Source: Hippea maritima DSM 10411
GTDB taxonomy: Bacteria; Campylobacterota_A; Desulfurellia; Desulfurellales; Hippeaceae
Length of the DNA stretch: 64,000 nucleotides
Direction of reading: 5' to 3'
Assembly: GCF_000194135.1 (NCBI RefSeq)
Contig: NC_015318.1
Location: 324,501-388,500 of the forward strand
Shown here: one piece after another, positions 1 through 64,000 of the stretch
Position numbering within the stretch: position 1 is the first letter of the stretch
Layout: each line of letters opens with the position of its first letter
Translations under genes and position numbers: made by a program
Notes under the pieces: generated by a model
What the model saw: the letters and a program-made list of their open reading frames with translations, nothing else
Database searches by the model: none
Told to the model about the DNA's origin: nothing

Positions 1-630
1 TTTATAAAAACAAAAGTTTGGACTATACTCCAGAGGGAGGGCTTATCCAAAAAAGAAACGTTGCTTGGAGATTTCCTATTAGTTAACGATGTTGTTAGAG
101 CTAAGAACGCAGCAAAAATAAAACAGATTTGCTCTTCTTCTCAATCCAAATTTCTATGGAAGGGTAGGTTTGAGCAGCTTAAAGATTCGAAGGTCACTGC
201 TACATTTAACGATAAAAGGCTCTATTATTACAATGGTAAACTTGTAGATGTTAAATATCATAAAGGATACGATTTAGCAAGCATAAGGAATGCAAGGGTT
301 AACGCAGCCAATTCCGGCAGGGTTGTGTTTGAAGGGTATTTAGGTGTCTATGGTAACGCCATGCTTATAGATCACGGTTTTGGTGTATTTAGCCTATATG
401 GGCATTTGCAAACATTCCTTGTTAAAGAGGGTTCTTATGTGAGGAAAGGGCAATATGTGGCTATTACAGATACTACTGGTTTGGCGGGTGGAGATCATCT
501 TCATTTTGATATAGTTGTAGATGGCTACTACGTTAATCCTATTGAGTGGTGGGATAGGAATTGGATAAAAACCCACATTTATAAAGTTATAGATGAATCC
601 AGAACACGCCTGTCTTTAATAAATCAATAG
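1..630 (+). CDS. M23 family metallopeptidase, 5'-truncated by window edge
   Basis: The frame is open from base 1, so the gene begins upstream of the window; 209 residues are visible. The C-terminal part is a LytM/M23 zinc endopeptidase domain that cleaves cross-linking peptides in peptidoglycan. The zinc ligands are seen as HKGYDLA and the HLHF (HxH) motif, with the usual glycine-rich YGNAMLIDHG and GHL segments between them. The domain appears catalytically intact. The stop lies 7 bases before the MATE gene, so the two are probably co-transcribed. Any signal peptide or membrane anchor would be outside the window. The family call is firm; whether the enzyme acts in division, cell shape or elsewhere cannot be told. 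Confidence 0.88.
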   Translation, partial: FIKTKVWTILQREGLSKKETLLGDFLLVNDVVRAKNAAKIKQICSSSQSKFLWKGRFEQLKDSKVTATFNDKRLYYYNGKLVDVKYHKGYDLASIRNARVNAANSGRVVFEGYLGVYGNAMLIDHGFGVFSLYGHLQTFLVKEGSYVRKGQYVAITDTTGLAGGDHLHFDIVVDGYYVNPIEWWDRNWIKTHIYKVIDESRTRLSLINQ

Positions 631-637
631 TAACGAC

Positions 638-1966
638 GTGTTCAAGAGGGTAGATCCTACCAAAGAACCGCTTCTTAGAAGTATAGTTTTTCTATCTATA
701 CCTATGATGTTGGAGATGGCGGCTCAGAATCTCTTCAATCTTGTAGATACTTATTTTGTTTCAAGGATTTCATATTTGGCTATAGGAGCCTTGGTTAGCT
801 CAAGTATAATTATGATGGTTTTATATTCAATTTCTATAGGTATATCTACAGCTTGCGGCATATTTGTGTCCTATTTTTGGGGGGCGAAAAAATTTAGTAG
901 GGCTTATTTTTTTTATTCTAACACATTTAGTTTTATTGTTGCTCTGTCTATTATTTTGATAGCTATTTTTTATGCTTTTTTAAGTAGGATTATTTCTTTG
1001 GTTGGGCTTGAAGGCATGGTATATTCTTATGCCTATCAATATTTGTCCATAGCTGTTCTGGGTCTTGGGTTTAATTTTTTGTTTAGTTTGAATAACTCTT
1101 CATTGCGCTCTATTTCTATGCCCTCTTTGGCTTTAACAGTAATGGTTCTGGCTAATAGTTTGAATGCTGCTTTGGATCCGCTTTTTATTTTTTATCTCAA
1201 AATGGGTATAAAGGGTGCCGCTCTTTCTACTGTTGTTTCAATTTTTATTGGGTTAATTTTTCAATATTATCTACTTTTTTCTAAAGGGTTTTATATAGCG
1301 TTTAGAATTAGATTAAGGGTTATAAAAAAAATTATAAAAAAAGGTGTTTATGCTAGTTTGCATCTATTTTTCAGAATAATAAGCATGCTTGTCTTGATAA
1401 AAATAATAGGCTCAATATCCCAGATTGCAATATCCGGTTATTCTGTTGTTATAAGGGTTTATCAGGTTTTACTATTTCTGGTTTTTGGGTTAGCAAATGC
1501 ATCCTTTGTGGTTGTTGGACAGAATTTTGGCGCAAAAAATATAGAAAGAATCAAAAAGGCTCCTTGGTATGCAATAACATTTGCCCTTGTGTTTGTAGGG
1601 ATTTTAAACGTTGTTCTTTATTTGAATGGGGATTTTTTGCTGTCTTTGTTTGTTAAAGATTCAACGGTTTTTGCCATTTGTAAAGATGTTTTGTTTTTTT
1701 ATTTTATAAGTTATCCGTTTGTTATAGCTTCAACTATAGCATCTCGTTCTTCCATGGCATTGCACGATACAAAAAGGCCGAGTATGGTAAATTTATTCAA
1801 TTTATGGTTTTTCCTTATTCCGCTTGCTTATGTTTTGTCTAGATTTTATTCTGTACATGGGATATGGATGGCTATTGCTATATCAAATTTCACAGCTTTT
1901 GTTGCAAATACAATTTTGCTAAAGTTAAATATAAAAAGGGCAATCTATGAGATTTCTAAGAGCTAA
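638..1966 (+). CDS. MATE family efflux transporter
   Basis: This is a 442-residue, very hydrophobic protein with about 12 membrane segments in two halves. The N-terminus (DPTKEPLLRSIVFLSIP, then NLFNLVDTYFV) is the typical MATE opening. The family exports cationic drugs or metabolites in exchange for Na+ or H+; the substrate here is unknown. The GTG start was chosen because the conserved N-terminal motif follows at once. It has no good ribosome site, so translation may be coupled to the peptidase stop 7 bases upstream. The 3' end overlaps the next gene by 20 bases. Confidence 0.88.
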   Translation: MFKRVDPTKEPLLRSIVFLSIPMMLEMAAQNLFNLVDTYFVSRISYLAIGALVSSSIIMMVLYSISIGISTACGIFVSYFWGAKKFSRAYFFYSNTFSFIVALSIILIAIFYAFLSRIISLVGLEGMVYSYAYQYLSIAVLGLGFNFLFSLNNSSLRSISMPSLALTVMVLANSLNAALDPLFIFYLKMGIKGAALSTVVSIFIGLIFQYYLLFSKGFYIAFRIRLRVIKKIIKKGVYASLHLFFRIISMLVLIKIIGSISQIAISGYSVVIRVYQVLLFLVFGLANASFVVVGQNFGAKNIERIKKAPWYAITFALVFVGILNVVLYLNGDFLLSLFVKDSTVFAICKDVLFFYFISYPFVIASTIASRSSMALHDTKRPSMVNLFNLWFFLIPLAYVLSRFYSVHGIWMAIAISNFTAFVANTILLKLNIKRAIYEISKS

Positions 1967-3107
1967 ATATTTATTTGACGGGCTTAACCTTAAAGAAAAT
2001 TTTGCAGTTGTTGTGAATGGTAGTAGTGTGGTGGATGTGGGTGCATATGATGAACTTAGAAAGTCTTACATTGAGCTTGAGGTTAATGACTTAGGTGAGG
2101 GTGTTTTGTTTTGCGGATTTGTTAATGCCCATACCCATCTTGAACTTTCTTACCTAAAAGGCAAAACAGAAGCTTTTGGCGGTTTTGTTAAATGGCTTGC
2201 TTCTGTGATGTCGAATAAATCCAGATATGAAGAGTATGTAGTTTTAGAAAATATGGATAAATCGATTGATGAACTAATAGAAAATGGTGTAGCCATTGTG
2301 GGGGATATATCGAATACTCTTATTAGCATTGATAGACTTAGCAAAAAGCTGCCACTCTCTGTTGTGTTTTACGAGAACTATTCATTGAATTTAGAAAGAG
2401 CCTTTTCTGCAATAGATAAATTAGAAAAAGAAGGCGAGATGCTTAGCAGAATGCCTATAAGAATTCAACTAACACCCCATGCTGTCTATTCATCTCATCC
2501 CATTTTAATGAGATATCTTTGTTCCAAAACCGATTTTATGAGTTTGCATTTTTTAGAGAGCAAATATGAAAAGGAGTTTATTTCAGGCAAAGGTGAATTG
2601 TATATATTTCTCAAAGAGTTGGGCCTTTTAGATTACAGTTTTGAATATAAAAACATTTGGGATTATCTTAAAAAGCTTGGGTGTTTGAAACCTAAAGGCT
2701 TGTTTGTTCATTGCACAGAGGCAGAATATGAAGACTTGGAGATGATAAGAAGCATAGATGGTAGTGTTGTTCTATGTCCAAGGAGCAACTGGTATATTTC
2801 AAGAAAACTACCTGATGTATATAAAATAGAAAAAAGCGGACTAAATATAGCTATAGGCACCGATAGTTTGGCAAGTAATTGGGATTTAAATATTTTAAAC
2901 GAGATGGCTTTTTTGAAAGATCATTTTCCCGATATAAAAAGTGAAAGCATATTTAGATGGGCTACAAGCGGTGGTGCTAAAGCTTTAAGGGTTAAATTAG
3001 GTTTTTTTAAAGGGTTTTATGCTAAACCTTATTTTATTGCTGCCAACTCATCCAATCCTCTTGATGAGATATTGCAAAAGAGGGGCTATTTGCCCCTTCC
3101 TTATTAA
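1947..3107 (+). CDS. Amidohydrolase, probable aminodeoxyfutalosine deaminase-like
   Basis: This 386-residue protein belongs to the metal-dependent amidohydrolase (TRZ/ATZ, chlorohydrolase) family. Visible metal and catalytic motifs are NAHTHLE near residues 61-66, a TPHAVYSSH segment, HCTEAE, and GTDSLASN with the conserved Asp. Size and motifs resemble the epsilonproteobacterial deaminase of the futalosine menaquinone pathway (the HP0267 type), which deaminates aminodeoxyfutalosine. That function would suit an organism that also carries a menaquinone methyltransferase gene at 15.8 kb. The ATG lies inside the end of the MATE gene (20-base overlap), indicating translational coupling. Substrate assignment is inference; the family is certain. 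Other mqn genes are not in the window. Confidence 0.7.
   Translation: MRFLRAKYLFDGLNLKENFAVVVNGSSVVDVGAYDELRKSYIELEVNDLGEGVLFCGFVNAHTHLELSYLKGKTEAFGGFVKWLASVMSNKSRYEEYVVLENMDKSIDELIENGVAIVGDISNTLISIDRLSKKLPLSVVFYENYSLNLERAFSAIDKLEKEGEMLSRMPIRIQLTPHAVYSSHPILMRYLCSKTDFMSLHFLESKYEKEFISGKGELYIFLKELGLLDYSFEYKNIWDYLKKLGCLKPKGLFVHCTEAEYEDLEMIRSIDGSVVLCPRSNWYISRKLPDVYKIEKSGLNIAIGTDSLASNWDLNILNEMAFLKDHFPDIKSESIFRWATSGGAKALRVKLGFFKGFYAKPYFIAANSSNPLDEILQKRGYLPLPY
3081..3097. terminator. Hairpin between convergent genes, possible bidirectional terminator
   Basis: AGGGGC and GCCCCT form a perfect 6-bp stem around a TATTT loop. It sits inside the last codons of the amidohydrolase gene and just beyond the end of the convergent flgE. 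T-rich bases follow on the plus strand (TTCCTTATT) and CTCTTTT follows on the minus strand, so it could act both ways. Confidence 0.5.
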
Positions 3108-5263
3108 CGTTTGAGATTGAGTAATTCCTGTATCATTTGATCTGATGTTGTAATGCTACGTGAATTAGCCTGAAATGCCCTTTCGTAGATTATCATGTTG
3201 GTAAACTCCTCGGCCAAATCAACATTGCTCATCTCTAAGTGACTTGGTGCGAATGTTCCCCTACCGCCCGTACCTGCTGTTCCGATTAATGGAGCGCCAG
3301 AGTTTGCCGTCTCTGAATACATGGAGCCCCCTTCTTTCATAAGTCCTTCATTGTTTGCGAATTTTGCCATGGCTATTTGTGCAAGTGGATAGCTTTTGCC
3401 GTTTGAAAATATACCCACTACCACGCCGTCTTGGTTTATCATTATTCTTTGTAAACTACCGCCGGGATAACCATCCTGTGTTTGTGCTGTTGTTTGACTT
3501 GGTAGAGAGAATTGGGTTAAACCATCAAATGAATCTATATCCCCGAAATCTAAGTTTATAACCTGAGATGCCGTTCCGTTTCTCCAATCCACAGTTATGG
3601 CCAACGGGCTTGATAGATATACGAGCTTACCTGTTTGGTCGAATTGTATCTCTCCGTTATCATTTGACACCTCACCTGGCTCGGGAACTGAGGCTTGCCA
3701 TGACCATGTTGTGTAATTTGTTATAGGATCGAATGACTTTTTCCTGAATGTAAATGTAACCGTATGCTTGTTTCCCAATGAATCGTATACATCTATGGAT
3801 GTTACATGAACTGCAGCCTCAAATGGCTGTGATGTAACCTCAGAGCCATTTCCAACCAACCCAGACAAAGTTCCCATTATTGTAGCAAATTTTAGATTAT
3901 TTGAGTAAACGGCTCCGATTACATGGTCATCTGTACTGTTATTTTTTATGACTATCTCTCCCGATGTTGGATCTATAGTAACCCAATCGCTGGAGGTAGA
4001 TGAAGTTGCCCAGGCCTCACCGTTTCCTCCATTAACAATATCGTTGTTTATTTCTGCCCTTAGATCTTCTATAGTATGAAAATCATTGTTTGCAGTTCCT
4101 GTATCGGATTGAACATATCGATATGCATCATAATTTGCACCACCATCAAAGCTCATTGCAAGAACATCCCCTTTTGCTGAGAGAAAAGGCAGTGTTGTTC
4201 GTGTTTTTCCAGCCTCTATTGTGGCGCTTCTGCCCTCGCCACCCTCTAAATTTATAAGCCCATGCTTTAGATAGCTATTTAGGTCGTTTGTTGTGGCAAT
4301 ATTTGCAACGGTTATATCAGATGATGCTAAGTTTTTCATTTGAATTTCACCATCTGGGGTTATTGTAAAACTTGCTACCCTTGTTCCAATTGCTGCACTT
4401 ACAGCATTACCCAAAGCCGAAGCAAGACTTCCCAAGGTATTGAAGTCCGATGGATAGCTAACAGTGGCAGTTGCTGTTGTGCCTCCATATGTTATATCTA
4501 AAGATATTGTTGCACCACTTGATAGCTGAATTTGATTGCCATTAATGTCATATAAACTACTAAAGGAGGTGCTGTTGTTTGCAAATGTTGCTATTGTTTT
4601 TCCAAGATTTATAGCCTCACCATTTACATCGAAGAGAACGGACATATCGTCTGGTTCAACAGTATTGTTATTTTCATCAACGGTTCCATGTGCTGGTGCC
4701 ATTTCCTCTATTGTATCACCTCCATTTAGATTAGCTTTTATGGAGATATTTTTCGTTATTCCAGCAGGAACGGTTTTATCTTGGGGCACCACTATATTTT
4801 CTATGCTTGCAGCTGTGTTTATTTTGTGGGTTTCTTCGTTTGCAAGCCATCCCTGCACTATAAAGCCTTCGGGGTTGACTAAGTTTCCATCGGCATCAAA
4901 TGAAAAATCGCCGGCTCTTGTATACCTATAGGTTTTTCCTCCATCATCGCTTACAACGAAGAATCCATCTCCCTGTATTGCAAGATCTGTAATTTTACTT
5001 GTAGCCTGAAGGCTTCCCTGGGAGAATATATTATCCACAACAGCCACAGTAGTGCCCAGACCTATCTGCGCTGCATTCTTTCCTCCTATGTTGCCTTCAG
5101 GTCCCGTTGCTGCACTCATAGTCTGGCTTAATACATCTACAAAATTTATTCTTCCTTTTTTAAAGCCTATTGTGTTAACATTTGCAACGTTGTTTCCTAC
5201 AACGTCCATTCCTTGCTGTTCTGATTTTAATCCAGAAACGCCACTCCATAGCGATCTTAACAT
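3104..5263 (-). CDS. flgE: Flagellar hook protein FlgE (719 aa)
   Basis: This is the structural subunit of the flagellar hook, exported by the flagellar type III system. The N-terminal rod/hook helix is clear (MLRSLWSGVSGLKSEQQG, then NNVANVNTIGFKK), as is DLAIQGDGFFVV. The C-terminal signature is SNVDLAEEFTNMIIYERAFQANSR. The central region, about residues 200-560, is the variable, surface-exposed D2/D3 part. At 719 residues it matches the long hook proteins of Helicobacter/Campylobacter. It is last in the operon fliK-flgD-flgE-flgE, 16 bases after a shorter paralogue. A ribosome site (GGAGG) precedes the ATG. Its stop codon overlaps the convergent amidohydrolase by 4 bases. Confidence 0.93.
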   Translation of the reverse strand: MLRSLWSGVSGLKSEQQGMDVVGNNVANVNTIGFKKGRINFVDVLSQTMSAATGPEGNIGGKNAAQIGLGTTVAVVDNIFSQGSLQATSKITDLAIQGDGFFVVSDDGGKTYRYTRAGDFSFDADGNLVNPEGFIVQGWLANEETHKINTAASIENIVVPQDKTVPAGITKNISIKANLNGGDTIEEMAPAHGTVDENNNTVEPDDMSVLFDVNGEAINLGKTIATFANNSTSFSSLYDINGNQIQLSSGATISLDITYGGTTATATVSYPSDFNTLGSLASALGNAVSAAIGTRVASFTITPDGEIQMKNLASSDITVANIATTNDLNSYLKHGLINLEGGEGRSATIEAGKTRTTLPFLSAKGDVLAMSFDGGANYDAYRYVQSDTGTANNDFHTIEDLRAEINNDIVNGGNGEAWATSSTSSDWVTIDPTSGEIVIKNNSTDDHVIGAVYSNNLKFATIMGTLSGLVGNGSEVTSQPFEAAVHVTSIDVYDSLGNKHTVTFTFRKKSFDPITNYTTWSWQASVPEPGEVSNDNGEIQFDQTGKLVYLSSPLAITVDWRNGTASQVINLDFGDIDSFDGLTQFSLPSQTTAQTQDGYPGGSLQRIMINQDGVVVGIFSNGKSYPLAQIAMAKFANNEGLMKEGGSMYSETANSGAPLIGTAGTGGRGTFAPSHLEMSNVDLAEEFTNMIIYERAFQANSRSITTSDQMIQELLNLKR

Positions 5264-5279
5264 GGTTTTTTACCTCCTA

Positions 5280-7049
5280 TTATCTTTTTAGTTGAATAGC
5301 AGTTTGAAGCAATTGATCGGCTGTTGTTACCCCTTTTGAGTTGGCTTCAAATCCCCTTTGATACTCTATTAGATTTACAAAAGCCTCTCCTAAATCTACA
5401 TTGCTTGCCTCTAAATGATTGGAGAGTATCATACCTCTACCTCCCTCGTTTGCCACACCTATGAAGCCATATGAGGATAAAACATCCTCAGAATCTGCAT
5501 TTGGTGTAGTTTTGAACATTGTTTTTCCTTCTCTCTTTAAACCTTGAGGGTTCATAAACTTAGATATTGCCAACTTGGCTATTGAGTATGAGTTTCCATT
5601 TGAATATGTTCCCATTATGTTTCCATCTCTATCTACAAAAACCTTTTGTAGGATTCCGGAATGTGAGCCATCCTGATCCTGAAAACTTGTATCTGAGTCC
5701 ATGGCAAACTGTGTTAAACCTGTAAATTGATTGCCTTCATAGCCCCCACTGTCTGTATTCCAGAGGTTTATAAGCAGTTGTGTGGGTGGAGCACCGCTAT
5801 TTAATGTTACATTTACGGTTGGTGATTGTGTGTTTACATCAAGCCCTCCATTTTTGTCGAAACTTACAACTCCTGTGTTATTGGCCACAGTGCCGTCGTT
5901 GTTGGGTAGACTAACTTCATATGCCCATTGATTTTGATTTATTCTGTAGAAGGTTACATCTATTTTGTGTTTGTCTCCTGTTGAATCGTAAAAGAATGAG
6001 TGGACGATGTGGGTGGCGGTTTCCATATTTTGGCTTGATATGGTTTCTCCTGGCTCTACTACTTGATTTAAATTTTCGAATACTGTGGTTAATTTCTGAT
6101 TTTCTTGGGGTGTAGGGAACGTTGGGTCTTCAGTTGTTGGCCTTACTCTTATGCTTATATCATTGTTCCCTGTATTTTTTATTTTTACCTGTCCATCCTC
6201 AAAACTAACTTCTGCTGTTATACCGTCTGCCACTACATCAGATTGCATATTGCTCAAAAGGTCATCTATGGTTGTGAATCCCTCAGCTCCAGCACTTACA
6301 TTTCCATCGTTGTCGTATTCATATGTATGCCATGTAGTTCCGCCGTCATAGCTTATTTGAAAATTATCCCCATCCTGTGCATTTAGTAGTTCGCCGTTGC
6401 TATTGAAAACCGAGTTAAAATTAACCCTTAAAGTTGGGTCGTTTGAAGTTTTTAGAGGTGAGTATTCGTCTACTTTGCTTGATGAATTTAAATTTGCCTT
6501 GAATCGAATGTAAGTTGAAGCAACGGCTGGAACATCTTCATAGCTTGATATATTTATAGGTTGAATAGTCCCCGTGGGTAGGCCTGTTGTGGGGTCTTCT
6601 GGAATATAATAGCCGGTGCCTTGCTGAGATTGTTCTGCTAACCATCCAACAACCATATATCCATTAGGGTTAACCAAATTTCCATCAGCGTCGAATGAAA
6701 AATCACCAGCACGTGTAAATAAATAAGAAGCGCTATCTTTACTTGATGGGTCAAGAAGAGTAAAGAAACCTTTTCCTTCTATGGCTAAATCTGTATCTTT
6801 GTTTCCTGTTATTAATGTGCCTTCGCTCATTATGGTGTCTGTTGATTGGAGTTTTACACCCAATCCTATTTGCATTGGATTTTCGCCCGGCATGCCTAAT
6901 TTTTGTGTTTGGTATAGCAGTGAAGCAAATGTTGGCCTTGTTTTCTTATAACCTATTGTGTTTACGTTTGCTATATTGTTCGTTATGCTATCCACACCCA
7001 ATTGTTGCTCAAACAAACCATTGCTTGATGTATAGAGTGCTCTTATCAT
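5280..7049 (-). CDS. flgE: Second flagellar hook protein, FlgE paralogue (589 aa)
   Basis: This is a hook/basal-body protein of the FlgE/FlgF/FlgG family. The N-terminus reads MIRALYTSSNGLFEQQLG and then NNIANVNTIGYKK; DLAIEGKGFFTL follows. The C-terminus carries EASNVDLGEAFVNLIEYQRGFEANSKG. It lies directly between flgD and the 719-residue FlgE, and overlaps the flgD stop by 4 bases (ATGA). The two paralogues align at both ends and share segments such as YTRAGDFSFDADGNLVNP (FTRAG in this copy), but differ in the central domain. It may form a distinct part of the hook or a hook-rod adaptor; its exact place is not evident from sequence. Confidence 0.88.
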   Translation of the reverse strand: MIRALYTSSNGLFEQQLGVDSITNNIANVNTIGYKKTRPTFASLLYQTQKLGMPGENPMQIGLGVKLQSTDTIMSEGTLITGNKDTDLAIEGKGFFTLLDPSSKDSASYLFTRAGDFSFDADGNLVNPNGYMVVGWLAEQSQQGTGYYIPEDPTTGLPTGTIQPINISSYEDVPAVASTYIRFKANLNSSSKVDEYSPLKTSNDPTLRVNFNSVFNSNGELLNAQDGDNFQISYDGGTTWHTYEYDNDGNVSAGAEGFTTIDDLLSNMQSDVVADGITAEVSFEDGQVKIKNTGNNDISIRVRPTTEDPTFPTPQENQKLTTVFENLNQVVEPGETISSQNMETATHIVHSFFYDSTGDKHKIDVTFYRINQNQWAYEVSLPNNDGTVANNTGVVSFDKNGGLDVNTQSPTVNVTLNSGAPPTQLLINLWNTDSGGYEGNQFTGLTQFAMDSDTSFQDQDGSHSGILQKVFVDRDGNIMGTYSNGNSYSIAKLAISKFMNPQGLKREGKTMFKTTPNADSEDVLSSYGFIGVANEGGRGMILSNHLEASNVDLGEAFVNLIEYQRGFEANSKGVTTADQLLQTAIQLKR

Positions 7050-7726
7050 CGGCTACCTCCCTCTGATATACTTTGAACCTCAGAGAGTGGGATGATTTTC
7101 CCTGTATCTGTTATGAGTATTGTTTTATCTGCATCGAATTTTACAGATACCACTTTTCCCACGCTTCTATCCAATGGCACAGGTACACCATCCCCGTAAT
7201 CTGCATCTATCCTTACGCTGTATACGCCGTTTGCTACGCTGTTGCCTTTGTTGTCTTTTCCATTCCATGTGTATGAATGAGCCCCCGCTTTAACCTTTCC
7301 TAAATCTATATCTGCTATATCCTCACCCTTGCTGTTTGATATATGTATGGTTACCTTAGCATCTTTGCTTAAGGTAAAATTCACTCTATCTATATAATTT
7401 GAACTTACATTTATTTTATTTTCTCCTGTTGAGATGTATTTGCCTAGATAGCTTGCTGCATACTCTTTTGGATTACCCTTTAAATCTCCCATGAATTTAT
7501 TCATCGACTTAGACATATTCATCAGCTGTTCAAGTTGGGAAAACATTGTATTTTCCTGAATGAATTGGTCATTATTCATAGGGTTTAGTGGGTCTTGATA
7601 ACGTAGTTGCGCAACAAGTAATTTTAAAAAACCTTCTTTATCAATTGTTGCCTTAGGGTTTGCAACCTTATCCGAATTCATGCTTTCTGCAATATTAGCT
7701 TGATTTGCTATGCTTGCTATATCCAT
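7046..7726 (-). CDS. flgD: Flagellar hook assembly scaffold protein FlgD
   Basis: FlgD forms the temporary cap at the growing hook tip and helps insert FlgE subunits. The 226-residue protein has the conserved N-terminal motif FLKLLVAQLRYQDPLNPMNN, followed by FIQENTMFSQLEQL. A C-terminal FlgD Ig-like region has a recognisable YTWNGKDNKGNSVANGVY segment. It begins 9 bases after fliK and ends in an ATGA overlap with the shorter flgE, so it is part of the same transcript and translationally coupled downstream. Confidence 0.93.
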   Translation of the reverse strand: MDIASIANQANIAESMNSDKVANPKATIDKEGFLKLLVAQLRYQDPLNPMNNDQFIQENTMFSQLEQLMNMSKSMNKFMGDLKGNPKEYAASYLGKYISTGENKINVSSNYIDRVNFTLSKDAKVTIHISNSKGEDIADIDLGKVKAGAHSYTWNGKDNKGNSVANGVYSVRIDADYGDGVPVPLDRSVGKVVSVKFDADKTILITDTGKIIPLSEVQSISEGGSR

Positions 7727-7735
7727 ATCTTCACC

Positions 7736-9628
7736 TCATACACTTATATCTAAGCCTTTTTTTTGAACACCTATATTTATATTCCTTGCAAAATTTGGAT
7801 CCTCTTGTTGAGTTTCAAATGGATAGTATTGAGAGAAACTAAATTCCTGTTGAGCATTGTGTTGGTTTTGCTGTCCAAATCCTCCAGAGCTATTTGAGAA
7901 TTGATTGTTTAAGTTTTCATTAAATGAGTTGTGGACATCTATGTTGTTTATTTTTAATCCCTGTGATGTTAAATATTCCTTTAGATTGTCTATGTGCGTG
8001 GTTATTGTTTTGTATATATCTTTATTGTGAACGCTTATTGTAGCCGTTATGGATTTTGCCTTATCTAAAGCCACTTTTAATTCTATTTTTCCTAATTGAG
8101 GTGGATTTAGTGTTATGCTTAAACTCCTTGTAAATGGTGGTTTCATTTTTATTAGTTTATCTATGTGCTCTATAACTTTATCCATTGGATAAATTGTTTT
8201 TTGAGTTTGAAAATCCTGCAATTGCTGACTTTGGTGCTGTATATTAATGGTTGAAATTGTTGTATCATTTGTGGTTTTTTCCACTCTTGTTGGTTGCTCT
8301 ATTTTTACATCTTTATACACATAAACTTTTTGGCTTTGTTTATTTTCTAATTCTGTTGTATTCGAGAACCCTTTTTTGATTTGATTAAATTGGCTTTTTT
8401 GTTGGATATCATTCCGGGCTTCTGTTAAGTTCTGTTTCTCTTTAATTTCTGTTTTCGGCAATTTTTTCTTAATCTCTTTTTCTGTTTTATCTTTTGTGCT
8501 TAATTTATCTGGTATCTGTTTTTGTTGCTTTATCTGGTCTATATTTTCTGTATCAAGCTGGATGTTTTTTGCCTTTGGCTGTGTCTGTTTTTGATTGATT
8601 ACTGTCTGAGGTTGTTCTGTTTCATGTTGCAGTATACCTTTTACGCCTTTTGGTTTGTTTTCTGTTTTAATTTCTTGTTGAGTTTTGTTTAAAACCTCTT
8701 CTTTCTGGGCTGTAGGTGTTTTTATTTTTTCTTTTTGTGATACTTTTGTTAATTTTTCTGTTTTATCTGTTTTAATAGCCGTTTTTTTATACTCTTTGGT
8801 GGCTATCTTTGGACTTTTCTTGGTTTTACTTTCTTTTTGTGTTTTTTCTTCTACTTGGATGTTTTTTTGCATTTTGCCTTCTTTATGTATATGGGTTGCT
8901 GTTTTTGGATTGTTGAATGTTGCTGTTTGTTCTTTTTTATTGGAATGGGTTACTATTTTGGGTGTATTTTCCCTCATTATTTGGTTTTTTTGTCCATCTT
9001 TTTGTTTTATTTGCTTTTTGGCGGTTTCTTCTTTGACATTAGCAACTTTGGTTTTTTGATACTTTTCTTTGGATAGTTGTTGCTTTTTCTGGACTTTATT
9101 TTTCAAAACTATCTTGCCTTTTGAGTTTTCTTTGACTTTGTTGGTTTCCGTTGTTGCTTTTTCTTCAATGTGTTGGTTTTTTGCTTGCTGATTTATAGCT
9201 TCTTTAAAATTGTTTTGGATTTTTTGCTTATCTCCTATATGTTTAGGCTTTATTGAGGTTTTTGTCTTTGCTTGAGTATTTATATGCTTTCTATTTTGGT
9301 GTTCTACTCCAAGAAGCTTTGGCATTGTATTATGTGGTTTATTTATTTTTTCTTTTGCTATTTTATTTCTCTGATTGGCAGTTTTTTCTAAAGTTGCAGT
9401 CAAAACTGATAGGTTTTTCTCTTGGTTTTTTTCTGTTTCTTTTTTATCTTTTTTGTCCGATTTTTTTTCTTTAGGTGTTGTTTTTTCTAATATCTTTCCC
9501 TCTTTCTTTGTCTGGGTTTTTAGGGTTTTTTCTAATGTTTCTTTAAAATTGCTCGATGGTTTTTCTTCTTTTTGTCTTGATGTTGTCTGTTTTGATGTTA
9601 TACTTTCAATTAAAGCTACCTTTAGCAT
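7736..9628 (-). CDS. fliK: Flagellar hook-length control protein FliK-like
   Basis: This 630-residue protein has two parts. Residues 1 to about 460 are a low-complexity region made almost wholly of Lys, Gln, Glu, Thr and Asn, without predicted domains. The C-terminal ~150 residues hold the Flg_hook domain, with LSITLNPPQLGKIELKV and a following helix-strand pattern. FliK measures hook length with its extended N-terminal part and switches export specificity with its C-terminal part. It is first in the hook operon behind a sigma-54 promoter, with a GAGGTG ribosome site just before ATG. The T-rich plus-strand complement creates several long open frames that are not genes. Confidence 0.85.
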   Translation of the reverse strand: MLKVALIESITSKQTTSRQKEEKPSSNFKETLEKTLKTQTKKEGKILEKTTPKEKKSDKKDKKETEKNQEKNLSVLTATLEKTANQRNKIAKEKINKPHNTMPKLLGVEHQNRKHINTQAKTKTSIKPKHIGDKQKIQNNFKEAINQQAKNQHIEEKATTETNKVKENSKGKIVLKNKVQKKQQLSKEKYQKTKVANVKEETAKKQIKQKDGQKNQIMRENTPKIVTHSNKKEQTATFNNPKTATHIHKEGKMQKNIQVEEKTQKESKTKKSPKIATKEYKKTAIKTDKTEKLTKVSQKEKIKTPTAQKEEVLNKTQQEIKTENKPKGVKGILQHETEQPQTVINQKQTQPKAKNIQLDTENIDQIKQQKQIPDKLSTKDKTEKEIKKKLPKTEIKEKQNLTEARNDIQQKSQFNQIKKGFSNTTELENKQSQKVYVYKDVKIEQPTRVEKTTNDTTISTINIQHQSQQLQDFQTQKTIYPMDKVIEHIDKLIKMKPPFTRSLSITLNPPQLGKIELKVALDKAKSITATISVHNKDIYKTITTHIDNLKEYLTSQGLKINNIDVHNSFNENLNNQFSNSSGGFGQQNQHNAQQEFSFSQYYPFETQQEDPNFARNINIGVQKKGLDISV

Positions 9629-9638
9629 TTTTCACCTC

Positions 9639-9650
9639 GCACTTTTGTGC
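9639..9650 (-). other. Small stem-loop at the predicted 5' end of the hook-operon mRNA
   Basis: GCAC and GTGC pair around a 4-base A loop on the minus strand. A start site 12 bases beyond the sigma-54 -12 element falls at about 9652, so this hairpin would cap the 5' end of the mRNA just ahead of the fliK ribosome site. It could stabilise the message; this is inference. Confidence 0.35.
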
Positions 9651-9661
9651 TGATGGTTAAT

Positions 9662-9678
9662 TAGCAAAAAATGTTCCT
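9662..9678 (-). promoter_or_regulatory. Sigma-54 (RpoN) promoter of the hook operon
   Basis: On the minus strand the sequence AGGAACATTTTTTGCTA carries GG and GC separated by exactly 10 bases, the invariant -24/-12 spacing. It matches the TGGCAC-N5-TTGC consensus well. It lies 34 bases before the fliK ATG. In Campylobacter and Helicobacter, hook genes are transcribed by sigma-54 with the FlgS/FlgR two-component system, which supports the call. The site overlaps the divergent upstream region of the NAD(P)HX repair gene. Confidence 0.78.
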
Positions 9679-9691
9679 TTAGGAGGTTAAA

Positions 9692-11224
9692 ATGAAACTA
9701 TCTACTGCTGCTCAAATGAGGGAGATGGATAAAAAAGCCATTGAAACCGGCATACCTGATATAGTTTTAATGGAGAATGCTTCTATCAAATCTTTTTATA
9801 AAATACTGGAATATTACGGCAGTATTGAAGGGGCATTGGTTGCTGCTTTTGTTGGTGCCGGTAATAATGGCGGTGATGCTTTGGCTATTTCAAGGCATCT
9901 ATATAACAACGGTGCCAATGTTTTTGTTTATATGCTGATTGATGAGGACAAACTCAACCCCTCACCCAAAACCAACTTTGATATAGTAAAAAACATGGGC
10001 ATAGACTATAAATTTGTGCAGAATGACGATGATTTCAATGAGGAGCTTATCAGGGAGTGCGATATTATCATAGATGGTATATTCGGCACAGGCCTATCTA
10101 GACCCGTTGAGGGCAGGTTCAAAAGAGCTATAGAGCTCATAAATACCTCACCAGCGTTTATTGTCAGTGTTGATATTCCAAGTGGAATAAAAGCCGATAC
10201 AGGCGAGGTTATGGGCGTAGCCGTTGAAGCCGATCTAACCCCTACATTTGCACTTGCAAAACCGGGTCATTTTCTATATCCGGGCAGGGAGTATTCAGGT
10301 GATGTTGAGGTTGTGGATATTTCAACGCCGAGGCATGTAATAGATGAATTTGACCCTAACTTTATAGCCCTGGATAAGGATGAGATATATTTAGATTTTA
10401 GAAGCCCAACAGCGCATAAGGGTAATTTTGGACATTTGGCTGTAGTTGGTGGCTCTTTGGGTAAATCAGGGGCCGTTATAATGGCTTCTAAGGCTGCATT
10501 AAAGACCGGCGTGGGTCTTGTAAGCGCTGTTGTGCCAAAATCTATAAATACAGCCTTTGAATCAAGGCTTCTTGAGGCTATGAGCTACCCTGCGGATGAT
10601 GAGTCGGGCTTTTTCTCAGAAAACTCCATAGATAGCGTTGTTGAGTTTGTGTCAGATAAATCGTCCATATGTTTTGGCATGGGACTTGGTATAACTGAAT
10701 CTACAAAAAAACTTACTGAGGAGTTACTTCAAATCAACAAACCTATGGTAATAGATGCCGATGGTTTGAATTGTCTGTCTTTTTGTGTTGAGAAACTAAA
10801 GGCAAGGAAGTTGCCGACTATTCTAACACCGCATCCAAAGGAGTTTTCACGCTTAAGGGGCATTCAGACAAAGGATGTGCTTAAGGATAGGTTGAATTTG
10901 GCTGTTGAATTTGCACAAGAATATGGCGTATATCTTGTTCTAAAAATGGCAGATACGCTAATTGCAACGCCAGATGGTAAGCTCTATATCAACACAACCG
11001 GCAATCAGGGCCTTGCAACAGGTGGCAGCGGCGATGTGTTAAGTGGTATGATTGGCGCATTTTTAGCAGAGGGTTATGATGCGCTGCAGGCAGCCTTAAA
11101 TGGTGTTTATCTACATGGTTTGGCAGCGGATTTAGCCATTGAGGGTGGAATTACATACGAAAGTTTAACACCTTCTGATGTTATAGATAGAATAAACGAA
11201 GCTATAAGGAGTGTAAGGGAGTAA
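9692..11224 (+). CDS. nnr: Bifunctional NAD(P)HX epimerase / ADP- or ATP-dependent dehydratase
   Basis: This 510-residue fused enzyme repairs hydrated NADH and NADPH. The N-terminal YjeF_N epimerase domain (about residues 1-215) carries GAGNNGGDALAISRHL and the VDIPSG segment. The C-terminal dehydratase domain (about 230-505), of ribokinase-like fold, carries TPHPKEFSRL and the phosphate-binding TGGSGDVLSG. Both active regions look intact and the length is normal for the fusion. A strong AGGAGG ribosome site precedes the ATG. The gene is divergent from the hook operon and ends 6 bases from the convergent regulator gene; it appears monocistronic. Confidence 0.93.
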   Translation: MKLSTAAQMREMDKKAIETGIPDIVLMENASIKSFYKILEYYGSIEGALVAAFVGAGNNGGDALAISRHLYNNGANVFVYMLIDEDKLNPSPKTNFDIVKNMGIDYKFVQNDDDFNEELIRECDIIIDGIFGTGLSRPVEGRFKRAIELINTSPAFIVSVDIPSGIKADTGEVMGVAVEADLTPTFALAKPGHFLYPGREYSGDVEVVDISTPRHVIDEFDPNFIALDKDEIYLDFRSPTAHKGNFGHLAVVGGSLGKSGAVIMASKAALKTGVGLVSAVVPKSINTAFESRLLEAMSYPADDESGFFSENSIDSVVEFVSDKSSICFGMGLGITESTKKLTEELLQINKPMVIDADGLNCLSFCVEKLKARKLPTILTPHPKEFSRLRGIQTKDVLKDRLNLAVEFAQEYGVYLVLKMADTLIATPDGKLYINTTGNQGLATGGSGDVLSGMIGAFLAEGYDALQAALNGVYLHGLAADLAIEGGITYESLTPSDVIDRINEAIRSVRE

Positions 11225-11230
11225 TTCCCC

Positions 11231-12520
11231 TTAACAGGCTGAAACAGATAAACCGTCGTTTAAGAATATTCTGTTTCGGCCTGCCTCCTTTGCCTTATAC
11301 AGCGCATCGTCAGCTTTTTTTATAAAGCTGTTTATGTCGTCTTTATCTGTTAGAGACGAAACGCCGATCGATATGGTTATGTGGATATCCTGACCATTTA
11401 TGCTTATTGCTGTTTTTTCTGTTGCATTTCTTATCTTTTCTGCGACACTGCAGGCATCCTGAGGTGATATGTTTATTAAAAGCACAGAAAACTCCTCACC
11501 TCCAAACCTGCAGGCTATATCGCTCTTTCTTATGTTTTCCTTTATGATGTTAGCCATCTCTTTTAAAACCTCATCTCCGCTTTGGTGTCCGTAGGTATCG
11601 TTAACCGTCTTAAATTTGTCTATATCTATCATTAGAAACGATAAGGCTTCGCCGTTTCTTTTGCTTAGCTGTGCGTGGTGCTGAAGAAATCTGAACATCA
11701 ACCTTCTGTTGTATAGCTTTGTTAGAAAATCCAGCTCTGCCTCTTCTTTTAGCTGTTCAATGAGTTTAGCCCTGTGTATGTTGGCTTTGATCCTTGCATA
11801 GAACTCCACAATTGAGTATGGTTTTGTTAAGAAATCGTCAACGCCGCTGTCAAATGCATTTTTCATTATTTCTATACCTTCTTCATCCTTAGTTGCTGTG
11901 ATGCCTATGATCGGGATCCAGTTAAACCTTGAATCCTCTTTTAGGGCTTTGGCCACTTCAAAACCGCTGGCTCCGGGCAGGTTGATATCTAACAGTATTG
12001 TATCGACATTTGCTCCTTCAAGCAGTAATCTTAAGGCCTCCTCGCCACTGTAAGCGCTTATGGGCAGTATGTTTTTCTCCTTTAGCTGATGGGATATGGT
12101 CTTGTTTTGGAGTTTTGAATCCTCAACGACCAATACCCTGCCAGCTGAAAACCCATCAGATTTAAAAAACATCTTTATGTAATCGTAAAGTTCGCCCTGT
12201 TTGAACGGTTTTTTCAAATAATCAAAGGCGCCCAGATCAAACGCCTGATTTTTAAAGTAATCACCGTCGCTGGCTGTGAGCATAACGACCGGCAGATCGA
12301 TAAGACCCAACTCACCTTTTATCTTTTTTATCAACTCCCATCCGTTCATCTCTGGCATTTCGCCATCTATTATGGCGAAGTCGAAATTTGGATCCTTCTT
12401 TAAATATTCATATGCTTCTTTTCCATCTGAAAAGATAACAACCTCAAAAGAGCTTTCAAGCTCCCTTTTTATCATCTTTTGAGTAAATGTACTATCATCG
12501 CAAACCAGAACTCTTTTCAT
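11231..12520 (-). CDS. PleD-like response regulator: two receiver domains plus GGDEF diguanylate cyclase
   Basis: This 429-residue protein has receiver domain 1 (CDDS acid pocket, phospho-Asp in AIIDGEMP), receiver domain 2 ([13 protein letters not shown]) and a C-terminal GGDEF domain with an intact CRFGGEEF active site. RKSD, five residues before GGEEF, is a product-inhibition I-site. It should make cyclic di-GMP when phosphorylated. The start at [10 protein letters not shown] was preferred over a 39-residue upstream extension because AGGGGG lies just before this ATG and the ATG overlaps the hemB stop (ATGA). The partner kinase is not obvious in the window. Confidence 0.92.
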
Positions 12521-13503
12521 GATTGCCCCCTTATTAGTTTGGCCATATCCTTTGCAAAATAGGTTATAATCAAATCTGCCCCAGCCCTTTTTATAGCTGT
12601 TAAGATTTCTATGGTTATAGAATTTTCGTCCACCCATCCCATTTTACCTGCTGCTTTTACCATAGAGTACTCACCACTTACATTGTAAGCAGCAATGGGC
12701 ATATATGGAAATTGCTCTTTAGCTATTCTAATCACATCTAAATATGCCAAAGCCGGTTTAACCATTACAAAATCTGCACCTTCTTCTATGTCGAGCATTA
12801 TTTCTTTGATAGCTTCATTGGCATTTCTAAAGTCCATCTGGTATGATTTTCTATCGCCAAATGCTGGAGCGGATTCTGCTGCATCCCTGAAAGGACCGTA
12901 AAAGCTTGATGAGTATTTTGCAGAGTATGACATAATAGCCACATCTTCAAATCCGTTTTCATCTAACGATTCCCTTATGGCTTTAACCATGCCATCCATC
13001 ATGCCACTTGGCGCTATAATGTCGGCGCCCATTTTGGCATAGACATATGCTTCTTTTTTTAGAAGCTCAAGCGTCGGGTCGTTCAACACATTACCATCTT
13101 TATCTAAAATGCCGCAGTGGCCATGCGATGTGTATTCGCAAAGGCAGGCATCGGCTATGACTATCAAATCGGGTAGTTTTGATTTTATCTTGTTAATTGC
13201 CTTTGCAATAATACCGTCTTCTGCATATGCTTGGCTACCGACTTCGTCCTTTTTTTCTGGTATGCCAAAAAGTATTATGGATTTTATGCCTAAATCATAG
13301 GCTTCTTTTGCCTCTTCAACTGCATGTTCAAGAGATAACTGATAAATGCCTGGCATTGACTTAACGGGGTTTTTTATATCTTTACCCTCTATCACGAATA
13401 TAGGATATACAAAATCGTCAATGGATAGAGTAGTTTCTGCAACCATATCCCTTATTATTTGATTTTTTCTCAACCTTCTTGGTCTTGTTATAGGAAATTT
13501 CAT
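12517..13503 (-). CDS. hemB: Porphobilinogen synthase (delta-aminolevulinic acid dehydratase)
   Basis: HemB condenses two 5-aminolevulinate molecules to porphobilinogen in tetrapyrrole synthesis. The 328-residue protein has the zinc-binding cysteine cluster [12 protein letters not shown]. The two active-site lysine regions are seen as [13 protein letters not shown] and the Schiff-base lysine in [10 protein letters not shown]. The length is normal. It overlaps both neighbours by 4 bases (ATGA with the glycosyltransferase upstream and the response regulator downstream), so it sits inside a tight operon with genes of unrelated function. Confidence 0.96.
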
Positions 13504-14567
13504 TGCTTTTCCTCCAATAATTCTTTATATAATTTTATATATTTTTCAACCATTTTATCAACGGAAAAGTTTTCTTTGACCAATCTATATGCATTTTCCA
13601 CTATCTTTTTTCTTAAATCTTTATCCTCAAGTACGGTTTCTATAGCTTTTGCCAATATCTCTGGGTTATTCCTTTGAACCAAGATGCCTGTTTCTTTATC
13701 AAACACCACCTCGCTCAATCCGCCTGCATCTGTGGACACAACGGGTATTTTTAGAAGCATAGCATTCAATACTGCCCCACTTAAGCCCTCAAAATCAGAC
13801 GGCAAAACGAATAGGTCAAACGCTTTTATGTAGTTTTCTATATCTTTTTTAAAACCTATGAGCTTAAATTTTTCGGCCATTTTTTTTCTTTCGATTAATT
13901 CTCGAATTTTATCCTTTAAGGCACCTTCGCCCACAACCAAGAACACAACATCGCTGCGTCTTTTTAAGACAATCTCTGCCGCTTCAATTAGGTTTGGTAT
14001 GTTTTTTTGGGTTGTCAAAGCCGTTGCTGTACCAATGATTTTTAATGGTTTAAATTGATTCTTTATGTTTCTTACCTTTTCTGGATCAACCATTTTTTCT
14101 AAAAGTGGATTGGTCGAGGAGTGGATTACAACAAGCTCCTCAATGCCTATAGTGTGCCTTAAAACCTCACAGACATAACGGGCAACACAGATTATTTTAT
14201 CTGTGATTTTATACTTAAACTTTGTAATTGGGTCCCCTTTGGGTTTGTAGTCGACTCGCCTGGTGTAGATTAACGGCTTATTTTTAAATATCTTTGCAAG
14301 TGCACAAATTGTATGGGCGTTAGAAGTGTGGGCGTGAATAATATCAAAATCATCTGAGATTTTTATTAGTTTTTTTATGTTTTTGACTCTGCTCTTTGAG
14401 AGTTTTATGGTTTTTATTCCAGCTTCGCTACATCTTAGGTATAGTTTATCTTCAATGCATGCTACGGCCGTATCTATACCTTTCTGGGCTAGTCCTTCAG
14501 CTAACCATAAAAGTTGTTGTTCACCCCCTCTAAAACCCTTTTCTGTGTCAACATGCAAGACTTTCAT
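13500..14567 (-). CDS. Glycosyltransferase family 4 (GT-B fold)
   Basis: This 355-residue protein has an N-terminal acceptor domain starting [18 protein letters not shown] and a C-terminal GT1-type donor domain. The donor domain shows [11 protein letters not shown], a VVGEG-type segment and [15 protein letters not shown]. The second Glu of the usual E-x7-E motif is Asn here. Such enzymes add sugars to lipopolysaccharide or other surface glycans; the substrate is unknown. It overlaps the deacetylase before it and hemB after it by 4 bases each. The pairing with a polysaccharide deacetylase suggests envelope glycan synthesis. Confidence 0.85.
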
Positions 14568-15679
14568 ATCTTCCTATAAACCGCTCCATAGGCTTTTGAT
14601 AAAAGTTTCTTTGAGTAGAGTCTAACGCGTGATTTAAACCAATCCAGGTCTTTTTTCCATACGCCGAAGCGTTTAATCTCAAAGGGTGAATCGCCTGGTG
14701 AATTTGAGCCGGGCTTTGTTGTGAATAAATATTGAAACCCAACCTCTTTTGCTATCTCTAAAGATAATGGAATATAAGCTCCCCAGGGCCATGAAAATGC
14801 CGTACATCTTTTTCTTACTTCATATCCAACCTCTCCCTTGGCTACTTCCAATTCTGCTTTTATCCTTCTTCTTTGTTCTTCTTCTGATTCAAATTCACCA
14901 ATTTTATCTGTGCCTTTTTCTTTTTTATATTCATCGACAATCTTAAAAAGTTCATTCTTCCAATTAGTTTTTTTAAAGAAGCTTATGAAACCGTTGTCCA
15001 TAACGTGCTGATATAATCTGTTTCTTAGCTCTTCGTCTGCTGTAAACTCTCTGCCCGCAAGCTCAGGTTTTCTTTCAAAGTCTGGCGTTCCAAATCTTTC
15101 ATCGCCTTTTACCATTGTCCAAGCTGAAAGTTTATCTTTTGGGTGGTTAAAGTCTATGATTTTGTCTGATGCGTATATTTTCCTGTGGGTTTTGCTATGG
15201 GGTTGCATATCTATAATTCCACTTCTTTCCATCTCCCTTACTTCTTCCCAGCATAACCTTCTTACTGTTTTTATTTTGTACCCATTATCTATAGAATAGG
15301 TGGATGAGCAGTTGGGTATATTTTCTTTTTTTATCTTACCGTTCCAGTAATCCTCAAGGTTGAAACCGCAATACTCATCTTCCTCAATCGTCCATGTAAC
15401 GATGAAGGCCATCGCCTTAAAGCCGTATTTTTTAAGCAGCGGATAGGCATATACCCATGTGTCTAAATACCCATCATCGAAGGTTATTAAAATGGCTTTA
15501 TCTTTCCAGCTCTTTTTGCCATTTTGCAGATATTCCCCGAGCTGTTCTTTTGTAATACTTTCATATCCTTCTGCCTTTAAAAATTTTAGTTGTTCCTCAA
15601 ATAACTCAGGTGGTATAGATAATACATCATCATCGTAATTTATGTGGTGATAAAGCAAAACCGGAATACTTGTCTGCAT
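14564..15679 (-). CDS. Polysaccharide deacetylase (NodB homology domain)
   Basis: This 371-residue carbohydrate esterase family 4 protein begins PVLLYHHINYDDD. It carries the metal and catalytic Asp pair in LITFDDGYLDTW and the histidine pair in MQPHSKTHRKI. An insert of about 100 residues separates these from the C-terminal FSWPWGAY motif. No signal peptide is seen, so it is probably cytoplasmic or membrane-associated. A GGAGG ribosome site precedes ATG. It is the first gene of the operon with the glycosyltransferase, hemB and the diguanylate cyclase. The substrate is probably an N-acetylated glycan or lipid-linked sugar. Confidence 0.85.
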   Translation of the reverse strand: MQTSIPVLLYHHINYDDDVLSIPPELFEEQLKFLKAEGYESITKEQLGEYLQNGKKSWKDKAILITFDDGYLDTWVYAYPLLKKYGFKAMAFIVTWTIEEDEYCGFNLEDYWNGKIKKENIPNCSSTYSIDNGYKIKTVRRLCWEEVREMERSGIIDMQPHSKTHRKIYASDKIIDFNHPKDKLSAWTMVKGDERFGTPDFERKPELAGREFTADEELRNRLYQHVMDNGFISFFKKTNWKNELFKIVDEYKKEKGTDKIGEFESEEEQRRRIKAELEVAKGEVGYEVRKRCTAFSWPWGAYIPLSLEIAKEVGFQYLFTTKPGSNSPGDSPFEIKRFGVWKKDLDWFKSRVRLYSKKLLSKAYGAVYRKI

Positions 15680-15742
15680 CCTCTACCTCCTTATTTAATC
15701 TCACTTTTTTATACTATTTTTTTTAAAGGAATGCTATTTTTC

Positions 15743-15771
15743 TTGCTTTGTTGTGTTATTTTTGTTAGAAA
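15743..15771 (+). promoter_or_regulatory. Candidate sigma-70 promoter giving leaderless menG mRNA
   Basis: TTGCTT and TAGAAA are separated by 17 bases. The -10 box ends 7 bases before the ATG at 15779, and no ribosome site lies between, so transcription would begin at or next to the start codon. Confidence 0.5.
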
Positions 15772-15778
15772 CTCTAAC

Positions 15779-16462
15779 ATGTTGAGCGCAAAGAATAAAG
15801 AGATTGCCTCCATGTTTTCATCTATAGCTCCGACATACGACCTGCTAAACCACCTGCTGAGTTTCAATATAGACAAAATGTGGCGCAAGAGAGCTGTTTC
15901 TCTACTTGAAGGTAATTTATTTTTGGATGTTGCTACAGGTACAGGGGATGTTGCTATTCAAATTACAAAAGATAAGAAAGATTCATCTGTTATTGGCGTG
16001 GATTTAAGCTTAGAAATGCTAAAAGTTGGCAAGAAAAAGGTTAAAAACAGAAACATAGAACTTGTGTGTGCGCCGGCAGAATATCTGCCTTTTAAAGATA
16101 ATACCTTTGATGGGGCTATCATAGCCTTCGGTATAAGAAATGTAGTTGACAGAGTTACTGCTTTATATGAGTTTAAACGAGTTCTAAAGAAAGGTGGTAG
16201 ACTCGTTGTACTTGAGTTTAATACCCCCGTTAATAAATTTTTTGGACGGCTTTATGAATTTTATTCCTTTACTGTTATGCCTCTTTTGGGTAAAATTATT
16301 TCGGGTAATGTTCATGCCTACACTTATTTGCCCAATTCGATTAGGCGGTTTCCTGATGTTGAGTTTTTGAAGGGTATGATGGAAAGGGTAGGGTTTGTTG
16401 ATGTTAACTATTTTGCTTTAACATTTGGCGTTTCCTTCATACACACAGGCGTTAAGCCTTAA
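15779..16462 (+). CDS. ubiE: Demethylmenaquinone methyltransferase (UbiE/MenG family)
   Basis: This is a SAM-dependent methyltransferase for the last step of menaquinone (or ubiquinone) synthesis; menaquinone is likelier in this organism. Starting at MLSAKNKEIASMF it has 227 residues, a normal length. It carries the family motif SIAPTYDLLNHLLSF and the SAM-binding VATGTGDVA. The conserved GIRNVVD and RFPDVEF stretches are also present. The start was placed here because conserved sequence begins at once; 45 further in-frame codons upstream are hydrophobic, unlike the family and overlap the divergent deacetylase. No Shine-Dalgarno is seen, in keeping with a leaderless transcript. Confidence 0.92.
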   Translation: MLSAKNKEIASMFSSIAPTYDLLNHLLSFNIDKMWRKRAVSLLEGNLFLDVATGTGDVAIQITKDKKDSSVIGVDLSLEMLKVGKKKVKNRNIELVCAPAEYLPFKDNTFDGAIIAFGIRNVVDRVTALYEFKRVLKKGGRLVVLEFNTPVNKFFGRLYEFYSFTVMPLLGKIISGNVHAYTYLPNSIRRFPDVEFLKGMMERVGFVDVNYFALTFGVSFIHTGVKP

Positions 16463-16473
16463 AAAGAGGTGCT

Positions 16474-16689
16474 ATGAATAAGGGTATTGAGTGCAAGATT
16501 GGATTTCATTTTTGTGGTAGTCAGGAAGAAAAGGAAGCTTTTGTGTATAAACTTAAACAGCTTGGTGGTGATGCTGAGGTAGTGATAAATGAGAATAGCA
16601 ATTGCTGGGATGTTATTGTTTACAACCGTTTTTTTTATGACAGGGAGCAAGAAGAAGATTTTTTAAATGACGAGATATTCTTTCGGTGA
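16474..16689 (+). CDS. Small protein of unknown family, overlapping a MazF-type toxin gene
   Basis: This 71-residue acidic protein (several Glu/Asp at the C-terminus) has a probable beta-alpha-beta start: IECKIGFHF, then a helix EEKEAFVYKLKQL, then strands AEVVI and WDVIVYN. A good ribosome site (AGAGGTG) precedes ATG, 11 bases after ubiE. Its last 23 bases overlap the MazF-like gene, the usual arrangement for an antitoxin followed by its toxin. It does not look like the known MazE, ribbon-helix-helix or AbrB antitoxins. Antitoxin function is inferred only from position. It could instead be an unrelated small housekeeping protein of the ubiE-prfB operon. Confidence 0.65.
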   Translation: MNKGIECKIGFHFCGSQEEKEAFVYKLKQLGGDAEVVINENSNCWDVIVYNRFFYDREQEEDFLNDEIFFR

Positions 16690-16993
16690 TATCGTTATCA
16701 TAGGTTTTCCCTTTACAAATATGAACAATGCTGTTATGAGACCAGCTATGGTGTTGGTAGATATAGGAGATGAAGATGTTATCGTCTGTAAAATAACCTC
16801 CCAAAAAAGAGATGTAGATACCGATCTGTATATAAATAATTGGCGAGATAAAGGGCTTTTAAGACAAAGCTATGTTAGACTTTCAAAGATAGCTACACTT
16901 AACAGAAAGGATATTAAGAAAAAGATGGATAGATTGAACGAGGAAGACATAGAAAAAGCCAAAGATATTTTAAGAAAGCTACTTGAGCTCTAA
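16667..16993 (+). CDS. PemK/MazF family endoribonuclease toxin-like protein
   Basis: This 108-residue protein opens with YSFGDIVIIGFPFTN and MRPAMVLVD, the classic MazF/PemK beta-barrel start, followed by VRLSKIATLNR, the conserved region near the C-terminus. MazF proteins cut mRNA or other RNA at short sequence motifs. The start overlaps the preceding 71-residue frame by 23 bases. Its stop is followed immediately by the prfB ribosome site (TAAGGAGGTG). Finding it between a quinone methyltransferase gene and prfB-lysS is odd; it may be a domesticated member. Activity and partner are not known from sequence. Confidence 0.8.
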   Translation: MTRYSFGDIVIIGFPFTNMNNAVMRPAMVLVDIGDEDVIVCKITSQKRDVDTDLYINNWRDKGLLRQSYVRLSKIATLNRKDIKKKMDRLNEEDIEKAKDILRKLLEL

Positions 16994-17005
16994 GGAGGTG
17001 CAGAA

Positions 17006-18086
17006 GTGAAAGAAGAAATTATTCAACTTGCTGATAAAATAAACAAGATAAAGGAGTATCTTTGACCCGCCCAAAAGAAAAAAAGAGTTAGATGATATAC
17101 AAAAACAGCTTGAAGATAGCTCTGTCTGGAACGATTATCAGCTTTTGCAAAATCTAAAAAGAAAGCAAAGTTCTATAGAACAAAAATTAAAGACCGTAGA
17201 GGAATTAGAGAACGATGTAGATACCCTGCTTGAATTGAGTGAATTTGTTGAAGATGATGAGAGTTATAAACAGGAATTGGAAGATAACATAAAAGAACTG
17301 ACAAAAAAGGTGGAAAAGGCCGAAACGGAAACATTTTTAAGTGGTGAGCATGATTTTAGCAATGCAATAGTAACTATACATTCTGGGGCTGGGGGTACTG
17401 AATCCTGCGATTGGGTTTCGATGCTATTTAGGATGTATTCTATGTGGTGCGATAATAATGAATATAAAATAGAGGTTATGGATTTGCAGCCCGGGGATGA
17501 AGCCGGGTATAAGTCTATAACATTTTTAGTAAGTGGAGAGAAGGCATACGGGTATCTAAAAAACGAAAACGGTGTTCATAGACTTGTGAGAATTTCGCCT
17601 TTTGATGCCAATAAGCGTAGGCATACAAGCTTTGCTTCTGTTTCTGTTTTGCCTGAAATAAATGATGATACAGAAATTGATATAGACCCAAAAGATTTAA
17701 AGATAGATACCTTTAGGGCATCAGGTGCTGGTGGTCAACATGTCAATAAAACGGATTCAGCCATTAGGATAACCCATATACCTACGGGTATCGTTGTTAG
17801 TTGTCAGAACGAAAGAAGTCAACATAAAAATAAGGCTTTTGCCCTAAAGATATTGAAAGCCAAGCTGTATCAGTTGGAAGAAGAAAAAAAGAAGAAAGAG
17901 CTTGAGAAACTTGAGGGCGAAAAGAAGAAGATAGAATGGGGCAGTCAGATTCGTTCTTATGTTTTGCATCCTTATAAGATGGTAAAAGACCACCGGACAG
18001 GTGTTGAGAAAAAAGATGTTGCTGCTTTAGCGGTTTTAAACGGAGAGATAGATGACTTTATAAGGGAGGCGTTGAAGAAATTATGA
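17006..18086 (+). CDS. prfB: Peptide chain release factor 2, expressed by programmed +1 frameshift
   Basis: RF2 releases the peptide at UGA and UAA codons. Translation starts at GTG 17006 after AAGGAGGTG. It runs 19 codons to an in-frame TGA at 17063-17065 and must shift +1 at CTT to continue as DPPKRKKELDDIQ. The product is about 359 residues. The catalytic GGQ lies in SGAGGQHVNKTDSA, and the family region GAGGTESCDW is intact. The gene follows the MazF-like gene directly and overlaps lysS by 4 bases (ATGA). A gene model starting only at 17145 would miss the first ~45 residues. Confidence 0.96.
17051..17066 (+). promoter_or_regulatory. RF2 programmed +1 frameshift site
   Basis: AAGGAG TAT CTT TGA C: an internal Shine-Dalgarno-like AAGGAG is followed by the slippery CTT and the poorly terminated TGA-C context. 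This is the autoregulatory signal conserved in most bacterial prfB genes: low RF2 lets the ribosome slip to the full-length frame. The downstream frame from GAC at 17064 is continuous with the main open frame. Confidence 0.95.
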
Positions 18087-19594
18087 GTGATAAGGTTAAC
18101 GTGCAAGATGCTGAAAATAAGCTCATAGCACGTAGGATAGAAAAGCTTGAGGAGTTGAAAAAAAATGGTATAGATCCGTATTTTAATGGATTTGAGCCAG
18201 ATAGTTTCGCAGCCGATTTACACAATGATTTTGATGGAAAGAATAAAGAGGAACTTGAGGATTTGTGTAAGTATGTAAAGGTTGCAGGCAGGGTTATGGC
18301 CTATCGCAGTTTTGGCAAGGCTGGTTTTTTAAAACTAAAGGACTTTACAGGTACAATACAAGTTTATGCAGAAAAGAAGAGTTTATCTGAGGATGACTTT
18401 AAGCTTTATAAGAAGCTGGATATAGGTGATATCATAGGTGTTGAGGGCGAGTTGTTTAAGACGAAGACAGGGGAGTTAACTGTTAAGGCAAAAAGAATTG
18501 TTATGCTAACCAAGTCCTTAAGACCTCTCCCTGAGAAGTGGCATGGACTTAAGGATAAAGAGCTAAGATACAGGCAACGTTATGTGGATTTGATTGTTAA
18601 TGATCAAACAAGGCAAATGGTGATTGAACGCTCTCTAATTATAAATGCCGTTAGGGAGTTTATGATAAAGAGTAGGTTTATTGAAGTTGAGACCCCTATG
18701 TTGCACAAGCTTGTTACAGGTGCTGCTGCAAAGCCATTTGTAACCCATCTTAATGCGTTGGATATGACTCTCTATTTGAGAATTGCACCAGAGCTTTACC
18801 TAAAAAGGTTGGTAGTTGGTGGCCTTGAGCGTATATTTGAGATAAACAGAAACTTTAGAAACGAAGGAATGGATTTAAAGCACAATCCAGAATTCACTAT
18901 GATGGAGTTTTACATAGCTTATAAGGATTACAATTTCTTGATGGACTTTACCGAGGAGCTGTTTGAGTATATTTTAGATAAGCTAGGTATAGATGATAGA
19001 AAGATTGAGTTTGATGGAAATACTATAGATTTTTCCAGACCCTGGAGAAGGCTTGACTTTTATGAGGGCCTAAAGGAGATAGCGGGTGTGGGTGATGATA
19101 TATTGAACGATAAGAAAAAAGCTTTAGAATATGCTTTAAAGCTTGAAAAGAGTGTGGATGATAGTTTTAGCCATGAGAAGATATTGGCTGAAATCTTTGA
19201 TGCCCTTGTTGAGCCAAAGCTTATAAATCCTACATTTGTTGTGGGTTATCCTGTTGCTATATCGCCGCTTGCCAAAAGAAATAGAGACAATCCAAATATT
19301 ACAGATAGGTTCGAGCTTTACATAGGAACAATGGAAATAGCAAATGCCTTTTCTGAGCTAAATGACCCATTTGATCAAAAAGAGAGGTTTTTAAACCAAC
19401 TTGAGGAAAGGAAGAAGGGCGATGAAGAGGCATCTATGTATGATGAGGATTATATAAAGGCATTGGAGTATGGTTTACCTCCTACAGCTGGTGAGGGTAT
19501 AGGGATAGATAGGTTGGTCATGCTTCTAACTGGTAATAGTTCAATAAGGGATGTTATACTCTTTCCGCTTATGAGGGATAAGAAGGAAGAATAG
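18083..19594 (+). CDS. lysS: Lysyl-tRNA synthetase, class II
   Basis: This 503-residue enzyme charges tRNA-Lys. The N-terminal OB-fold anticodon-binding domain covers about residues 55-165 (VAGRVMAYRSFGKAGF). The class II catalytic core follows, with motif 2 in FRNEGMDLKHNPEFTMMEFY and motif 3 in GEGIGIDRLVMLLTG. The length is normal. It overlaps prfB by 4 bases, and prfB-lysS adjacency is common in bacteria. It ends with TAG directly against the convergent trkH stop, leaving no intergenic bases and no visible terminator. Confidence 0.97.
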   Translation: MSDKVNVQDAENKLIARRIEKLEELKKNGIDPYFNGFEPDSFAADLHNDFDGKNKEELEDLCKYVKVAGRVMAYRSFGKAGFLKLKDFTGTIQVYAEKKSLSEDDFKLYKKLDIGDIIGVEGELFKTKTGELTVKAKRIVMLTKSLRPLPEKWHGLKDKELRYRQRYVDLIVNDQTRQMVIERSLIINAVREFMIKSRFIEVETPMLHKLVTGAAAKPFVTHLNALDMTLYLRIAPELYLKRLVVGGLERIFEINRNFRNEGMDLKHNPEFTMMEFYIAYKDYNFLMDFTEELFEYILDKLGIDDRKIEFDGNTIDFSRPWRRLDFYEGLKEIAGVGDDILNDKKKALEYALKLEKSVDDSFSHEKILAEIFDALVEPKLINPTFVVGYPVAISPLAKRNRDNPNITDRFELYIGTMEIANAFSELNDPFDQKERFLNQLEERKKGDEEASMYDEDYIKALEYGLPPTAGEGIGIDRLVMLLTGNSSIRDVILFPLMRDKKEE

Positions 19595-21031
19595 TTATTT
19601 TTTCCAGAACGCTGGTGTAAATAGAACAAAGACGGTGTAAATTTCCAACCTACCGGAGAGCATCGCAAAACTCAAAACCCATTTGGCCGGGCTTGGTAGC
19701 CAAGCGTAGTTGTCAGTTGGCCCTACGCCACCAAAGCCTGGCCCTATATTTCCCAAGGTTGCGGCTGAGGCTGAAAGTGAAGTTAAAAGGTCAACGCCAA
19801 ATGCCGATACCACCAAGGCAACAACAAAGAATGTGGCTATGTATAAAAAGAAAAATCCCGCTATGGAATAGACTATATTCTTTCTAATAGTTTGTTTGTT
19901 TATGGTTAGTGTGAATACGCCTTTGGGATGTATGTTGTATTTTAACTCATTTACTGCCTGTTTTAGAAGCGTATAAATCCTTATAACCTTTATGCTTCCG
20001 CCGGTTGAACCTGCACATCCGCCAACAAACATAAAGGTGAATAGTATAACTTTAGAAAGTGAATGCCATTTTTCATAGTCAGCGGTGGCATAACCTGTGG
20101 TCGTTACAATTGAAACAACCTGAAAAGCGCTAAACCTCAGCGAGTTTAGGAAATCTTTGTATATGGCTAAATTGTCCAGACTGACCAATAATACTGCTAT
20201 AATAACTATAGCAGAATAGGCTAAAAACTCTTCGTCTTTTAATGAGGAAAACTTACCTGTTAACACCTTAAAGTGTATAGAAAAATTTGCTCCGGCAATG
20301 AACATGAATATGGTAATGACCCAATCAATATAAGCAGAATGGAAGTAGGCTACTGAGCTGTTTTTAGGTGAAAAGCCACCCGTTGCCATTGTGCCAAAGG
20401 TGTGTGTTAGGGCATCGAATAAATCCATACCGCCAACAAGCAAAAGCACAGTTTCAAACGCACTTAGCAGGATATATGCAAACCACAGATATTTGGCTGT
20501 TTCTGTTATACGTGGCGAGATTTTTTCTATGCTTGGGCCAGGGGCTTCGGCCTTTATGAGTTTTATGCCTCCAATCCCCAACATAGGCAGTATTGCAACA
20601 GCCAGAACAACTATACCCATTCCGCCTAGCCAATGTGTCAGAGAACGCCAGAATAGTAGGGATTTTGGCATGGCTTCTATGTTTTTTAAAATTGATGCCC
20701 CCGTTGTTGTAAATCCTGACATGGTTTCAAAGAATGCATCTGTGAAGCTCAAATTACCTATGATTACATAAGGTATGCTCCCAAATACCGATATTACCAC
20801 CCAGCTTAGTACAACCAGGATAAACCCCTCTTTTCTTGATAGGCTTTTGGGTGGATTTTTTGTTAGAAGAAGTCCAGCAGAGCCGAACGATGCGTTAAGT
20901 GTGATTGTAATAAGAAAGCCCAAACTTGCACCGTCTTTGTAGTAAATCGAAAAAACTAAAGGCACACATAGAAATAAAGTCGTAATAATCAAAAGTATAC
21001 TTATGAATCTGCCAATGAGTTTCAGTTTCAT
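19595..21031 (-). CDS. trkH: Trk-type potassium uptake protein, membrane subunit TrkH
   Basis: This 478-residue integral membrane protein has four pore repeats with selectivity-filter segments: SGFTTTGASI, GTMATGGFSP, SIVTTTGYAT and ATLGNIGPGF. It takes up K+ together with the cytoplasmic gating subunit TrkA, encoded 6 bases upstream. It is last in the minus-strand series fbp-trkA-trkH and converges directly on lysS. Confidence 0.95.
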   Translation of the reverse strand: MKLKLIGRFISILLIITTLFLCVPLVFSIYYKDGASLGFLITITLNASFGSAGLLLTKNPPKSLSRKEGFILVVLSWVVISVFGSIPYVIIGNLSFTDAFFETMSGFTTTGASILKNIEAMPKSLLFWRSLTHWLGGMGIVVLAVAILPMLGIGGIKLIKAEAPGPSIEKISPRITETAKYLWFAYILLSAFETVLLLVGGMDLFDALTHTFGTMATGGFSPKNSSVAYFHSAYIDWVITIFMFIAGANFSIHFKVLTGKFSSLKDEEFLAYSAIVIIAVLLVSLDNLAIYKDFLNSLRFSAFQVVSIVTTTGYATADYEKWHSLSKVILFTFMFVGGCAGSTGGSIKVIRIYTLLKQAVNELKYNIHPKGVFTLTINKQTIRKNIVYSIAGFFFLYIATFFVVALVVSAFGVDLLTSLSASAATLGNIGPGFGGVGPTDNYAWLPSPAKWVLSFAMLSGRLEIYTVFVLFTPAFWKK

Positions 21032-21037
21032 TTACAT

Positions 21038-22372
21038 CTATATTATTTGTTCTATTTGTGTTATATGTTCCTTTTTGGTGAATATGACAGCTCTGTCGTT
21101 TTCCTTTATTGTGAAGTTTCCATCCGGTATTATACTTTCACCGTTTCTGTTTATCGCAACTACAAGACTCCCTTTTGGTAAGTCCAACTCTTTTAGTTTT
21201 TTGTTTTTTATCTTTGAATTATTTGAGACGACAAATTCGAGCGCTTCTGCTTCACCTCCAAATATTGAGTAGACCCCTACTATCTTGCCCTTTCTAATAA
21301 AGCGCAGTATGCTGTTTACTGTAGCGAGTTTAGGGCTTATTACTATATCTATGTTGAGTTTGTTAGACATGGCTATATAATTTGCCTTATCGGCCAAAGC
21401 TATAGACCTTTTAACACCCAGATTTTTTGCATATATGGCAGATAGTAGATTTATTTCTTCATTGTCAGTTGCTGTTATTGCCACATCAAAATCTCCTATA
21501 TTTTCTTCTTCAAACAACTCTGCATCATCTGCATCACCATGGATTACAATGGCTTTTTTGCATATACTGGCAACCTTTTTACATCGCTCATAATCTTTGT
21601 CTATGAGTTTTATGTTTCTCTTTCTGCCAGAAAGACCTTTAGCTATAGTTAGACCAATATTGCCAGCACCAAATATGGCTATGTCTTTTATCCTTATTTT
21701 GGTTTTACCTGCAAGTTCAACTATATCATTTATAGTATCACTTTTTGCTACAACATATAGATAATCACCTTCTTTTACCTCAATAAAACCACTTGGTATT
21801 ATAAGCTCTCCTTCTTCCCTTTTTATAGCAGAAATTATGAAATTCTTATTTACTCTGGTTTTTATCTCGGAGATAGTTTTATTTTTAAAAAGTGAATCCT
21901 CATCGATATGTATACCTCTCATTTGTATATCGATATCAAAGGTTATAACATCTGTTGATGCACCCAGGTTTACGGTATTTATTATAGTTTTTGCTGCCTC
22001 TATCTCTGGATTTATGATGAAATCTATTCCTATATTTTTAAACGACGAAAAACTCTGGGTGTATTGTATATTTCTTAGTCTTACTATTTTCTTTTCTATA
22101 TTAAAATTGTTGGCCGCTACAAAGCATGAAACCATATTAACCTCATCTGAGTCCGTAACAGCTATGAACATGTCTGCTTTATCGCAGCCAGCTTCTTTTA
22201 ATACATTAACATCAGTTGCCTCACCCTGTACTACAAGACAGTCGAGCCTTTCGCTTGCGAAGTTGGCTTTATCTACATCTTTTTCTATTATAGCTACATC
22301 CTTTTTTTCCTCACTTAGATGTTTTGCTATGTGAAAGCCAACCCCGCCAGCTCCAGCTATTACTATATTCAT
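21038..22372 (-). CDS. trkA: Trk potassium uptake regulatory subunit TrkA (two RCK units)
   Basis: This 444-residue cytoplasmic protein has two Rossmann RCK_N domains, each followed by an RCK_C domain. The nucleotide motifs are GAGGVGFHIAKHL at the N-terminus and GAGNIGLTIAKGL near residue 230, each followed by an acidic strand end (IIEKD, LIDKD). It binds NAD(H)/ATP and gates TrkH. The start codon shares a base with the fbp stop (TAATG), and the gene ends 6 bases before trkH. Confidence 0.95.
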   Translation of the reverse strand: MNIVIAGAGGVGFHIAKHLSEEKKDVAIIEKDVDKANFASERLDCLVVQGEATDVNVLKEAGCDKADMFIAVTDSDEVNMVSCFVAANNFNIEKKIVRLRNIQYTQSFSSFKNIGIDFIINPEIEAAKTIINTVNLGASTDVITFDIDIQMRGIHIDEDSLFKNKTISEIKTRVNKNFIISAIKREEGELIIPSGFIEVKEGDYLYVVAKSDTINDIVELAGKTKIRIKDIAIFGAGNIGLTIAKGLSGRKRNIKLIDKDYERCKKVASICKKAIVIHGDADDAELFEEENIGDFDVAITATDNEEINLLSAIYAKNLGVKRSIALADKANYIAMSNKLNIDIVISPKLATVNSILRFIRKGKIVGVYSIFGGEAEALEFVVSNNSKIKNKKLKELDLPKGSLVVAINRNGESIIPDGNFTIKENDRAVIFTKKEHITQIEQII

Positions 22373-23358
22373 TAGCCGTATTTTTCCCTGAATTCTAAAT
22401 ATTTCTCAACTTCATATTTTGATCCTATAATTAGAGGTACCCTCTGATGCAGACTTTCTGGTTTAATGTCTAATATTCTCTGTCTGCCGTCTGTTGCCAT
22501 TCCGCCAGCATTTTCCACTATAAAGGCCATGGGATTTGCCTCATAAACCAGCCTGAGTTTACCGTTTTTATTTTTGGAGTCTTCAGGGTATAAGAAAACC
22601 CCGCCTTTTAGTAGGTTTCTATGAAAATCTGCAACAAGTGAGCCTATCCATCTTAGTGTATATTGTCTGTCTGGGTGTTGTTTTATGAAGTTTACATACT
22701 CTTGAATTCCCTTAGGCCATCTAAAGTAATTGGATTCGTTTATGCTGTATATTTTGCCATATTCTGGTATCTTTATATCTGGATGGGAAAGTAAAAACTC
22801 ACCTATGCTTGGATCGAGTGTAAACCCATTTACACCCTGACCTGTGGTATAAACGAACATAGTGCTTGAACCGTAGATTACATACCCTGCACAAACAAGA
22901 CTCTGACCAGCTTGAAGTAGGGATTTTTCACAATCATTGTCGTCTAAGCGTTTATATATGCCAAATATTGTACCTATACTCACGTTTACATCAATATTGC
23001 TTGAGCCATCAAGTGGGTCAAAAACCACAGCGTATTTACCTTCTAGGCTCTTATCACTTACAGGTAGCATTTCTTCTATTTCCTCAGACGCCATTGCGCA
23101 AACCTTACCTGTAGGGTCCAGTGCTTTTACCATCTGTTCATTTGAATATACATCGAGTTTTTGCTGAGTTTCACCATGTACGTTTTTACTTTCAACACTC
23201 CCCAAGATGTTTACAAGTCCAGCTTTGTTTACTTCTCTTGAAATTATTTTAGCGGCAAATGCTATCTGTTCCAATATTAGTGTAAAATCACCAGCAGCCT
23301 CAGGGTATTTTCTCTGCTGTTGTAGTATAAATCTACTCAAACTTACAGCCTCAGACAT
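22372..23358 (-). CDS. fbp: Fructose-1,6-bisphosphatase class 1
   Basis: This gluconeogenic enzyme hydrolyses fructose-1,6-bisphosphate to fructose-6-phosphate. The 328-residue protein has the metal-binding VVFDPLDGSSNID signature and the sugar-binding segments GSLVADFHRNLLKGG and NPMAFIVENAGG. The start at MSEAVSLSRF was preferred over an ATG 45 bases upstream because GGGAGG lies 6 bases before it and family members begin here. Its stop overlaps trkA, so carbon and potassium genes share a transcript. A separate promoter for it appears at 23394-23422. Confidence 0.95.
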   Translation of the reverse strand: MSEAVSLSRFILQQQRKYPEAAGDFTLILEQIAFAAKIISREVNKAGLVNILGSVESKNVHGETQQKLDVYSNEQMVKALDPTGKVCAMASEEIEEMLPVSDKSLEGKYAVVFDPLDGSSNIDVNVSIGTIFGIYKRLDDNDCEKSLLQAGQSLVCAGYVIYGSSTMFVYTTGQGVNGFTLDPSIGEFLLSHPDIKIPEYGKIYSINESNYFRWPKGIQEYVNFIKQHPDRQYTLRWIGSLVADFHRNLLKGGVFLYPEDSKNKNGKLRLVYEANPMAFIVENAGGMATDGRQRILDIKPESLHQRVPLIIGSKYEVEKYLEFREKYG

Positions 23359-23393
23359 CTTACGCCTCCCAAGGATAGGTTTTTTATCATTAA

Positions 23394-23422
23394 ATGTTAT
23401 CATTATGGAAGTCGTTTATCAA
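23394..23422 (-). promoter_or_regulatory. Candidate sigma-70 promoter for fbp-trkA-trkH
   Basis: On the minus strand TTGATA and TAACAT are separated by 17 bases, about 35 bases before the fbp ATG. It lies downstream of the U-tract that ends the candidate small RNA, so fbp need not be read from the RNA's promoter. Confidence 0.5.
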
Positions 23423-23429
23423 TACAAAC

Positions 23430-23571
23430 AAAAAAGGAGTGTGTGCCTCTCTTTAGAAGTGGGTCTTAATTAGAGCGGATACATTGGAGGGCAAAAAGAG
23501 AGGAAAAAATGAAGAGATGTGTGAACCCTTGCGGGTTCTTCTTGCAGGAAGGCTACCACCCCCACACTCGG
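23430..23571 (-). ncRNA. Candidate stand-alone structured small RNA, family unknown
   Basis: About 142 bases on the minus strand fold into a closed structure. The ends pair (GAGTGTG with CACACTC: plus positions 23563-23569 and 23437-23443). Inside lie a hairpin GAACCC-GCAA-GGGTTC with a GNRA tetraloop (23523-23538) and a 9-bp stem CCTCTCTTT/AAAGAGAGG (23446-23454, 23495-23503) around a 40-base loop. Six U residues (23430-23435) follow the closing stem as in a terminator. A promoter at 23578-23605 would start transcription right at the closing stem. The loops are rich in C and U (for example CCCTCC) and could pair with Shine-Dalgarno sequences. 6S RNA has a similar closed layout, but I cannot confirm that; SRP RNA and tmRNA motifs are absent. 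Confidence 0.55.
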
Positions 23572-23577
23572 CAGGTA

Positions 23578-23605
23578 AGTTTAATAAAAAGAACAGAGAA
23601 GTCAA
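23578..23605 (-). promoter_or_regulatory. Candidate sigma-70 promoter for the small RNA
   Basis: On the minus strand TTGACT and TAAACT are 16 bases apart. A start 7 bases downstream falls at about 23571, the first bases of the closing stem of the candidate RNA. Confidence 0.5.
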
Positions 23606-23807
23606 GAAAAATCTTAAAAAAAAATAACAAAAATTTTTTATACAGTCTCTAATGTCTAATAAAAGCAAGTTTTTTTGATATAAAAGTTTTTACTTTTTCT
23701 CGATTTTTTATATGAGACTACTGTAATTTCAATATAAAGAACAATTTGAACAAAAAACTGGAATATCCCAGCTTGAAAAAAAACTTTGGTTTTGATAGTT
23801 TTTAGCT
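23606..23807. other. AT-rich intergenic stretch with no clear feature
   Basis: Very AT-rich sequence between the small-RNA promoter and the permease gene. A TTGAAA/GATAGT pair just before the permease start has only a 15-base spacer, so no confident promoter is called. No coding frame, tRNA or strong hairpin was seen. Confidence 0.4.
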
Positions 23808-24593
23808 GTGAGAAGGGATTTGTTGTTTTGGCTATCCGTAGGTTACATAATTATTGTAGTTGTAAGTGCTGTCTTTGCAAACTATATAGCCCCCTATGAC
23901 CCTTATGCTATAGACCCAAACAATATATTATCACCGCCGAGTCTCCATCATCTGTTTGGAACCGATAGATTAGGCAGGGATCTATTTTGTCGGGTTATTT
24001 ATGCTGGAAGAATATCCATTGAGGTTTCTTTGATTGCTGTGGGAATATCTACACTGATAGGTGTAGCATACGGTGCTGTTAGTGGTTATTTTGGTGGTAT
24101 TGTGGATACCTTAATGATGAGATTTGTTGATGTTATGCTCACGTTTCCTGTATTTTTTTTAATTCTGGCCATAGTGGTTGTCTTAGGGCCCAACATTTTA
24201 AATGTGATGGTTGTAATAGGTTTAACAGGTTGGATGGGTATTGCAAGGATTGTAAGAGCCGAGAGTTTAAAGTTAAGGGAGCTGGGTTATATTCAGGCTG
24301 CCAAGCTTTTAAAAAAAAGCGATGCCTATATTTTGATTAGGCACATAATACCAAATTGTTTATCACCTGTTGTAGTGTATGCGACTTTGGGTGTGGGTTC
24401 TGCTATACTTGCCGAGTCTGCGCTGAGTTTTTTAGGCCTTGGGGTTCAACCCCCTACAGCCAGTTGGGGAAGTTTACTTTCTGAGGGTAAAGATGTTATT
24501 GAGGTTGCCTGGTGGATGAGCTTTTTTCCAGGAGTTGTTATATTTTTAACTGTTATATCGTTTACGATATTAGGCGAGAAACTTAAAAGATAA
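23808..24593 (+). CDS. Peptide-type ABC transporter permease (DppC/OppC family)
   Basis: This 261-residue membrane protein has five to six membrane segments. The N-terminal PYDPYAIDPNNIL and HLFGTDRLGRDLF segments are hallmarks of OppC/DppC, and the EAA loop is seen as AAKLLKKSDAYILIRHIIPN. It would form half of an importer for peptides or nickel. No cognate OppB, binding protein or ATPase is adjacent; a compatible ATPase gene lies alone at 36.2 kb. The GTG start has a weak ribosome site. The stop overlaps rodA by one base (TAATG), so it leads an operon with cell-shape and RNA genes. Confidence 0.88.
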   Translation: MRRDLLFWLSVGYIIIVVVSAVFANYIAPYDPYAIDPNNILSPPSLHHLFGTDRLGRDLFCRVIYAGRISIEVSLIAVGISTLIGVAYGAVSGYFGGIVDTLMMRFVDVMLTFPVFFLILAIVVVLGPNILNVMVVIGLTGWMGIARIVRAESLKLRELGYIQAAKLLKKSDAYILIRHIIPNCLSPVVVYATLGVGSAILAESALSFLGLGVQPPTASWGSLLSEGKDVIEVAWWMSFFPGVVIFLTVISFTILGEKLKR

Positions 24594-25678
24594 TGTTTCA
24601 AATAGATAGAAAGAAATTAAGGTATTTTGACTATACGCTCTTTTTGAGTGCCATTGCTATTTCTATTTTGGGTATTATCACCATCTATTCTACAGCAAAC
24701 GGTGCTATATTTGCAAAAAGGCAAGTTGTATGGGTTATATTAGGTATAGTAGGTATGTTAATTGTTGCAAATATAGACCCAAGGCACATAAAAAGAAACG
24801 CTTGGATATTTTACTTAGTGGTTTTGGTACTACTTATTTTCGTTTTTGCAAGAGGGATGTTGAGTCATGGTGCCAAAAGGTGGATTGCAATTTCATTTAT
24901 CCATATACAGCCATCAGAGTTTGTTAAAATAGCTGTGGTATTTTTGCTTGCGGCCTATTTCGATGAAAATCCCAAAACTGAACCCTATACGATGAAAGAA
25001 TTGCTTTATCCTATGGTTGTTGTACTTTTGCCTGTTGTTTTAATAATAAAGCAGCCAGATTTAGGCACTGCGATTGCGGTTTTAGTCATAGCCTTAAGTA
25101 TGATTCTTATTAGTGGGGTTAAAAAATCTTTAGTAGTCAAGGCTACAATAGCTGCCCTTGTTTTTATGCCATTTATGTGGAGTAAACTCAAACCCTATCA
25201 AAAAGATAGGATTATGGGGTTTTTAGACCCATACAGTGCGCCGACAACCTACGGCTACAATACAATACAGTCTGAGATAGCGATAGGCTCTGGGGGATTG
25301 TGGGGCAAGGGGCTACACCATGCTACTCAGACACAGTTGAGTTTCTTACCAGAAAGCCATACCGATTTTATATTTTCTGTTTTCAGTGAACAATGGGGGT
25401 TTGTAGGCTGTTTTTTTGTTATTGGATTATATCTTGTTTTGCTCTATCGAGCATTTGTTATAGCAAAATCGGCTGAAAATGATTTTGATAGACTTGTTTG
25501 TGTTGGTATAATTACGTACCTGTGGATATCTATTGTTTTTAATATGGGCATGACACTTGGTTTGTTGCCAGTTGTTGGAATACCGCTTGTGTTCTTTAGT
25601 TATGGTGGAAGCTCCACTATAACGGCGTTTTTTGCTGTGGGGGTTTTATTGTCTGTGGGTTTAAGGAGTAAGACATGA
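24593..25678 (+). CDS. rodA: Rod shape-determining peptidoglycan polymerase RodA (SEDS family)
   Basis: This 361-residue polytopic protein has about ten membrane segments. SEDS motifs include HGAKRWI, IQPSEFVKIA, KQPDLGTA and the C-terminal PVVGIPLVFFSYGGSS. RodA polymerises glycan strands during cell elongation with a class B penicillin-binding protein. The short N-terminus and the absence of division-cluster neighbours favour RodA over FtsW. It overlaps the permease and the ribonuclease G gene (ATGA), indicating a coupled operon. Confidence 0.92.
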   Translation: MFQIDRKKLRYFDYTLFLSAIAISILGIITIYSTANGAIFAKRQVVWVILGIVGMLIVANIDPRHIKRNAWIFYLVVLVLLIFVFARGMLSHGAKRWIAISFIHIQPSEFVKIAVVFLLAAYFDENPKTEPYTMKELLYPMVVVLLPVVLIIKQPDLGTAIAVLVIALSMILISGVKKSLVVKATIAALVFMPFMWSKLKPYQKDRIMGFLDPYSAPTTYGYNTIQSEIAIGSGGLWGKGLHHATQTQLSFLPESHTDFIFSVFSEQWGFVGCFFVIGLYLVLLYRAFVIAKSAENDFDRLVCVGIITYLWISIVFNMGMTLGLLPVVGIPLVFFSYGGSSTITAFFAVGVLLSVGLRSKT

Positions 25679-27081
25679 CAAGGCTTTTGATATCATCGGA
25701 TCCTTTTATATTGAAGGCTGCGAAAATAGAACAAGATAATCTGACCGTATTTGTGATGAAGCGAAAGGATAAGTCTGCATCTTCTATTGTTGGTAATGTA
25801 TACAAGGGGATAATTGAAAATGTAGCTATTCAACTTGGAGCTGCGTTTGTCAATATAGGACTGGATAAAAATGCCTTTCTATGTTTGGATAAGCATTGTC
25901 TTGAATCCATAAGGTCCTTAGGAATAGAGATAAGAGAGAATCAAGAGGTAATGGTTCAGGTTCTAAAGCCTACAGTTTCTGCAAAAGGCCCTAAAGTTAG
26001 TCTAAATATAACAATACCTGGTAACTATTTGGTTTTACTTAAAGGTGTAGATTTTGTAGGTGTTTCAAAACACATAAGTGATAAGCAAAAGAATAAAGAG
26101 CTTAGAGATATGCTTTCATCTCTCAAAGAAGATGATATAGGTTTTATTGCAAGGACAGCGTCTCGTTTTGCCTCTTTAGAAGAGCTTGAGTTTGAAGCTC
26201 ATCATCTAAAAAAAATAGCAAGGCAGATAGATAAAAGGTATGAAACGGCTAAGGCACCGTCTTTGATATATGAAGAACCTCAGTTGCCGCTAAAAGTTAT
26301 TAGAGAGTATTGCGATGACAATACCGATGAGATAATCTTTGACGATATAGAAACATTCAAAAAAACAACTTCTTATCTTCAAGAGATGTATAATGCATGC
26401 AAAAACAAGGTAAAGTTTTATAATGGAGATAAACCTATTTTTGAATTTTTTGGTATAGAAGATGAAATAAGGCAACTTCAAAATAATGTAGTTCACTTAA
26501 AAAGTGGGGGTTATTTGATAATAGAAAAAACAGAGGCTTTTTTTGCCATAGATGTCAACGCTGGCAGCTACCACTATCGTGATTACAATGCCGAGGATGC
26601 AATTTTTAAGGTAAACCTCGAAGCAGCATATGAGGTATTTAATCAAATAAACCTGAGAGATTTAGGCGGGCTAATCATTGTGGATTTTATAGATATGAAC
26701 AGTCAGGAACATAAAAAAAAGATAGAAGATGTTTTGTATAAACTGGCAAAGGATGATAAACGAAAGACCTATGTTAGCAAGATGAGTGAATTGGGTGTTG
26801 TTGAGATATCGCGGAGAAAGAACAATACAGATATATTTGATGAGATGTTTGAAAAATGCCCGGATTGCTACAATGGTGGGCTTGTAAAAAGTACCTCTTT
26901 TATATGTTCTGAGATATATCAGAAGATTAAGTATTCAAAAAAGAAAAAATTTAGATTAAAGGCAACCCCTGGTGTGATTGAGCAGCTTAGAAAGTATGTG
27001 CAGTTTGAAGATAAAAAAATAGATTATAAAATAAGTGGTAGTTGTAATGCTGAAGAATACGTGTTAGAGGTGTTGGGATGA
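25675..27081 (+). CDS. rng: Ribonuclease E/G family endoribonuclease
   Basis: This 468-residue protein corresponds to the catalytic half of the RNase E/G family, without the long scaffold tail of RNase E. An S1-like domain lies near residues 35-130 (SIVGNVYKGIIENV, then AFVNIG). The catalytic DNase-I-like region has AFFAIDVNAGS and LGGLIIVDFIDM. The zinc-link CPDC segment occurs near residue 398. It processes rRNA or mRNA 5' ends. It overlaps rodA and purB by 4 bases each. Confidence 0.93.
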   Translation: MTRLLISSDPFILKAAKIEQDNLTVFVMKRKDKSASSIVGNVYKGIIENVAIQLGAAFVNIGLDKNAFLCLDKHCLESIRSLGIEIRENQEVMVQVLKPTVSAKGPKVSLNITIPGNYLVLLKGVDFVGVSKHISDKQKNKELRDMLSSLKEDDIGFIARTASRFASLEELEFEAHHLKKIARQIDKRYETAKAPSLIYEEPQLPLKVIREYCDDNTDEIIFDDIETFKKTTSYLQEMYNACKNKVKFYNGDKPIFEFFGIEDEIRQLQNNVVHLKSGGYLIIEKTEAFFAIDVNAGSYHYRDYNAEDAIFKVNLEAAYEVFNQINLRDLGGLIIVDFIDMNSQEHKKKIEDVLYKLAKDDKRKTYVSKMSELGVVEISRRKNNTDIFDEMFEKCPDCYNGGLVKSTSFICSEIYQKIKYSKKKKFRLKATPGVIEQLRKYVQFEDKKIDYKISGSCNAEEYVLEVLG

Positions 27082-28373
27082 TAGAAAGGTATACAAGGAA
27101 AGAGATGGGTCAGTTGTGGACAGAAGAGGCCAAGTTTTCAAGGTGGCTCGAGGTTGAGATTGCCGTTGTTGAGGGTTGGGAAAGTATTGGTGAGATTCCT
27201 AAAGGTACAGCAGAAAGGATAAAGCAGAATGCTAAATTCAGCATAAAGAGGATTGAGGAAATAGAGAGGGTAACACGGCATGATGTGGTGGCATTTTTAG
27301 AGAATGTTAAGGAGAGTTTAGGAGATGAGGGTGATTTTCTGCATTTTGGCATAACAAGTTCGGATACAATTGATACAGCTATGGCTTTGGCCTTGAAACG
27401 CTCTGCTGAAATAATTATAGAAGACATAAAAATGGTAATGGATACATTAAAAAAAAGGGCTTTTGAGTTTAAGGATACACTTATGATAGGTAGATCTCAT
27501 GGCATTCATGGTGAACCCATAAGTTTTGGCTTTGTGCTTGCTTTGTGGTATGCAGAGATGAAAAGAAACCTAAAGAGAATGGAAGATGCAAAGGAAGCTA
27601 TATCATATGGTAAGATTTCTGGCTCTATGGGAACGTTTGCCAATGTCCCACTTGAGGTGGAGGAGTATGCTTGTAAAAAACTCGGTTTGAAACCTGCTCC
27701 TATTTCCAGCCAGATTATCCAAAGGGATAGATATGCCCAGTATATGACAACGCTTGCCATTGTGGCATCTACAATAGAAAAGATAGCGACCCAGATAAGG
27801 CACTATCAGAGAACAGAGGTAAGGGAGGCTGAAGAATTTTTTCACAAGGGTCAAAAGGGTTCATCTTCTATGCCACACAAAAGAAATCCTGTATTGAGTG
27901 AGAACCTTTGCGGTTTGGCAAGGCTTGTTAGATCAAACTCTATTGCAGCTTTAGAAAATGTTGCACTTTGGCATGAGAGGGATATAAGCCATTCATCAAA
28001 TGAGAGAATAATTTTGCCTGATTCTAATATAGCCATGGACTTTATGCTTTATAGGCTTAATAATGTCATTGAGAATTTAACAGTTTATGAGGAGAATATG
28101 ATTAAAAATTTAAATCTTACCAGAGGTGTTATATACTCTCAGAGATTGATGTTGAGGCTCGTTGAAAAGGGTGCAGATAAGATAGAGGCTTATGAGGCTG
28201 TTCAGAGAAATGCCATGGACTCATGGGAGAATGAAAAGAACTTCAAAGAACTTGTGCTTAGTGATGGCTTTATTAAAAAATATTTAACCAAAGAAGAGAC
28301 AGAGGAGTGCTTTAATCCCAACTACTACATACGCAGAATGGATAATATATTCTCAAGAGTTTTTGACGAATAG
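27078..28373 (+). CDS. purB: Adenylosuccinate lyase
   Basis: This 431-residue enzyme of the fumarase/aspartase superfamily acts twice in purine synthesis, cleaving SAICAR and adenylosuccinate. The signature KGSSSMPHKRNP is intact, as are the substrate-binding TSSDTIDT and GRSHGIHGEP stretches. It overlaps rng by 4 bases and ends with TAG. The next 65 bases before the kinase gene are AT-rich without a clear terminator. Confidence 0.96.
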   Translation: MIERYTRKEMGQLWTEEAKFSRWLEVEIAVVEGWESIGEIPKGTAERIKQNAKFSIKRIEEIERVTRHDVVAFLENVKESLGDEGDFLHFGITSSDTIDTAMALALKRSAEIIIEDIKMVMDTLKKRAFEFKDTLMIGRSHGIHGEPISFGFVLALWYAEMKRNLKRMEDAKEAISYGKISGSMGTFANVPLEVEEYACKKLGLKPAPISSQIIQRDRYAQYMTTLAIVASTIEKIATQIRHYQRTEVREAEEFFHKGQKGSSSMPHKRNPVLSENLCGLARLVRSNSIAALENVALWHERDISHSSNERIILPDSNIAMDFMLYRLNNVIENLTVYEENMIKNLNLTRGVIYSQRLMLRLVEKGADKIEAYEAVQRNAMDSWENEKNFKELVLSDGFIKKYLTKEETEECFNPNYYIRRMDNIFSRVFDE

Positions 28374-28438
28374 TTTTATTTTTAGTAAAATTTATAAGTT
28401 TTGAATTTTTTTATTTTGATGTTCTTAAGAAGGAATTT

Positions 28439-29480
28439 ATGACCAGTTTGACGTTAGAGTTCCTAAATAAATTAAATGATAGTATAATAATATTCAATGA
28501 AAATGGTGTTGTTGCTGACTTAAATAAATCAGCAAAAGACAAATTTGGTCTTGAGGTTTCAACTGATGTTCGTTCTATTTTAAAAGACGACGATAAGAAG
28601 ATTTTTTTTGAGAACATCTTGAGTTTGGCCAAAAAGGATAAAGGTTATTCAAATTTCATGAGATTTTTAAACAAGGATGGAGACCTAATTTTTTGCTGGC
28701 TAAATGTTTTTAAATACAATGATTATTATGTTTTCGAAATCTTTGACTTAACGCCGATGGAAAGGAGGGCTTCTGCTATTGGTGATTCTGCTTATGCCAA
28801 GGTGTTAAAATATATGAGTCAAGGTATAGCTCATTCTATAAGAAATCCTATAATGTCTGCTGGAGGCATGTTGTCTCGTATAAAGGCAAAGCTGTCGCAG
28901 CAGGAAGATGATAAGCTTATAAACTACATTGAAATAGTTGAAAAAAGTCTATTCAGAATTATTAGTATAATAGCTAATATAGAGGTTGTGAGCAATTCTT
29001 TCCCGGTTAGTCTTGAGAAAATAGATTTATTGGAATTGGTTAAAGAATTATCGCTGAAATATCAAGACAAAGGCGTTGAGGTTGCAGGCGATAGTAAAAC
29101 GGGTGTATTTGTGTATACAAACAGGATGCATTTGGGTTTTATTATAGATGAAATAATAAAAAACGCCATAGATGCTACTCAAACAGTTGAAAAACCAAAA
29201 ATAGAAATAAAAGTATTTAAAAAAGGCAAAAATGCTTTTATAGAAGTGAAAGATAACGGTAAAGGTATTGAAGAGAATGAACTGCCCCTGACAACTATTC
29301 CTTTTTATTCGACAAAGCCGTCCAATATGGGTATAGGGTTATCATTGGCCAAGTTTTTAATAGAGGGATACCATGGGGGGGTTAACGATTGAATCAAAGC
29401 CTGCCAAAGGTACGAAGGTTACTATAGTGATTCCTGTGGAAAAAAGAGACGATATAAGGATAAAGCAGTTGTATGATTAA
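28439..29480 (+). CDS. Soluble PAS-type histidine kinase (NtrB/FlgS-like), frameshifted in a G7 tract
   Basis: The N-terminal PAS-like sensor covers about residues 8-110. A HisKA box with the phospho-His follows (GIAHSIRNPIMSAGG), then a HATPase domain with IKNAIDAT, DNGKGI and GIGLSLAKF. There are no membrane segments. The plain frame stops at 29392 just after EGYHGG. Skipping one base of the G7 run (29375-29381) restores the family C-terminus (LTIESKPAKGTKVTIVIP) and runs to a stop at 29480, overlapping the next gene by 8 bases. The break may be phase variation, decay or a sequence error. The layout resembles the cytosolic NtrB/FlgS kinases that feed sigma-54 activators; that role is inference. 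SD AAGGA precedes ATG. Confidence 0.85.
29375..29381 (+). repeat. G7 homopolymer at the kinase frameshift
   Basis: Seven consecutive G bases. Six would keep the kinase in frame to 29480; seven ends it at 29392. G tracts are typical phase-variation sites in Campylobacterota. Confidence 0.8.
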
Positions 29481-30666
29481 AAGGCTTTCAACGAAAGTTG
29501 TTGTATATACTACTACTCTTGTATTGATAACGCTTTTTATATTTAGCATGAGTTCTATATTTACCATAATGGCCCTAAAGAAATATGCACTTCACAAAAC
29601 AGAGGCGATATTCAGGCAAAATGCTGATGAAAACTTAGAGAAAGAGGTTGTTTCATATGCCAAAATATTGAAAGGGGCTATGGATGCAAAGGAAAGTATA
29701 TCTTATATGTTTGGTGAGGCAATAGAAAAGGAAATACTTTACAATAAGCACAATCCTTCAGATTTGTTGGAAAATGTATTTAATGAGATGAATAATGTTT
29801 TGGATATGAGAGTTATAGCTATTTTTGATGCAAATGGTAAACTTATAAATAAATATCCTAGTTTTGAATGCGTTGATGTTTTAAGAAAGCATTTAAATGC
29901 CTTTCTAACTTCTGAATCTATAAGAAAGATAAAGTATGTGGATTTTCACATAAATAAAGATGATAGCGTTTCGTTTTCATTTGTATATTTTGGTAAAGAT
30001 GCCTCTAAAAAACCCATTTATATAGTTTTTGATTATAAACCATACGATATGTATTCACTTATAAGAACAGCCCAGTTGTACCCATACTCTCAGAAGTACC
30101 TATGGGTTATAAACAAAAAAGGCGTATTGATCTATGATCCTCCTTCAAAGCAGCACCCTTTGATAACTTTAACAGACCATGTAGATTTAACCGATCCAAA
30201 AAACGGCAAGTTATTGGCAGATGTGGTTAAGAAAAAGATTTTAAAAGGGGATACAGGCGTTGCAAGGTATATATTCAGAGGGGTGGATAAGTTTGTTGGA
30301 TATACATATGTTGATAAGTATGGTTGGGGGTTGGGTTTAACGCTGCCAACAGAAATATTCTATAAGCCTATAAAGGACATATCAAAAGACATAGACTCAA
30401 AAACTATATATACACTCGCTTTATTTGGTTTGTTTAGTGTTATAATGATACTTTCTACTATAGTTCTTGCTTTCTTTATAAGTAAACGCATCACTGTTCC
30501 TATAAATGAGACAGCAAATGCCGTTGAGGCTATTTTAAAGGGAGATTACTCAAGAAGGCTAAAACCTTCAGGAACTGAAGAGATAGATAAGCTATCAGAG
30601 GTAGTCAATAGGCTTTTGGACTACTTTAGTAACAGAGAAAATAATGAAGGGGAGGGCAAGGAATGA
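29473..30666 (+). CDS. Membrane sensor: Cache domain plus HAMP, without an output domain
   Basis: This 397-residue protein has an N-terminal membrane segment (about residues 10-35), a large extracytoplasmic dCache-like region (about 40-310, with YLWVINKKGVLIYDP and GYTYVDKYGWGLGL), a second membrane segment (about 315-340) and a HAMP domain (KRITVPINETANAVEAI). It ends about 15 residues after HAMP, so it lacks the methyl-accepting, kinase or cyclase domain normally attached. It follows the soluble kinase with an 8-base overlap in the corrected frame and overlaps cheA by 4 bases. It may pass signals to one of these partners in trans. Confidence 0.82.
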   Translation: MIKRLSTKVVVYTTTLVLITLFIFSMSSIFTIMALKKYALHKTEAIFRQNADENLEKEVVSYAKILKGAMDAKESISYMFGEAIEKEILYNKHNPSDLLENVFNEMNNVLDMRVIAIFDANGKLINKYPSFECVDVLRKHLNAFLTSESIRKIKYVDFHINKDDSVSFSFVYFGKDASKKPIYIVFDYKPYDMYSLIRTAQLYPYSQKYLWVINKKGVLIYDPPSKQHPLITLTDHVDLTDPKNGKLLADVVKKKILKGDTGVARYIFRGVDKFVGYTYVDKYGWGLGLTLPTEIFYKPIKDISKDIDSKTIYTLALFGLFSVIMILSTIVLAFFISKRITVPINETANAVEAILKGDYSRRLKPSGTEEIDKLSEVVNRLLDYFSNRENNEGEGKE

Positions 30667-33047
30667 GTGAAAATATGGAGGAGATGCAGGAAATAATACA
30701 GGATTTTTTAGTTGAGGCGGATGAGTTACTTGAAGAACTTGATGAAGATTTGGTTAGACTTGAAAACGAAAGCGATGATGAGGATCTGCTAAATAAGATA
30801 TTTAGAGCTTTCCATACGATAAAGGGGTCTGCGAGCTTTTTGGGTTTTGAGAAGCTAACGGAGCTTACCCATAAACTTGAAGATGTTTTGAACAGGCTTA
30901 GGAAGTTTGAAATACATCTTGACACCGATATGATGGATGCCATCCTTGCTGGAGTAGATAAAGCCAAAATAATAATTGATGCTATAAAGAATGGTGAAGA
31001 TCCCGAGGCAATAGATATAGTCGAAAACATTGAACAGCTTAAAAGATTTTTGGATGAAAACTATTCTCATGAAAAGGTAAGACAACCAAAAGAAGATGTA
31101 GAGGAAGAACAAGGAGAGGAATTAACTGAAGAGGAACTTATAAAAGCCCAAGAGCAAGAAATGATAGAAGAAGAGGGTATAAGCCCTGAGGAAGGGGAAG
31201 GTAAAAGTTCGGATGATATAGACGCTGAAATTGAAAGGCTCCTTGCTTGGAGGATGGAAGAAGATAAAAAAAGGAGGATGCAAAAGAAACAGCAACAAGA
31301 GGGTGAGCTACCTAAGGAGATAGAGAAAGATAAAAAAGAAGACGAAGATAAAAAGGATAAAGAGGAGGCCCTCAAGGAAAATCAGGTTAAACAAAGAACA
31401 AAAACAGCAGTGCTTAAGAAAACCAAGCCTGTTATAGAACAAACTATAAGGGTAGATGTTGAAAGGCTTGACGATCTGATGAATCTGGTTGGTGAGCTTG
31501 TTTTGGGTAAAAACAGGCTTGTTAGTGTAACTCAGAGAGCTGAAGAGAAGTTTGGTGGGGATGAAATAGTTGAAGAATTGAGTGAGGTAGCAAGTCAAAT
31601 AACGCTTGTGACGACAGATCTCCAGATGGGTGTTATGAAAACCAGAATGGTTCAGATTGGTAAGGTTTTCAATAAATTCCCCAGAGTCGTTAGGGATATA
31701 GCAAGGGAACTCAATAAAGAGGTCGAGCTTGTTATAAAAGGTGCTGAAACGGAACTTGATAAGAGTGTTGTTGAGGAAATAAATGATCCGCTTGTTCATA
31801 TCGTGAGAAATGCAATAGATCATGGTATAGAACCTCCAGATGAGAGGAAAAAAATTGGTAAGCCATCTAAAGGTAAGGTTGTTTTATCTGCATATCATGA
31901 AGGTAACTACATAGTTATTGAGACAAGTGATGACGGCAAAGGAATGGATCCAGAGAAACTCAAACAGAAAGCCCTGGAAAAAGGTCTCATAACCGAGACA
32001 GAAGCAAGACAAATGAGCAAAGAAGAAGCCTATGCCTTGATATTTAAACCTGGCTTTTCAACTGCGTCATCTGTTACGAATATATCTGGCCGTGGCGTAG
32101 GTATGGATGTTGTAAAAACCAATGTTGAAAAATTAAATGGAATTATAGAGGTTAAATCTGAAGTTGGCAAAGGTACCACGATAATCCTTAAGATTCCATT
32201 GACCCTTGCTATTATACAAGCTTTGCTTGTAAAGGTGGCCAAAGAGTTCTTTGCTGTTCCATTGGTTAGTGTTGTTGAGACGGTTAGAATCTCCAAAAAT
32301 GATATAGATAAAGTTGAAAACAAGGATGTGCTTAGATTAAGGGACAATATAATACCACTTGTATATCTTGGTGATACACTTGGCATAGGAGAGAATAAAC
32401 GTACTTTAGACGGGAAAGAGATTTATGTTGTTGTGGTTGCAGTTGCGGAGAAGAGAATAGGCTTGATAGTAGATGAGCTTATTGGAAGGGAAGAGATAGT
32501 TATTAAATCGTTGGGTAATTATCTAACAAACATAAAAGGCATCTCAGGAGCAACTATAATGGGTGATGGCTCTGTTACATTGATTCTTGATGTTGCAAAT
32601 GTGGTTAATGAAGCGTCTATTATCACTACAAACATAGAGGATCATTTAATTGAGCTATATGAAAAAGAAAAGCCTGTAGTATTAATTGCAGCACGTGAAT
32701 CCGATATGAATAAAGAGCTCAAGAAATACCTAAAAGATAGGGGCTATGAGGTTGTATCTGCCCATACGGATAAGGAAGCTTTAGATTTGGCCTGTGAACA
32801 TATAGCAGATTTAGTAATGGTTGATTTGGGTATTTATATAAGCGATGGATATAATTTAGCCAAAACCTTAAGGGGTATGCCTGCATATAAAAGCACTCCG
32901 ATTATCGGGATTTCAACAGATGGAACATTCGATAAGGAAAAACTCAAAGAGGCTAAGATCAATAAACTTATATTTGCTCCGTTTACGGATGATGAGTTAA
33001 CTACAGCAATAGAAGCTGCTTCTAAAAAGAATATACTTGTGGCTTAA
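30663..33047 (+). CDS. cheA: Chemotaxis histidine kinase CheA with C-terminal receiver domain
   Basis: The protein has 794 residues. Its HPt domain carries the phospho-His in FHTIKGSASFLGF near residue 43. A very acidic and basic low-complexity linker covers about 135-255. Dimerisation and HATPase domains follow (VRNAIDHG, DDGKGMD, GRGVGMDVV), then a CheW-like domain and a C-terminal receiver domain. The receiver keeps the phospho-Asp (MVDLG) but lacks the conserved Lys (FAPF instead of KPF), and its acid pocket is altered, so it may be a weak or regulatory domain. CheA-receiver fusions are typical of Campylobacterota. It is co-transcribed with the Cache-HAMP gene and cheW. Confidence 0.94.
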   Translation: MSENMEEMQEIIQDFLVEADELLEELDEDLVRLENESDDEDLLNKIFRAFHTIKGSASFLGFEKLTELTHKLEDVLNRLRKFEIHLDTDMMDAILAGVDKAKIIIDAIKNGEDPEAIDIVENIEQLKRFLDENYSHEKVRQPKEDVEEEQGEELTEEELIKAQEQEMIEEEGISPEEGEGKSSDDIDAEIERLLAWRMEEDKKRRMQKKQQQEGELPKEIEKDKKEDEDKKDKEEALKENQVKQRTKTAVLKKTKPVIEQTIRVDVERLDDLMNLVGELVLGKNRLVSVTQRAEEKFGGDEIVEELSEVASQITLVTTDLQMGVMKTRMVQIGKVFNKFPRVVRDIARELNKEVELVIKGAETELDKSVVEEINDPLVHIVRNAIDHGIEPPDERKKIGKPSKGKVVLSAYHEGNYIVIETSDDGKGMDPEKLKQKALEKGLITETEARQMSKEEAYALIFKPGFSTASSVTNISGRGVGMDVVKTNVEKLNGIIEVKSEVGKGTTIILKIPLTLAIIQALLVKVAKEFFAVPLVSVVETVRISKNDIDKVENKDVLRLRDNIIPLVYLGDTLGIGENKRTLDGKEIYVVVVAVAEKRIGLIVDELIGREEIVIKSLGNYLTNIKGISGATIMGDGSVTLILDVANVVNEASIITTNIEDHLIELYEKEKPVVLIAARESDMNKELKKYLKDRGYEVVSAHTDKEALDLACEHIADLVMVDLGIYISDGYNLAKTLRGMPAYKSTPIIGISTDGTFDKEKLKEAKINKLIFAPFTDDELTTAIEAASKKNILVA

Positions 33048-33057
33048 GGAGGTATAA

Positions 33058-33642
33058 ATGACTGCACAAAATGTTGATTTATTCGATAAAAGCCTTGCGT
33101 TAAATGAAGATTTAGAAGAAGAAATAGCAAAAAAGAGCCAGAAATCCAACGCTATAATTATGAAAGATGAGTATGAGCAGGTTGTGGGTTTTATATTAAA
33201 CCAGGAGCTCTTCGGTGTTGATATTTTGGATGTGGAGGAAATTATAAAACCTGTTGATTATACGTTTGTTCCCAACACAAAGCCGTTTGTTTTGGGTGTT
33301 ATAAATTTAAGGGGAAAAATAATACCTATAGTAGATCTTAGAGTAAAATTCAGCTTCAAAATAAAGCCAATAAGTGCCGATACAAGGATTATTATTATAT
33401 CCCACGAAGAGTATAATGTTGGCTTTGTTGTAGATAAGATAGAGAAGGTTTATTATATAGAGAAGAAGAATATAGAGCCAACACCACCAAATATACCCCC
33501 GAGTATAGAAAAATATGTAAAAGGCGTTGGGAAGATGCCTAAAAACATAATAACGCTTTTAAATATTGAAGAGCTATTGCACGAAGGTGGGAGCTTGTAT
33601 TCAAAATCCTTAAGCAAGCCTGCGGAGGTAGAAAATGGCTGA
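33058..33642 (+). CDS. cheW: Chemotaxis coupling protein CheW
   Basis: This 194-residue protein carries a single CheW domain: FILNQELFGVDILDVEEI, then GVINLRGKIIPIVDLR and IIISHEEYNVGFVVD. An extra acidic N-terminus of about 40 residues precedes it. CheW links chemoreceptors to CheA. An AGGAGG ribosome site precedes ATG 10 bases after cheA, and the gene overlaps cheV by 8 bases. Confidence 0.93.
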   Translation: MTAQNVDLFDKSLALNEDLEEEIAKKSQKSNAIIMKDEYEQVVGFILNQELFGVDILDVEEIIKPVDYTFVPNTKPFVLGVINLRGKIIPIVDLRVKFSFKIKPISADTRIIIISHEEYNVGFVVDKIEKVYYIEKKNIEPTPPNIPPSIEKYVKGVGKMPKNIITLLNIEELLHEGGSLYSKSLSKPAEVENG

Positions 33643-34594
33643 TAAGAAATACGAAGATAAGATAGACATCTTGCAGGTTGGAACCAACCAGATGGAGCTT
33701 GTTGATTTCAGAATGTTTGAATTAAAAGAAGACGGTAAAATATATGAGGGTATCTACGGCATAAACATAGCAAAGGTAAAGGAGATTATAAAATACCCAA
33801 ACCTAATAAAAATTCCGAGTAAAGATTCACTGATTGAAGGAATATATAATTTAAGAGGAGAGGTTATACCTATAGTAAGTTTGGCTAAATGGCTTGGAAT
33901 CAATGAACCTGCGGATATTAAGACAAAGAAGGTTATAATAACGATCTTTAATAATATAACGGTGGGATTTATTGTGCATGACGCCAAAAGAATCAGGCGT
34001 GTATCGTGGCGTTTTGTAAAGCCGCCGAGTGAAGTTCTTATTCATCAATACGGCAACAAGATAGTTGGTACAATAAATTTAGACGAAGAGCATGTTATGA
34101 TAATACTTGACTTTGAAAGCATCTGTGAGGAGTTAGGTATATTCTCAGAGGATGATATCAAAAGGATCAGAGACACAGCCCTTGAGGGTTCAAAGGATAA
34201 GCAGAAGAAGGTTAAAATACTCATTGCGGATGATTCCGCCACAGCCAGGAAGATCATTAAAACAGCGGTTGAGCCTTTGGCAGAAAAGATCATAGAGGCC
34301 AAAGATGGCCAGGAGGCTTGGGATATGCTTAATAGGCTTTATGAAGAGACAAATGGGGATATAGAAAAGGCTGTAAATATAATCATAACGGATGTTGAGA
34401 TGCCCAATATGGATGGCTATAGGTTTGCAAAGTTAGTGAAAGAGGATGAGCGGTTCAAAAAGATCCCTGTGATCATGAATACATCGCTTTCTGGTAATGC
34501 TAACCTTCAGAAGGCAAAAGAGGTTGGTGTTGATGATTTCTGCACCAAATTTATAGCCGAGGAGTTTACCCAGGCTGTGTTGAAACATATATAA
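33635..34594 (+). CDS. cheV: Chemotaxis protein CheV (CheW domain plus receiver)
   Basis: This 319-residue fusion has an N-terminal CheW-like domain (YGINIAKVKEII, GIYNLRGEVIPIVSL) and a C-terminal receiver domain. The receiver is complete: ADDS acid pocket, phospho-Asp in IITDVEMPNMDG, the Ser of NTS, and a Lys in CTKF. CheV couples receptors to CheA and, when phosphorylated, helps adaptation. The gene overlaps cheW by 8 bases. No CheR or CheB lies in the window, so CheV may carry part of the adaptation load. Confidence 0.93.
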   Translation: MADKKYEDKIDILQVGTNQMELVDFRMFELKEDGKIYEGIYGINIAKVKEIIKYPNLIKIPSKDSLIEGIYNLRGEVIPIVSLAKWLGINEPADIKTKKVIITIFNNITVGFIVHDAKRIRRVSWRFVKPPSEVLIHQYGNKIVGTINLDEEHVMIILDFESICEELGIFSEDDIKRIRDTALEGSKDKQKKVKILIADDSATARKIIKTAVEPLAEKIIEAKDGQEAWDMLNRLYEETNGDIEKAVNIIITDVEMPNMDGYRFAKLVKEDERFKKIPVIMNTSLSGNANLQKAKEVGVDDFCTKFIAEEFTQAVLKHI

Positions 34595-34612
34595 GAGAAA
34601 GGAGCTTAAGGT

Positions 34613-35101
34613 ATGTCGGCTAAGTTGAGTGTTGAATGGATAAACCCCTTTATTGAAGCAACAGAGGAAATATTGGAAACGGTTGCTATGATTACACCCA
34701 AAAGGGGACAGTTGGCTTTAAAAAAGGAAAGTACAGTTGAGTACGATGTGAGCGGTATTATTGGTATTACTGGTGAGGCTATTGGTTCTATAGCGCTTTC
34801 ATTCCCCAAAAAAACAGCTATAAAGGTTGTGAGTAATTTTACCGGAGAAGAAGTGTTGGGTGTAGATAATGATACAGCAGATGCTATTGGTGAATTGACA
34901 AATATGATAGCTGGCAGAGCTAAAAAAATATTTTCCGATAAGGGTATAAAACTAAAGATATCTGTACCAAATGTTGTAATTGGGAAAAACCATACTATTG
35001 CATCACCAAAGGGAACACCTACTATAGTTATACCTTTTGAATCTGAGGAAGGTGAGTTTGCCATACAGGTATCGTTAGTTCCTAATCCATCGGAGGAGTA
35101 G
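34613..35101 (+). CDS. cheX: CheY phosphatase CheX
   Basis: This 162-residue member of the CheC/CheX/FliY family has the catalytic E-x2-N in IGELTNMIAGRAK near residue 100 and the N-terminal WINPFIEATEEIL helix. CheX dephosphorylates CheY-P. It lies directly before a second, unrelated phosphatase gene of CheZ type. A ribosome site (AAGGAG) is seen upstream; the start is 18 bases after the cheV stop. Confidence 0.88.
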   Translation: MSAKLSVEWINPFIEATEEILETVAMITPKRGQLALKKESTVEYDVSGIIGITGEAIGSIALSFPKKTAIKVVSNFTGEEVLGVDNDTADAIGELTNMIAGRAKKIFSDKGIKLKISVPNVVIGKNHTIASPKGTPTIVIPFESEEGEFAIQVSLVPNPSEE

Positions 35102-35105
35102 TGCT

Positions 35106-35831
35106 ATGGGTCATCAAGATGATATTGATGCATTGATTGCTGAGTTTAATAAAACTGATAAAAAGGAAGTTGATTCCGTAATTGATGAGTTTGTGGAAAA
35201 GAGTGAAGATGAAATTACAGAGAAGGCAATGAAGCCTAAAGCTGAAAAAGATGCAGCTGTTGCAAGTGAGAGTGAGGAGTCGGAGAAGTTAAGGGGAGTC
35301 AGGCTCCCGCCCAAGGAGCACAGGGTAATTGATAGACTGGATGAAATAAACAAGGAAAGTGAAGAGAAAGTCAATAAGCTTTTTGAGAAACTTGAGGCTA
35401 TTTGTGCAGAGGTGGATGAAGTTGAAGGCATGATAGAAGAAATCAAACCCTATGTGAATAAGCATAAAGAATTTATGGATTTCTTTGTAGAGCACTTTCC
35501 AAGAACCGTTGTAAAGAACAATTATGAATACTTCAAAAATATCATAAATATATTAAATGACATAGAAAATAAGGTTAACAGCGTTAGGGATAACACTTAC
35601 GAAGCTATGGATATATTGCAGTTTCAAGACATTACAAGACAGAAGATTGAAAGGGTTATTTCGGTTATTAAGGCCTTGCACGACTATCTCAATAACTGGT
35701 TTGCATCGTCTTATGAAGATGTTCAAAGGGCAAGGGTTGCTCATACCATCGTAGATGAAACTGAAAAGGAAAAGGTTGACCAAGAGGTTGAAGAAATAAT
35801 AAAGCAAATGCAAAGGGGTGAGGTGAAATGA
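35106..35831 (+). CDS. cheZ: CheZ-like CheY phosphatase
   Basis: The first ~110 of its 241 residues are acidic, charged and probably disordered. A long helical region follows, ending in the CheZ signature MDILQFQDITRQKIERV with the D-x3-Q catalytic pair. A C-terminal tail completes it. It resembles the diverged CheZ of epsilonproteobacteria, which dephosphorylates CheY-P. Preceded by cheX (5-base gap) and overlapping cheY by 4 bases, it places two different phosphatases beside their target. A ribosome site GGAGGAG is visible. Confidence 0.85.
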   Translation: MGHQDDIDALIAEFNKTDKKEVDSVIDEFVEKSEDEITEKAMKPKAEKDAAVASESEESEKLRGVRLPPKEHRVIDRLDEINKESEEKVNKLFEKLEAICAEVDEVEGMIEEIKPYVNKHKEFMDFFVEHFPRTVVKNNYEYFKNIINILNDIENKVNSVRDNTYEAMDILQFQDITRQKIERVISVIKALHDYLNNWFASSYEDVQRARVAHTIVDETEKEKVDQEVEEIIKQMQRGEVK

Positions 35832-36202
35832 AGGTTATAACCATTGATGATTCTTCAACTATGAGGAGGATAATAAAGAATACATTAAAAAGAATTGGAT
35901 ATGGAGATGAGATATTGGAGGCTGAAAACGGTAAAGAAGCCTTGGATATTCTTGCAAGCAACGACGTGGATTTAATTATTACGGATTGGAACATGCCTGT
36001 AATGGATGGGCTTACATTTGTTAAAAAAATTAGGTCTGATCATAAATATGATGATATTCCAATAATAATGGTAACGACCGAGGCGGCCAAGGAGGATATT
36101 ATTACCGCATTAAAAGCTGGGGTAAACAACTACATTGTTAAACCGTTTACTCCCCAGGTGTTGAAAGAAAAAATAGAGGCTGTATTGGGTTTAAAGGATT
36201 AA
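35828..36202 (+). CDS. cheY: Chemotaxis response regulator CheY
   Basis: This 124-residue single receiver domain has IDDSSTMRRIIKNTL with the acid pocket, phospho-Asp in LIITDWNMPVMDG, TTEA and the Lys in VKPF. All catalytic residues are present. CheY-P binds the flagellar switch. It overlaps the cheZ-like gene by 4 bases and ends directly against the GTG of the ABC ATPase gene. Confidence 0.95.
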   Translation: MKVITIDDSSTMRRIIKNTLKRIGYGDEILEAENGKEALDILASNDVDLIITDWNMPVMDGLTFVKKIRSDHKYDDIPIIMVTTEAAKEDIITALKAGVNNYIVKPFTPQVLKEKIEAVLGLKD

Positions 36203-37069
36203 GTGATAGAGCTTAAGGGTGTTTACAGAAGGTACAAAAAGGGCTCATACTTTAAAAAAGAGTATGTGGAAGTATTAAGAGATGTCTCGATTGAAATAAA
36301 TGATGGAATACACACAGGAATAATTGGAGAATCAGGGGCGGGTAAATCTACTCTATGTAGAATTATGAGCCTTCTTGAACTTCCAGATAAAGGTAATGTA
36401 TTTGTAGATGGAGACAAGATAGACCGCAAAAACATCAAACGTAAGCGCGGGGTGGTCGGGATGGTTTTTCAAGATCCGATCACCTCTTTAGACCCCAAAA
36501 TGAAGATTATAAACACGCTTAAGGAAGCATCAAGTAATGAGAATAAGATAAAGGATATTTGTGCTGAGGTGAATTTAGATGTAAGTCTTTTGGATAAATA
36601 TCCCCATCAATTAAGCGGAGGTCAACAACAGAGGGTGGCAATAGCAAGGGCTTTATTGTCCGATGCTAAATACATAGTGTTCGATGAGTTTAGTAGTGCA
36701 TTGGATGTTTCAACTCAAGCGAGGATTGTTAATTTATTGTGTGAGCTAAATAAAGATAGAAAGTATTCCTTTGTGTTTGTCTCGCACGATGTAAAACTCG
36801 TCGGCTTTCTATCCGATAAAATATATGTTATCTATAGAGGCGAAGTGGTTGAAAAGGTCGATGATTTATCTCATGTTACTCATCCTTATTCGGAGTTTCT
36901 TTTGAATGGTAGGTTCACTGATGATGGGATTGTAAAGTTTGACACATGTAGAAATGGGTGTTCTTTTTATCATCTTTGTCCATATAGAAGAAATAAGTGT
37001 TGTGATCAAAAACCTGAACTTTTAGAAATAGATAAAGGTCATAAGGTAAGGTGTTTTTTATATGATTGA
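36203..37069 (+). CDS. Peptide/nickel-type ABC transporter ATP-binding protein
   Basis: This 288-residue ATPase has Walker A GESGAGKST, signature LSGGQQQRVAIARAL and Walker B YIVFDEF (Phe replaces the usual Pro after DE). The cysteine-containing C-terminal tail (GCSFYHLCPYRRNKC) is the oligopeptide-transporter C-terminal type. It could power the DppC-like permease encoded alone at 23.8 kb. The GTG start follows the cheY stop with no gap, so it depends on the chemotaxis transcript. It overlaps rlmN by 8 bases. Confidence 0.88.
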   Translation: MIELKGVYRRYKKGSYFKKEYVEVLRDVSIEINDGIHTGIIGESGAGKSTLCRIMSLLELPDKGNVFVDGDKIDRKNIKRKRGVVGMVFQDPITSLDPKMKIINTLKEASSNENKIKDICAEVNLDVSLLDKYPHQLSGGQQQRVAIARALLSDAKYIVFDEFSSALDVSTQARIVNLLCELNKDRKYSFVFVSHDVKLVGFLSDKIYVIYRGEVVEKVDDLSHVTHPYSEFLLNGRFTDDGIVKFDTCRNGCSFYHLCPYRRNKCCDQKPELLEIDKGHKVRCFLYD

Positions 37070-38090
37070 TATAATGTCTTTGGAATACGACGAACTTAAA
37101 AGTATATTGATAGGGCTTGGGTACGAAAAATATAGGGCTGAGCAAATATTTTCATTTTTATACAAGCAAAGAATTGAGGGGTTTGATGATATAACTGTTC
37201 TAAAAAAGGAAGTTAGACGGCAACTTAAAGAACAATTTTTTATATACAAGATAGAAGAAAAGACCTCCTATGCGGCAGATGATGGCACAAAGAAGTATCT
37301 ATTCAAACTCAATGATGGTATGCTAATAGAAAGTGTGCTTATACCTATGGAGGCGAATAGGTTTACAATCTGTGTGTCAACTCAAGCAGGGTGTAGAATG
37401 GGTTGTAAGTTTTGTGCTACAGGTAGAATGGGGTTTAAGAGAAATTTATCAACTTCTGAGATTGTTTCTCAGGTTGTTTATATACTAAAGGTTAATAATC
37501 TAAAAACAGCTAATGTAGTTTATATGGGGATGGGAGAGCCGCTGGATAACTATGAAAATACCGTTAAATCCATAAAGATTCTATCAGACGATAGAGGTTT
37601 ATCTATATCCAAGCGCAGGATTACACTCTCAACAGCTGGTATTACGCCGGGTGTAAATAAACTTAAGAAAGATTTACCCAACATAAATATGGCTTTGTCA
37701 TTGCATAGTATTATATCGAAAAAAAGAAGTATGATTATGCCGATAAATGACACATATCCTATAGATGAAGTATTAAATGAGCTTAAGGATTTTCCAATGC
37801 CAAGAAGGAAAAGAATAACGTTTGAGTATGTTATGATAAAAGGCATAAACGATACAAAAGATGATTTAAAGGCTCTATTGAAAGTTATGTCTAACTTTAA
37901 ATGCAAACTCAATATAATTCCTTTAAATAAGCACGATTTACTTGGAACTAAATTTGAGCCTACACCTATGGATAGGATAGAGGAATTTGCAGATTATTTG
38001 AGAAATAAAGGTATGTTTGTTACGATTAGAAAATCAAAGGGTTCAAGTATAAATGCAGCTTGCGGCATGCTTGCTACTAAAGCCTCATAG
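37062..38090 (+). CDS. rlmN: Dual-specificity 23S rRNA/tRNA adenine-C2 methyltransferase RlmN
   Basis: This 342-residue radical SAM enzyme methylates A2503 of 23S rRNA and A37 of some tRNAs. The cluster motif CRMGCKFCATG (C-x3-C-x2-C) is intact, preceded by TICVSTQAG and followed by VYMGMGEPL. A catalytic Cys is present in the C-terminal SSINAACGML segment. It overlaps the ABC ATPase gene by 8 bases and converges on ruvC with a 6-base overlap. Confidence 0.95.
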   Translation: MIDIMSLEYDELKSILIGLGYEKYRAEQIFSFLYKQRIEGFDDITVLKKEVRRQLKEQFFIYKIEEKTSYAADDGTKKYLFKLNDGMLIESVLIPMEANRFTICVSTQAGCRMGCKFCATGRMGFKRNLSTSEIVSQVVYILKVNNLKTANVVYMGMGEPLDNYENTVKSIKILSDDRGLSISKRRITLSTAGITPGVNKLKKDLPNINMALSLHSIISKKRSMIMPINDTYPIDEVLNELKDFPMPRRKRITFEYVMIKGINDTKDDLKALLKVMSNFKCKLNIIPLNKHDLLGTKFEPTPMDRIEEFADYLRNKGMFVTIRKSKGSSINAACGMLATKAS

Positions 38091-38549
38091 CCCTTTGGTG
38101 TAGATATGGGTTAGTGCTACAGCTAATGCATCAGATACATCAAGCGGTTCATCTTTTAGATTTATGTTCAATGTTTTTTCCAAGACAAACCTTACCTGAT
38201 TTTTATCTGCAGCGCCATAACCGCATATAGCTTGTTTTATTTGTCTGGGTGTATATTGAAATACTTTAAGGTTATTCTGTTTTGCAGCAATGATTACTGC
38301 CGCTTTTATCTCGCTTAATACCATTGCAGATTTTATGTTCACTGAATAAAACGGGCTTTCCACAACAACTTCATTGGGTTTAAAGTTTTTAATTGCATTG
38401 TCTAAAAACTCAAAAACTCCAAATATTTTCTCCTCCTGGGATGTTTTTTGCTTGAATTTTATAAAATCAAAATCTGTTTTCTTGGTGGTTGGGTCAATAA
38501 AACCGCATGCGGTAATAGAACTACCCGGATCCACCCCTAATATAAGCAT
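38085..38549 (-). CDS. ruvC: Holliday junction endonuclease RuvC
   Basis: This 154-residue RNase H-fold nuclease resolves Holliday junctions with RuvAB. Acidic catalytic residues are seen in LGVDPGSS (N-terminus), VVVESPFYS near residue 65, and VSDALAVALTH at the end. The ATG at 38549 was preferred to a TTG 12 bases upstream because GGAG lies at a workable distance only for the ATG. Its start lies inside the end of the upstream LysM/NlpC gene (29-base overlap). Confidence 0.93.
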   Translation of the reverse strand: MLILGVDPGSSITACGFIDPTTKKTDFDFIKFKQKTSQEEKIFGVFEFLDNAIKNFKPNEVVVESPFYSVNIKSAMVLSEIKAAVIIAAKQNNLKVFQYTPRQIKQAICGYGAADKNQVRFVLEKTLNINLKDEPLDVSDALAVALTHIYTKGL

Positions 38550-40020
38550 AACGGGTATCAACTCCGAGTATTCTTTTGGCTCCTACGAACCTTTTCCAAT
38601 AATATCTATCAAAGCGCGATACTTTTACTCCGCTCCTTCTTCCGGCGGCATGGATAAATCTTCCTTTTCCTATGTATATAGCAACGTGGGTTACTCTTGC
38701 GTAGTTCATGGTATGAAAGAAAAGCAAATCACCAGGTTGGAGCCTCTTTACAGATATGGGCACACCCGCGATTCTATATTGCTCCTCAGCTGTCCTTGGT
38801 AGTTTTACATTGAATTTTGAGTATATCTTTTGAACAAAACCAGAGCAATCAATACCATGTCTTAGGCTGTTTCCCCCAAATTTATAAGGCGCTCCTATGA
38901 ATCTTTCTGCATATTTTATGAGTGCGTGTCTTTCCTCATTTAGGATGGAGTATCTTAATTTTAATTTCTCACTTTCTTTTAGATTTAGGCTTGGCACAAA
39001 CAATACCTGGCCTATGCGTATATTTCTGCCTGTAATATCATTTATGGTTCTTATTATGCCTACGCTTGTATTAAATTTTTTTGCTATTTTCCATAGAGTA
39101 TCACCTGATTTGACCTTGTAAACCTGAGAGTAAACAAGGTATTTTGGCGGGATAAATAGATTTTGTTTTCTGCTTAGAATTATCTTTTCTGTTAAATCCT
39201 TTGGTATAACAACAAGGTCTCCCGGCTTTATTATATTTCCCAATTTTGGATTCAATTCTCTTAATCTTTCAAGCGCCAAGCCAAACCTATTTGCTATGCT
39301 TCTTAGTGTATCCCCCCTTGCAACTATGTAGTATCCATCGCCGACCTCTCCAGGATTAGGTGTCCTTTTCACTTGCATATGCTTAGACGGTAGCCTTATT
39401 CTTTGTCCTGGCCTAATTTTTAGCCAATCAATATTGGGGTTTGCCTTTTTTAGTTGCCCGTACGTATAATTAAGTTTTTTTGCTATTTTTATTAGGCTAT
39501 CCCCTGGTTTTATTGTGTAAAATTGTTCGGAGGCTACTTTACGGGGTGTTTGTGTTTTTGTTAATTTCTCTTTAGCTTGAACTTTTTGGATTTGTTTTTG
39601 TTCTTCATTATGTAGTATTTGTTCTTCTGTTTGAAGCGGAGCCTTAACGTATGCTGTTATGGTTTTATCAGGTAGGGCAATTTTGTCTTTGGGTTTTATC
39701 TTTAGCCAATCAACGCCTGGATTTGCCTTTTTTAGCTCACTATAGGTGTAGCCCAATTTTTTAGCTATCTTTATTAAGCTATCGCCCTTTTCTACAGTAT
39801 AGAACACCTTATTTCCATTAATGGGAATGATTATTTTTTCATTGGGTTTTATCTTTAGCCAGTCAACTTTGGGGTTGGCCTGTTTAATTAGATAGGATTT
39901 GATATTAAATTTGTGTGATATCTTTATTAAAGAATCACCTTTTTTAATTATGTATATCTGATTTGCAAACGCAGAGACTTGCAAAAGTAATAGAATCAGA
40001 AGGATTCTAAAAGCATACAT
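38521..40020 (-). CDS. Secreted peptidoglycan hydrolase: five LysM repeats plus NlpC/P60 domain
   Basis: This 499-residue protein begins with a signal peptide (MYAFRILLILLLLQVSAFA). Five LysM cell-wall-binding repeats follow, up to about residue 340. The first three share a near-identical core (GDSLIKI at the start, DWLKI at the end), pointing to recent duplication. The C-terminal NlpC/P60 peptidase has catalytic Cys in GIDCSGFVQK and His in VTHVAIYIG. It cleaves stem peptides in peptidoglycan. The signal peptide fixes the start at 40020, although no ribosome site precedes it. A promoter whose -10 box ends 6 bases before this ATG suggests a leaderless mRNA. Confidence 0.92.
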   Translation of the reverse strand: MYAFRILLILLLLQVSAFANQIYIIKKGDSLIKISHKFNIKSYLIKQANPKVDWLKIKPNEKIIIPINGNKVFYTVEKGDSLIKIAKKLGYTYSELKKANPGVDWLKIKPKDKIALPDKTITAYVKAPLQTEEQILHNEEQKQIQKVQAKEKLTKTQTPRKVASEQFYTIKPGDSLIKIAKKLNYTYGQLKKANPNIDWLKIRPGQRIRLPSKHMQVKRTPNPGEVGDGYYIVARGDTLRSIANRFGLALERLRELNPKLGNIIKPGDLVVIPKDLTEKIILSRKQNLFIPPKYLVYSQVYKVKSGDTLWKIAKKFNTSVGIIRTINDITGRNIRIGQVLFVPSLNLKESEKLKLRYSILNEERHALIKYAERFIGAPYKFGGNSLRHGIDCSGFVQKIYSKFNVKLPRTAEEQYRIAGVPISVKRLQPGDLLFFHTMNYARVTHVAIYIGKGRFIHAAGRRSGVKVSRFDRYYWKRFVGAKRILGVDTRYAYIRGGSG

Positions 40021-40026
40021 GTGAAA

Positions 40027-40056
40027 TTTATACAAAATGAAGCCATTCTTTGTCAA
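40027..40056 (-). promoter_or_regulatory. Sigma-70 promoter of the LysM/NlpC gene
   Basis: On the minus strand TTGACA and TATAAA are 18 bases apart. The -10 box ends exactly 6 bases before the ATG at 40020, so the mRNA would start at or within a base or two of the start codon. Confidence 0.6.
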
Positions 40057-40201
40057 TCTTAAAAGATAATATTCACCAGATAGGTCCAAACATACTTACC
40101 ACCCAAGGAGCTTCATTCAAACTCAACCGCTTTATTGATTCTTTTGAAAAATGAGTTATCTAACCCTATACTTTACCCACTCAATGCTCTGTTTCTAAAT
40201 C

Positions 40202-42619
40202 CTAAAAAGACTCATGTTCTGTTCTTCTTATAATCTCATCCTGCAGTTTTTCGTTTAGATGGCAGAAGTAATCGCTGTATCCTGCAACCCTGACAATCAG
40301 GTCTCCGTATTTTTCCGGGTGTTTTTTAGCATCCTTTAGTGTCTCTGCGCTAGCAACATTAAACTGCACATGGTGTCCATCAAGCTTGAAGTATGTCCTT
40401 ATCAGCCTAACCATGCCATCAATGCCCTTTTGGTCTTTTAGTAAGTCTGGTGTGAATTTTATGTTTAAAAGCGTTCCGCCGGTTTTTATGTGATCCATTT
40501 TGGCTGCTGATTTCAACACAGCGGTTGGACCGTTTTTATCCATGCCTTGAACAGGCGATATGCCCTCCGATATCGGCTCAAAAGCCAATCTTCCATCCGG
40601 TGTTGCGCCTATCTTTGAACCAAAATAGACATGAACGGTTGTTGGAAGCATGTTTATTCTGAACTGCCCACCCTTGTATGTTGGCCTTCCGTCTATGTTT
40701 TTGAAGAACTCCTCAAATACCTCTTTCATTATGCTATCCGCATAATCATCGTCGTTTCCATATTTGTGGGTTTTGTTTATGAGGATTTGCCTTTGGATCT
40801 CAAATCCCTCGAAGTTTTTATCAAGCATCTCCTTCAGTTCCTTTTTTGTAAATATCTTGTCCTCAAACACCATCTGTTTTATTGCAGCAAGTGAATCTGT
40901 GATTGTGCCTGTGCCTACGCCTTGAATGTATGATGAATTATACCTTGCACCGCCGTTGTAATAATCCTTGCCTTTCTTGATGCAATCATCGATTAAGATT
41001 GATAAAAACGGAGCCGGCATGTGCTTTGCGTAAAGCCTCTCAATTATTAAGTTGCCCTCTATCTTTATGTCGATGAAGTATTTTAGCTGCTTTTTAAAGG
41101 CATTCATGAGGTCTTCGAAGCTTTTAAAGTCTTCAAATCTTCCTGTTTCTAAGCCTATCTTCTTGCCCGTTAAGGGGTCAATGCCGTTATTTAGCGTGAT
41201 CTCCAAGACCTTTGGTATATTAAAGTATCCCGTTAGTGTATAGTTTTCCTTGCCGAACGCCCCGCTTTCCACACAACCGCTTGTGCCTCCGCATCTGGCA
41301 TCGACAATATCCTTACCCTGCCTTAGAAGTTCTTGAACAACAGCATCGGAGTTAAAAACAGAGGGCTGACCAAAGCCGGTTTTTATAATATCGATAGCTC
41401 TTTTGATGAAAGCGTCCGGGTTTTTTTTACTTACATGGATGGATGCGTTTGGTTGAACAAGCCTCATCTCCTCCACTACATCTAAAAGCATATAGCTTAG
41501 CTCGTTGACATTATCAGAGCCATCCTCCTTTATGCCTCCTATGTTTATCTGGGCAAAGTCTGTGTAGGTTGAGCTTTCCTCAGCCGTTACGCCTACCTTT
41601 GGCGGGGCAGGGTGGTTGTGGAACTTAACCCAGAGGCATTCTAAAAGCTCTTTGGCCTTTTCCTTTGTTAATCTGCCCTCTTCTATGTCTTTTTTGTAAA
41701 ATGGATACAGATGCTTATCTAGTTTGCCGGGACTGAAGGCATCCCAGCCGTTTAGTTCTGTGATCACGCCAAGATGGACAAACCAGTAATACTGCAAGGC
41801 TTCGTGGAATGTATCCGGTTTGTGCGCTGGAACCTTGTTGCAGATCCTTGCGATCTCTAAAAGCTCCTTTTTCCTTTGGGGGTCGCTTTCATTTTCTGCG
41901 AGTTCTTCGGCCTTTTTGGCGTATCTTTTTGCAAACTCTATGATGGCATTTGCCGCTATCTTCATGGCTTCAAGCTCTTCCTTTTTATCCAGAGCCTCTT
42001 TATCAGCTTCGGGGTTTAGTTTTTTTAGCTGTTCATCTATCTCTTTTATGAAATCCAGCATACCCTTTTTATAGATCTTTCCATCAAGAACCGTATGACC
42101 CGGTGCTCTTTGCTCCATAAATTCTGTGAATACACCAGCTTCAAAAGCATCCTTCCATCTTTGTGGCAGGCTTTCAAACATCATATCCCTTATGGTCTTA
42201 CCTTCCCAGAATGGGATTATCTCCTCGTTGTATATCCTTATAACCTCATCTGAAACCTTGTATGAGACCTTTGGCCTGTCGTTTAGCGCTCTTAAATCTT
42301 CCTCTTTGTGAAGGTTGATCTCTGGATATGTGGGTGTAGCCTTGGGTTCTTCTCCTCGCTCCCCAACGATCAACTCACCGTCGTTTATGACGACCGTTTT
42401 GTTTTTTAATATGTATTCAAATGCCTTTGCTCTCTTTATGGGGATTGAGGTTTCCTTGCAGTTTTTGTAAAACTCCGTTAAAAGCTTTGCCCTTTCAACC
42501 GATATCTTTTCAACCGCTTCAATAGATTGCCTTCTGAGTTTTTTTATCCTATCGTTCATGCCCCTTTCTTCTTTTACTACCTTGGTATAATCTATAATTT
42601 TACAGGCTACATCTTTCAT
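40202..42619 (-). CDS. Glycyl radical enzyme, trans-4-hydroxyproline dehydratase (HypD)-like
   Basis: This 805-residue member of the PFL/glycerol dehydratase family has the active-site Cys and Glu in GGTSGCVESGAFGKE and the glycyl radical loop VRVAGYSDYF near the C-terminus. The segments TEFMEQRAPGHTV, ELNGWDAFSPG and KMDHIKTGGTLLN closely match my memory of hydroxyproline dehydratases, which convert hydroxyproline to pyrroline-5-carboxylate. The residue after the active-site Glu is Ser; I recall Thr in HypD. It follows its activase gene by 2 bases, with the ribosome site inside the activase end. A divergent solute symporter gene may supply the substrate. The exact substrate is not proven; other GRE dehydratases or lyases remain possible. 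Confidence 0.75.
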   Translation of the reverse strand: MKDVACKIIDYTKVVKEERGMNDRIKKLRRQSIEAVEKISVERAKLLTEFYKNCKETSIPIKRAKAFEYILKNKTVVINDGELIVGERGEEPKATPTYPEINLHKEEDLRALNDRPKVSYKVSDEVIRIYNEEIIPFWEGKTIRDMMFESLPQRWKDAFEAGVFTEFMEQRAPGHTVLDGKIYKKGMLDFIKEIDEQLKKLNPEADKEALDKKEELEAMKIAANAIIEFAKRYAKKAEELAENESDPQRKKELLEIARICNKVPAHKPDTFHEALQYYWFVHLGVITELNGWDAFSPGKLDKHLYPFYKKDIEEGRLTKEKAKELLECLWVKFHNHPAPPKVGVTAEESSTYTDFAQINIGGIKEDGSDNVNELSYMLLDVVEEMRLVQPNASIHVSKKNPDAFIKRAIDIIKTGFGQPSVFNSDAVVQELLRQGKDIVDARCGGTSGCVESGAFGKENYTLTGYFNIPKVLEITLNNGIDPLTGKKIGLETGRFEDFKSFEDLMNAFKKQLKYFIDIKIEGNLIIERLYAKHMPAPFLSILIDDCIKKGKDYYNGGARYNSSYIQGVGTGTITDSLAAIKQMVFEDKIFTKKELKEMLDKNFEGFEIQRQILINKTHKYGNDDDYADSIMKEVFEEFFKNIDGRPTYKGGQFRINMLPTTVHVYFGSKIGATPDGRLAFEPISEGISPVQGMDKNGPTAVLKSAAKMDHIKTGGTLLNIKFTPDLLKDQKGIDGMVRLIRTYFKLDGHHVQFNVASAETLKDAKKHPEKYGDLIVRVAGYSDYFCHLNEKLQDEIIRRTEHESF

Positions 42620-42621
42620 AT

Positions 42622-43518
42622 CTAACCCCCTATGTTTACTTTAAAGCCTTCTTTTTGAAAGGTTTCTTTAAGTTCCTCCATTTCCTCATCGCTTGGTTTT
42701 TTAATATCCCCAAGCAAAAACGGCATCTTCAGCCTTTTGTATTTATCCACCATCATGGAATGATACGGCAGAAGGTCAACCGAGACAACATTGTTTAGCT
42801 GTTTTAGAAATTCTATTGTTGCCTTTATGTTTTCCTGATCGTCGTTTATTGTTGGTATGATGGGTATTCTTATTGCAATTTGTGCACCTTTTTCATCCAG
42901 TGCTTTTAGGTTTTTGAGTATTATTGTGTTATCAACGCCTGTGTATTGCTTGTGTTTGGCTGGATCCATAACTTTTAAATCATATAGATACAAATCTATA
43001 AACTCAACCGTTGATAAGAGCTTTTCCTTGTCTGTATAGCCTGTTGTATCAAGGGCTAAGTGCAGATGTTTTGCCTTTAAACCCTTTATTAATTCCATTA
43101 AAAACTCATATTGAACAAACGCCTCTCCACCGGATATGGTGATACCACCACCCTCAAAGAATGCAGAATCCTTTGTTAGCTCCTCAATCAGTTCATCTGT
43201 CTTGTAATATTGCCCTACAACCTCTAAAGCGTTTGTGGGACAGCTTTGCCAGCATTTGCCACACATTGTGCAGCGTTTTGTGTTTATCTCTATCTTGTTG
43301 TTGGTAAACGATATAGCATCCTCTTTACAAACCGCTTTGCATGTAAGACACCTGATACATTTCTGCTCATAATAGATTATCTGCTGATACGGTTTCTGGC
43401 TTTCCGGATTATGACACCACAAGCATCTCAGAGGGCAACCCTTAAAGAATACGGTTGTTCTAACACCAGGCCCATCATGGATCGAGTATCGTTTGATATC
43501 AAAGATTAACCCTTTCAT
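42622..43518 (-). CDS. Glycyl radical enzyme activating protein (radical SAM)
   Basis: This 298-residue activase transfers a hydrogen abstraction from SAM to install the glycyl radical on the enzyme encoded next. The radical SAM motif is GCPLRCLWCHN (C-x3-C-x2-C) near residue 30. A ferredoxin-like insert with two Cys clusters (CIRCLTCKAVC and CTMCGKCWQSC) follows, as in GRE activases other than PflA. ISGGEAF is also present. The ATG at 43518 was chosen because AAGGAAGGTG lies just before it and MKGLIFDIKR is the family start; 11 upstream codons were discarded. It is the first gene of the operon. Confidence 0.92.
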   Translation of the reverse strand: MKGLIFDIKRYSIHDGPGVRTTVFFKGCPLRCLWCHNPESQKPYQQIIYYEQKCIRCLTCKAVCKEDAISFTNNKIEINTKRCTMCGKCWQSCPTNALEVVGQYYKTDELIEELTKDSAFFEGGGITISGGEAFVQYEFLMELIKGLKAKHLHLALDTTGYTDKEKLLSTVEFIDLYLYDLKVMDPAKHKQYTGVDNTIILKNLKALDEKGAQIAIRIPIIPTINDDQENIKATIEFLKQLNNVVSVDLLPYHSMMVDKYKRLKMPFLLGDIKKPSDEEMEELKETFQKEGFKVNIGG

Positions 43519-43540
43519 TTTTAGCACCTTCCTTGATATC

Positions 43541-43570
43541 TGATATATCACATATCCAAGTAAAAGTCAA
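43541..43570 (-). promoter_or_regulatory. Sigma-70 promoter and palindrome for the glycyl radical operon
   Basis: On the minus strand TTGACT and TATATC are separated by 17 bases, about 24 bases before the activase ATG. The -10 box lies within a perfect 10-bp palindrome TGATATATCA (43541-43550), a possible operator. Confidence 0.6.
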
Positions 43571-43761
43571 TAAATTAACACAATGTCTATGTAAAAAACT
43601 TCTACTTCTTCTATTGGATATAACATAGCAAGTGCTGCCATAAAGAAATATGCCAAGGTGCAAATGTGTTTATTCATTTTGAAAAAACTATTAGTCATAT
43701 ATGGATTATATTTTTTTCATTTATATTACTTAGTAATTTTATATTATCATTTATCTTCATC

Positions 43762-43790
43762 TTTACATTTATTTTATTGATTAGTAAAAT
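43762..43790 (+). promoter_or_regulatory. Candidate sigma-70 promoter for the symporter gene
   Basis: TTTACA and TAAAAT are 17 bases apart, 25 bases before the ATG at 43816. The 43571-43761 interval between the divergent promoters is AT-rich and shows nothing else clear. Confidence 0.5.
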
Positions 43791-43815
43791 ACATTTACCT
43801 GAGAAAGGTGCGAGT

Positions 43816-45102
43816 ATGCAGATTTTATTTATTGTTACATTAATTCTATTTTCAGGGTTTCTTTTGGTTTCTCATAAAAATGTAAAGAGTGAAAAAGAAT
43901 TTACAGTTGCAGGCAGGGGTCTTTCTGCCTCGGGTGTGTCATTTGTGATAATCGGAACGCTGGTTGGCGGGGCATCGACTATAGGAACTGTGCAACTTGC
44001 CTACACCTTTGGACTTGCTGCCTGGATATTTACACTTTTCAGCGGCATAGCATGTCTTGTTTTAGGCCTTTTCTTTTCTAAACTTTTAAGAGAGGAAGAA
44101 GTTATAACCGTATCTGAGCTTATAGGCAACAGATTTGGGAATAAGGTGCAAAAATATTCCAGTTTTCTGGGTTCTTTTGGTGTGTATATACATATTGTTG
44201 CCCAGTTTCTTGCAGCTATGTCTATTATTCAGACGGTGTTTAGTTTTGGCAGATTCACCTCCATGTTTGCCGTTTTCGTTTTGATTTTAATATTTGTAGT
44301 AAGTGGTGGCATAGTCAGTTCATCGTATGTAGGAAGAATAAAGGTGTATCTACTTTATAGTTTAATGTTATTGGGCGCTTTTATAGCTTTACTAAAGCAG
44401 CATGGCCTTGTTAGTTTAATTGAATTAATACCAAACAAAAATATGCTTAGCTTGTTTTCTTATGGCAAATCCAAAGCTATAGGAGATATGTTTTCCATGG
44501 TAATAGGGGTTTTGTCCACCCAGACCTACCTACAGGCTATTTTTTCAGCTAAGGATGTAAAAACTGCGAAAAAGGGGGCTTTTTTGAGTGCAGCCCTGAT
44601 ACCACCCATAGGTATTTTTGGTATAATTATAGGAATTTACATGCGCATACATTATCCTGAGCTTGCCCATAACACAACCCTGGTTTTTCCTTATTTTATA
44701 AAGACATATTTTCACCCTATCATAGCTGCTATTTTTATGGCTGGTCTTACGATAATAATAGTTGGAACGGCATCTGGTTTGACTTTGGGGGTTACAACAA
44801 ATATGTACATCGATATTTTAAAAGATGGTCTTTTAAAAAGATTTAAGGTTAAAGAAGTACTTAAATTAAAGTTGATAGCATTTATTGTGCTTGCTTCCTC
44901 TATGGCTATTGTACTTTTGGGATTGGATTCGAGGATTTTGGACTGGAGTTATTTGTCTATGGGTATTAGGGGTTCTGCTGTTTTTGTACCGCTTTTTATG
45001 ATACTTTTGATTAAGGATAAAAATCTTTTAAGTAAACTTTCATTTATCGTTTGGCTCTCACCTGTTGCTTATCTGATTATTGCATTAATAACGAGGCATT
45101 GA
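43816..45102 (+). CDS. Sodium:solute symporter family transporter
   Basis: This 428-residue polytopic protein has the SSS family N-terminus: a first membrane segment, then EKEFTVAGRGLSASG and IGTLVGGASTIGT. About 12 membrane helices follow. The family takes up amino acids, sugars or other solutes with Na+. The ATG at 43816 has a good ribosome site (AAAGGTG); an open frame extending 50 codons upstream was rejected as a chance hydrophobic extension through the promoter. Divergence from the HypD-like operon suggests a related substrate such as proline or hydroxyproline, but this is inference. Confidence 0.85.
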   Translation: MQILFIVTLILFSGFLLVSHKNVKSEKEFTVAGRGLSASGVSFVIIGTLVGGASTIGTVQLAYTFGLAAWIFTLFSGIACLVLGLFFSKLLREEEVITVSELIGNRFGNKVQKYSSFLGSFGVYIHIVAQFLAAMSIIQTVFSFGRFTSMFAVFVLILIFVVSGGIVSSSYVGRIKVYLLYSLMLLGAFIALLKQHGLVSLIELIPNKNMLSLFSYGKSKAIGDMFSMVIGVLSTQTYLQAIFSAKDVKTAKKGAFLSAALIPPIGIFGIIIGIYMRIHYPELAHNTTLVFPYFIKTYFHPIIAAIFMAGLTIIIVGTASGLTLGVTTNMYIDILKDGLLKRFKVKEVLKLKLIAFIVLASSMAIVLLGLDSRILDWSYLSMGIRGSAVFVPLFMILLIKDKNLLSKLSFIVWLSPVAYLIIALITRH

Positions 45103-45107
45103 GTATT

Positions 45108-46307
45108 TTAGTCTTTAAAAAGTGTCTGCTTTTTTGGTCTTAATATCAGATTAAATATAAAAGGTGACAATATACAGCTTATAGCTGCAAGTATGATTAT
45201 TGCCGAATTTATCTCCTTGCTGATTATTTTTAATTTAGTTCCTATAATGCTTGCTGCAATTATCAAACTCAATCTTCCGCTTAACAAAACTCCCCCTGCT
45301 AGAGTTTCTTTTAATGAGAATCTTAATATGAGAGGTAGGCTTGCTATGGTTTTTATAGCTATCGCCCCTACAATTGTTATAATTATGAAGTGCAAGCCAG
45401 TCTCTGATTTTAAAGGTATGGTTGATTTTGCTCCTTGGTATATAAAAAACAGAGGTATAAAGAATCCATATCCTATAGCATCAAGCTTTGCCCTTAGGAC
45501 TTTTACCCTATTTTGATTTATGGTCGATATGATTATGCCAGCAATAAAGCTGCCAAGAATAATTTCTATGCCCAATTTTTCAGACAAAAACATAAACAGG
45601 AATAGAATAGCAAACGACCCCCTTATACCTATCTGTATGTGCGGTTTGTATTGGACCATTTGTATTGATTTTGCTAAGTTTTCATTTTTTGGAACTTTTT
45701 TTATGAATTTTACAAAAAGAAAAACTACGGCTATAAATAAGAAAAATATTAAAATTTCTGCAGTTATTCTGTTTTTATCCTCATAAGCAGAAAAAATTGT
45801 TATGGCTATAAGCGTTAAAAAATCAGCAAAAAACGCGGCATATAAAAGTGTCTGTTTGTAGGTATTCTTTAAATCATTTCGCGATTTTAATGTGGGAAAG
45901 ACTATAGCTACGGAGGTTGTTGAAAATATCAGAGTCATGTAAAGTATACTTTTTGAACAGTTGAATGTTTTTGTAAGGAATGATGAAAACAACCACGACA
46001 TTATTGCTGTTAAGATAAAAATCATTCCAGCCAAGGAATACGGCGAACTTATAAGGCCTCCAGCGTGTTTCTTAGTATTTATTTGCGTTTCCAGTCCTCC
46101 TAAAAACATCAAAAAGGCAAGGCCAAAGTTGGATAAAAATTCCATGGTCTCAGAGCCTGTATGTATGAGATTTAAACCGCTTTTACCTATTATAAAACCT
46201 ACAAATATCTCAAAGGCGACAGATGGTACAAGTTCTTTTGTTATCCTTGTAGTTAGTATGGGTATTAGAAAGCTCAAAATCACAATAAGTGTTAAAGAAT
46301 CAATCAT
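45108..46307 (-). CDS. CPA2-type cation:proton antiporter
   Basis: This 399-residue membrane protein has about 12-13 helices and the Na+/H+ exchanger (KefB/NapA-like) pattern: EIFVGFIIGKSGLNLI, FGLAFLMFLGGLE and GSFIAGIIIS. It exchanges Na+ or K+ for protons; no regulatory RCK domain is attached. The start overlaps the end of the NUDIX gene by 4 bases (ATGA), so it is the second gene of a short operon. It ends 5 bases from the convergent symporter gene. Confidence 0.88.
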   Translation of the reverse strand: MIDSLTLIVILSFLIPILTTRITKELVPSVAFEIFVGFIIGKSGLNLIHTGSETMEFLSNFGLAFLMFLGGLETQINTKKHAGGLISSPYSLAGMIFILTAIMSWLFSSFLTKTFNCSKSILYMTLIFSTTSVAIVFPTLKSRNDLKNTYKQTLLYAAFFADFLTLIAITIFSAYEDKNRITAEILIFFLFIAVVFLFVKFIKKVPKNENLAKSIQMVQYKPHIQIGIRGSFAILFLFMFLSEKLGIEIILGSFIAGIIISTINQNRVKVLRAKLDAIGYGFFIPLFFIYQGAKSTIPLKSETGLHFIIITIVGAIAIKTIASLPLILRFSLKETLAGGVLLSGRLSLIIAASIIGTKLKIISKEINSAIIILAAISCILSPFIFNLILRPKKQTLFKD

Positions 46308-46864
46308 AAAAGCTTTTTTATAATGGGTATAAAATTATTTAAGATGCGGGCTGTTGCTCCCCATATTATTTCGTTGTTGTATTCAAGTAGAGGTGTTTTT
46401 CTTTTTCTGTCCCGGTATTTGTATTCTTTGTATTTTATAGGTGAATTGTCGATTAGATATACAAGTGGAATAAATAATAACTTTTCAACCTCTTTTTTGT
46501 TTATCTTAAATGGTGGCCGTCTATTTACAACGCCGACAAATGGATAAATCATAAAATTTGTGGTTAGTGTTTTTGTTGGTTCAACAGCACCAATTATTTG
46601 AATATCATCTTTATTTATGCCTAACTCTTCACATGTTTCCCTTATGGCTGTATCAAGAAAACTTTTGTCTGATTCTTCCCTTGAGCCTCCAGGAAATGAG
46701 ATCTGTGAGGGGTGCAGCCTATCGTATGATGGTTTTTTCTCAAAAATTAAAACCCACTCACCATTAAGATTAAGAAAAGGTATAAGTACTGCTGATTCCT
46801 TAGCATTGGTTTCCTTTTTGGGATATTCCTTTGGCAGAGCCTTTTTTAATTTTTCTATTAACAT
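46304..46864 (-). CDS. NUDIX hydrolase, CoA pyrophosphatase-like
   Basis: This 186-residue protein starts at MLIEKLKKALP. The NudL-type signature PSQISFPGG precedes the Nudix box (GGSREESDK, then AIRETCEELGI), which keeps the catalytic REx2EE. It probably hydrolyses coenzyme A derivatives. The start was placed here because a perfect TATAAT ends exactly 6 bases before this ATG and no ribosome site is present. The 37 codons upstream would cross the promoter and the divergent gene. It is co-transcribed with the antiporter gene. Confidence 0.85.
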   Translation of the reverse strand: MLIEKLKKALPKEYPKKETNAKESAVLIPFLNLNGEWVLIFEKKPSYDRLHPSQISFPGGSREESDKSFLDTAIRETCEELGINKDDIQIIGAVEPTKTLTTNFMIYPFVGVVNRRPPFKINKKEVEKLLFIPLVYLIDNSPIKYKEYKYRDRKRKTPLLEYNNEIIWGATARILNNFIPIIKKLL

Positions 46865-46870
46865 AATAAA

Positions 46871-46876
46871 ATTATA
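46871..46876 (-). promoter_or_regulatory. TATAAT -10 box of the NUDIX gene
   Basis: Perfect TATAAT on the minus strand followed by 6 bases and then ATG, implying a leaderless transcript. The matching -35 region is poor. Confidence 0.45.
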
Positions 46877-46920
46877 CAAAAGAGGTATGCTTTTGGGTAG
46901 ATATTTGTTGAGTGTTGGTG

Positions 46921-46926
46921 TAGAAT
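46921..46926 (+). promoter_or_regulatory. TAGAAT -10 box of the HAD gene
   Basis: TAGAAT followed by exactly 6 bases and the ATG at 46933; no ribosome site and a weak -35. It mirrors the divergent NUDIX promoter 44 bases away. Confidence 0.4.
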
Positions 46927-46932
46927 TTAAAT

Positions 46933-47550
46933 ATGAAAGTGTTTTTGATTGATGTGGATAACACGCTTTACCCACCTGAAAGCGGGGTTTTTGACCTGGT
47001 TGATAAGAGGATCAACCGCTATATGATTGAATTTTTGGGCATGGATGAGAAAGAGGTTCCAAGAAAAAGAATAGAGTATTGGCATACCTATGGAACAACC
47101 ATGGCTGGTCTAATGAGACACTACAATATAAACCCCCACCATTTTTTGGAATATACCCATGATATAGACTTAAAGGGCCTTATAAAACCCAACCCAAATC
47201 TAAGGCAAAAATTAAAACAGATGGAGGCCGTTAAGATAGCTTTTACAAATGCCCCTTTGAAACATGCAGAAAAAGTGCTCTCCTTGCTTGGAGTTGAGGA
47301 TTTGTTTATAGATATATTTGACATCATTAGTGCAGATTTTATAGGCAAACCGCATAAATATCCATATGTTAAGATAATTAATCAAACAAAAGCAGAAGAA
47401 TACATTATGGCAGATGATTTTGAAAGAAATATAGAAACAGCAAAGTCGTTAGGCATTTTTAGCATACACGTAGGAAAACAGGCCTCAAAGGGTCATATAA
47501 ATGTGGAATCTTTTGAGAAAATACCTTTGGAGATTATCAATTACCCATAA
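46933..47550 (+). CDS. HAD-superfamily hydrolase, pyrimidine 5'-nucleotidase type
   Basis: This 205-residue protein has the nucleophile motif LIDVDNTLYPPESGVF. Motif II is seen in AFTNAPLKHA, and the Lys of motif III and acidic motif IV in GKPHKYPYVK and IMADDFERNIETAK. The N-terminal pattern is that of the SDT1/pyrimidine 5'-nucleotidase subgroup, which dephosphorylates nucleotides or other small phosphates. The start has no ribosome site and appears leaderless. The 3' end overlaps the convergent speB by 14 bases. Confidence 0.85.
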   Translation: MKVFLIDVDNTLYPPESGVFDLVDKRINRYMIEFLGMDEKEVPRKRIEYWHTYGTTMAGLMRHYNINPHHFLEYTHDIDLKGLIKPNPNLRQKLKQMEAVKIAFTNAPLKHAEKVLSLLGVEDLFIDIFDIISADFIGKPHKYPYVKIINQTKAEEYIMADDFERNIETAKSLGIFSIHVGKQASKGHINVESFEKIPLEIINYP

Positions 47551-48370
47551 TCAGTAGAATTTCTCTAACAATACTTGCAGCAACTACCGAAGAGACGCCT
47601 GTTGGATCGTAATGTGGTGATAGTTCTACTACATCTGCGCCAATTATTTTCTTCTGTCTTAAAAGTTTAAGAAAGCTTAATATCTCTTTGTAGGTAATGC
47701 CGCCTGGTTCGGGTGTTCCTGTACCTGGGAAGATCGATGGGTCTAATACATCCAAATCAACTGTAAGGTAGATTGGTTTATCACCTATTCTTTTTAAGAA
47801 TTCTTCTGCCTTTGATAGGTCAAAAAGACCCATGTTTACATCTCTATGGGGTAGGAGCTTGTCTTCTTCTACCATGCTTCTTATGCCGAGCTGATAGAGG
47901 TTCTCAAAACCTACAATTTCTGAACAGCGTCTCATAACGGTAGCATGAGATAGGCTTTCCCCTCTGTATGAGTCTATAAGGTCACTGTGGGCGTCTAATT
48001 GGACTATGGCAAACTCCTTGTACTTTTTTGCATAGGCTTTTATTAACGGATAGGTAATCAGGTGTTCACCGCCTAAGGCTAAAGTCTTTTTACCTTTCAT
48101 TATTAGTTTTATTATGAAAGCCTCAATTAGCTTTAGGTTGAGTTCTTTATCCCCGTAACTTAGAGGTATATCACCTATATCGTAAAACCTTATATCCCGC
48201 AGGTCTTTATCCTGATAGGGGCTATATGATTCTATACCGTATGATGCTTCTCTTATAGCCTGCGGTGCAAACCGTGAACCGGGTCTATAGGTGGATGTGC
48301 CATCATAAGGCACACCCACCAAGACTGTCTTTGTCTTCTTAATCTCATGAATTGAGCAGTAGAACTTCAT
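47537..48370 (-). CDS. speB: Agmatinase
   Basis: This 277-residue ureohydrolase converts agmatine to putrescine and urea. The binuclear manganese site is intact: GGEHLITYP, QLDAHSDLID and TVDLDVLDPSIFPGTGTPEPGG. It starts one base after the arginine decarboxylase gene ends, so the two consecutive steps arginine to agmatine to putrescine are encoded together. Aminopropyl-agmatine is an alternative substrate in some thermophiles. Confidence 0.93.
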   Translation of the reverse strand: MKFYCSIHEIKKTKTVLVGVPYDGTSTYRPGSRFAPQAIREASYGIESYSPYQDKDLRDIRFYDIGDIPLSYGDKELNLKLIEAFIIKLIMKGKKTLALGGEHLITYPLIKAYAKKYKEFAIVQLDAHSDLIDSYRGESLSHATVMRRCSEIVGFENLYQLGIRSMVEEDKLLPHRDVNMGLFDLSKAEEFLKRIGDKPIYLTVDLDVLDPSIFPGTGTPEPGGITYKEILSFLKLLRQKKIIGADVVELSPHYDPTGVSSVVAASIVREILLIMGN

Positions 48371-48844
48371 CTATTCCCACCATAGTACTACACAGGCAAA
48401 TACTGCACCGTGTTCTTCAACTACATGGTCGACTGCTATGCTTTCAATTCTGTCTATCTCAAAACCTCTGTATTTCATACCCCACTCGGCCATTTTTCTT
48501 ACCTGCTTTTCGGCTTCCTCTTTTGTTATGTCGTAATCCTCAAACTCCATAATCAGGCCATTCTTTGTGGGATCTTTCGGTATGGCTATTGCCACTGCTG
48601 CTGCTATTCTTTGTCCTTTTTTACTGGATGTTAGCGCTGCATAGGCAACAGGCACTAAATCCCCCGGTGGTAGTTCTATGTATTCCTTTTTCTTACAGGA
48701 TGGGGGAAGAATGGAACTCATCTTTACTAAGTTTGTATTTCCAACGCCGCTTTCTAATAAGGCTACATCAAATGCATTCAAGGGGCTGAAGCCTTCAGCT
48801 TCTGCTGCTTTAATTGCATAAATGTTGGGAGCCCTATTGAACAT
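48371..48844 (-). CDS. pdaD: Pyruvoyl-dependent arginine decarboxylase
   Basis: This 157-residue proenzyme cleaves itself to form a pyruvoyl cofactor and decarboxylates arginine to agmatine. The family core SGVGNTNLVKMSSILPP is present; self-cleavage is expected between Ser43 and Ser44. The C-terminal region ends in the typical ACVVLWWE. This enzyme is common in archaea and scattered among bacteria. An AGGAGG ribosome site lies 9 bases before ATG. It is second in speD-pdaD-speB. Confidence 0.94.
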   Translation of the reverse strand: MFNRAPNIYAIKAAEAEGFSPLNAFDVALLESGVGNTNLVKMSSILPPSCKKKEYIELPPGDLVPVAYAALTSSKKGQRIAAAVAIAIPKDPTKNGLIMEFEDYDITKEEAEKQVRKMAEWGMKYRGFEIDRIESIAVDHVVEEHGAVFACVVLWWE

Positions 48845-48871
48845 GTATGGTTTCCTCCTAAAATTAAAAAA

Positions 48872-49294
48872 TCAAACAAAAGCAGCGCTATTGTTTTCTC
48901 TTTTTTGTTGTTCTATTAAAAACGGCTTGAAACTCAAGTTCTCTATATCTAAAACCCCTCTTAATACCTCTTTTTCCTCTGTTTTTGAGGGTTTTAGAAC
49001 GGTTTTTAAATACTCGTGGGCTTTCCATGGATTGGATGAATCACCACAGGTAAAAAAGTCAACTGCTGCAAAGCCGTATTCAGGCCATGTATGGATAGCT
49101 AAGTGGGATTCTGCGACGATTACAACGCCGCTAACTCCGAAGGGTTCGAAGGTTCTAAATGAGGAAGAAATAACGGTGGCATTAGCTGCTTTAGCAGCCT
49201 CAATGAGGTGATTCTCTAAAGCCTTTGGGTCGTTTAAAAGTTCCTTTTCACATCCAAAGTACTCAGCCAAAACGTGTCTTCCGAGTGCCTTCAC
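48872..49294 (-). CDS. speD: S-adenosylmethionine decarboxylase proenzyme (prokaryotic type)
   Basis: This 140-residue pyruvoyl enzyme makes the aminopropyl donor for spermidine. The self-cleavage serine is Ser63 in AESHLAIHTWPEYG, with His68 and Cys83 (FFTCGD) as catalytic partners. The numbering equals what I recall for the Thermotoga enzyme. The GTG start has GGAGGG 7 bases upstream. It is first in the polyamine operon; the spermidine synthase gene is not in the window. Its leader contains a hairpin and a strong promoter. Confidence 0.94.
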   Translation of the reverse strand: MKALGRHVLAEYFGCEKELLNDPKALENHLIEAAKAANATVISSSFRTFEPFGVSGVVIVAESHLAIHTWPEYGFAAVDFFTCGDSSNPWKAHEYLKTVLKPSKTEEKEVLRGVLDIENLSFKPFLIEQQKRENNSAAFV

Positions 49295-49329
49295 TCATGT
49301 GCCCTCCTTTTTTCTTTTAAAAGTTTTCT

Positions 49330-49347
49330 CATGCCTTTTCAGGCATG
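49330..49347 (-). promoter_or_regulatory. Hairpin in the speD leader
   Basis: CATGCC and GGCATG form a perfect 6-bp stem with a 6-base loop, 8-9 bases after the predicted transcription start and about 35 bases before the start codon. It could stabilise the mRNA or take part in polyamine-dependent control; neither is shown. Confidence 0.4.
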
Positions 49348-49360
49348 GCAACAGTTGGAT

Positions 49361-49389
49361 TTTATACCATTGTTTTGGGGATTATGCAA
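49361..49389 (-). promoter_or_regulatory. Sigma-70 promoter of speD-pdaD-speB
   Basis: On the minus strand TTGCAT and TATAAA are separated by exactly 17 bases. It gives a leader of about 60 bases. Confidence 0.6.
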
Positions 49390-49407
49390 GTTTAAAGGGG
49401 GGGCAAT

Positions 49408-49527
49408 ATGTAGAATGTAGGGAATTTTGTTGGCAAGGACTTAAGGTACAACTATAGCGGCGTAGTTATAGGTTTATCTTTTGTTATAGTTGTTGCTGAG
49501 TTTGTAAAGATTGAGGCTTTATTTTGA
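49408..49527 (+). pseudogene. Tiny membrane-protein frame with a stop as second codon
   Basis: A strong ribosome site (G7, 4 bases upstream) precedes ATG, but the next codon is TAG. The same frame then runs 37 codons to TGA and encodes one convincing membrane segment (VVIGLSFVIVVAEFV) after a charged stretch GKDLRYNY. This looks like a small membrane protein, or the remnant of one, inactivated by a single substitution. It is not a recognised family. The frame's end overlaps the convergent gene at 49519. Confidence 0.3.
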
Positions 49528-49896
49528 GATAGTGAAATAATCGCTATAAAAGCTCTTGGTTTCGTTATCTTTGTAGTACAGTACAACTCTTACGTAGTTG
49601 TCACTATTTTTTCCAAAACCACTTACAAAACCGTTAGGTATTCTCCATTTAAATTTGCCTTGTGATGCACAACTGTCGCAATCGTTGATTACACCGGCAT
49701 AATGCCCGCCTATTAAAATTGCTATACAAATAACACCTTCATCTAAGCTTTTCCACTTTATTGTATAGGTTTTTCCCTCGTGCCATACGTTTCCCTTTTT
49801 CGGCGATATTATAATATTTTCTGCGCATGCTTCAAGCGTAAGTGAAAAGAGGAAAACGCAAATTAATGCAATTAAAATCCTTTTTAAAAACTTCAT
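49519..49896 (-). CDS. Secreted protein with Kre9/KNH-like Ig-fold domain
   Basis: This 125-residue protein has a signal peptide (about residues 1-25, ending LTLEACA). A single domain follows: IISPKKGNVWHEGKTYTIKWKS at its start, FKWRIPNGF in the middle and SDYFTISK at the end. This pattern matches the 'Ser-Thr-rich GPI-anchored' (Kre9/KNH) Ig-like domain found in many bacterial surface proteins. The Cys near the cleavage site could be lipidated, but the lipobox (LEAC) is poor. A CDSC pair may form a disulfide. A ribosome site AAAGGAGT precedes ATG. Function unknown. Confidence 0.78.
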   Translation of the reverse strand: MKFLKRILIALICVFLFSLTLEACAENIIISPKKGNVWHEGKTYTIKWKSLDEGVICIAILIGGHYAGVINDCDSCASQGKFKWRIPNGFVSGFGKNSDNYVRVVLYYKDNETKSFYSDYFTISK

Positions 49897-49950
49897 AACT
49901 TTTAACTCCTTTCAAGAAAAGCAAATAAAAATAGCGAATTTATTAAAGCC

Positions 49951-49972
49951 ATCACGATTACTTGATTGTGAT
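49951..49972 (-). terminator. Inverted repeat just after the CYTH gene
   Basis: ATCACGAT and ATTGTGAT pair over 8 bp (one G-U) around a 6-base loop, touching the stop codon of the CYTH gene. There is no U-tract, so termination is uncertain. Confidence 0.3.
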
Positions 49973-50472
49973 TATAGATAGGGTAGTGTTTGAGAAATTG
50001 CCAAATTGGAGTTATCGAAACGCCTATCATCAGTGACCTCTTTAACTATAACATTTTTCAATGAATTATTTAGATTGAAATTAAGCGCCTCTTTTTCGTT
50101 TTTGAACTCAACCTCTAAAAGAACAAGTCCCTTGAGTTTATCCTCAAATTCATCAAATTCATAATCATAACTATCTATGTTTACCACGTATCTTGTCTTA
50201 TAAAGTGTTTTTACATCATCCGATGAATTTAATATGTTTTTGTAAATGTCTTCGGTGATTTCATCTTCATATTCTTCTCTGACAAGTCCTTCGCCTTTCT
50301 TTATTGTGAGAAAGTATTTATCATTCAGCTTCCTTATTCTGCCAAGCTTGCCGTCTCTCAATAGATAACTTTGAACTATTTCGTACTTTTCAAAGTTCAT
50401 ACCAAACATCTTTAAAAAATACTCAACGCGTAAAGGTAAAAGTAGATACCTTCTTTCTATCTCTAATGCCAT
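49972..50472 (-). CDS. CYTH domain triphosphate tunnel enzyme
   Basis: This 166-residue protein begins MALEIERRYLL, the ExExR/K signature of the CYTH superfamily. Alternating basic and acidic strands follow (GRIRKLNDKYFLTIKKG, VREEYEDEI, YEFDEFED, VLLEVEF). Members are triphosphatases or class IV adenylate cyclases; an inorganic triphosphatase is the commonest role in such short bacterial proteins. Substrate unknown. It has its own promoter, divergent from the HD-GYP gene. Confidence 0.85.
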   Translation of the reverse strand: MALEIERRYLLLPLRVEYFLKMFGMNFEKYEIVQSYLLRDGKLGRIRKLNDKYFLTIKKGEGLVREEYEDEITEDIYKNILNSSDDVKTLYKTRYVVNIDSYDYEFDEFEDKLKGLVLLEVEFKNEKEALNFNLNNSLKNVIVKEVTDDRRFDNSNLAISQTLPYL

Positions 50473-50495
50473 AATTCACCTCCTGTTGATACTAA

Positions 50496-50524
50496 TTACT
50501 AAACTACAGAGCCGATTTTGTCAA
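50496..50524 (-). promoter_or_regulatory. Sigma-70 promoter of the CYTH gene
   Basis: On the minus strand TTGACA and TAGTAA are 17 bases apart, 23 bases before the ATG, with AGGAGGTG as ribosome site. Confidence 0.55.
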
Positions 50525-50594
50525 AATCTTCATAATCTCCATGCAAAATATCTAAGAGTAAGTTATGTATTGCTAAATATAGATAACTAATTTT

Positions 50595-50623
50595 TTGACT
50601 AATACTTAATCCTTTGATATTGT
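50595..50623 (+). promoter_or_regulatory. Sigma-70 promoter of the HD-GYP sensor gene
   Basis: TTGACT and TATTGT are 17 bases apart, giving a leader of about 40 bases to the GTG at 50670. Confidence 0.55.
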
Positions 50624-50669
50624 TTTAAGGTAATTTTATGTCATCCTTTTCCATTTCTTGGGAGAGATC

Positions 50670-53025
50670 GTGAAAAAGAAAAAAAACTGTATCTCTATCT
50701 TTTTTGGCATCATTTGGATTTGTTCTGATAAGCTTTGTATTAATATCAATCTTATCGTTTGTTCTAATAAAGATAAATGGCTATATATTTAGCAAGAACA
50801 TAGATGTAGTAAAGAATGAATATGTAAATCTGCTAAAAGAACAAGTTAAGGGTGATGTAATAGACATTAAAGAATACATTCCTTATCTTGCACTAAAGAG
50901 TGAACGTTCTTTAAAAAACACAATAAAGTTAAAATGTGGAAATATGTTTTCATTGTCTTATTTTATCTACTCCACTTACAAGTCAGATTCGGTCTTAGCA
51001 AAAAACATAGAAAATATCGTCTATCAAGCACTTCAAGGAGCAACATTTTTGGGAGGTGAGGGCTTTTATGGCTTAATATCACATGGTGAGTTTGTGTTTG
51101 GTCAAAAAAATCAGGATAAAATAAAACTAACCAGACCAATTCCTGTTGATTTTCAAGAAGGTTTTATAAACTTACAGCTACCCAATCAGATAAGCAATGA
51201 TGTTGCATGTTATATAAAGTATTTTTCCCCGATAGCTTCATACATAGCAGCATGCATACCTCAAGAAGACCTAAGGCAAAAAATACAATATATGGTAGCG
51301 GATACTATAGCCAATAGGAATTTATCAATGAACAAAAATAGATATATTTTTATAAACGATACAAAGGGCAACATGGTGCTTATATATACAAATGTGATGC
51401 TAAACAAAAACAGGAAACTATGGGAGATCGCTAAAAACAAAGAAGATGAGAAACTCATAAGGGATGTGTTTCAGAAGGAATTAAAAGCTTACTATACAAG
51501 AGGTGGTAAGTTTATCAAATACATGTGGTATGAGCCGAAACTAAAGAAATACGGCCAAAAAATATCCTTTATATGTGCTTATAAGCCATGGGGTTGGATA
51601 ATAGGAGAAGGTTTTTATGAAGATGAAGTTGATTTTGCAATAGATAGAGTTCGAAATGGCATAAAAGAAGGCATTAGTCCGATAATAAAGTATTTGTATC
51701 TTTATATACTGCTGTTAGGAGCTGGAATTTTATTGTTTAGTTATATACTATTCTTGTATCTAAATACTAAACTTAGAGATACATTTAAAGTTTTCGAGAA
51801 ATCGTTTAAGGAACAAAACAGAATAGATGAATCGAAATATTCTTTATTAGAACTTAGAAATATTGCACGTTACATAAACAACTTTATAGAAAAATTCAAG
51901 GATTATGAAAATGAGTTTTTAGAGGCTCTTGTATATGCAATGGAATCCAAAGACCCATATACAAAGGGTCATTCACAGAGGGTTGCGCGATATGCAAGTC
52001 TGATAGCAAAAGAACTTGGTCTTGGTGAAGAAAAGGAGAGTGAATTATACAAAGCAGGACTTCTACACGATATAGGCAAAATAGGCATACCAGATAATAT
52101 ACTTCTAAAACCTGGAAAATTAACGCCAACTGAGTATAAAATCATTCAATATCATCCAATTTTTTCATACGAAATAGTATCCCAAATAGAACAATTTAAA
52201 CCACTTGCCAAACATATACGACATCACCATGAACGATGTGATGGCAGTGGCTATCCTGACAAGCTAAAGTGCGAACAGATAAGCTTAGAGACAAGGATAC
52301 TTGCTATAGCTGATGTATTTGATGCAATAACGAGCAAAAGAGCCTATAGAAAACAGCTCAACGCCGAAGAAGCTATAAAAATAATGGAAAAGGAGCCGTT
52401 GGATCAAGAAATACTCGCAAAAATCAAGGATAAGCTTATGCAATTGTATACAGAAGAAGAAAGTGTTGAATATAGAACAGATATGATAGAAGAAGTGGAA
52501 AAGATAAGAAAAGAGCTGTTTGATATAGACTATATTACAGGTCTAAAGCGCAGAAGGGTATTGATAGATAAGACAAATAAATTTATAGAAGAGAAAAAGC
52601 CCTTCGCTATATTTTTTATAGACATAAAAAACCTTTCATACATCAATTATACCTTTTCTACCTATATAGGGGATAAGCTCATAATCTATACAGCTATAGC
52701 GTTATCGGATGTGATTAAGGGTTGTTCAAATTGCGAAACCCTATCCAGAGCTTACAATGATGCGTTTTTGTTTATATTTAAACTAAAAAGTAAAGATTAC
52801 AAAAAAGAATGCAGTAGTATGGATGAGTTTTTGAGGAATACCTTAAAGAATAAAGTTGTTGAGTTGTTTGAAAAAGATGAGGAGATAGATAAAACAACAA
52901 AAAGAAAACTTTATAGTTCTATAGAATTTCATATATTCTATGGAGTGTATCCTGATGAGTTTAAAAACACCGAAGATTTAATTTATGGCTGCATGAAAAA
53001 AAAGAAAAAGCACAGTGAGAGTTAA
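50670..53025 (+). CDS. Membrane HD-GYP phosphodiesterase with degenerate GGDEF; frameshift in A8 near start
   Basis: It has two membrane segments around a Cache-like extracytoplasmic region, a HAMP-like linker, an HD-GYP domain and a C-terminal degenerate GGDEF domain. The HD-GYP domain is intact (LLHDIGKIGIPD, HHERCDGSGYPD) and should hydrolyse cyclic di-GMP. In the GGDEF domain the signature is replaced by AYNDAF, so it is probably inactive. The only good start, GTG 50670 behind GGGAGAG, is one base out of frame with the rest. Removing one A from the A8 run (50679-50686) gives a natural N-terminus (MKKKKTVSLSFLASF). Without that correction the first start is a TTG at 50704 without ribosome site. 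Confidence 0.85.
50679..50686 (+). repeat. A8 homopolymer just after the HD-GYP start codon
   Basis: Eight A bases four codons into the gene. Seven would fuse the GTG start to the long frame. Such tracts allow slipped-strand variation or transcriptional slippage, or reflect a sequencing error. Confidence 0.7.
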
Positions 53026-53125
53026 ATATAAAGGCATCTCTTTCTTTTGGCGTGTTTAGTTACTCTATTTTTCTTGCTTTGACAAATGAGATATCTTAAA
53101 ATTCTAAAAAATGTAGGGGGTCAAA

Positions 53126-54172
53126 ATGAAAAAAAGTGTAGGTGTTATACTGGTAGTAGTTTTAACCGTGGCTATAATTGGAGGGTATTTCTTTGCAAAC
53201 TCGTATGCCCAGAAAAGGGCAAGGATTGAAGTAAATAGACTCATAAAAGAAAGTAATTTAGAAGGGGATGTGCATTATAAAGACCTAAAAGCCTCACTTT
53301 TTTCAAAGAATATAAAACTGTTTGGCGTGGAATGGTTTATAAAAAAACAGGGTGAGACGGTCGGTGAGTTGAATATTAAAAGGCTTGTCCTTGAGGGTAA
53401 TTTAGATAAAAGTTATGTCGTAAAGTTTTATGAGGCTAACCTAGTAAACCTGAACCCCAACTCTCCTTACGGCACCATTGGGAAAGATATAGCTAAAATC
53501 AAACAAGGGCAATGGGATATGTCTAAAGAAGTTGGCATTGTAAAAATAGGATTTGAAATAAACGGCATAAAGATAAACAAGGAAATAATCAATTCCGCAA
53601 TAAAAAAAGAAAAAGAGTCTGAAGAAATATTCACAAAGGTTATAAAATTAGAAAATCCTATAGATATAAAAGCCAAATACAAACTCAATAAAAAGGAGGG
53701 AATATTAAAAATAGATGATTACGAATTAAACTTTAAAAACAACCTTAAGCTGAAATATTCTTTGGTTGTGTCCAATATTGATTATGCAGGTTTTGAGGAA
53801 CTATCCAGACAAATAAAAAAAGACAGAAACAGCCCGATAGTACTATTAAGCCTTTTGTCTAAACTCTACACGTTAAAACCACTAAACTTATATGTAGAGA
53901 TAGAAAATGAAGGATTAATCAATAGGGCATTGGAGTTTGCTCTAAAAAATTCTCAAACAACAGAAGAGCAGATAAAAAATGAAATCGAAAAATCGCTTAT
54001 AAACACCCCGATCAGCGCATACAAAGATAAAATAGAAAACTTTGCATTGGCAAAAAAGGATAAAATTAAAATTAACATAGAAAACATATCAAATCTAAGT
54101 GTTGCAGACCTAATAACAAGGCTAAGAACAGCACCGTTTGATAGAGTTTTCAGGCTAAAAATTACAAATTAA
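53126..54172 (+). CDS. Membrane-anchored protein of unknown function
   Basis: This 348-residue protein has one N-terminal membrane segment (about residues 5-25, VGVILVVVLTVAIIGGYFF) followed by a large soluble part rich in Lys, Ile, Asn and Glu and probably mostly beta-strand (for example IKLFGVEWFIKK and LKLKYSLVVSNI). The anchor-plus-repetitive-strand layout recalls DUF945 or AsmA-like periplasmic proteins, but I do not recognise a family. The ribosome site GGGGG precedes ATG. A TTGACA at about 53081 has no good -10 partner. The ridA gene follows 12 bases later. Confidence 0.75.
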   Translation: MKKSVGVILVVVLTVAIIGGYFFANSYAQKRARIEVNRLIKESNLEGDVHYKDLKASLFSKNIKLFGVEWFIKKQGETVGELNIKRLVLEGNLDKSYVVKFYEANLVNLNPNSPYGTIGKDIAKIKQGQWDMSKEVGIVKIGFEINGIKINKEIINSAIKKEKESEEIFTKVIKLENPIDIKAKYKLNKKEGILKIDDYELNFKNNLKLKYSLVVSNIDYAGFEELSRQIKKDRNSPIVLLSLLSKLYTLKPLNLYVEIENEGLINRALEFALKNSQTTEEQIKNEIEKSLINTPISAYKDKIENFALAKKDKIKINIENISNLSVADLITRLRTAPFDRVFRLKITN

Positions 54173-54184
54173 AGGGAGGTTTTG

Positions 54185-54592
54185 ATGCGTATAAATACAG
54201 AAAATGCTCCTGCGGCATTGGGTCCATATTCTCAGGCTATAAAAAAAGATAATTTATGCTTTGTATCTATGCAGCTTGGTCTAAATCCGTCAACAGGTGA
54301 GATAGTAAGCAGAGAGGCAAAAGAGCAAACACGCCAAGCCATAAAAAACGTGGAAGCAATTCTGAAAAAGTGTGAACTTTCTCTGAAAGATGTTGTGAAG
54401 GCAACGCTCTATATAACAGATTTAAATGACTTTGCAGCAGTAAATGAGGTTTATGCCGAATATTTTGCAAATAAACCTGCCCGTTCGTTGGTTGTTCAGG
54501 CAGCTATGCCAAAAGATGCTAAAGTTGCTTTGGATGTTATAGCTACAAGAGGTGATGATTTAACTGACGAGCTTGATTACAGAGAAAGGTGA
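54185..54592 (+). CDS. ridA: RidA family reactive enamine/imine deaminase
   Basis: This 135-residue protein hydrolyses 2-aminoacrylate and similar intermediates, protecting PLP enzymes. Family motifs are APAALGPYSQAIK at the N-terminus, CFVSMQLGLNP and the catalytic Arg region PARSLVVQAAMPKDAKV. A C-terminal extension of about 12 residues (DDLTDELDYRER) follows the usual end. The second codon of the open frame is the true ATG: GGGAGG lies 5 bases before it. It is followed 15 bases later by the acyl-CoA synthetase gene. Confidence 0.9.
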   Translation: MRINTENAPAALGPYSQAIKKDNLCFVSMQLGLNPSTGEIVSREAKEQTRQAIKNVEAILKKCELSLKDVVKATLYITDLNDFAAVNEVYAEYFANKPARSLVVQAAMPKDAKVALDVIATRGDDLTDELDYRER

Positions 54593-54607
54593 TGAAGGAG
54601 GATTTAG

Positions 54608-56092
54608 GTGAATCTAACTGAGAAGATCTTAAACTCTTTGGATGAGGCTAAAGATAAAACCCTGAAATTTGAAGATAAAATTTACACATACTCTCAGATT
54701 GCCCAAAACATAAGAAAGGCAGCCACTCTTTTGAAAGAACTTGGTGTTGGTTTTTCAGATAGAGTAGCGCTGCAATTGCCAAAATCTATGGAATTTATCT
54801 ACTTCCATTTTGCCAATATGCTCATAGGTGCAATAACATTACCCTTGAACCCTACCTATTCAAAAAACGAGACGGAGTATTTTCTAAGCGACTCAGGTAG
54901 TTGTTTGTTTATTACAACAAAAGAAAACAGAGATAGGTTGAAGGATGTAATAAGCAAACTAAATATAAAAACATTTTTGATAGACGAGGAGTTAGATAAG
55001 CTAGACAAAGTTGAAATTTACAAAGAAAAACCAAAAACCCAACCGGATGATGTTGCGATAATAGCCTACACCTCTGGTACAACAGGGAGAAGTAAAGGTG
55101 CTATGATCACACACAAAAACCTTATAACAAACATGGAAGCATTAAGAAAACTATGGCGTCTAAGCGATAAGGACAAGTTACTCCATGTTTTGCCCATTTT
55201 TCATGTACACGGCCTTGTTGTGGCTCTCCAGGGGGGTCTGAATTCCAAGATGGATATAGTAATGCATGAAAAATTTGACCCAATGACCACATTGAAAGCT
55301 ATAGAAAAAGAGGAAATTACGCTGTTCATGGGGGTGCCAACTATATACTCCAGGCTTGTGGATGCACTTGATAAATTAGAGAAGAAACCTGATATATCTT
55401 CAATGAGACTGTTTATATCCGGTTCAGCCCCACTAACAAAGGTTTTGTTTGAGAGGTTCTACAAGCTAACAGGACATAGGATACTAGAAAGGTATGGCAT
55501 GAGTGAGGCGGGTATGATAACGTCAAATCCTTACAACCCCCAGGAAAGAATTCCGCTGAGCGTAGGATACCCGCTTGAGGGTTGCTCTATAAAAATAGTT
55601 AAAGACGGTATAAAAGCAAAACCGTTTGAGGTAGGAGAGGTTTACATAAAAGGCTCAAATGTGTTTAAGGGTTATTGGCAAATGTCAGATAAAACCCGTG
55701 AATCCTTCGAGGATGGCTGGTTCAAAAGTGGTGATTTAGGTTATGTTGATGAATCTGGAAGGTTGTTTTTAGTTGGAAGGGCTAAAGAGCTCATAATAAC
55801 AGGTGGCTTAAATGTTTATCCCAAAGAAGTTGAAAACATTATAGATAGCCATCCAGCTGTAAAAGAGAGCGCTGTATTTGGGGTAGAAGATAGTGATTTT
55901 GGGGAGAGAGTTGAGGCTGCTGTTGTTTTAAATCAAAAAGATATAGCTCCAGGCGAGCTTATAGATTTTTGCAAAAAAAATCTTGCTCACTACAAGTGCC
56001 CAAAACAGATTCACATCTTAGAGGAACTACCAAAAAACGCGATGGGTAAGATTCAGAAGAATGTATTGTCCAATATGTTTAAGGTTAAATAA
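54608..56092 (+). CDS. Acyl-CoA synthetase (AMP-forming), malonyl-CoA synthetase-like
   Basis: This 494-residue adenylate-forming enzyme has the phosphate-binding YTSGTTGRSKGAM, the acyl pocket LPIFHVHGL, the A5 motif ERYGMSEAGM and the hinge region KSGDLG through GRAKELIITGG. The C-terminal catalytic Lys is in PKNAMGKIQK. HVHGL, SGSAPL and ERYGMSE resemble MatB malonyl-CoA synthetases more than long-chain FadD, but the substrate is not certain. The GTG start follows AAGGAGG. It ends directly against the convergent cyclase gene. Confidence 0.87.
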   Translation: MNLTEKILNSLDEAKDKTLKFEDKIYTYSQIAQNIRKAATLLKELGVGFSDRVALQLPKSMEFIYFHFANMLIGAITLPLNPTYSKNETEYFLSDSGSCLFITTKENRDRLKDVISKLNIKTFLIDEELDKLDKVEIYKEKPKTQPDDVAIIAYTSGTTGRSKGAMITHKNLITNMEALRKLWRLSDKDKLLHVLPIFHVHGLVVALQGGLNSKMDIVMHEKFDPMTTLKAIEKEEITLFMGVPTIYSRLVDALDKLEKKPDISSMRLFISGSAPLTKVLFERFYKLTGHRILERYGMSEAGMITSNPYNPQERIPLSVGYPLEGCSIKIVKDGIKAKPFEVGEVYIKGSNVFKGYWQMSDKTRESFEDGWFKSGDLGYVDESGRLFLVGRAKELIITGGLNVYPKEVENIIDSHPAVKESAVFGVEDSDFGERVEAAVVLNQKDIAPGELIDFCKKNLAHYKCPKQIHILEELPKNAMGKIQKNVLSNMFKVK

Positions 56093-57103
56093 TTAAGAAG
56101 TTTTTCTTACTACAGTTATGTTCTTACCTTTGTTTTTTGAGTAGTATAATACATCATCCAATCTTTTAAACAACTCATTACAGCTCTCACCTGGTGTATG
56201 TTGAATGATGCCAACACTTATAGTGACCCTTTTGTTTATAGGAAAACAGTGGTTTTCAATAATTTTTCTTAACTTCTCACCCACCTTATATGCACCATCT
56301 ATGTCGGTTTCCGGCAAAATTATTATAAACTCATCACCGCCCCATCTTATGAAATGATCGCACTGCCTTATGTTTTTATTTACAATTTCCGCAATCTATT
56401 TAAGAATAACATCTCCCATTTTATGTCCAAATTCATCGTTTATACTTTTAAAATCGTCTATATCGAACATAATAAAAGAAACATTTCTTACATACCTATC
56501 GGAATTACAGATAGCTTGTTCCAAAATCTCTTCAAACTTCTTTCTGTTATAAATTTTTGTCAGATAATCTTTTTCTGATAGTTCCTTAAAATGATTAATG
56601 CTTTTTGATTTAACGCAGAAGTAAAATCTGAGGGTCATGGTAATGTCCATAAGAATGACTTTTGACATTAGTTTGTAAAACTTGTTGATCTCTTCTTTGG
56701 TAAGAGTCTTCTCAGCATACATGCTAATTATGTCAAATATTTTCCAGTAGGAGCTAACATAGAGTTCCTCATTTACTCCACTTTTATGATGAAGCATACC
56801 TATAGAAAGCCGTTTATTTACATATTCAGGGTTAAATTCGCCCTTAAACATCTCTTTCAAGTAAACCCAGAGTCTTTCTTTGATAGACAAAAGAATATTG
56901 TTGTTTAGCTTTTCAAGTATGCCGCTGGTTGAGGGTTCTCTTGCCAGATAGTCTAAAAACCTATCTGCAATTTCATATCCATGTTTTTCTATAATAATTG
57001 CAAAATTACTTAGCTCTTTTATGTTATTTTGGGTTATCTCAAATCTTCGAATTATAGCCTGCAACTCATCATTTGAATATATTTTTTTACAATCTTCTAT
57101 CAA
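56093..57103 (-). pseudogene. Globin-coupled diguanylate cyclase interrupted by an in-frame amber codon
   Basis: One continuous frame of 336 codons is split by a single TAG at 56396-56398. The first part (235 residues) is a globin-coupled sensor domain with a probable haem His in IGMLHHKSG, then the start of a GGDEF domain (DYLTKIYNRKKF, FDIDDFKSIND). After the stop the same frame continues with IRWGGDEF and a normal cyclase end; RQCD before it is an I-site. Readthrough would give a full DosC-like oxygen-sensing cyclase; as written, the active site is lost. Upstream are a TTGACA promoter and a palindrome. A single substitution explains the lesion. Confidence 0.85.
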
Positions 57104-57119
57104 AACACCACACCCCCAA

Positions 57120-57133
57120 CTTAAACATTTAAG
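57120..57133. promoter_or_regulatory. Palindrome between the globin-cyclase promoter and gene
   Basis: CTTAAA and TTTAAG are perfect inverted half-sites separated by CA, in the leader of the interrupted cyclase. Possible operator; identity unknown. Confidence 0.3.
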
Positions 57134-57144
57134 CAGTTATAAAT

Positions 57145-57173
57145 CTTTTATATAATTTCAAATAATCTGTCAA
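57145..57173 (-). promoter_or_regulatory. Candidate promoter of the globin-coupled cyclase gene
   Basis: On the minus strand TTGACA is followed by TATAAA at 15 bases or TAAAAG at 17 bases. The -35 is perfect; the -10 choice is uncertain. Confidence 0.4.
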
Positions 57174-57203
57174 TTAATTATTAGATTTATATTAATTCTG
57201 GGT

Positions 57204-57590
57204 TTAGAATGGGTATATTCTTCTGGATGGAATAACACCCCTGACACCGCCACGAGGGTTTCTTATATCGCCTTCATATCTGGGTATAAGGTGGATATGC
57301 ATATGCATTATTGTTTGGCCTGCTACCTCTCCAACATTAACACCTATATTGTAAGCGGCTGGTGAAAATTCTCTGTCTAAAAAAACCCTTGCATCGTTTA
57401 TTAAATCGTGAATTGCAAGCACTTCTTCTCTGTTGGCATCAAAGAAACTGGCAAAATGTCTATAGGGAACAATAAGTATATGTCCCCTGTTAACCGGATA
57501 TTTATCAAAAACAGCATAACACAAATGGTTCTTTAAAATTATTTCAAGGTTTTTGGTATCGCAAAATACACACCTATTCTGGGAATTCAC
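57204..57590 (-). CDS. HIT family protein (nucleotide hydrolase/transferase)
   Basis: This 128-residue histidine-triad protein has the catalytic [11 protein letters not shown] motif near residue 99 and an N-terminal CVFC zinc-type pair. [10 protein letters not shown] and [13 protein letters not shown] are typical family segments. It is of the branch acting on dinucleoside polyphosphates or nucleoside phosphoramidates. The GTG start lies inside the end of the DUF134 gene (17-base overlap), so the two are coupled. Confidence 0.9.
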
Positions 57591-57867
57591 CCTCTTCCTC
57601 TATCTCTATAGCTTTAGAATGAATTAAAGCGTCTGCTATCTTCTGATGAGCTCTTTCGATGATACGTGAAAACGTAGGCCTTGAGACTTGCATGAGTTCA
57701 CTTGCCTGTTGTTGATATAGACCCTCGAAATCTGCCAATCTTATGGCTTCAAGCTCGTCATAACTGAGTGTTACCCTATCAAGTGTGTTTGCCGGTATGC
57801 CGCAGGGTTTAAAACAAACTCTACCAAATCTAAATCTAACTCTTCCTCTTTTTCTCCTACGTGGCAT
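57574..57867 (-). CDS. DUF134 family helix-turn-helix protein
   Basis: This small protein (97 residues) has an Arg-rich start ([11 protein letters not shown]), a Cys-containing segment CFKPCGIP and a sigma-factor-like helix-turn-helix ([20 protein letters not shown], then [12 protein letters not shown]). It is of the DUF134 family, presumed DNA-binding and often linked to iron-sulfur or redox genes. The ATG at 57867 was preferred to a TTG 12 bases upstream, which would overlap the ribosome site GGAG. A terminator hairpin lies just ahead of that ribosome site. Confidence 0.9.
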
Positions 57868-57881
57868 ATTATTCTCCAAAA

Positions 57882-57901
57882 AAGGGAGGATACCCTCCCT
57901 T
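57882..57901 (-). terminator. Intrinsic terminator between the oxidoreductase and DUF134 genes
   Basis: On the minus strand AAGGGAGG and CCTCCCTT form an 8-bp stem with a 4-base loop; the stem is followed by a T6 run made of its last two bases and four more. It overlaps the oxidoreductase stop codon. The T run leads straight into GGAG, the DUF134 ribosome site. Confidence 0.75.
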
Positions 57902-59786
57902 AATATTTTGCAATGACATCGTATGCATCGTGTGTTGCTTGGTAAATATCACCAATATTATTAGCATCTCCTATTAATTTGATATTATCAAATTTATCCT
58001 TTAAAAATTCATAAAGGTCTTTGTTTGGCTTTGTTCCTATACTTGTTATGATTGTGTCAAATTTACCTATATTTTCCTCTTTTGTGTCTTTATTAATAAT
58101 AGCACCGTTTTCGGTAAATCTCTCAAGCTTTGCTCCTGTTATGATTTTAACCTTGGGATTACTACTCAATCTTGCAAGAGTGAAATCGGCTGGAAGCTCT
58201 TTAAGTATATCAATACCCACAACCTCTTCGAAACCTTTTTTAACCAGAAGGTCTTCCATAGCTTCTCTTCCTATTAGTCCAACTCCGAGCACCAAGGCCC
58301 TTTTTCCTTTTGGCGGCTTTGTATTCTCAAAGTAGGAGAAGGCATCTATAACATATTCATTTTCTATGCCGTCTATGTTTGGGATAGATGATGTTGCACC
58401 TGTGGCTATTACAACAACATCAGGGTTCTCTTCCTTGATTTTATCGTAGTTAGCTTCTTCGTATCTAACCTTAACCCCATACCTATTGAGTTCTTTTATC
58501 ATTGAATCAAGGGGTCTCTGCATGCTTTCTTTAAATGGTGGTTTTACTGCAAGATTGAATTGGCCTCCCAGTTTTTTCTTCTCAAACAAGACAGTATCAT
58601 ACCCCTTCATGGCGGCATAGGTTGCAGCAGCCATCCCCGCTGGGCCTCCACCTACAACAACAAATTTAAGTTTTTTATCTGATTTCTCAAACCTATCTCT
58701 ATTAACAAACGGATTAATTATGCAGCCCAGACCAACACCTGCTTTAACCTTTAACAGACAGCCCTGCAAGCATCCCCCGCAATAATAAACCTCATCATCC
58801 TTACCTTCTTGAAGCTTTTTAACTATCTCCTGATCGCATGCCAACGATTTTCCAAGGCCTATCAGATCAGCCCAGCCATCTTTTAGGGCGGCTTCCATTT
58901 TTTGTTTATTTGCCATTCTGCCATCGACTATAAGCGGTAGTTTAGTTAGGGACTTAACCTTTTTGAACATCTCTATCTGTTTATCTTCTGGTGTAAATGT
59001 TGCTGAATAATACCACGGGGGCGTATCACATGCATTACCAAGACCTGCATGTATAGCAACTGCACCGTAGTTCTCTGCTAGCTCGAATATCACCTTATTA
59101 TCCTCTGGTGTGATACCACCATCAACAAATTCATTTGCCGATATTCTAACAATAATAGACATGCCAGAGGCGTTGCTAAAGACCTCCTCAAATACCTCTT
59201 TGGCAAATAGACTCTTGTCTTTACCATACTCATCGTTTCTTTTGTTTGTTCTATCTTTTAAGAACTGAGCAATTAGATAGCCCATTCCAGCCTGAAGTTC
59301 TACGGCATCAAAACCGGCCTCTTTTGCTTTTCTTGTTGCTTGCCCAAAGGCTTTTATTATCTCTTTTATCTGGTCTTTAGTAAGCTCTTGAGGCGTTTGA
59401 GCTGTAGCTGGGCAGGTAATAGCACTTGGAGCAAGTGGAGGCTGACCGCTTGCTTTGGGGTTTGCAGCCCTTCCGGCATGATTTATATTTAGACATGCCA
59501 AAGAACCATTTTTATGTATTACATCGGTTATTTTCCTGAGTTCAGAAACGCAATGTTCTTCATCTATGCATAGCTGTTTTGGGTGTTCCCTTCCGCTTTT
59601 CAAAACTGCTACAGGCTCTGTGATTATTAGAGATAACCCACCTTTTGCAAGCTTTTCGTAGAATTTCAGATGGAGTTCGTTCACTTCACCCTTAGGATTG
59701 CCGTAGGCTGTTTTAACAGGTGCCATGACAAACCTGTTTTTCAACTCTAAGTTACCCAACCTTACAACATCAAACAGACTACTCAT
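57900..59786 (-). CDS. Old-yellow-enzyme-type NADH:flavin oxidoreductase (2,4-dienoyl-CoA reductase family)
   Basis: This 628-residue protein has an N-terminal FMN TIM barrel (about 1-335: [22 protein letters not shown]). A 4Fe-4S site with C-x2-C-x3-C-x11-C spacing begins in [11 protein letters not shown]. The C-terminal FAD/NAD(P) part has [17 protein letters not shown] and [15 protein letters not shown]. The family reduces enoyl-CoA or other alkene bonds; the substrate here is unknown. It has a near-consensus promoter upstream and its own terminator, so it is probably monocistronic with some read-through into DUF134-HIT. Confidence 0.9.
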
Positions 59787-59841
59787 ATCTAAAACCTCCC
59801 AAACATTTAACTCACATTTAAATTAAATTTAGCTATTTAGA

Positions 59842-59870
59842 ATAATAAGAAAAAAATGAAATTTTGTCAA
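59842..59870 (-). promoter_or_regulatory. Near-consensus sigma-70 promoter of the oxidoreductase gene
   Basis: On the minus strand TTGACA and TATTAT are exactly 17 bases apart. The leader to the ATG is about 50 bases. Confidence 0.7.
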
Positions 59871-59904
59871 TTAACGAAAAGGAGCTGCCACGCCGTTGTT
59901 TGTA

Positions 59905-59933
59905 TTGAAAACCTAAGCTTCGTAATGTAATAT
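59905..59933 (+). promoter_or_regulatory. Sigma-70 promoter of the RCK-antiporter genes
   Basis: TTGAAA and TAATAT are 17 bases apart, 18 bases before the TTG start at 59952. The GAGGTG ribosome site fits inside the short leader. Confidence 0.55.
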
Positions 59934-59951
59934 TAACAAAAAAGAGGTGAC

Positions 59952-61331
59952 TTGGCTATTAAACCTATAATCATTATAGCTGGTGGCGGCCATAAGGTTA
60001 GGTATCTCATAGATTTAATAAAGGATTCATTTGAGATATTTGTTATAGACCTGAACAAAGATGTGCTTGAGAAATTACCAAGCTATCCAAACATTCATGC
60101 TATAGAGGGTGATGCTACAAGCGACTATATGTTAAGAAAAGCTCGTATAGATGAGGCGGGCTACCTTATAGCTTTTACTGACAGCGAAGAGGTAAATTAT
60201 GAAATATCCATATTGGGAAAGAGGCATGGGGTTGCCAATGTCATATCCTATGTTCCAACATATAAATATCTTGATAAATTTTCTGAGCTTGGGGTTCTTA
60301 TAGTCGGTGGGCCTAAGGATATAGCTCAATTTGTTTACAATAAAATAGCACATACAAAAAAAGCCATTGGGGTGGGTCTTGGCATAGGTGAGATAGTAGA
60401 GATTGTTATTGATGAATATTCCCCTTTAGCAAATAGGAGACTTTCTCAGATTCATCTTAAAGGTATAAGGATAGGCGCTATATACAGGGAAAATGACTTG
60501 ATTGTGCCTGTGGGTACTACTCTTGTAAAGCCTGGCGATAAGCTTTTGCTCATAGGATATCCGAAAAACCTAAAATATGCTTTAGGTGTAATACTCTCTG
60601 CCAGAGTAAAATTTCCCATGCAGTACGGCAATACGGTTTTAGGGCTAATTTTTAAAAATAAAGCATATTTGAGTGAGATTGAACTTTTAAAAAATAAAAC
60701 AGCTATTCAGTATGTAAAACTAATGACGACTATTAAAACTACAGAAAAGAGTTCTTTTGTAGATGAAGTGGAGTACCTGCAAAGTAAAGATGAATTTTTA
60801 GAGAAGATATCAAATGATATATTCGGTATGATTATGATCGAAAAGTGTAATATGGATTTTTTAACCAAGATGGGCCTTAAGGTTTGTGATTTCTATTTTG
60901 TACTCAAGGGTATACCTGAGCATATACCAGTCTTTGTATTAAGCGGCAAAGCAGATTACAAAAAAATGTTTTTGTATATATTTGAGGATGACGAGGAGCT
61001 TATAAGAAAGTCTATTCATACCTCGGTTAGTATAAAATATACCTTGGGTATAGAATTTGATATATTTGTATGCGAGCAAGATTTAAAATCAAATGACTCT
61101 CTAACAAAGAAGGTAAATTCCATTGCTCAGAGAATTTTTTCTGTATATAAGATGAAACACACTTTAAACACGCTAAAGGGTAATCCTGTAAAGGTTTTTG
61201 AGAAGTTAAAAAGAGGATACGATTTAGCTGTTGTTGGAGGGTTTAGGAGGAAAAATACACTATTTAAACCTAATCCTATTTGCTATATAGCAAACTCATC
61301 TGGCATATCCGTTTTTAGTATATTGAAATGA
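59952..61331 (+). CDS. RCK (TrkA-N/TrkA-C) protein with extra C-terminal domain
   Basis: This 459-residue protein has a TrkA-N nucleotide-binding domain (IIAGGGHKVRYLIDLI, then FVIDLN) and an RCK_C domain near residues 140-215 (GEIVEIVIDE, VPVGTTLVKPGDKLLLIG). About 230 residues follow that are not RCK-like; the last part (YDLAVVGGFRRKN) may be a Usp-like alpha/beta domain. The TTG start has GAGGTG upstream. It overlaps the next antiporter gene by 4 bases, so it is probably its ligand- or K+-responsive regulatory subunit. Unlike TrkA it has only one RCK unit. Confidence 0.82.
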   Translation: MAIKPIIIIAGGGHKVRYLIDLIKDSFEIFVIDLNKDVLEKLPSYPNIHAIEGDATSDYMLRKARIDEAGYLIAFTDSEEVNYEISILGKRHGVANVISYVPTYKYLDKFSELGVLIVGGPKDIAQFVYNKIAHTKKAIGVGLGIGEIVEIVIDEYSPLANRRLSQIHLKGIRIGAIYRENDLIVPVGTTLVKPGDKLLLIGYPKNLKYALGVILSARVKFPMQYGNTVLGLIFKNKAYLSEIELLKNKTAIQYVKLMTTIKTTEKSSFVDEVEYLQSKDEFLEKISNDIFGMIMIEKCNMDFLTKMGLKVCDFYFVLKGIPEHIPVFVLSGKADYKKMFLYIFEDDEELIRKSIHTSVSIKYTLGIEFDIFVCEQDLKSNDSLTKKVNSIAQRIFSVYKMKHTLNTLKGNPVKVFEKLKRGYDLAVVGGFRRKNTLFKPNPICYIANSSGISVFSILK

Positions 61332-62485
61332 ACGTAAATCAATCTATTTCTCTTTTTTTAGTTGTTTTGGCAACATTTAGTGCTCCAATGCTGGCCAAAA
61401 TTTTAAGAATACCTGTGGTGGTGGCTGAAATATTGGCCGGTATAATACTTGGTCCAACGATTCTTAATATTGTTTCTCATAGTGCATTTCTCCATTTTTT
61501 GTCTGAATTCGGATTTTTGCTTTTGATGTTCTATGTAGGACTTGAGATAGAGATAAAAGAAATGAATCCAAAGCTTATTATTTTAAATATAGCGGCATTT
61601 ATTATAAACGCTATATTTTCTTATTTTATTGTCAGATTTTTAAATGTGGATTTTATTTGGATGGCTGTGTTTGTTTCTGCGAGCGTTGGTGTTGTTATAG
61701 GTGTTTTAAGGGAGATGAACCTTCTTGATAGTAAGGTTGGCAAGTTAACCCTTTATAGCGGGATAATGCAGGAGTTTATAATTCTTTTAATAGTAACTTC
61801 GTATGAGATTTACAAGTCAGAGAACTACTCCTTAATTAAGTATGCGCTGATAATATTGAGTATAGTTTTGACTATTCTTTTCTTTAGGGTTGTAAAGCTT
61901 CTTCATTGGTGGTATCCGGAATATTTTAACTATTTTGCCTCCTCCAAAGATCCATTAAGTTTAAGGATACGATTCGTATTAGCTGTAATGCTTTTGTCTG
62001 TTTCCTTTGCTTTTTACTTCAATATAGACCCTGTGGTAGGTGCATTTATTGCCGGACTTGTCATATCTATTTCTTTTGCTGATTTAGAGATGATAAAAGA
62101 AGATGTTGGAACTATAGGTTTAGGTTTTTTTATACCGCTGTTTTTTGTCTATACTGGTGTAAATGTAAAGATAAATTTTCAAGATTTACCCTTTGTAGGG
62201 ATCGTTGTTGTTTTGATGTTTTTGTCTCATTTAGGTAGTGTAATTGTTTTTTATTTTAATAAATTTCCCCTACCTAGGTCTTTGATATTGTCTTTAAATC
62301 TTTCAAAAGGCGTGAGTATGGTGGTTTTAATTATGACTTTGGCAAGGGCTGAAGGTTTGGTAAATCAAAGAACATTTTCTACTGCTATTTTGATTGGTAT
62401 TGTAGCTGAAATATTTTACACTATTGTGTTCAAAAATCTTTATGGAAAATTCTTATCAAACGCTACAATGAATAAAATAAAATAA
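61328..62485 (+). CDS. CPA2-type cation:proton antiporter, partner of the RCK protein
   Basis: This 385-residue protein has about 12-13 membrane helices and the CPA2 pattern VAEILAGIILGPTILNIV, EFGFLLLMFYVGLE and DPVVGAFIAGLVIS. The family exchanges K+ or Na+ for protons. Translation is coupled to the RCK gene by a 4-base overlap, suggesting a two-subunit gated K+ or Na+ efflux system. It differs from the antiporter at 45.1 kb, which has no RCK partner. The tail LYGKFLSN is short, with no C-terminal RCK domain. Confidence 0.88.
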   Translation: MNVNQSISLFLVVLATFSAPMLAKILRIPVVVAEILAGIILGPTILNIVSHSAFLHFLSEFGFLLLMFYVGLEIEIKEMNPKLIILNIAAFIINAIFSYFIVRFLNVDFIWMAVFVSASVGVVIGVLREMNLLDSKVGKLTLYSGIMQEFIILLIVTSYEIYKSENYSLIKYALIILSIVLTILFFRVVKLLHWWYPEYFNYFASSKDPLSLRIRFVLAVMLLSVSFAFYFNIDPVVGAFIAGLVISISFADLEMIKEDVGTIGLGFFIPLFFVYTGVNVKINFQDLPFVGIVVVLMFLSHLGSVIVFYFNKFPLPRSLILSLNLSKGVSMVVLIMTLARAEGLVNQRTFSTAILIGIVAEIFYTIVFKNLYGKFLSNATMNKIK

Positions 62486-62488
62486 ATT

Positions 62489-62523
62489 TTGAAACATTTT
62501 AGAAAATAGTATAAAATTTTATA
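62489..62523 (+). promoter_or_regulatory. Candidate promoter and palindrome before mscS
   Basis: TTGAAA and TATAAA are separated by only 15 bases. The -10 box is the left half of a perfect 14-base palindrome TATAAAATTTTATA (62510-62523). Chance is possible in AT-rich DNA. Confidence 0.35.
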
Positions 62524-62545
62524 TATTTCTTGTGTGGAGGTTTAT

Positions 62546-63346
62546 ATGAATATTAACTTTGACTATTGGCTAAATTTGTCTATTGCTTATGGAATAAAGT
62601 TAATCTTTGCCATTGCCATATTCATTATAGGTAAATGGGTTTCTAAATGGCTTGTTGATATTAGTAAAAAGTTGATGGTTAAGGCTAAAGTTGAGCAAAC
62701 CTTAATAATCTTCTTAGGGAATCTTATATATGCCTTACTAATGGTCTTTGTTGTGCTTGCTTCGCTTAGCAAGCTTGGAATAAATACAACTTCTTTCATA
62801 GCTATATTGGGAGCATTAGGTTTGGCTGTTGGTTTGGCTTTGCAGGGAAGTTTGGCCAATGTGGGGGCGGCGGTTTTGATAATAATATTTAAACCTTTTA
62901 GGGTTGGAGATTTTGTCGATGCTGGTGGCGCATCGGGTAGTGTAGAGGAGATAAATATGTTTTCAACAATCCTAAGATCGCCAGATAATAAAATCATAAT
63001 TTTGCCCAATTCAGCCATAGTTGGTTCAAAGATAATAAATTATTCGGCAAAGCCACTCAGGAGGGTTGACTGGGTATTTGGTATAGGCTATGAAGATGAT
63101 TTGAGAAAGGCAAAGAGTGTACTTGAAAATATCATTCAGTCTCATGAAAAGATATTAAAAGACCCTAAACCTTTGATTGCCGTATCTGAGCTTGCAGATA
63201 GTAGTGTTAATTTTACTGTAAGGGGATGGGTAAGGACTCAGGATTATTGGGATGTGTACTTTGATATCATAGAGAAAGTAAAGCTGACATTTGACCAAGA
63301 GAGGATATCTATACCTTACCCCCAGCTCGATATACATCAAAAATAA
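62546..63346 (+). CDS. mscS: Small-conductance mechanosensitive channel MscS
   Basis: This 266-residue protein has three N-terminal membrane helices. The pore helix TM3 is seen in ALGLAVGLALQGSLANVGAAV, followed by FKPFRVGDFV and the beta domain with LPNSAIVGSKIINYS. It opens under membrane tension to release solutes on osmotic downshock. The ATG at 62546 was chosen over an upstream GTG because GGAGG lies 5 bases before it. Together with the upstream antiporter and RCK genes it forms an osmotic and ion-balance cluster. Confidence 0.95.
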   Translation: MNINFDYWLNLSIAYGIKLIFAIAIFIIGKWVSKWLVDISKKLMVKAKVEQTLIIFLGNLIYALLMVFVVLASLSKLGINTTSFIAILGALGLAVGLALQGSLANVGAAVLIIIFKPFRVGDFVDAGGASGSVEEINMFSTILRSPDNKIIILPNSAIVGSKIINYSAKPLRRVDWVFGIGYEDDLRKAKSVLENIIQSHEKILKDPKPLIAVSELADSSVNFTVRGWVRTQDYWDVYFDIIEKVKLTFDQERISIPYPQLDIHQK

Positions 63347-63355
63347 GAGGTGTTT

Positions 63356-64000
63356 ATGAGATTAGTCTTAATATTGTTTATATTTATCTTGACTTTTCCT
63401 GTCCAGTCAATGGCAGATTGGAAAAGTGTTTTGGGTAATTTTATGAATAAGAAAGTAGAACAGGAACAACAAGCTCAATCCACATTTGCAGGCAGACCAA
63501 CATATCCAGAAAAGGTAGGGGCGTTGAAACAAGCTTTAAGTTTCGGAATTAAGTATGCGATTAATAACCTATCCAAGCCCAATGGTTTTTTAGCTAATCC
63601 AAAGGTTAGGATACCCGTTCCAGATAAATTAAAGGGTGTTGCCAGTTTTTTGAGAAAGGCCCATCAAGGTAGGTTAGTGGATAACTTTGTAGAGCAAATG
63701 AATCATGCAGCGGAAAAAGCCACACCAAAAACATTTAAAGTTTTTTCACATGCATTAAGGCAAATGACAATAAGCGATGCTACCCAAATACTAAAAGGTA
63801 AAGACACGGCAGCAACTGAGTATTTTAAGAGTAAAACTTATGCTGAGCTTGTGGAGATTGTAAAACCTATAATAAAAGAAAGCACATCTAAAACCAAGAC
63901 TACGATGTATTACAAGCGTATGGTTGAGGTTTATAAAAAGTACAAAACCCCTTTTAGTAAAATGCAAAAATACTCCAGTATTTTAAAGGGAAGAGACTAT
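63356..64000 (+). CDS. DUF4197 domain protein, 3'-truncated by window edge
   Basis: The frame starts at ATG 63356 (AGAGGTG ribosome site, 9 bases after mscS) and is open to the last base, so the end lies outside the window; 215 codons are visible. A signal peptide (MRLVLILFIFILTFPVQSMA) precedes the DUF4197 domain, with ALKQALSFGIKYA, NPKVRIPVPDKLK, NHAAEKATP and the conserved QMTISDATQILKGKDTAAT. It is a periplasmic protein of unknown function. Confidence 0.88.
   Translation, partial: MRLVLILFIFILTFPVQSMADWKSVLGNFMNKKVEQEQQAQSTFAGRPTYPEKVGALKQALSFGIKYAINNLSKPNGFLANPKVRIPVPDKLKGVASFLRKAHQGRLVDNFVEQMNHAAEKATPKTFKVFSHALRQMTISDATQILKGKDTAATEYFKSKTYAELVEIVKPIIKESTSKTKTTMYYKRMVEVYKKYKTPFSKMQKYSSILKGRDY

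Follow-up and report, generated by a model that had tools for sequence, protein, structure and literature searches.

Does the region between fbp and a divergent ABC permease gene in Hippea maritima, a hot-vent bacterium, encode a small RNA of its own, and if so, of what kind? The window analysed is a stretch of 64,000 nucleotides from its genome, a single contig of 1,694,430 bp, in agreement with the published H. maritima MH2T genome (1,694,430 bp; PMC3156395). The first-pass annotation of this window had proposed a promoter, a closing stem, a GNRA-capped hairpin and six U residues upstream of fbp, and we found all of these on the minus strand. Together they outline a predicted small RNA gene of about 141 nt at 23430-23570 (minus strand), with the 5′ end near 23570 and the 3′ end in the U run. 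We infer these ends from the promoter and the U run; RNA positions are numbered from C1 (23570), counting downwards on the minus strand. The locus lies on the minus strand, flanked by fbp (22372-23358) and by the divergent permease gene (23808-24593). Between the start of the latter and the sRNA promoter, the minus strand also carries a terminator-like palindrome, AAGCTGGGATATTCCAGTT, followed by a T run (23755-23774). As a separate observation, the stretch TTGAGATGAAAAGCATGTTGTTTTTCTTAAACTC occurs about ten times in identical form in the same genome (e.g., at G000:C1:409849, 904698, 1145937 and 1665153), and is presumably part of a repeated, insertion-sequence-like element.

Transcription of the putative gene would start from a promoter at 23578-23605 (minus strand) with a −35 TTGACT, a 16-nt spacer and a −10 TAAACT. 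This element was kept in 12 of 12 genomes bearing a homologue, where CTTGAC(T/A)T...TA(C/T)TAAACT stands at a near-constant distance from the RNA 5′ end; it would be a conserved promoter of the sigma-70 type. A similar promoter, TTGAAC...GTTTTTATTAAACT, was noticed outside the window at G000:C1:1419076, before a metF-like gene, hinting at a possible shared control with the sRNA. At its other end, the unit closes with six U residues immediately after the closing stem (23430-23435, minus strand), presumably a terminator tail, and this segment is U-rich in all 12 genomes.

Homologues immediately preceding fbp were found in 12 genomes belonging to three genera, g1 (Hippea), g3 and g4, all of one family (f1). 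The blastn search over 61 genomes detected the whole unit in G004 (92% identity) and G008 (73%), and only its 5′ part in other Hippea and in two further genera, while a text search of the relatives' loci showed that every complete locus has the unit in full, from GAGTGTGGG to CCCRCACTC. A covariance model (R1) was seeded with three sequences, all from the other genera; it picked up the Hippea copies with scores of 34-51 bits (E 6e-4 to 3e-7), which provides an independent check since Hippea was outside the seed. The same model added copies in G011 and G014, so that all 12 genomes scored at least 34 bits; G014 appears to be the genome from which the seed sequence L047 came, as its RNA sequence is identical. 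With a second model (R2) made from the 12 sequences and run on 290 genomes, the 12 copies scored 67-110 bits and everything else 22 bits or less, and neither model gave a convincing copy outside the family in this set. Matches of R2 at 18-22 bits in G009, G041, G182, G256 and G274 were not accepted as copies; those in G009, G041, G256 and G182 were C/U-rich chance matches devoid of the promoter or P1. A thirteenth copy, in G002, is a 5′ fragment cut by the contig end after 58 nt, and two genomes were left out of the count, G007 because its contig ends inside fbp and G012 because the fbp contig is short upstream.

A coding function was considered and rejected. The ORFs on both strands are not conserved and no conserved peptide emerged from either strand across the relatives; moreover, the indels among the relatives' copies do not come in threes. 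G003 and G006 (loci L135 and L136) have in common, on the strand opposite to the RNA, a 43-aa ORF (MSVGP...GPPPHS) that is absent from the other relatives.

The structural support comes from two elements, referred to here as P1 and P2. The closing stem P1 brings together the 5′ and 3′ ends of the RNA: in H. maritima GAGTGTG (23569-23563) pairs with CACACTC (23443-23437), or, in RNA numbering, GAGUGUG(GG) 2-10 with (CA)CACACUC 126-134. The 5′ strand, GAGUGUGGG (23561-23569, minus strand), is invariant in the 12 genomes; the 3′ strand, CACACACUC in H. maritima and CCCRCACUC in the relatives (23437-23445, minus strand), forms standard pairs with it in 107 of 108 cells. Most relatives have 9 bp, GAGUGUGGG/CCCRCACUC, and H. 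maritima has one G-A mismatch. Because P1 hardly varies, covariation says nothing about it, and its support consists in the invariance of two segments that are separated by about 115 nt of poorly conserved sequence.

Downstream of the 5′ strand of P1 there is a conserved motif CCUNC(C), here CCUUCC (23547-23552, minus strand; RNA positions 19-24), and then the hairpin P2, GAACCC-GCAA-GGGUUC (23523-23538, minus strand; RNA positions 33-48), which covaries. In an alignment where P2 was placed by eye (A7), 58 of 60 cells are paired; every one of the five pairs shows double compensatory changes, and 25 cells are changed on both sides. The hairpin has a covariation score of 0.436, compared with 0.126 ± 0.026 for shuffled controls and at most 0.085 for slid ones. 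The figures from a model-made alignment (A6), seeded on the three sequences of the other genera, are fairer, as P2 was hand-placed in A7: double changes occurred at 4 of 4 P2 pairs, and 97.3% of cells pair. A P2-type hairpin was found in all 12 genomes when only about 2 of 12 would be expected from shuffled segments. Its loop is of the GNRA type in H. maritima, G004, G008, G011 and G014 and of other types in the remaining relatives. Thermodynamically, G003 and G006 favour a competing hairpin, which brings the P2 probability to zero or near it.

Conservation of the stems was thus borne out for the closing stem and the hairpin, whereas the third stem did not pass the same check. This 9-bp inner stem, which had been proposed together with its 40-base loop, is indeed present in H. 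maritima, where CCTCTCTTT (23495-23503, minus strand; RNA 68-76) can pair with AAAGAGAGG (23446-23454, minus strand; RNA 117-125). Beyond H. maritima and G004 neither arm is conserved: H. maritima forms all 9 pairs and G004, 92% identical to it, forms 8, while the other ten relatives retain only 2-7 of 9. The region between P2 and the 3′ arm (23455-23522, minus strand) is best described as a long, mostly open C/U-rich segment, which has 62-75% C+U across species and a poorly conserved sequence. The folding energy did not exceed chance: the 166-nt minus-strand segment gave −35.7 kcal/mol vs. −32.7 ± 3.8 for the shuffled sequences (z −0.79), 37 of 200 shuffles were as stable, and the opposite strand gave a z of +0.57. 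What goes beyond chance is provided by the relatives, which keep the promoter, P1 and P2, the latter with compensatory changes.

Taken together, the order promoter-P1-CCUNCC-P2-open strand-P1-U run is kept in 12 genomes of three genera, in support of a unit that is self-contained and transcribed apart from fbp, and the features of a stand-alone sRNA gene (its own promoter, a 3′ U run, no coding capacity and a conserved structure) are all present. We consider it highly probable that this is a real small RNA gene; the gene, its strand, P1 and P2 are well supported, and its transcription and exact ends are deduced from the sequence. A regulatory site acting at the DNA level, shared by fbp and the divergent permease gene, in which the palindromes just look like stems, would account for the invariance of the P1 strands, as expected of a binding site. 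This explanation is very improbable, as P2 covaries as RNA, the promoter, stem and U run all point in the same direction, and in g3 and g4 the permease gene is not beside the RNA.

To which class might such an RNA belong? The Rfam 15 covariance search, covering 6S and the other families, yielded no family above its gathering score at the locus, in line with the view that the RNA is new; tmRNA and the other Rfam families are excluded by the same result. The idea that it could be a diverged 6S RNA did not survive. The resemblance is that of a length of about 140-190 nt, paired 5′ and 3′ ends and an own promoter; unlike 6S, the Hippea RNA shows no conserved distal stem that would enclose a central bubble. 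The 6S model (RF00013) found nothing here, either at gathering or at E ≤ 10, nor at E ≤ 3 in the loci of nine relatives, whereas an ordinary 6S gene is located elsewhere in the same genome (G000:C1:1461978-1462158, 89.2 bits), and every other genome of the family likewise has 6S at a separate locus of its own. The likelihood of a 6S origin is therefore practically nil. The small bacterial SRP RNA was rejected on similar grounds, given that RF00169 has no match at the locus and the SRP RNA sits elsewhere (G000:C1:601687-601786, 61.1 bits). Bacterial Y RNAs have an end-to-end stem and a pyrimidine-rich internal loop, and the Hippea RNA shares with them such a stem and a pyrimidine-rich interior, but it has no Rfam match, and no Ro60/TROVE gene (PF05731) was detected in the H. 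maritima genome, and this class was rejected.

A protein-binding RNA of another kind, in which P1 and CCUNCC would recruit a protein (RNA polymerase, as 6S does, or some other) and so sequester it, deserves attention because P1 is kept nearly letter for letter in three genera, beyond what pairing needs, and CCUNCC is conserved as well. We regard it as improbable: a genuine 6S gene exists elsewhere, a distal stem that would form a 6S-type central bubble is missing, Ro60 is absent, and tblastn with E. coli CsrA as the query, a weak test, returned nothing credible for CsrA.

The neighbourhood of the gene bears on whether it acts on fbp in cis. The downstream neighbour is fbp in all 12 genomes. 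The upstream one differs (names of neighbours were assigned by eye from the sequences): Hippea has the divergent permease gene in this place, g3 has a ferritin-like gene that follows a trpB-like one, G011 and G014 have oxidoreductase subunits, and G015 has a sensor-kinase-like ORF. Since this neighbour varies by genus, the sRNA is not part of an upstream operon, and the linkage is specific to fbp. At the fbp locus of G009 (genus g2) the sRNA is missing and a trpB-like gene directly precedes fbp; the loci of G016-G018 (family f2) lack it too, with fbp directly after other genes. In G009 (L155), the trpB-like gene adjoins fbp at the place where in g3 the ferritin-like gene and the sRNA stand between the two, and it looks as if these had been inserted or lost together.

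Such strict linkage, kept despite upstream genes that differ from genus to genus, together with the absence of the RNA where fbp directly follows other genes, leaves room for a cis-acting upstream RNA of fbp: transcripts from its strong promoter would mostly end at P1 and the U run, with read-through into fbp in some cases (attenuation). Variants of this explanation include a switch between P1 and an internal CCCAC, a bound factor, or transcriptional interference with the fbp promoter. Like 5′ leader attenuators, the RNA immediately precedes the same gene in every genome that carries it and has a stem with a U run behind it. Furthermore, the GUGGG of the 5′ strand of P1 has a second possible partner in the internal CCCAC (23459-23463, minus strand), and the corresponding GUGGG/CCCRC pairs could form in 58 of 60 cells. 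On the other hand, this helix has 5 bp vs. 9 for P1, and its columns scarcely vary, so that it gains no covariation support; neither a compact, conserved aptamer-like core nor a conserved antiterminator was seen, and Rfam offered no leader match.

The structure of the fbp region itself also speaks against a leader. As previously claimed, fbp has a predicted separate promoter beyond the unit, TTGATA-17-TAACAT at 23394-23422 (minus strand), downstream of the U run. The pattern TTGAT(A/T)-17-TANNNT was matched in 8 of 12 genomes and recognized by eye in G010 and G015, being weaker in G001 and G004. The gene, coding for fructose-1,6-bisphosphatase (nearest named relatives in Hippea and other Desulfurellaceae or Desulfurellales MAGs), likely starts with MSEAV at 23358 (minus strand). 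The longest ORF begins upstream, with an ATG at 23403, ahead of the −10 of the fbp promoter, but an annotation from 23403 would be wrong, as the relatives' starts match the equivalent of 23358. The presence of an own fbp promoter downstream of the RNA in most species favours a stand-alone sRNA gene over a leader. We conclude that the cis explanation, its variants included, is less likely than not, though the strict linkage lends a role in cis some weight. Quite improbable is a combined, lineage-specific switch in which the invariant 5′ GUGUGGG would choose either the 3′ P1 partner, resulting in termination and a free sRNA, or the conserved internal CCCRC, resulting in read-through into fbp. 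If true, the same gene would yield a C/U-rich sRNA acting in trans as well as a conditional leader for the gluconeogenic fbp.

Our preferred explanation is a stand-alone sRNA of about 141 nt acting mainly by base pairing in trans. Most probably, it would be transcribed from the minus-strand sigma-70-type promoter up to the U run, before the fbp promoter, and its 5′ and 3′ ends would pair as P1; P1 and P2 would then protect and present the long open C/U-rich strand, which may pair imperfectly with purine-rich stretches of mRNAs in trans without the help of Hfq. In FsrA, RoxS/RsaE and the Helicobacter RepG, C/U-rich loops base-pair with mRNA leaders that are rich in purines or in G, and RNAs of this kind can work without Hfq. 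The Hippea RNA can be likened to them, by description only, in its open C/U-rich strand and U-run end, but differs in that its ends close the whole RNA and that no target signal was obtained. As to Hfq, it was not detected in H. maritima: the PF17209 match reached 11.7 bits, below the cut-off, and contained stops.

The proposal that the C/U-rich segments are specifically suited to pair with Shine-Dalgarno sequences was not upheld. Against 1647 predicted gene starts, the open strand gave 751 interactions below −20 kcal/mol, and its dinucleotide shuffles gave 689-847; since the shuffles pair with gene starts equally well, C/U-richness alone explains the complementarity. Among 537 orthologs of H. 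maritima and G008 (800 kb of the latter; the control shuffled 3-base blocks, not dinucleotides), the best was the rplT-like g0281 with a z of −6.5, and the shuffles reached −6.55 and −6.3. Nor did the fbp mRNA stand out: in the eleven species whose start could be used (G011 was left out), 20-72% of background genes pair as strongly, so that fbp ranks in the middle. These results count against the trans explanation, as do the poor conservation of the open strand, unusual for a seed-based regulator, and the position of the gene directly before fbp, which trans action would not require. Weighing this evidence, we give the whole reading, a stand-alone sRNA acting mainly in trans, about an even chance of being correct; trans pairing as the main function, taken by itself, is a tentative assignment held with slightly less than even confidence.

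New lineage-specific sRNAs are common, and the RNA considered here seems to represent a new family, confined to the sulfur-reducing vent bacteria of the Hippea family. Among the papers searched, we found no sRNA described for this family and no paper on noncoding RNA in Hippea maritima. With this finding, a lineage in which Hfq was not detected gains a conserved, probably non-coding gene along with a covariance model, and the sRNA that it may encode is tied by position to fbp, a gene of gluconeogenesis.
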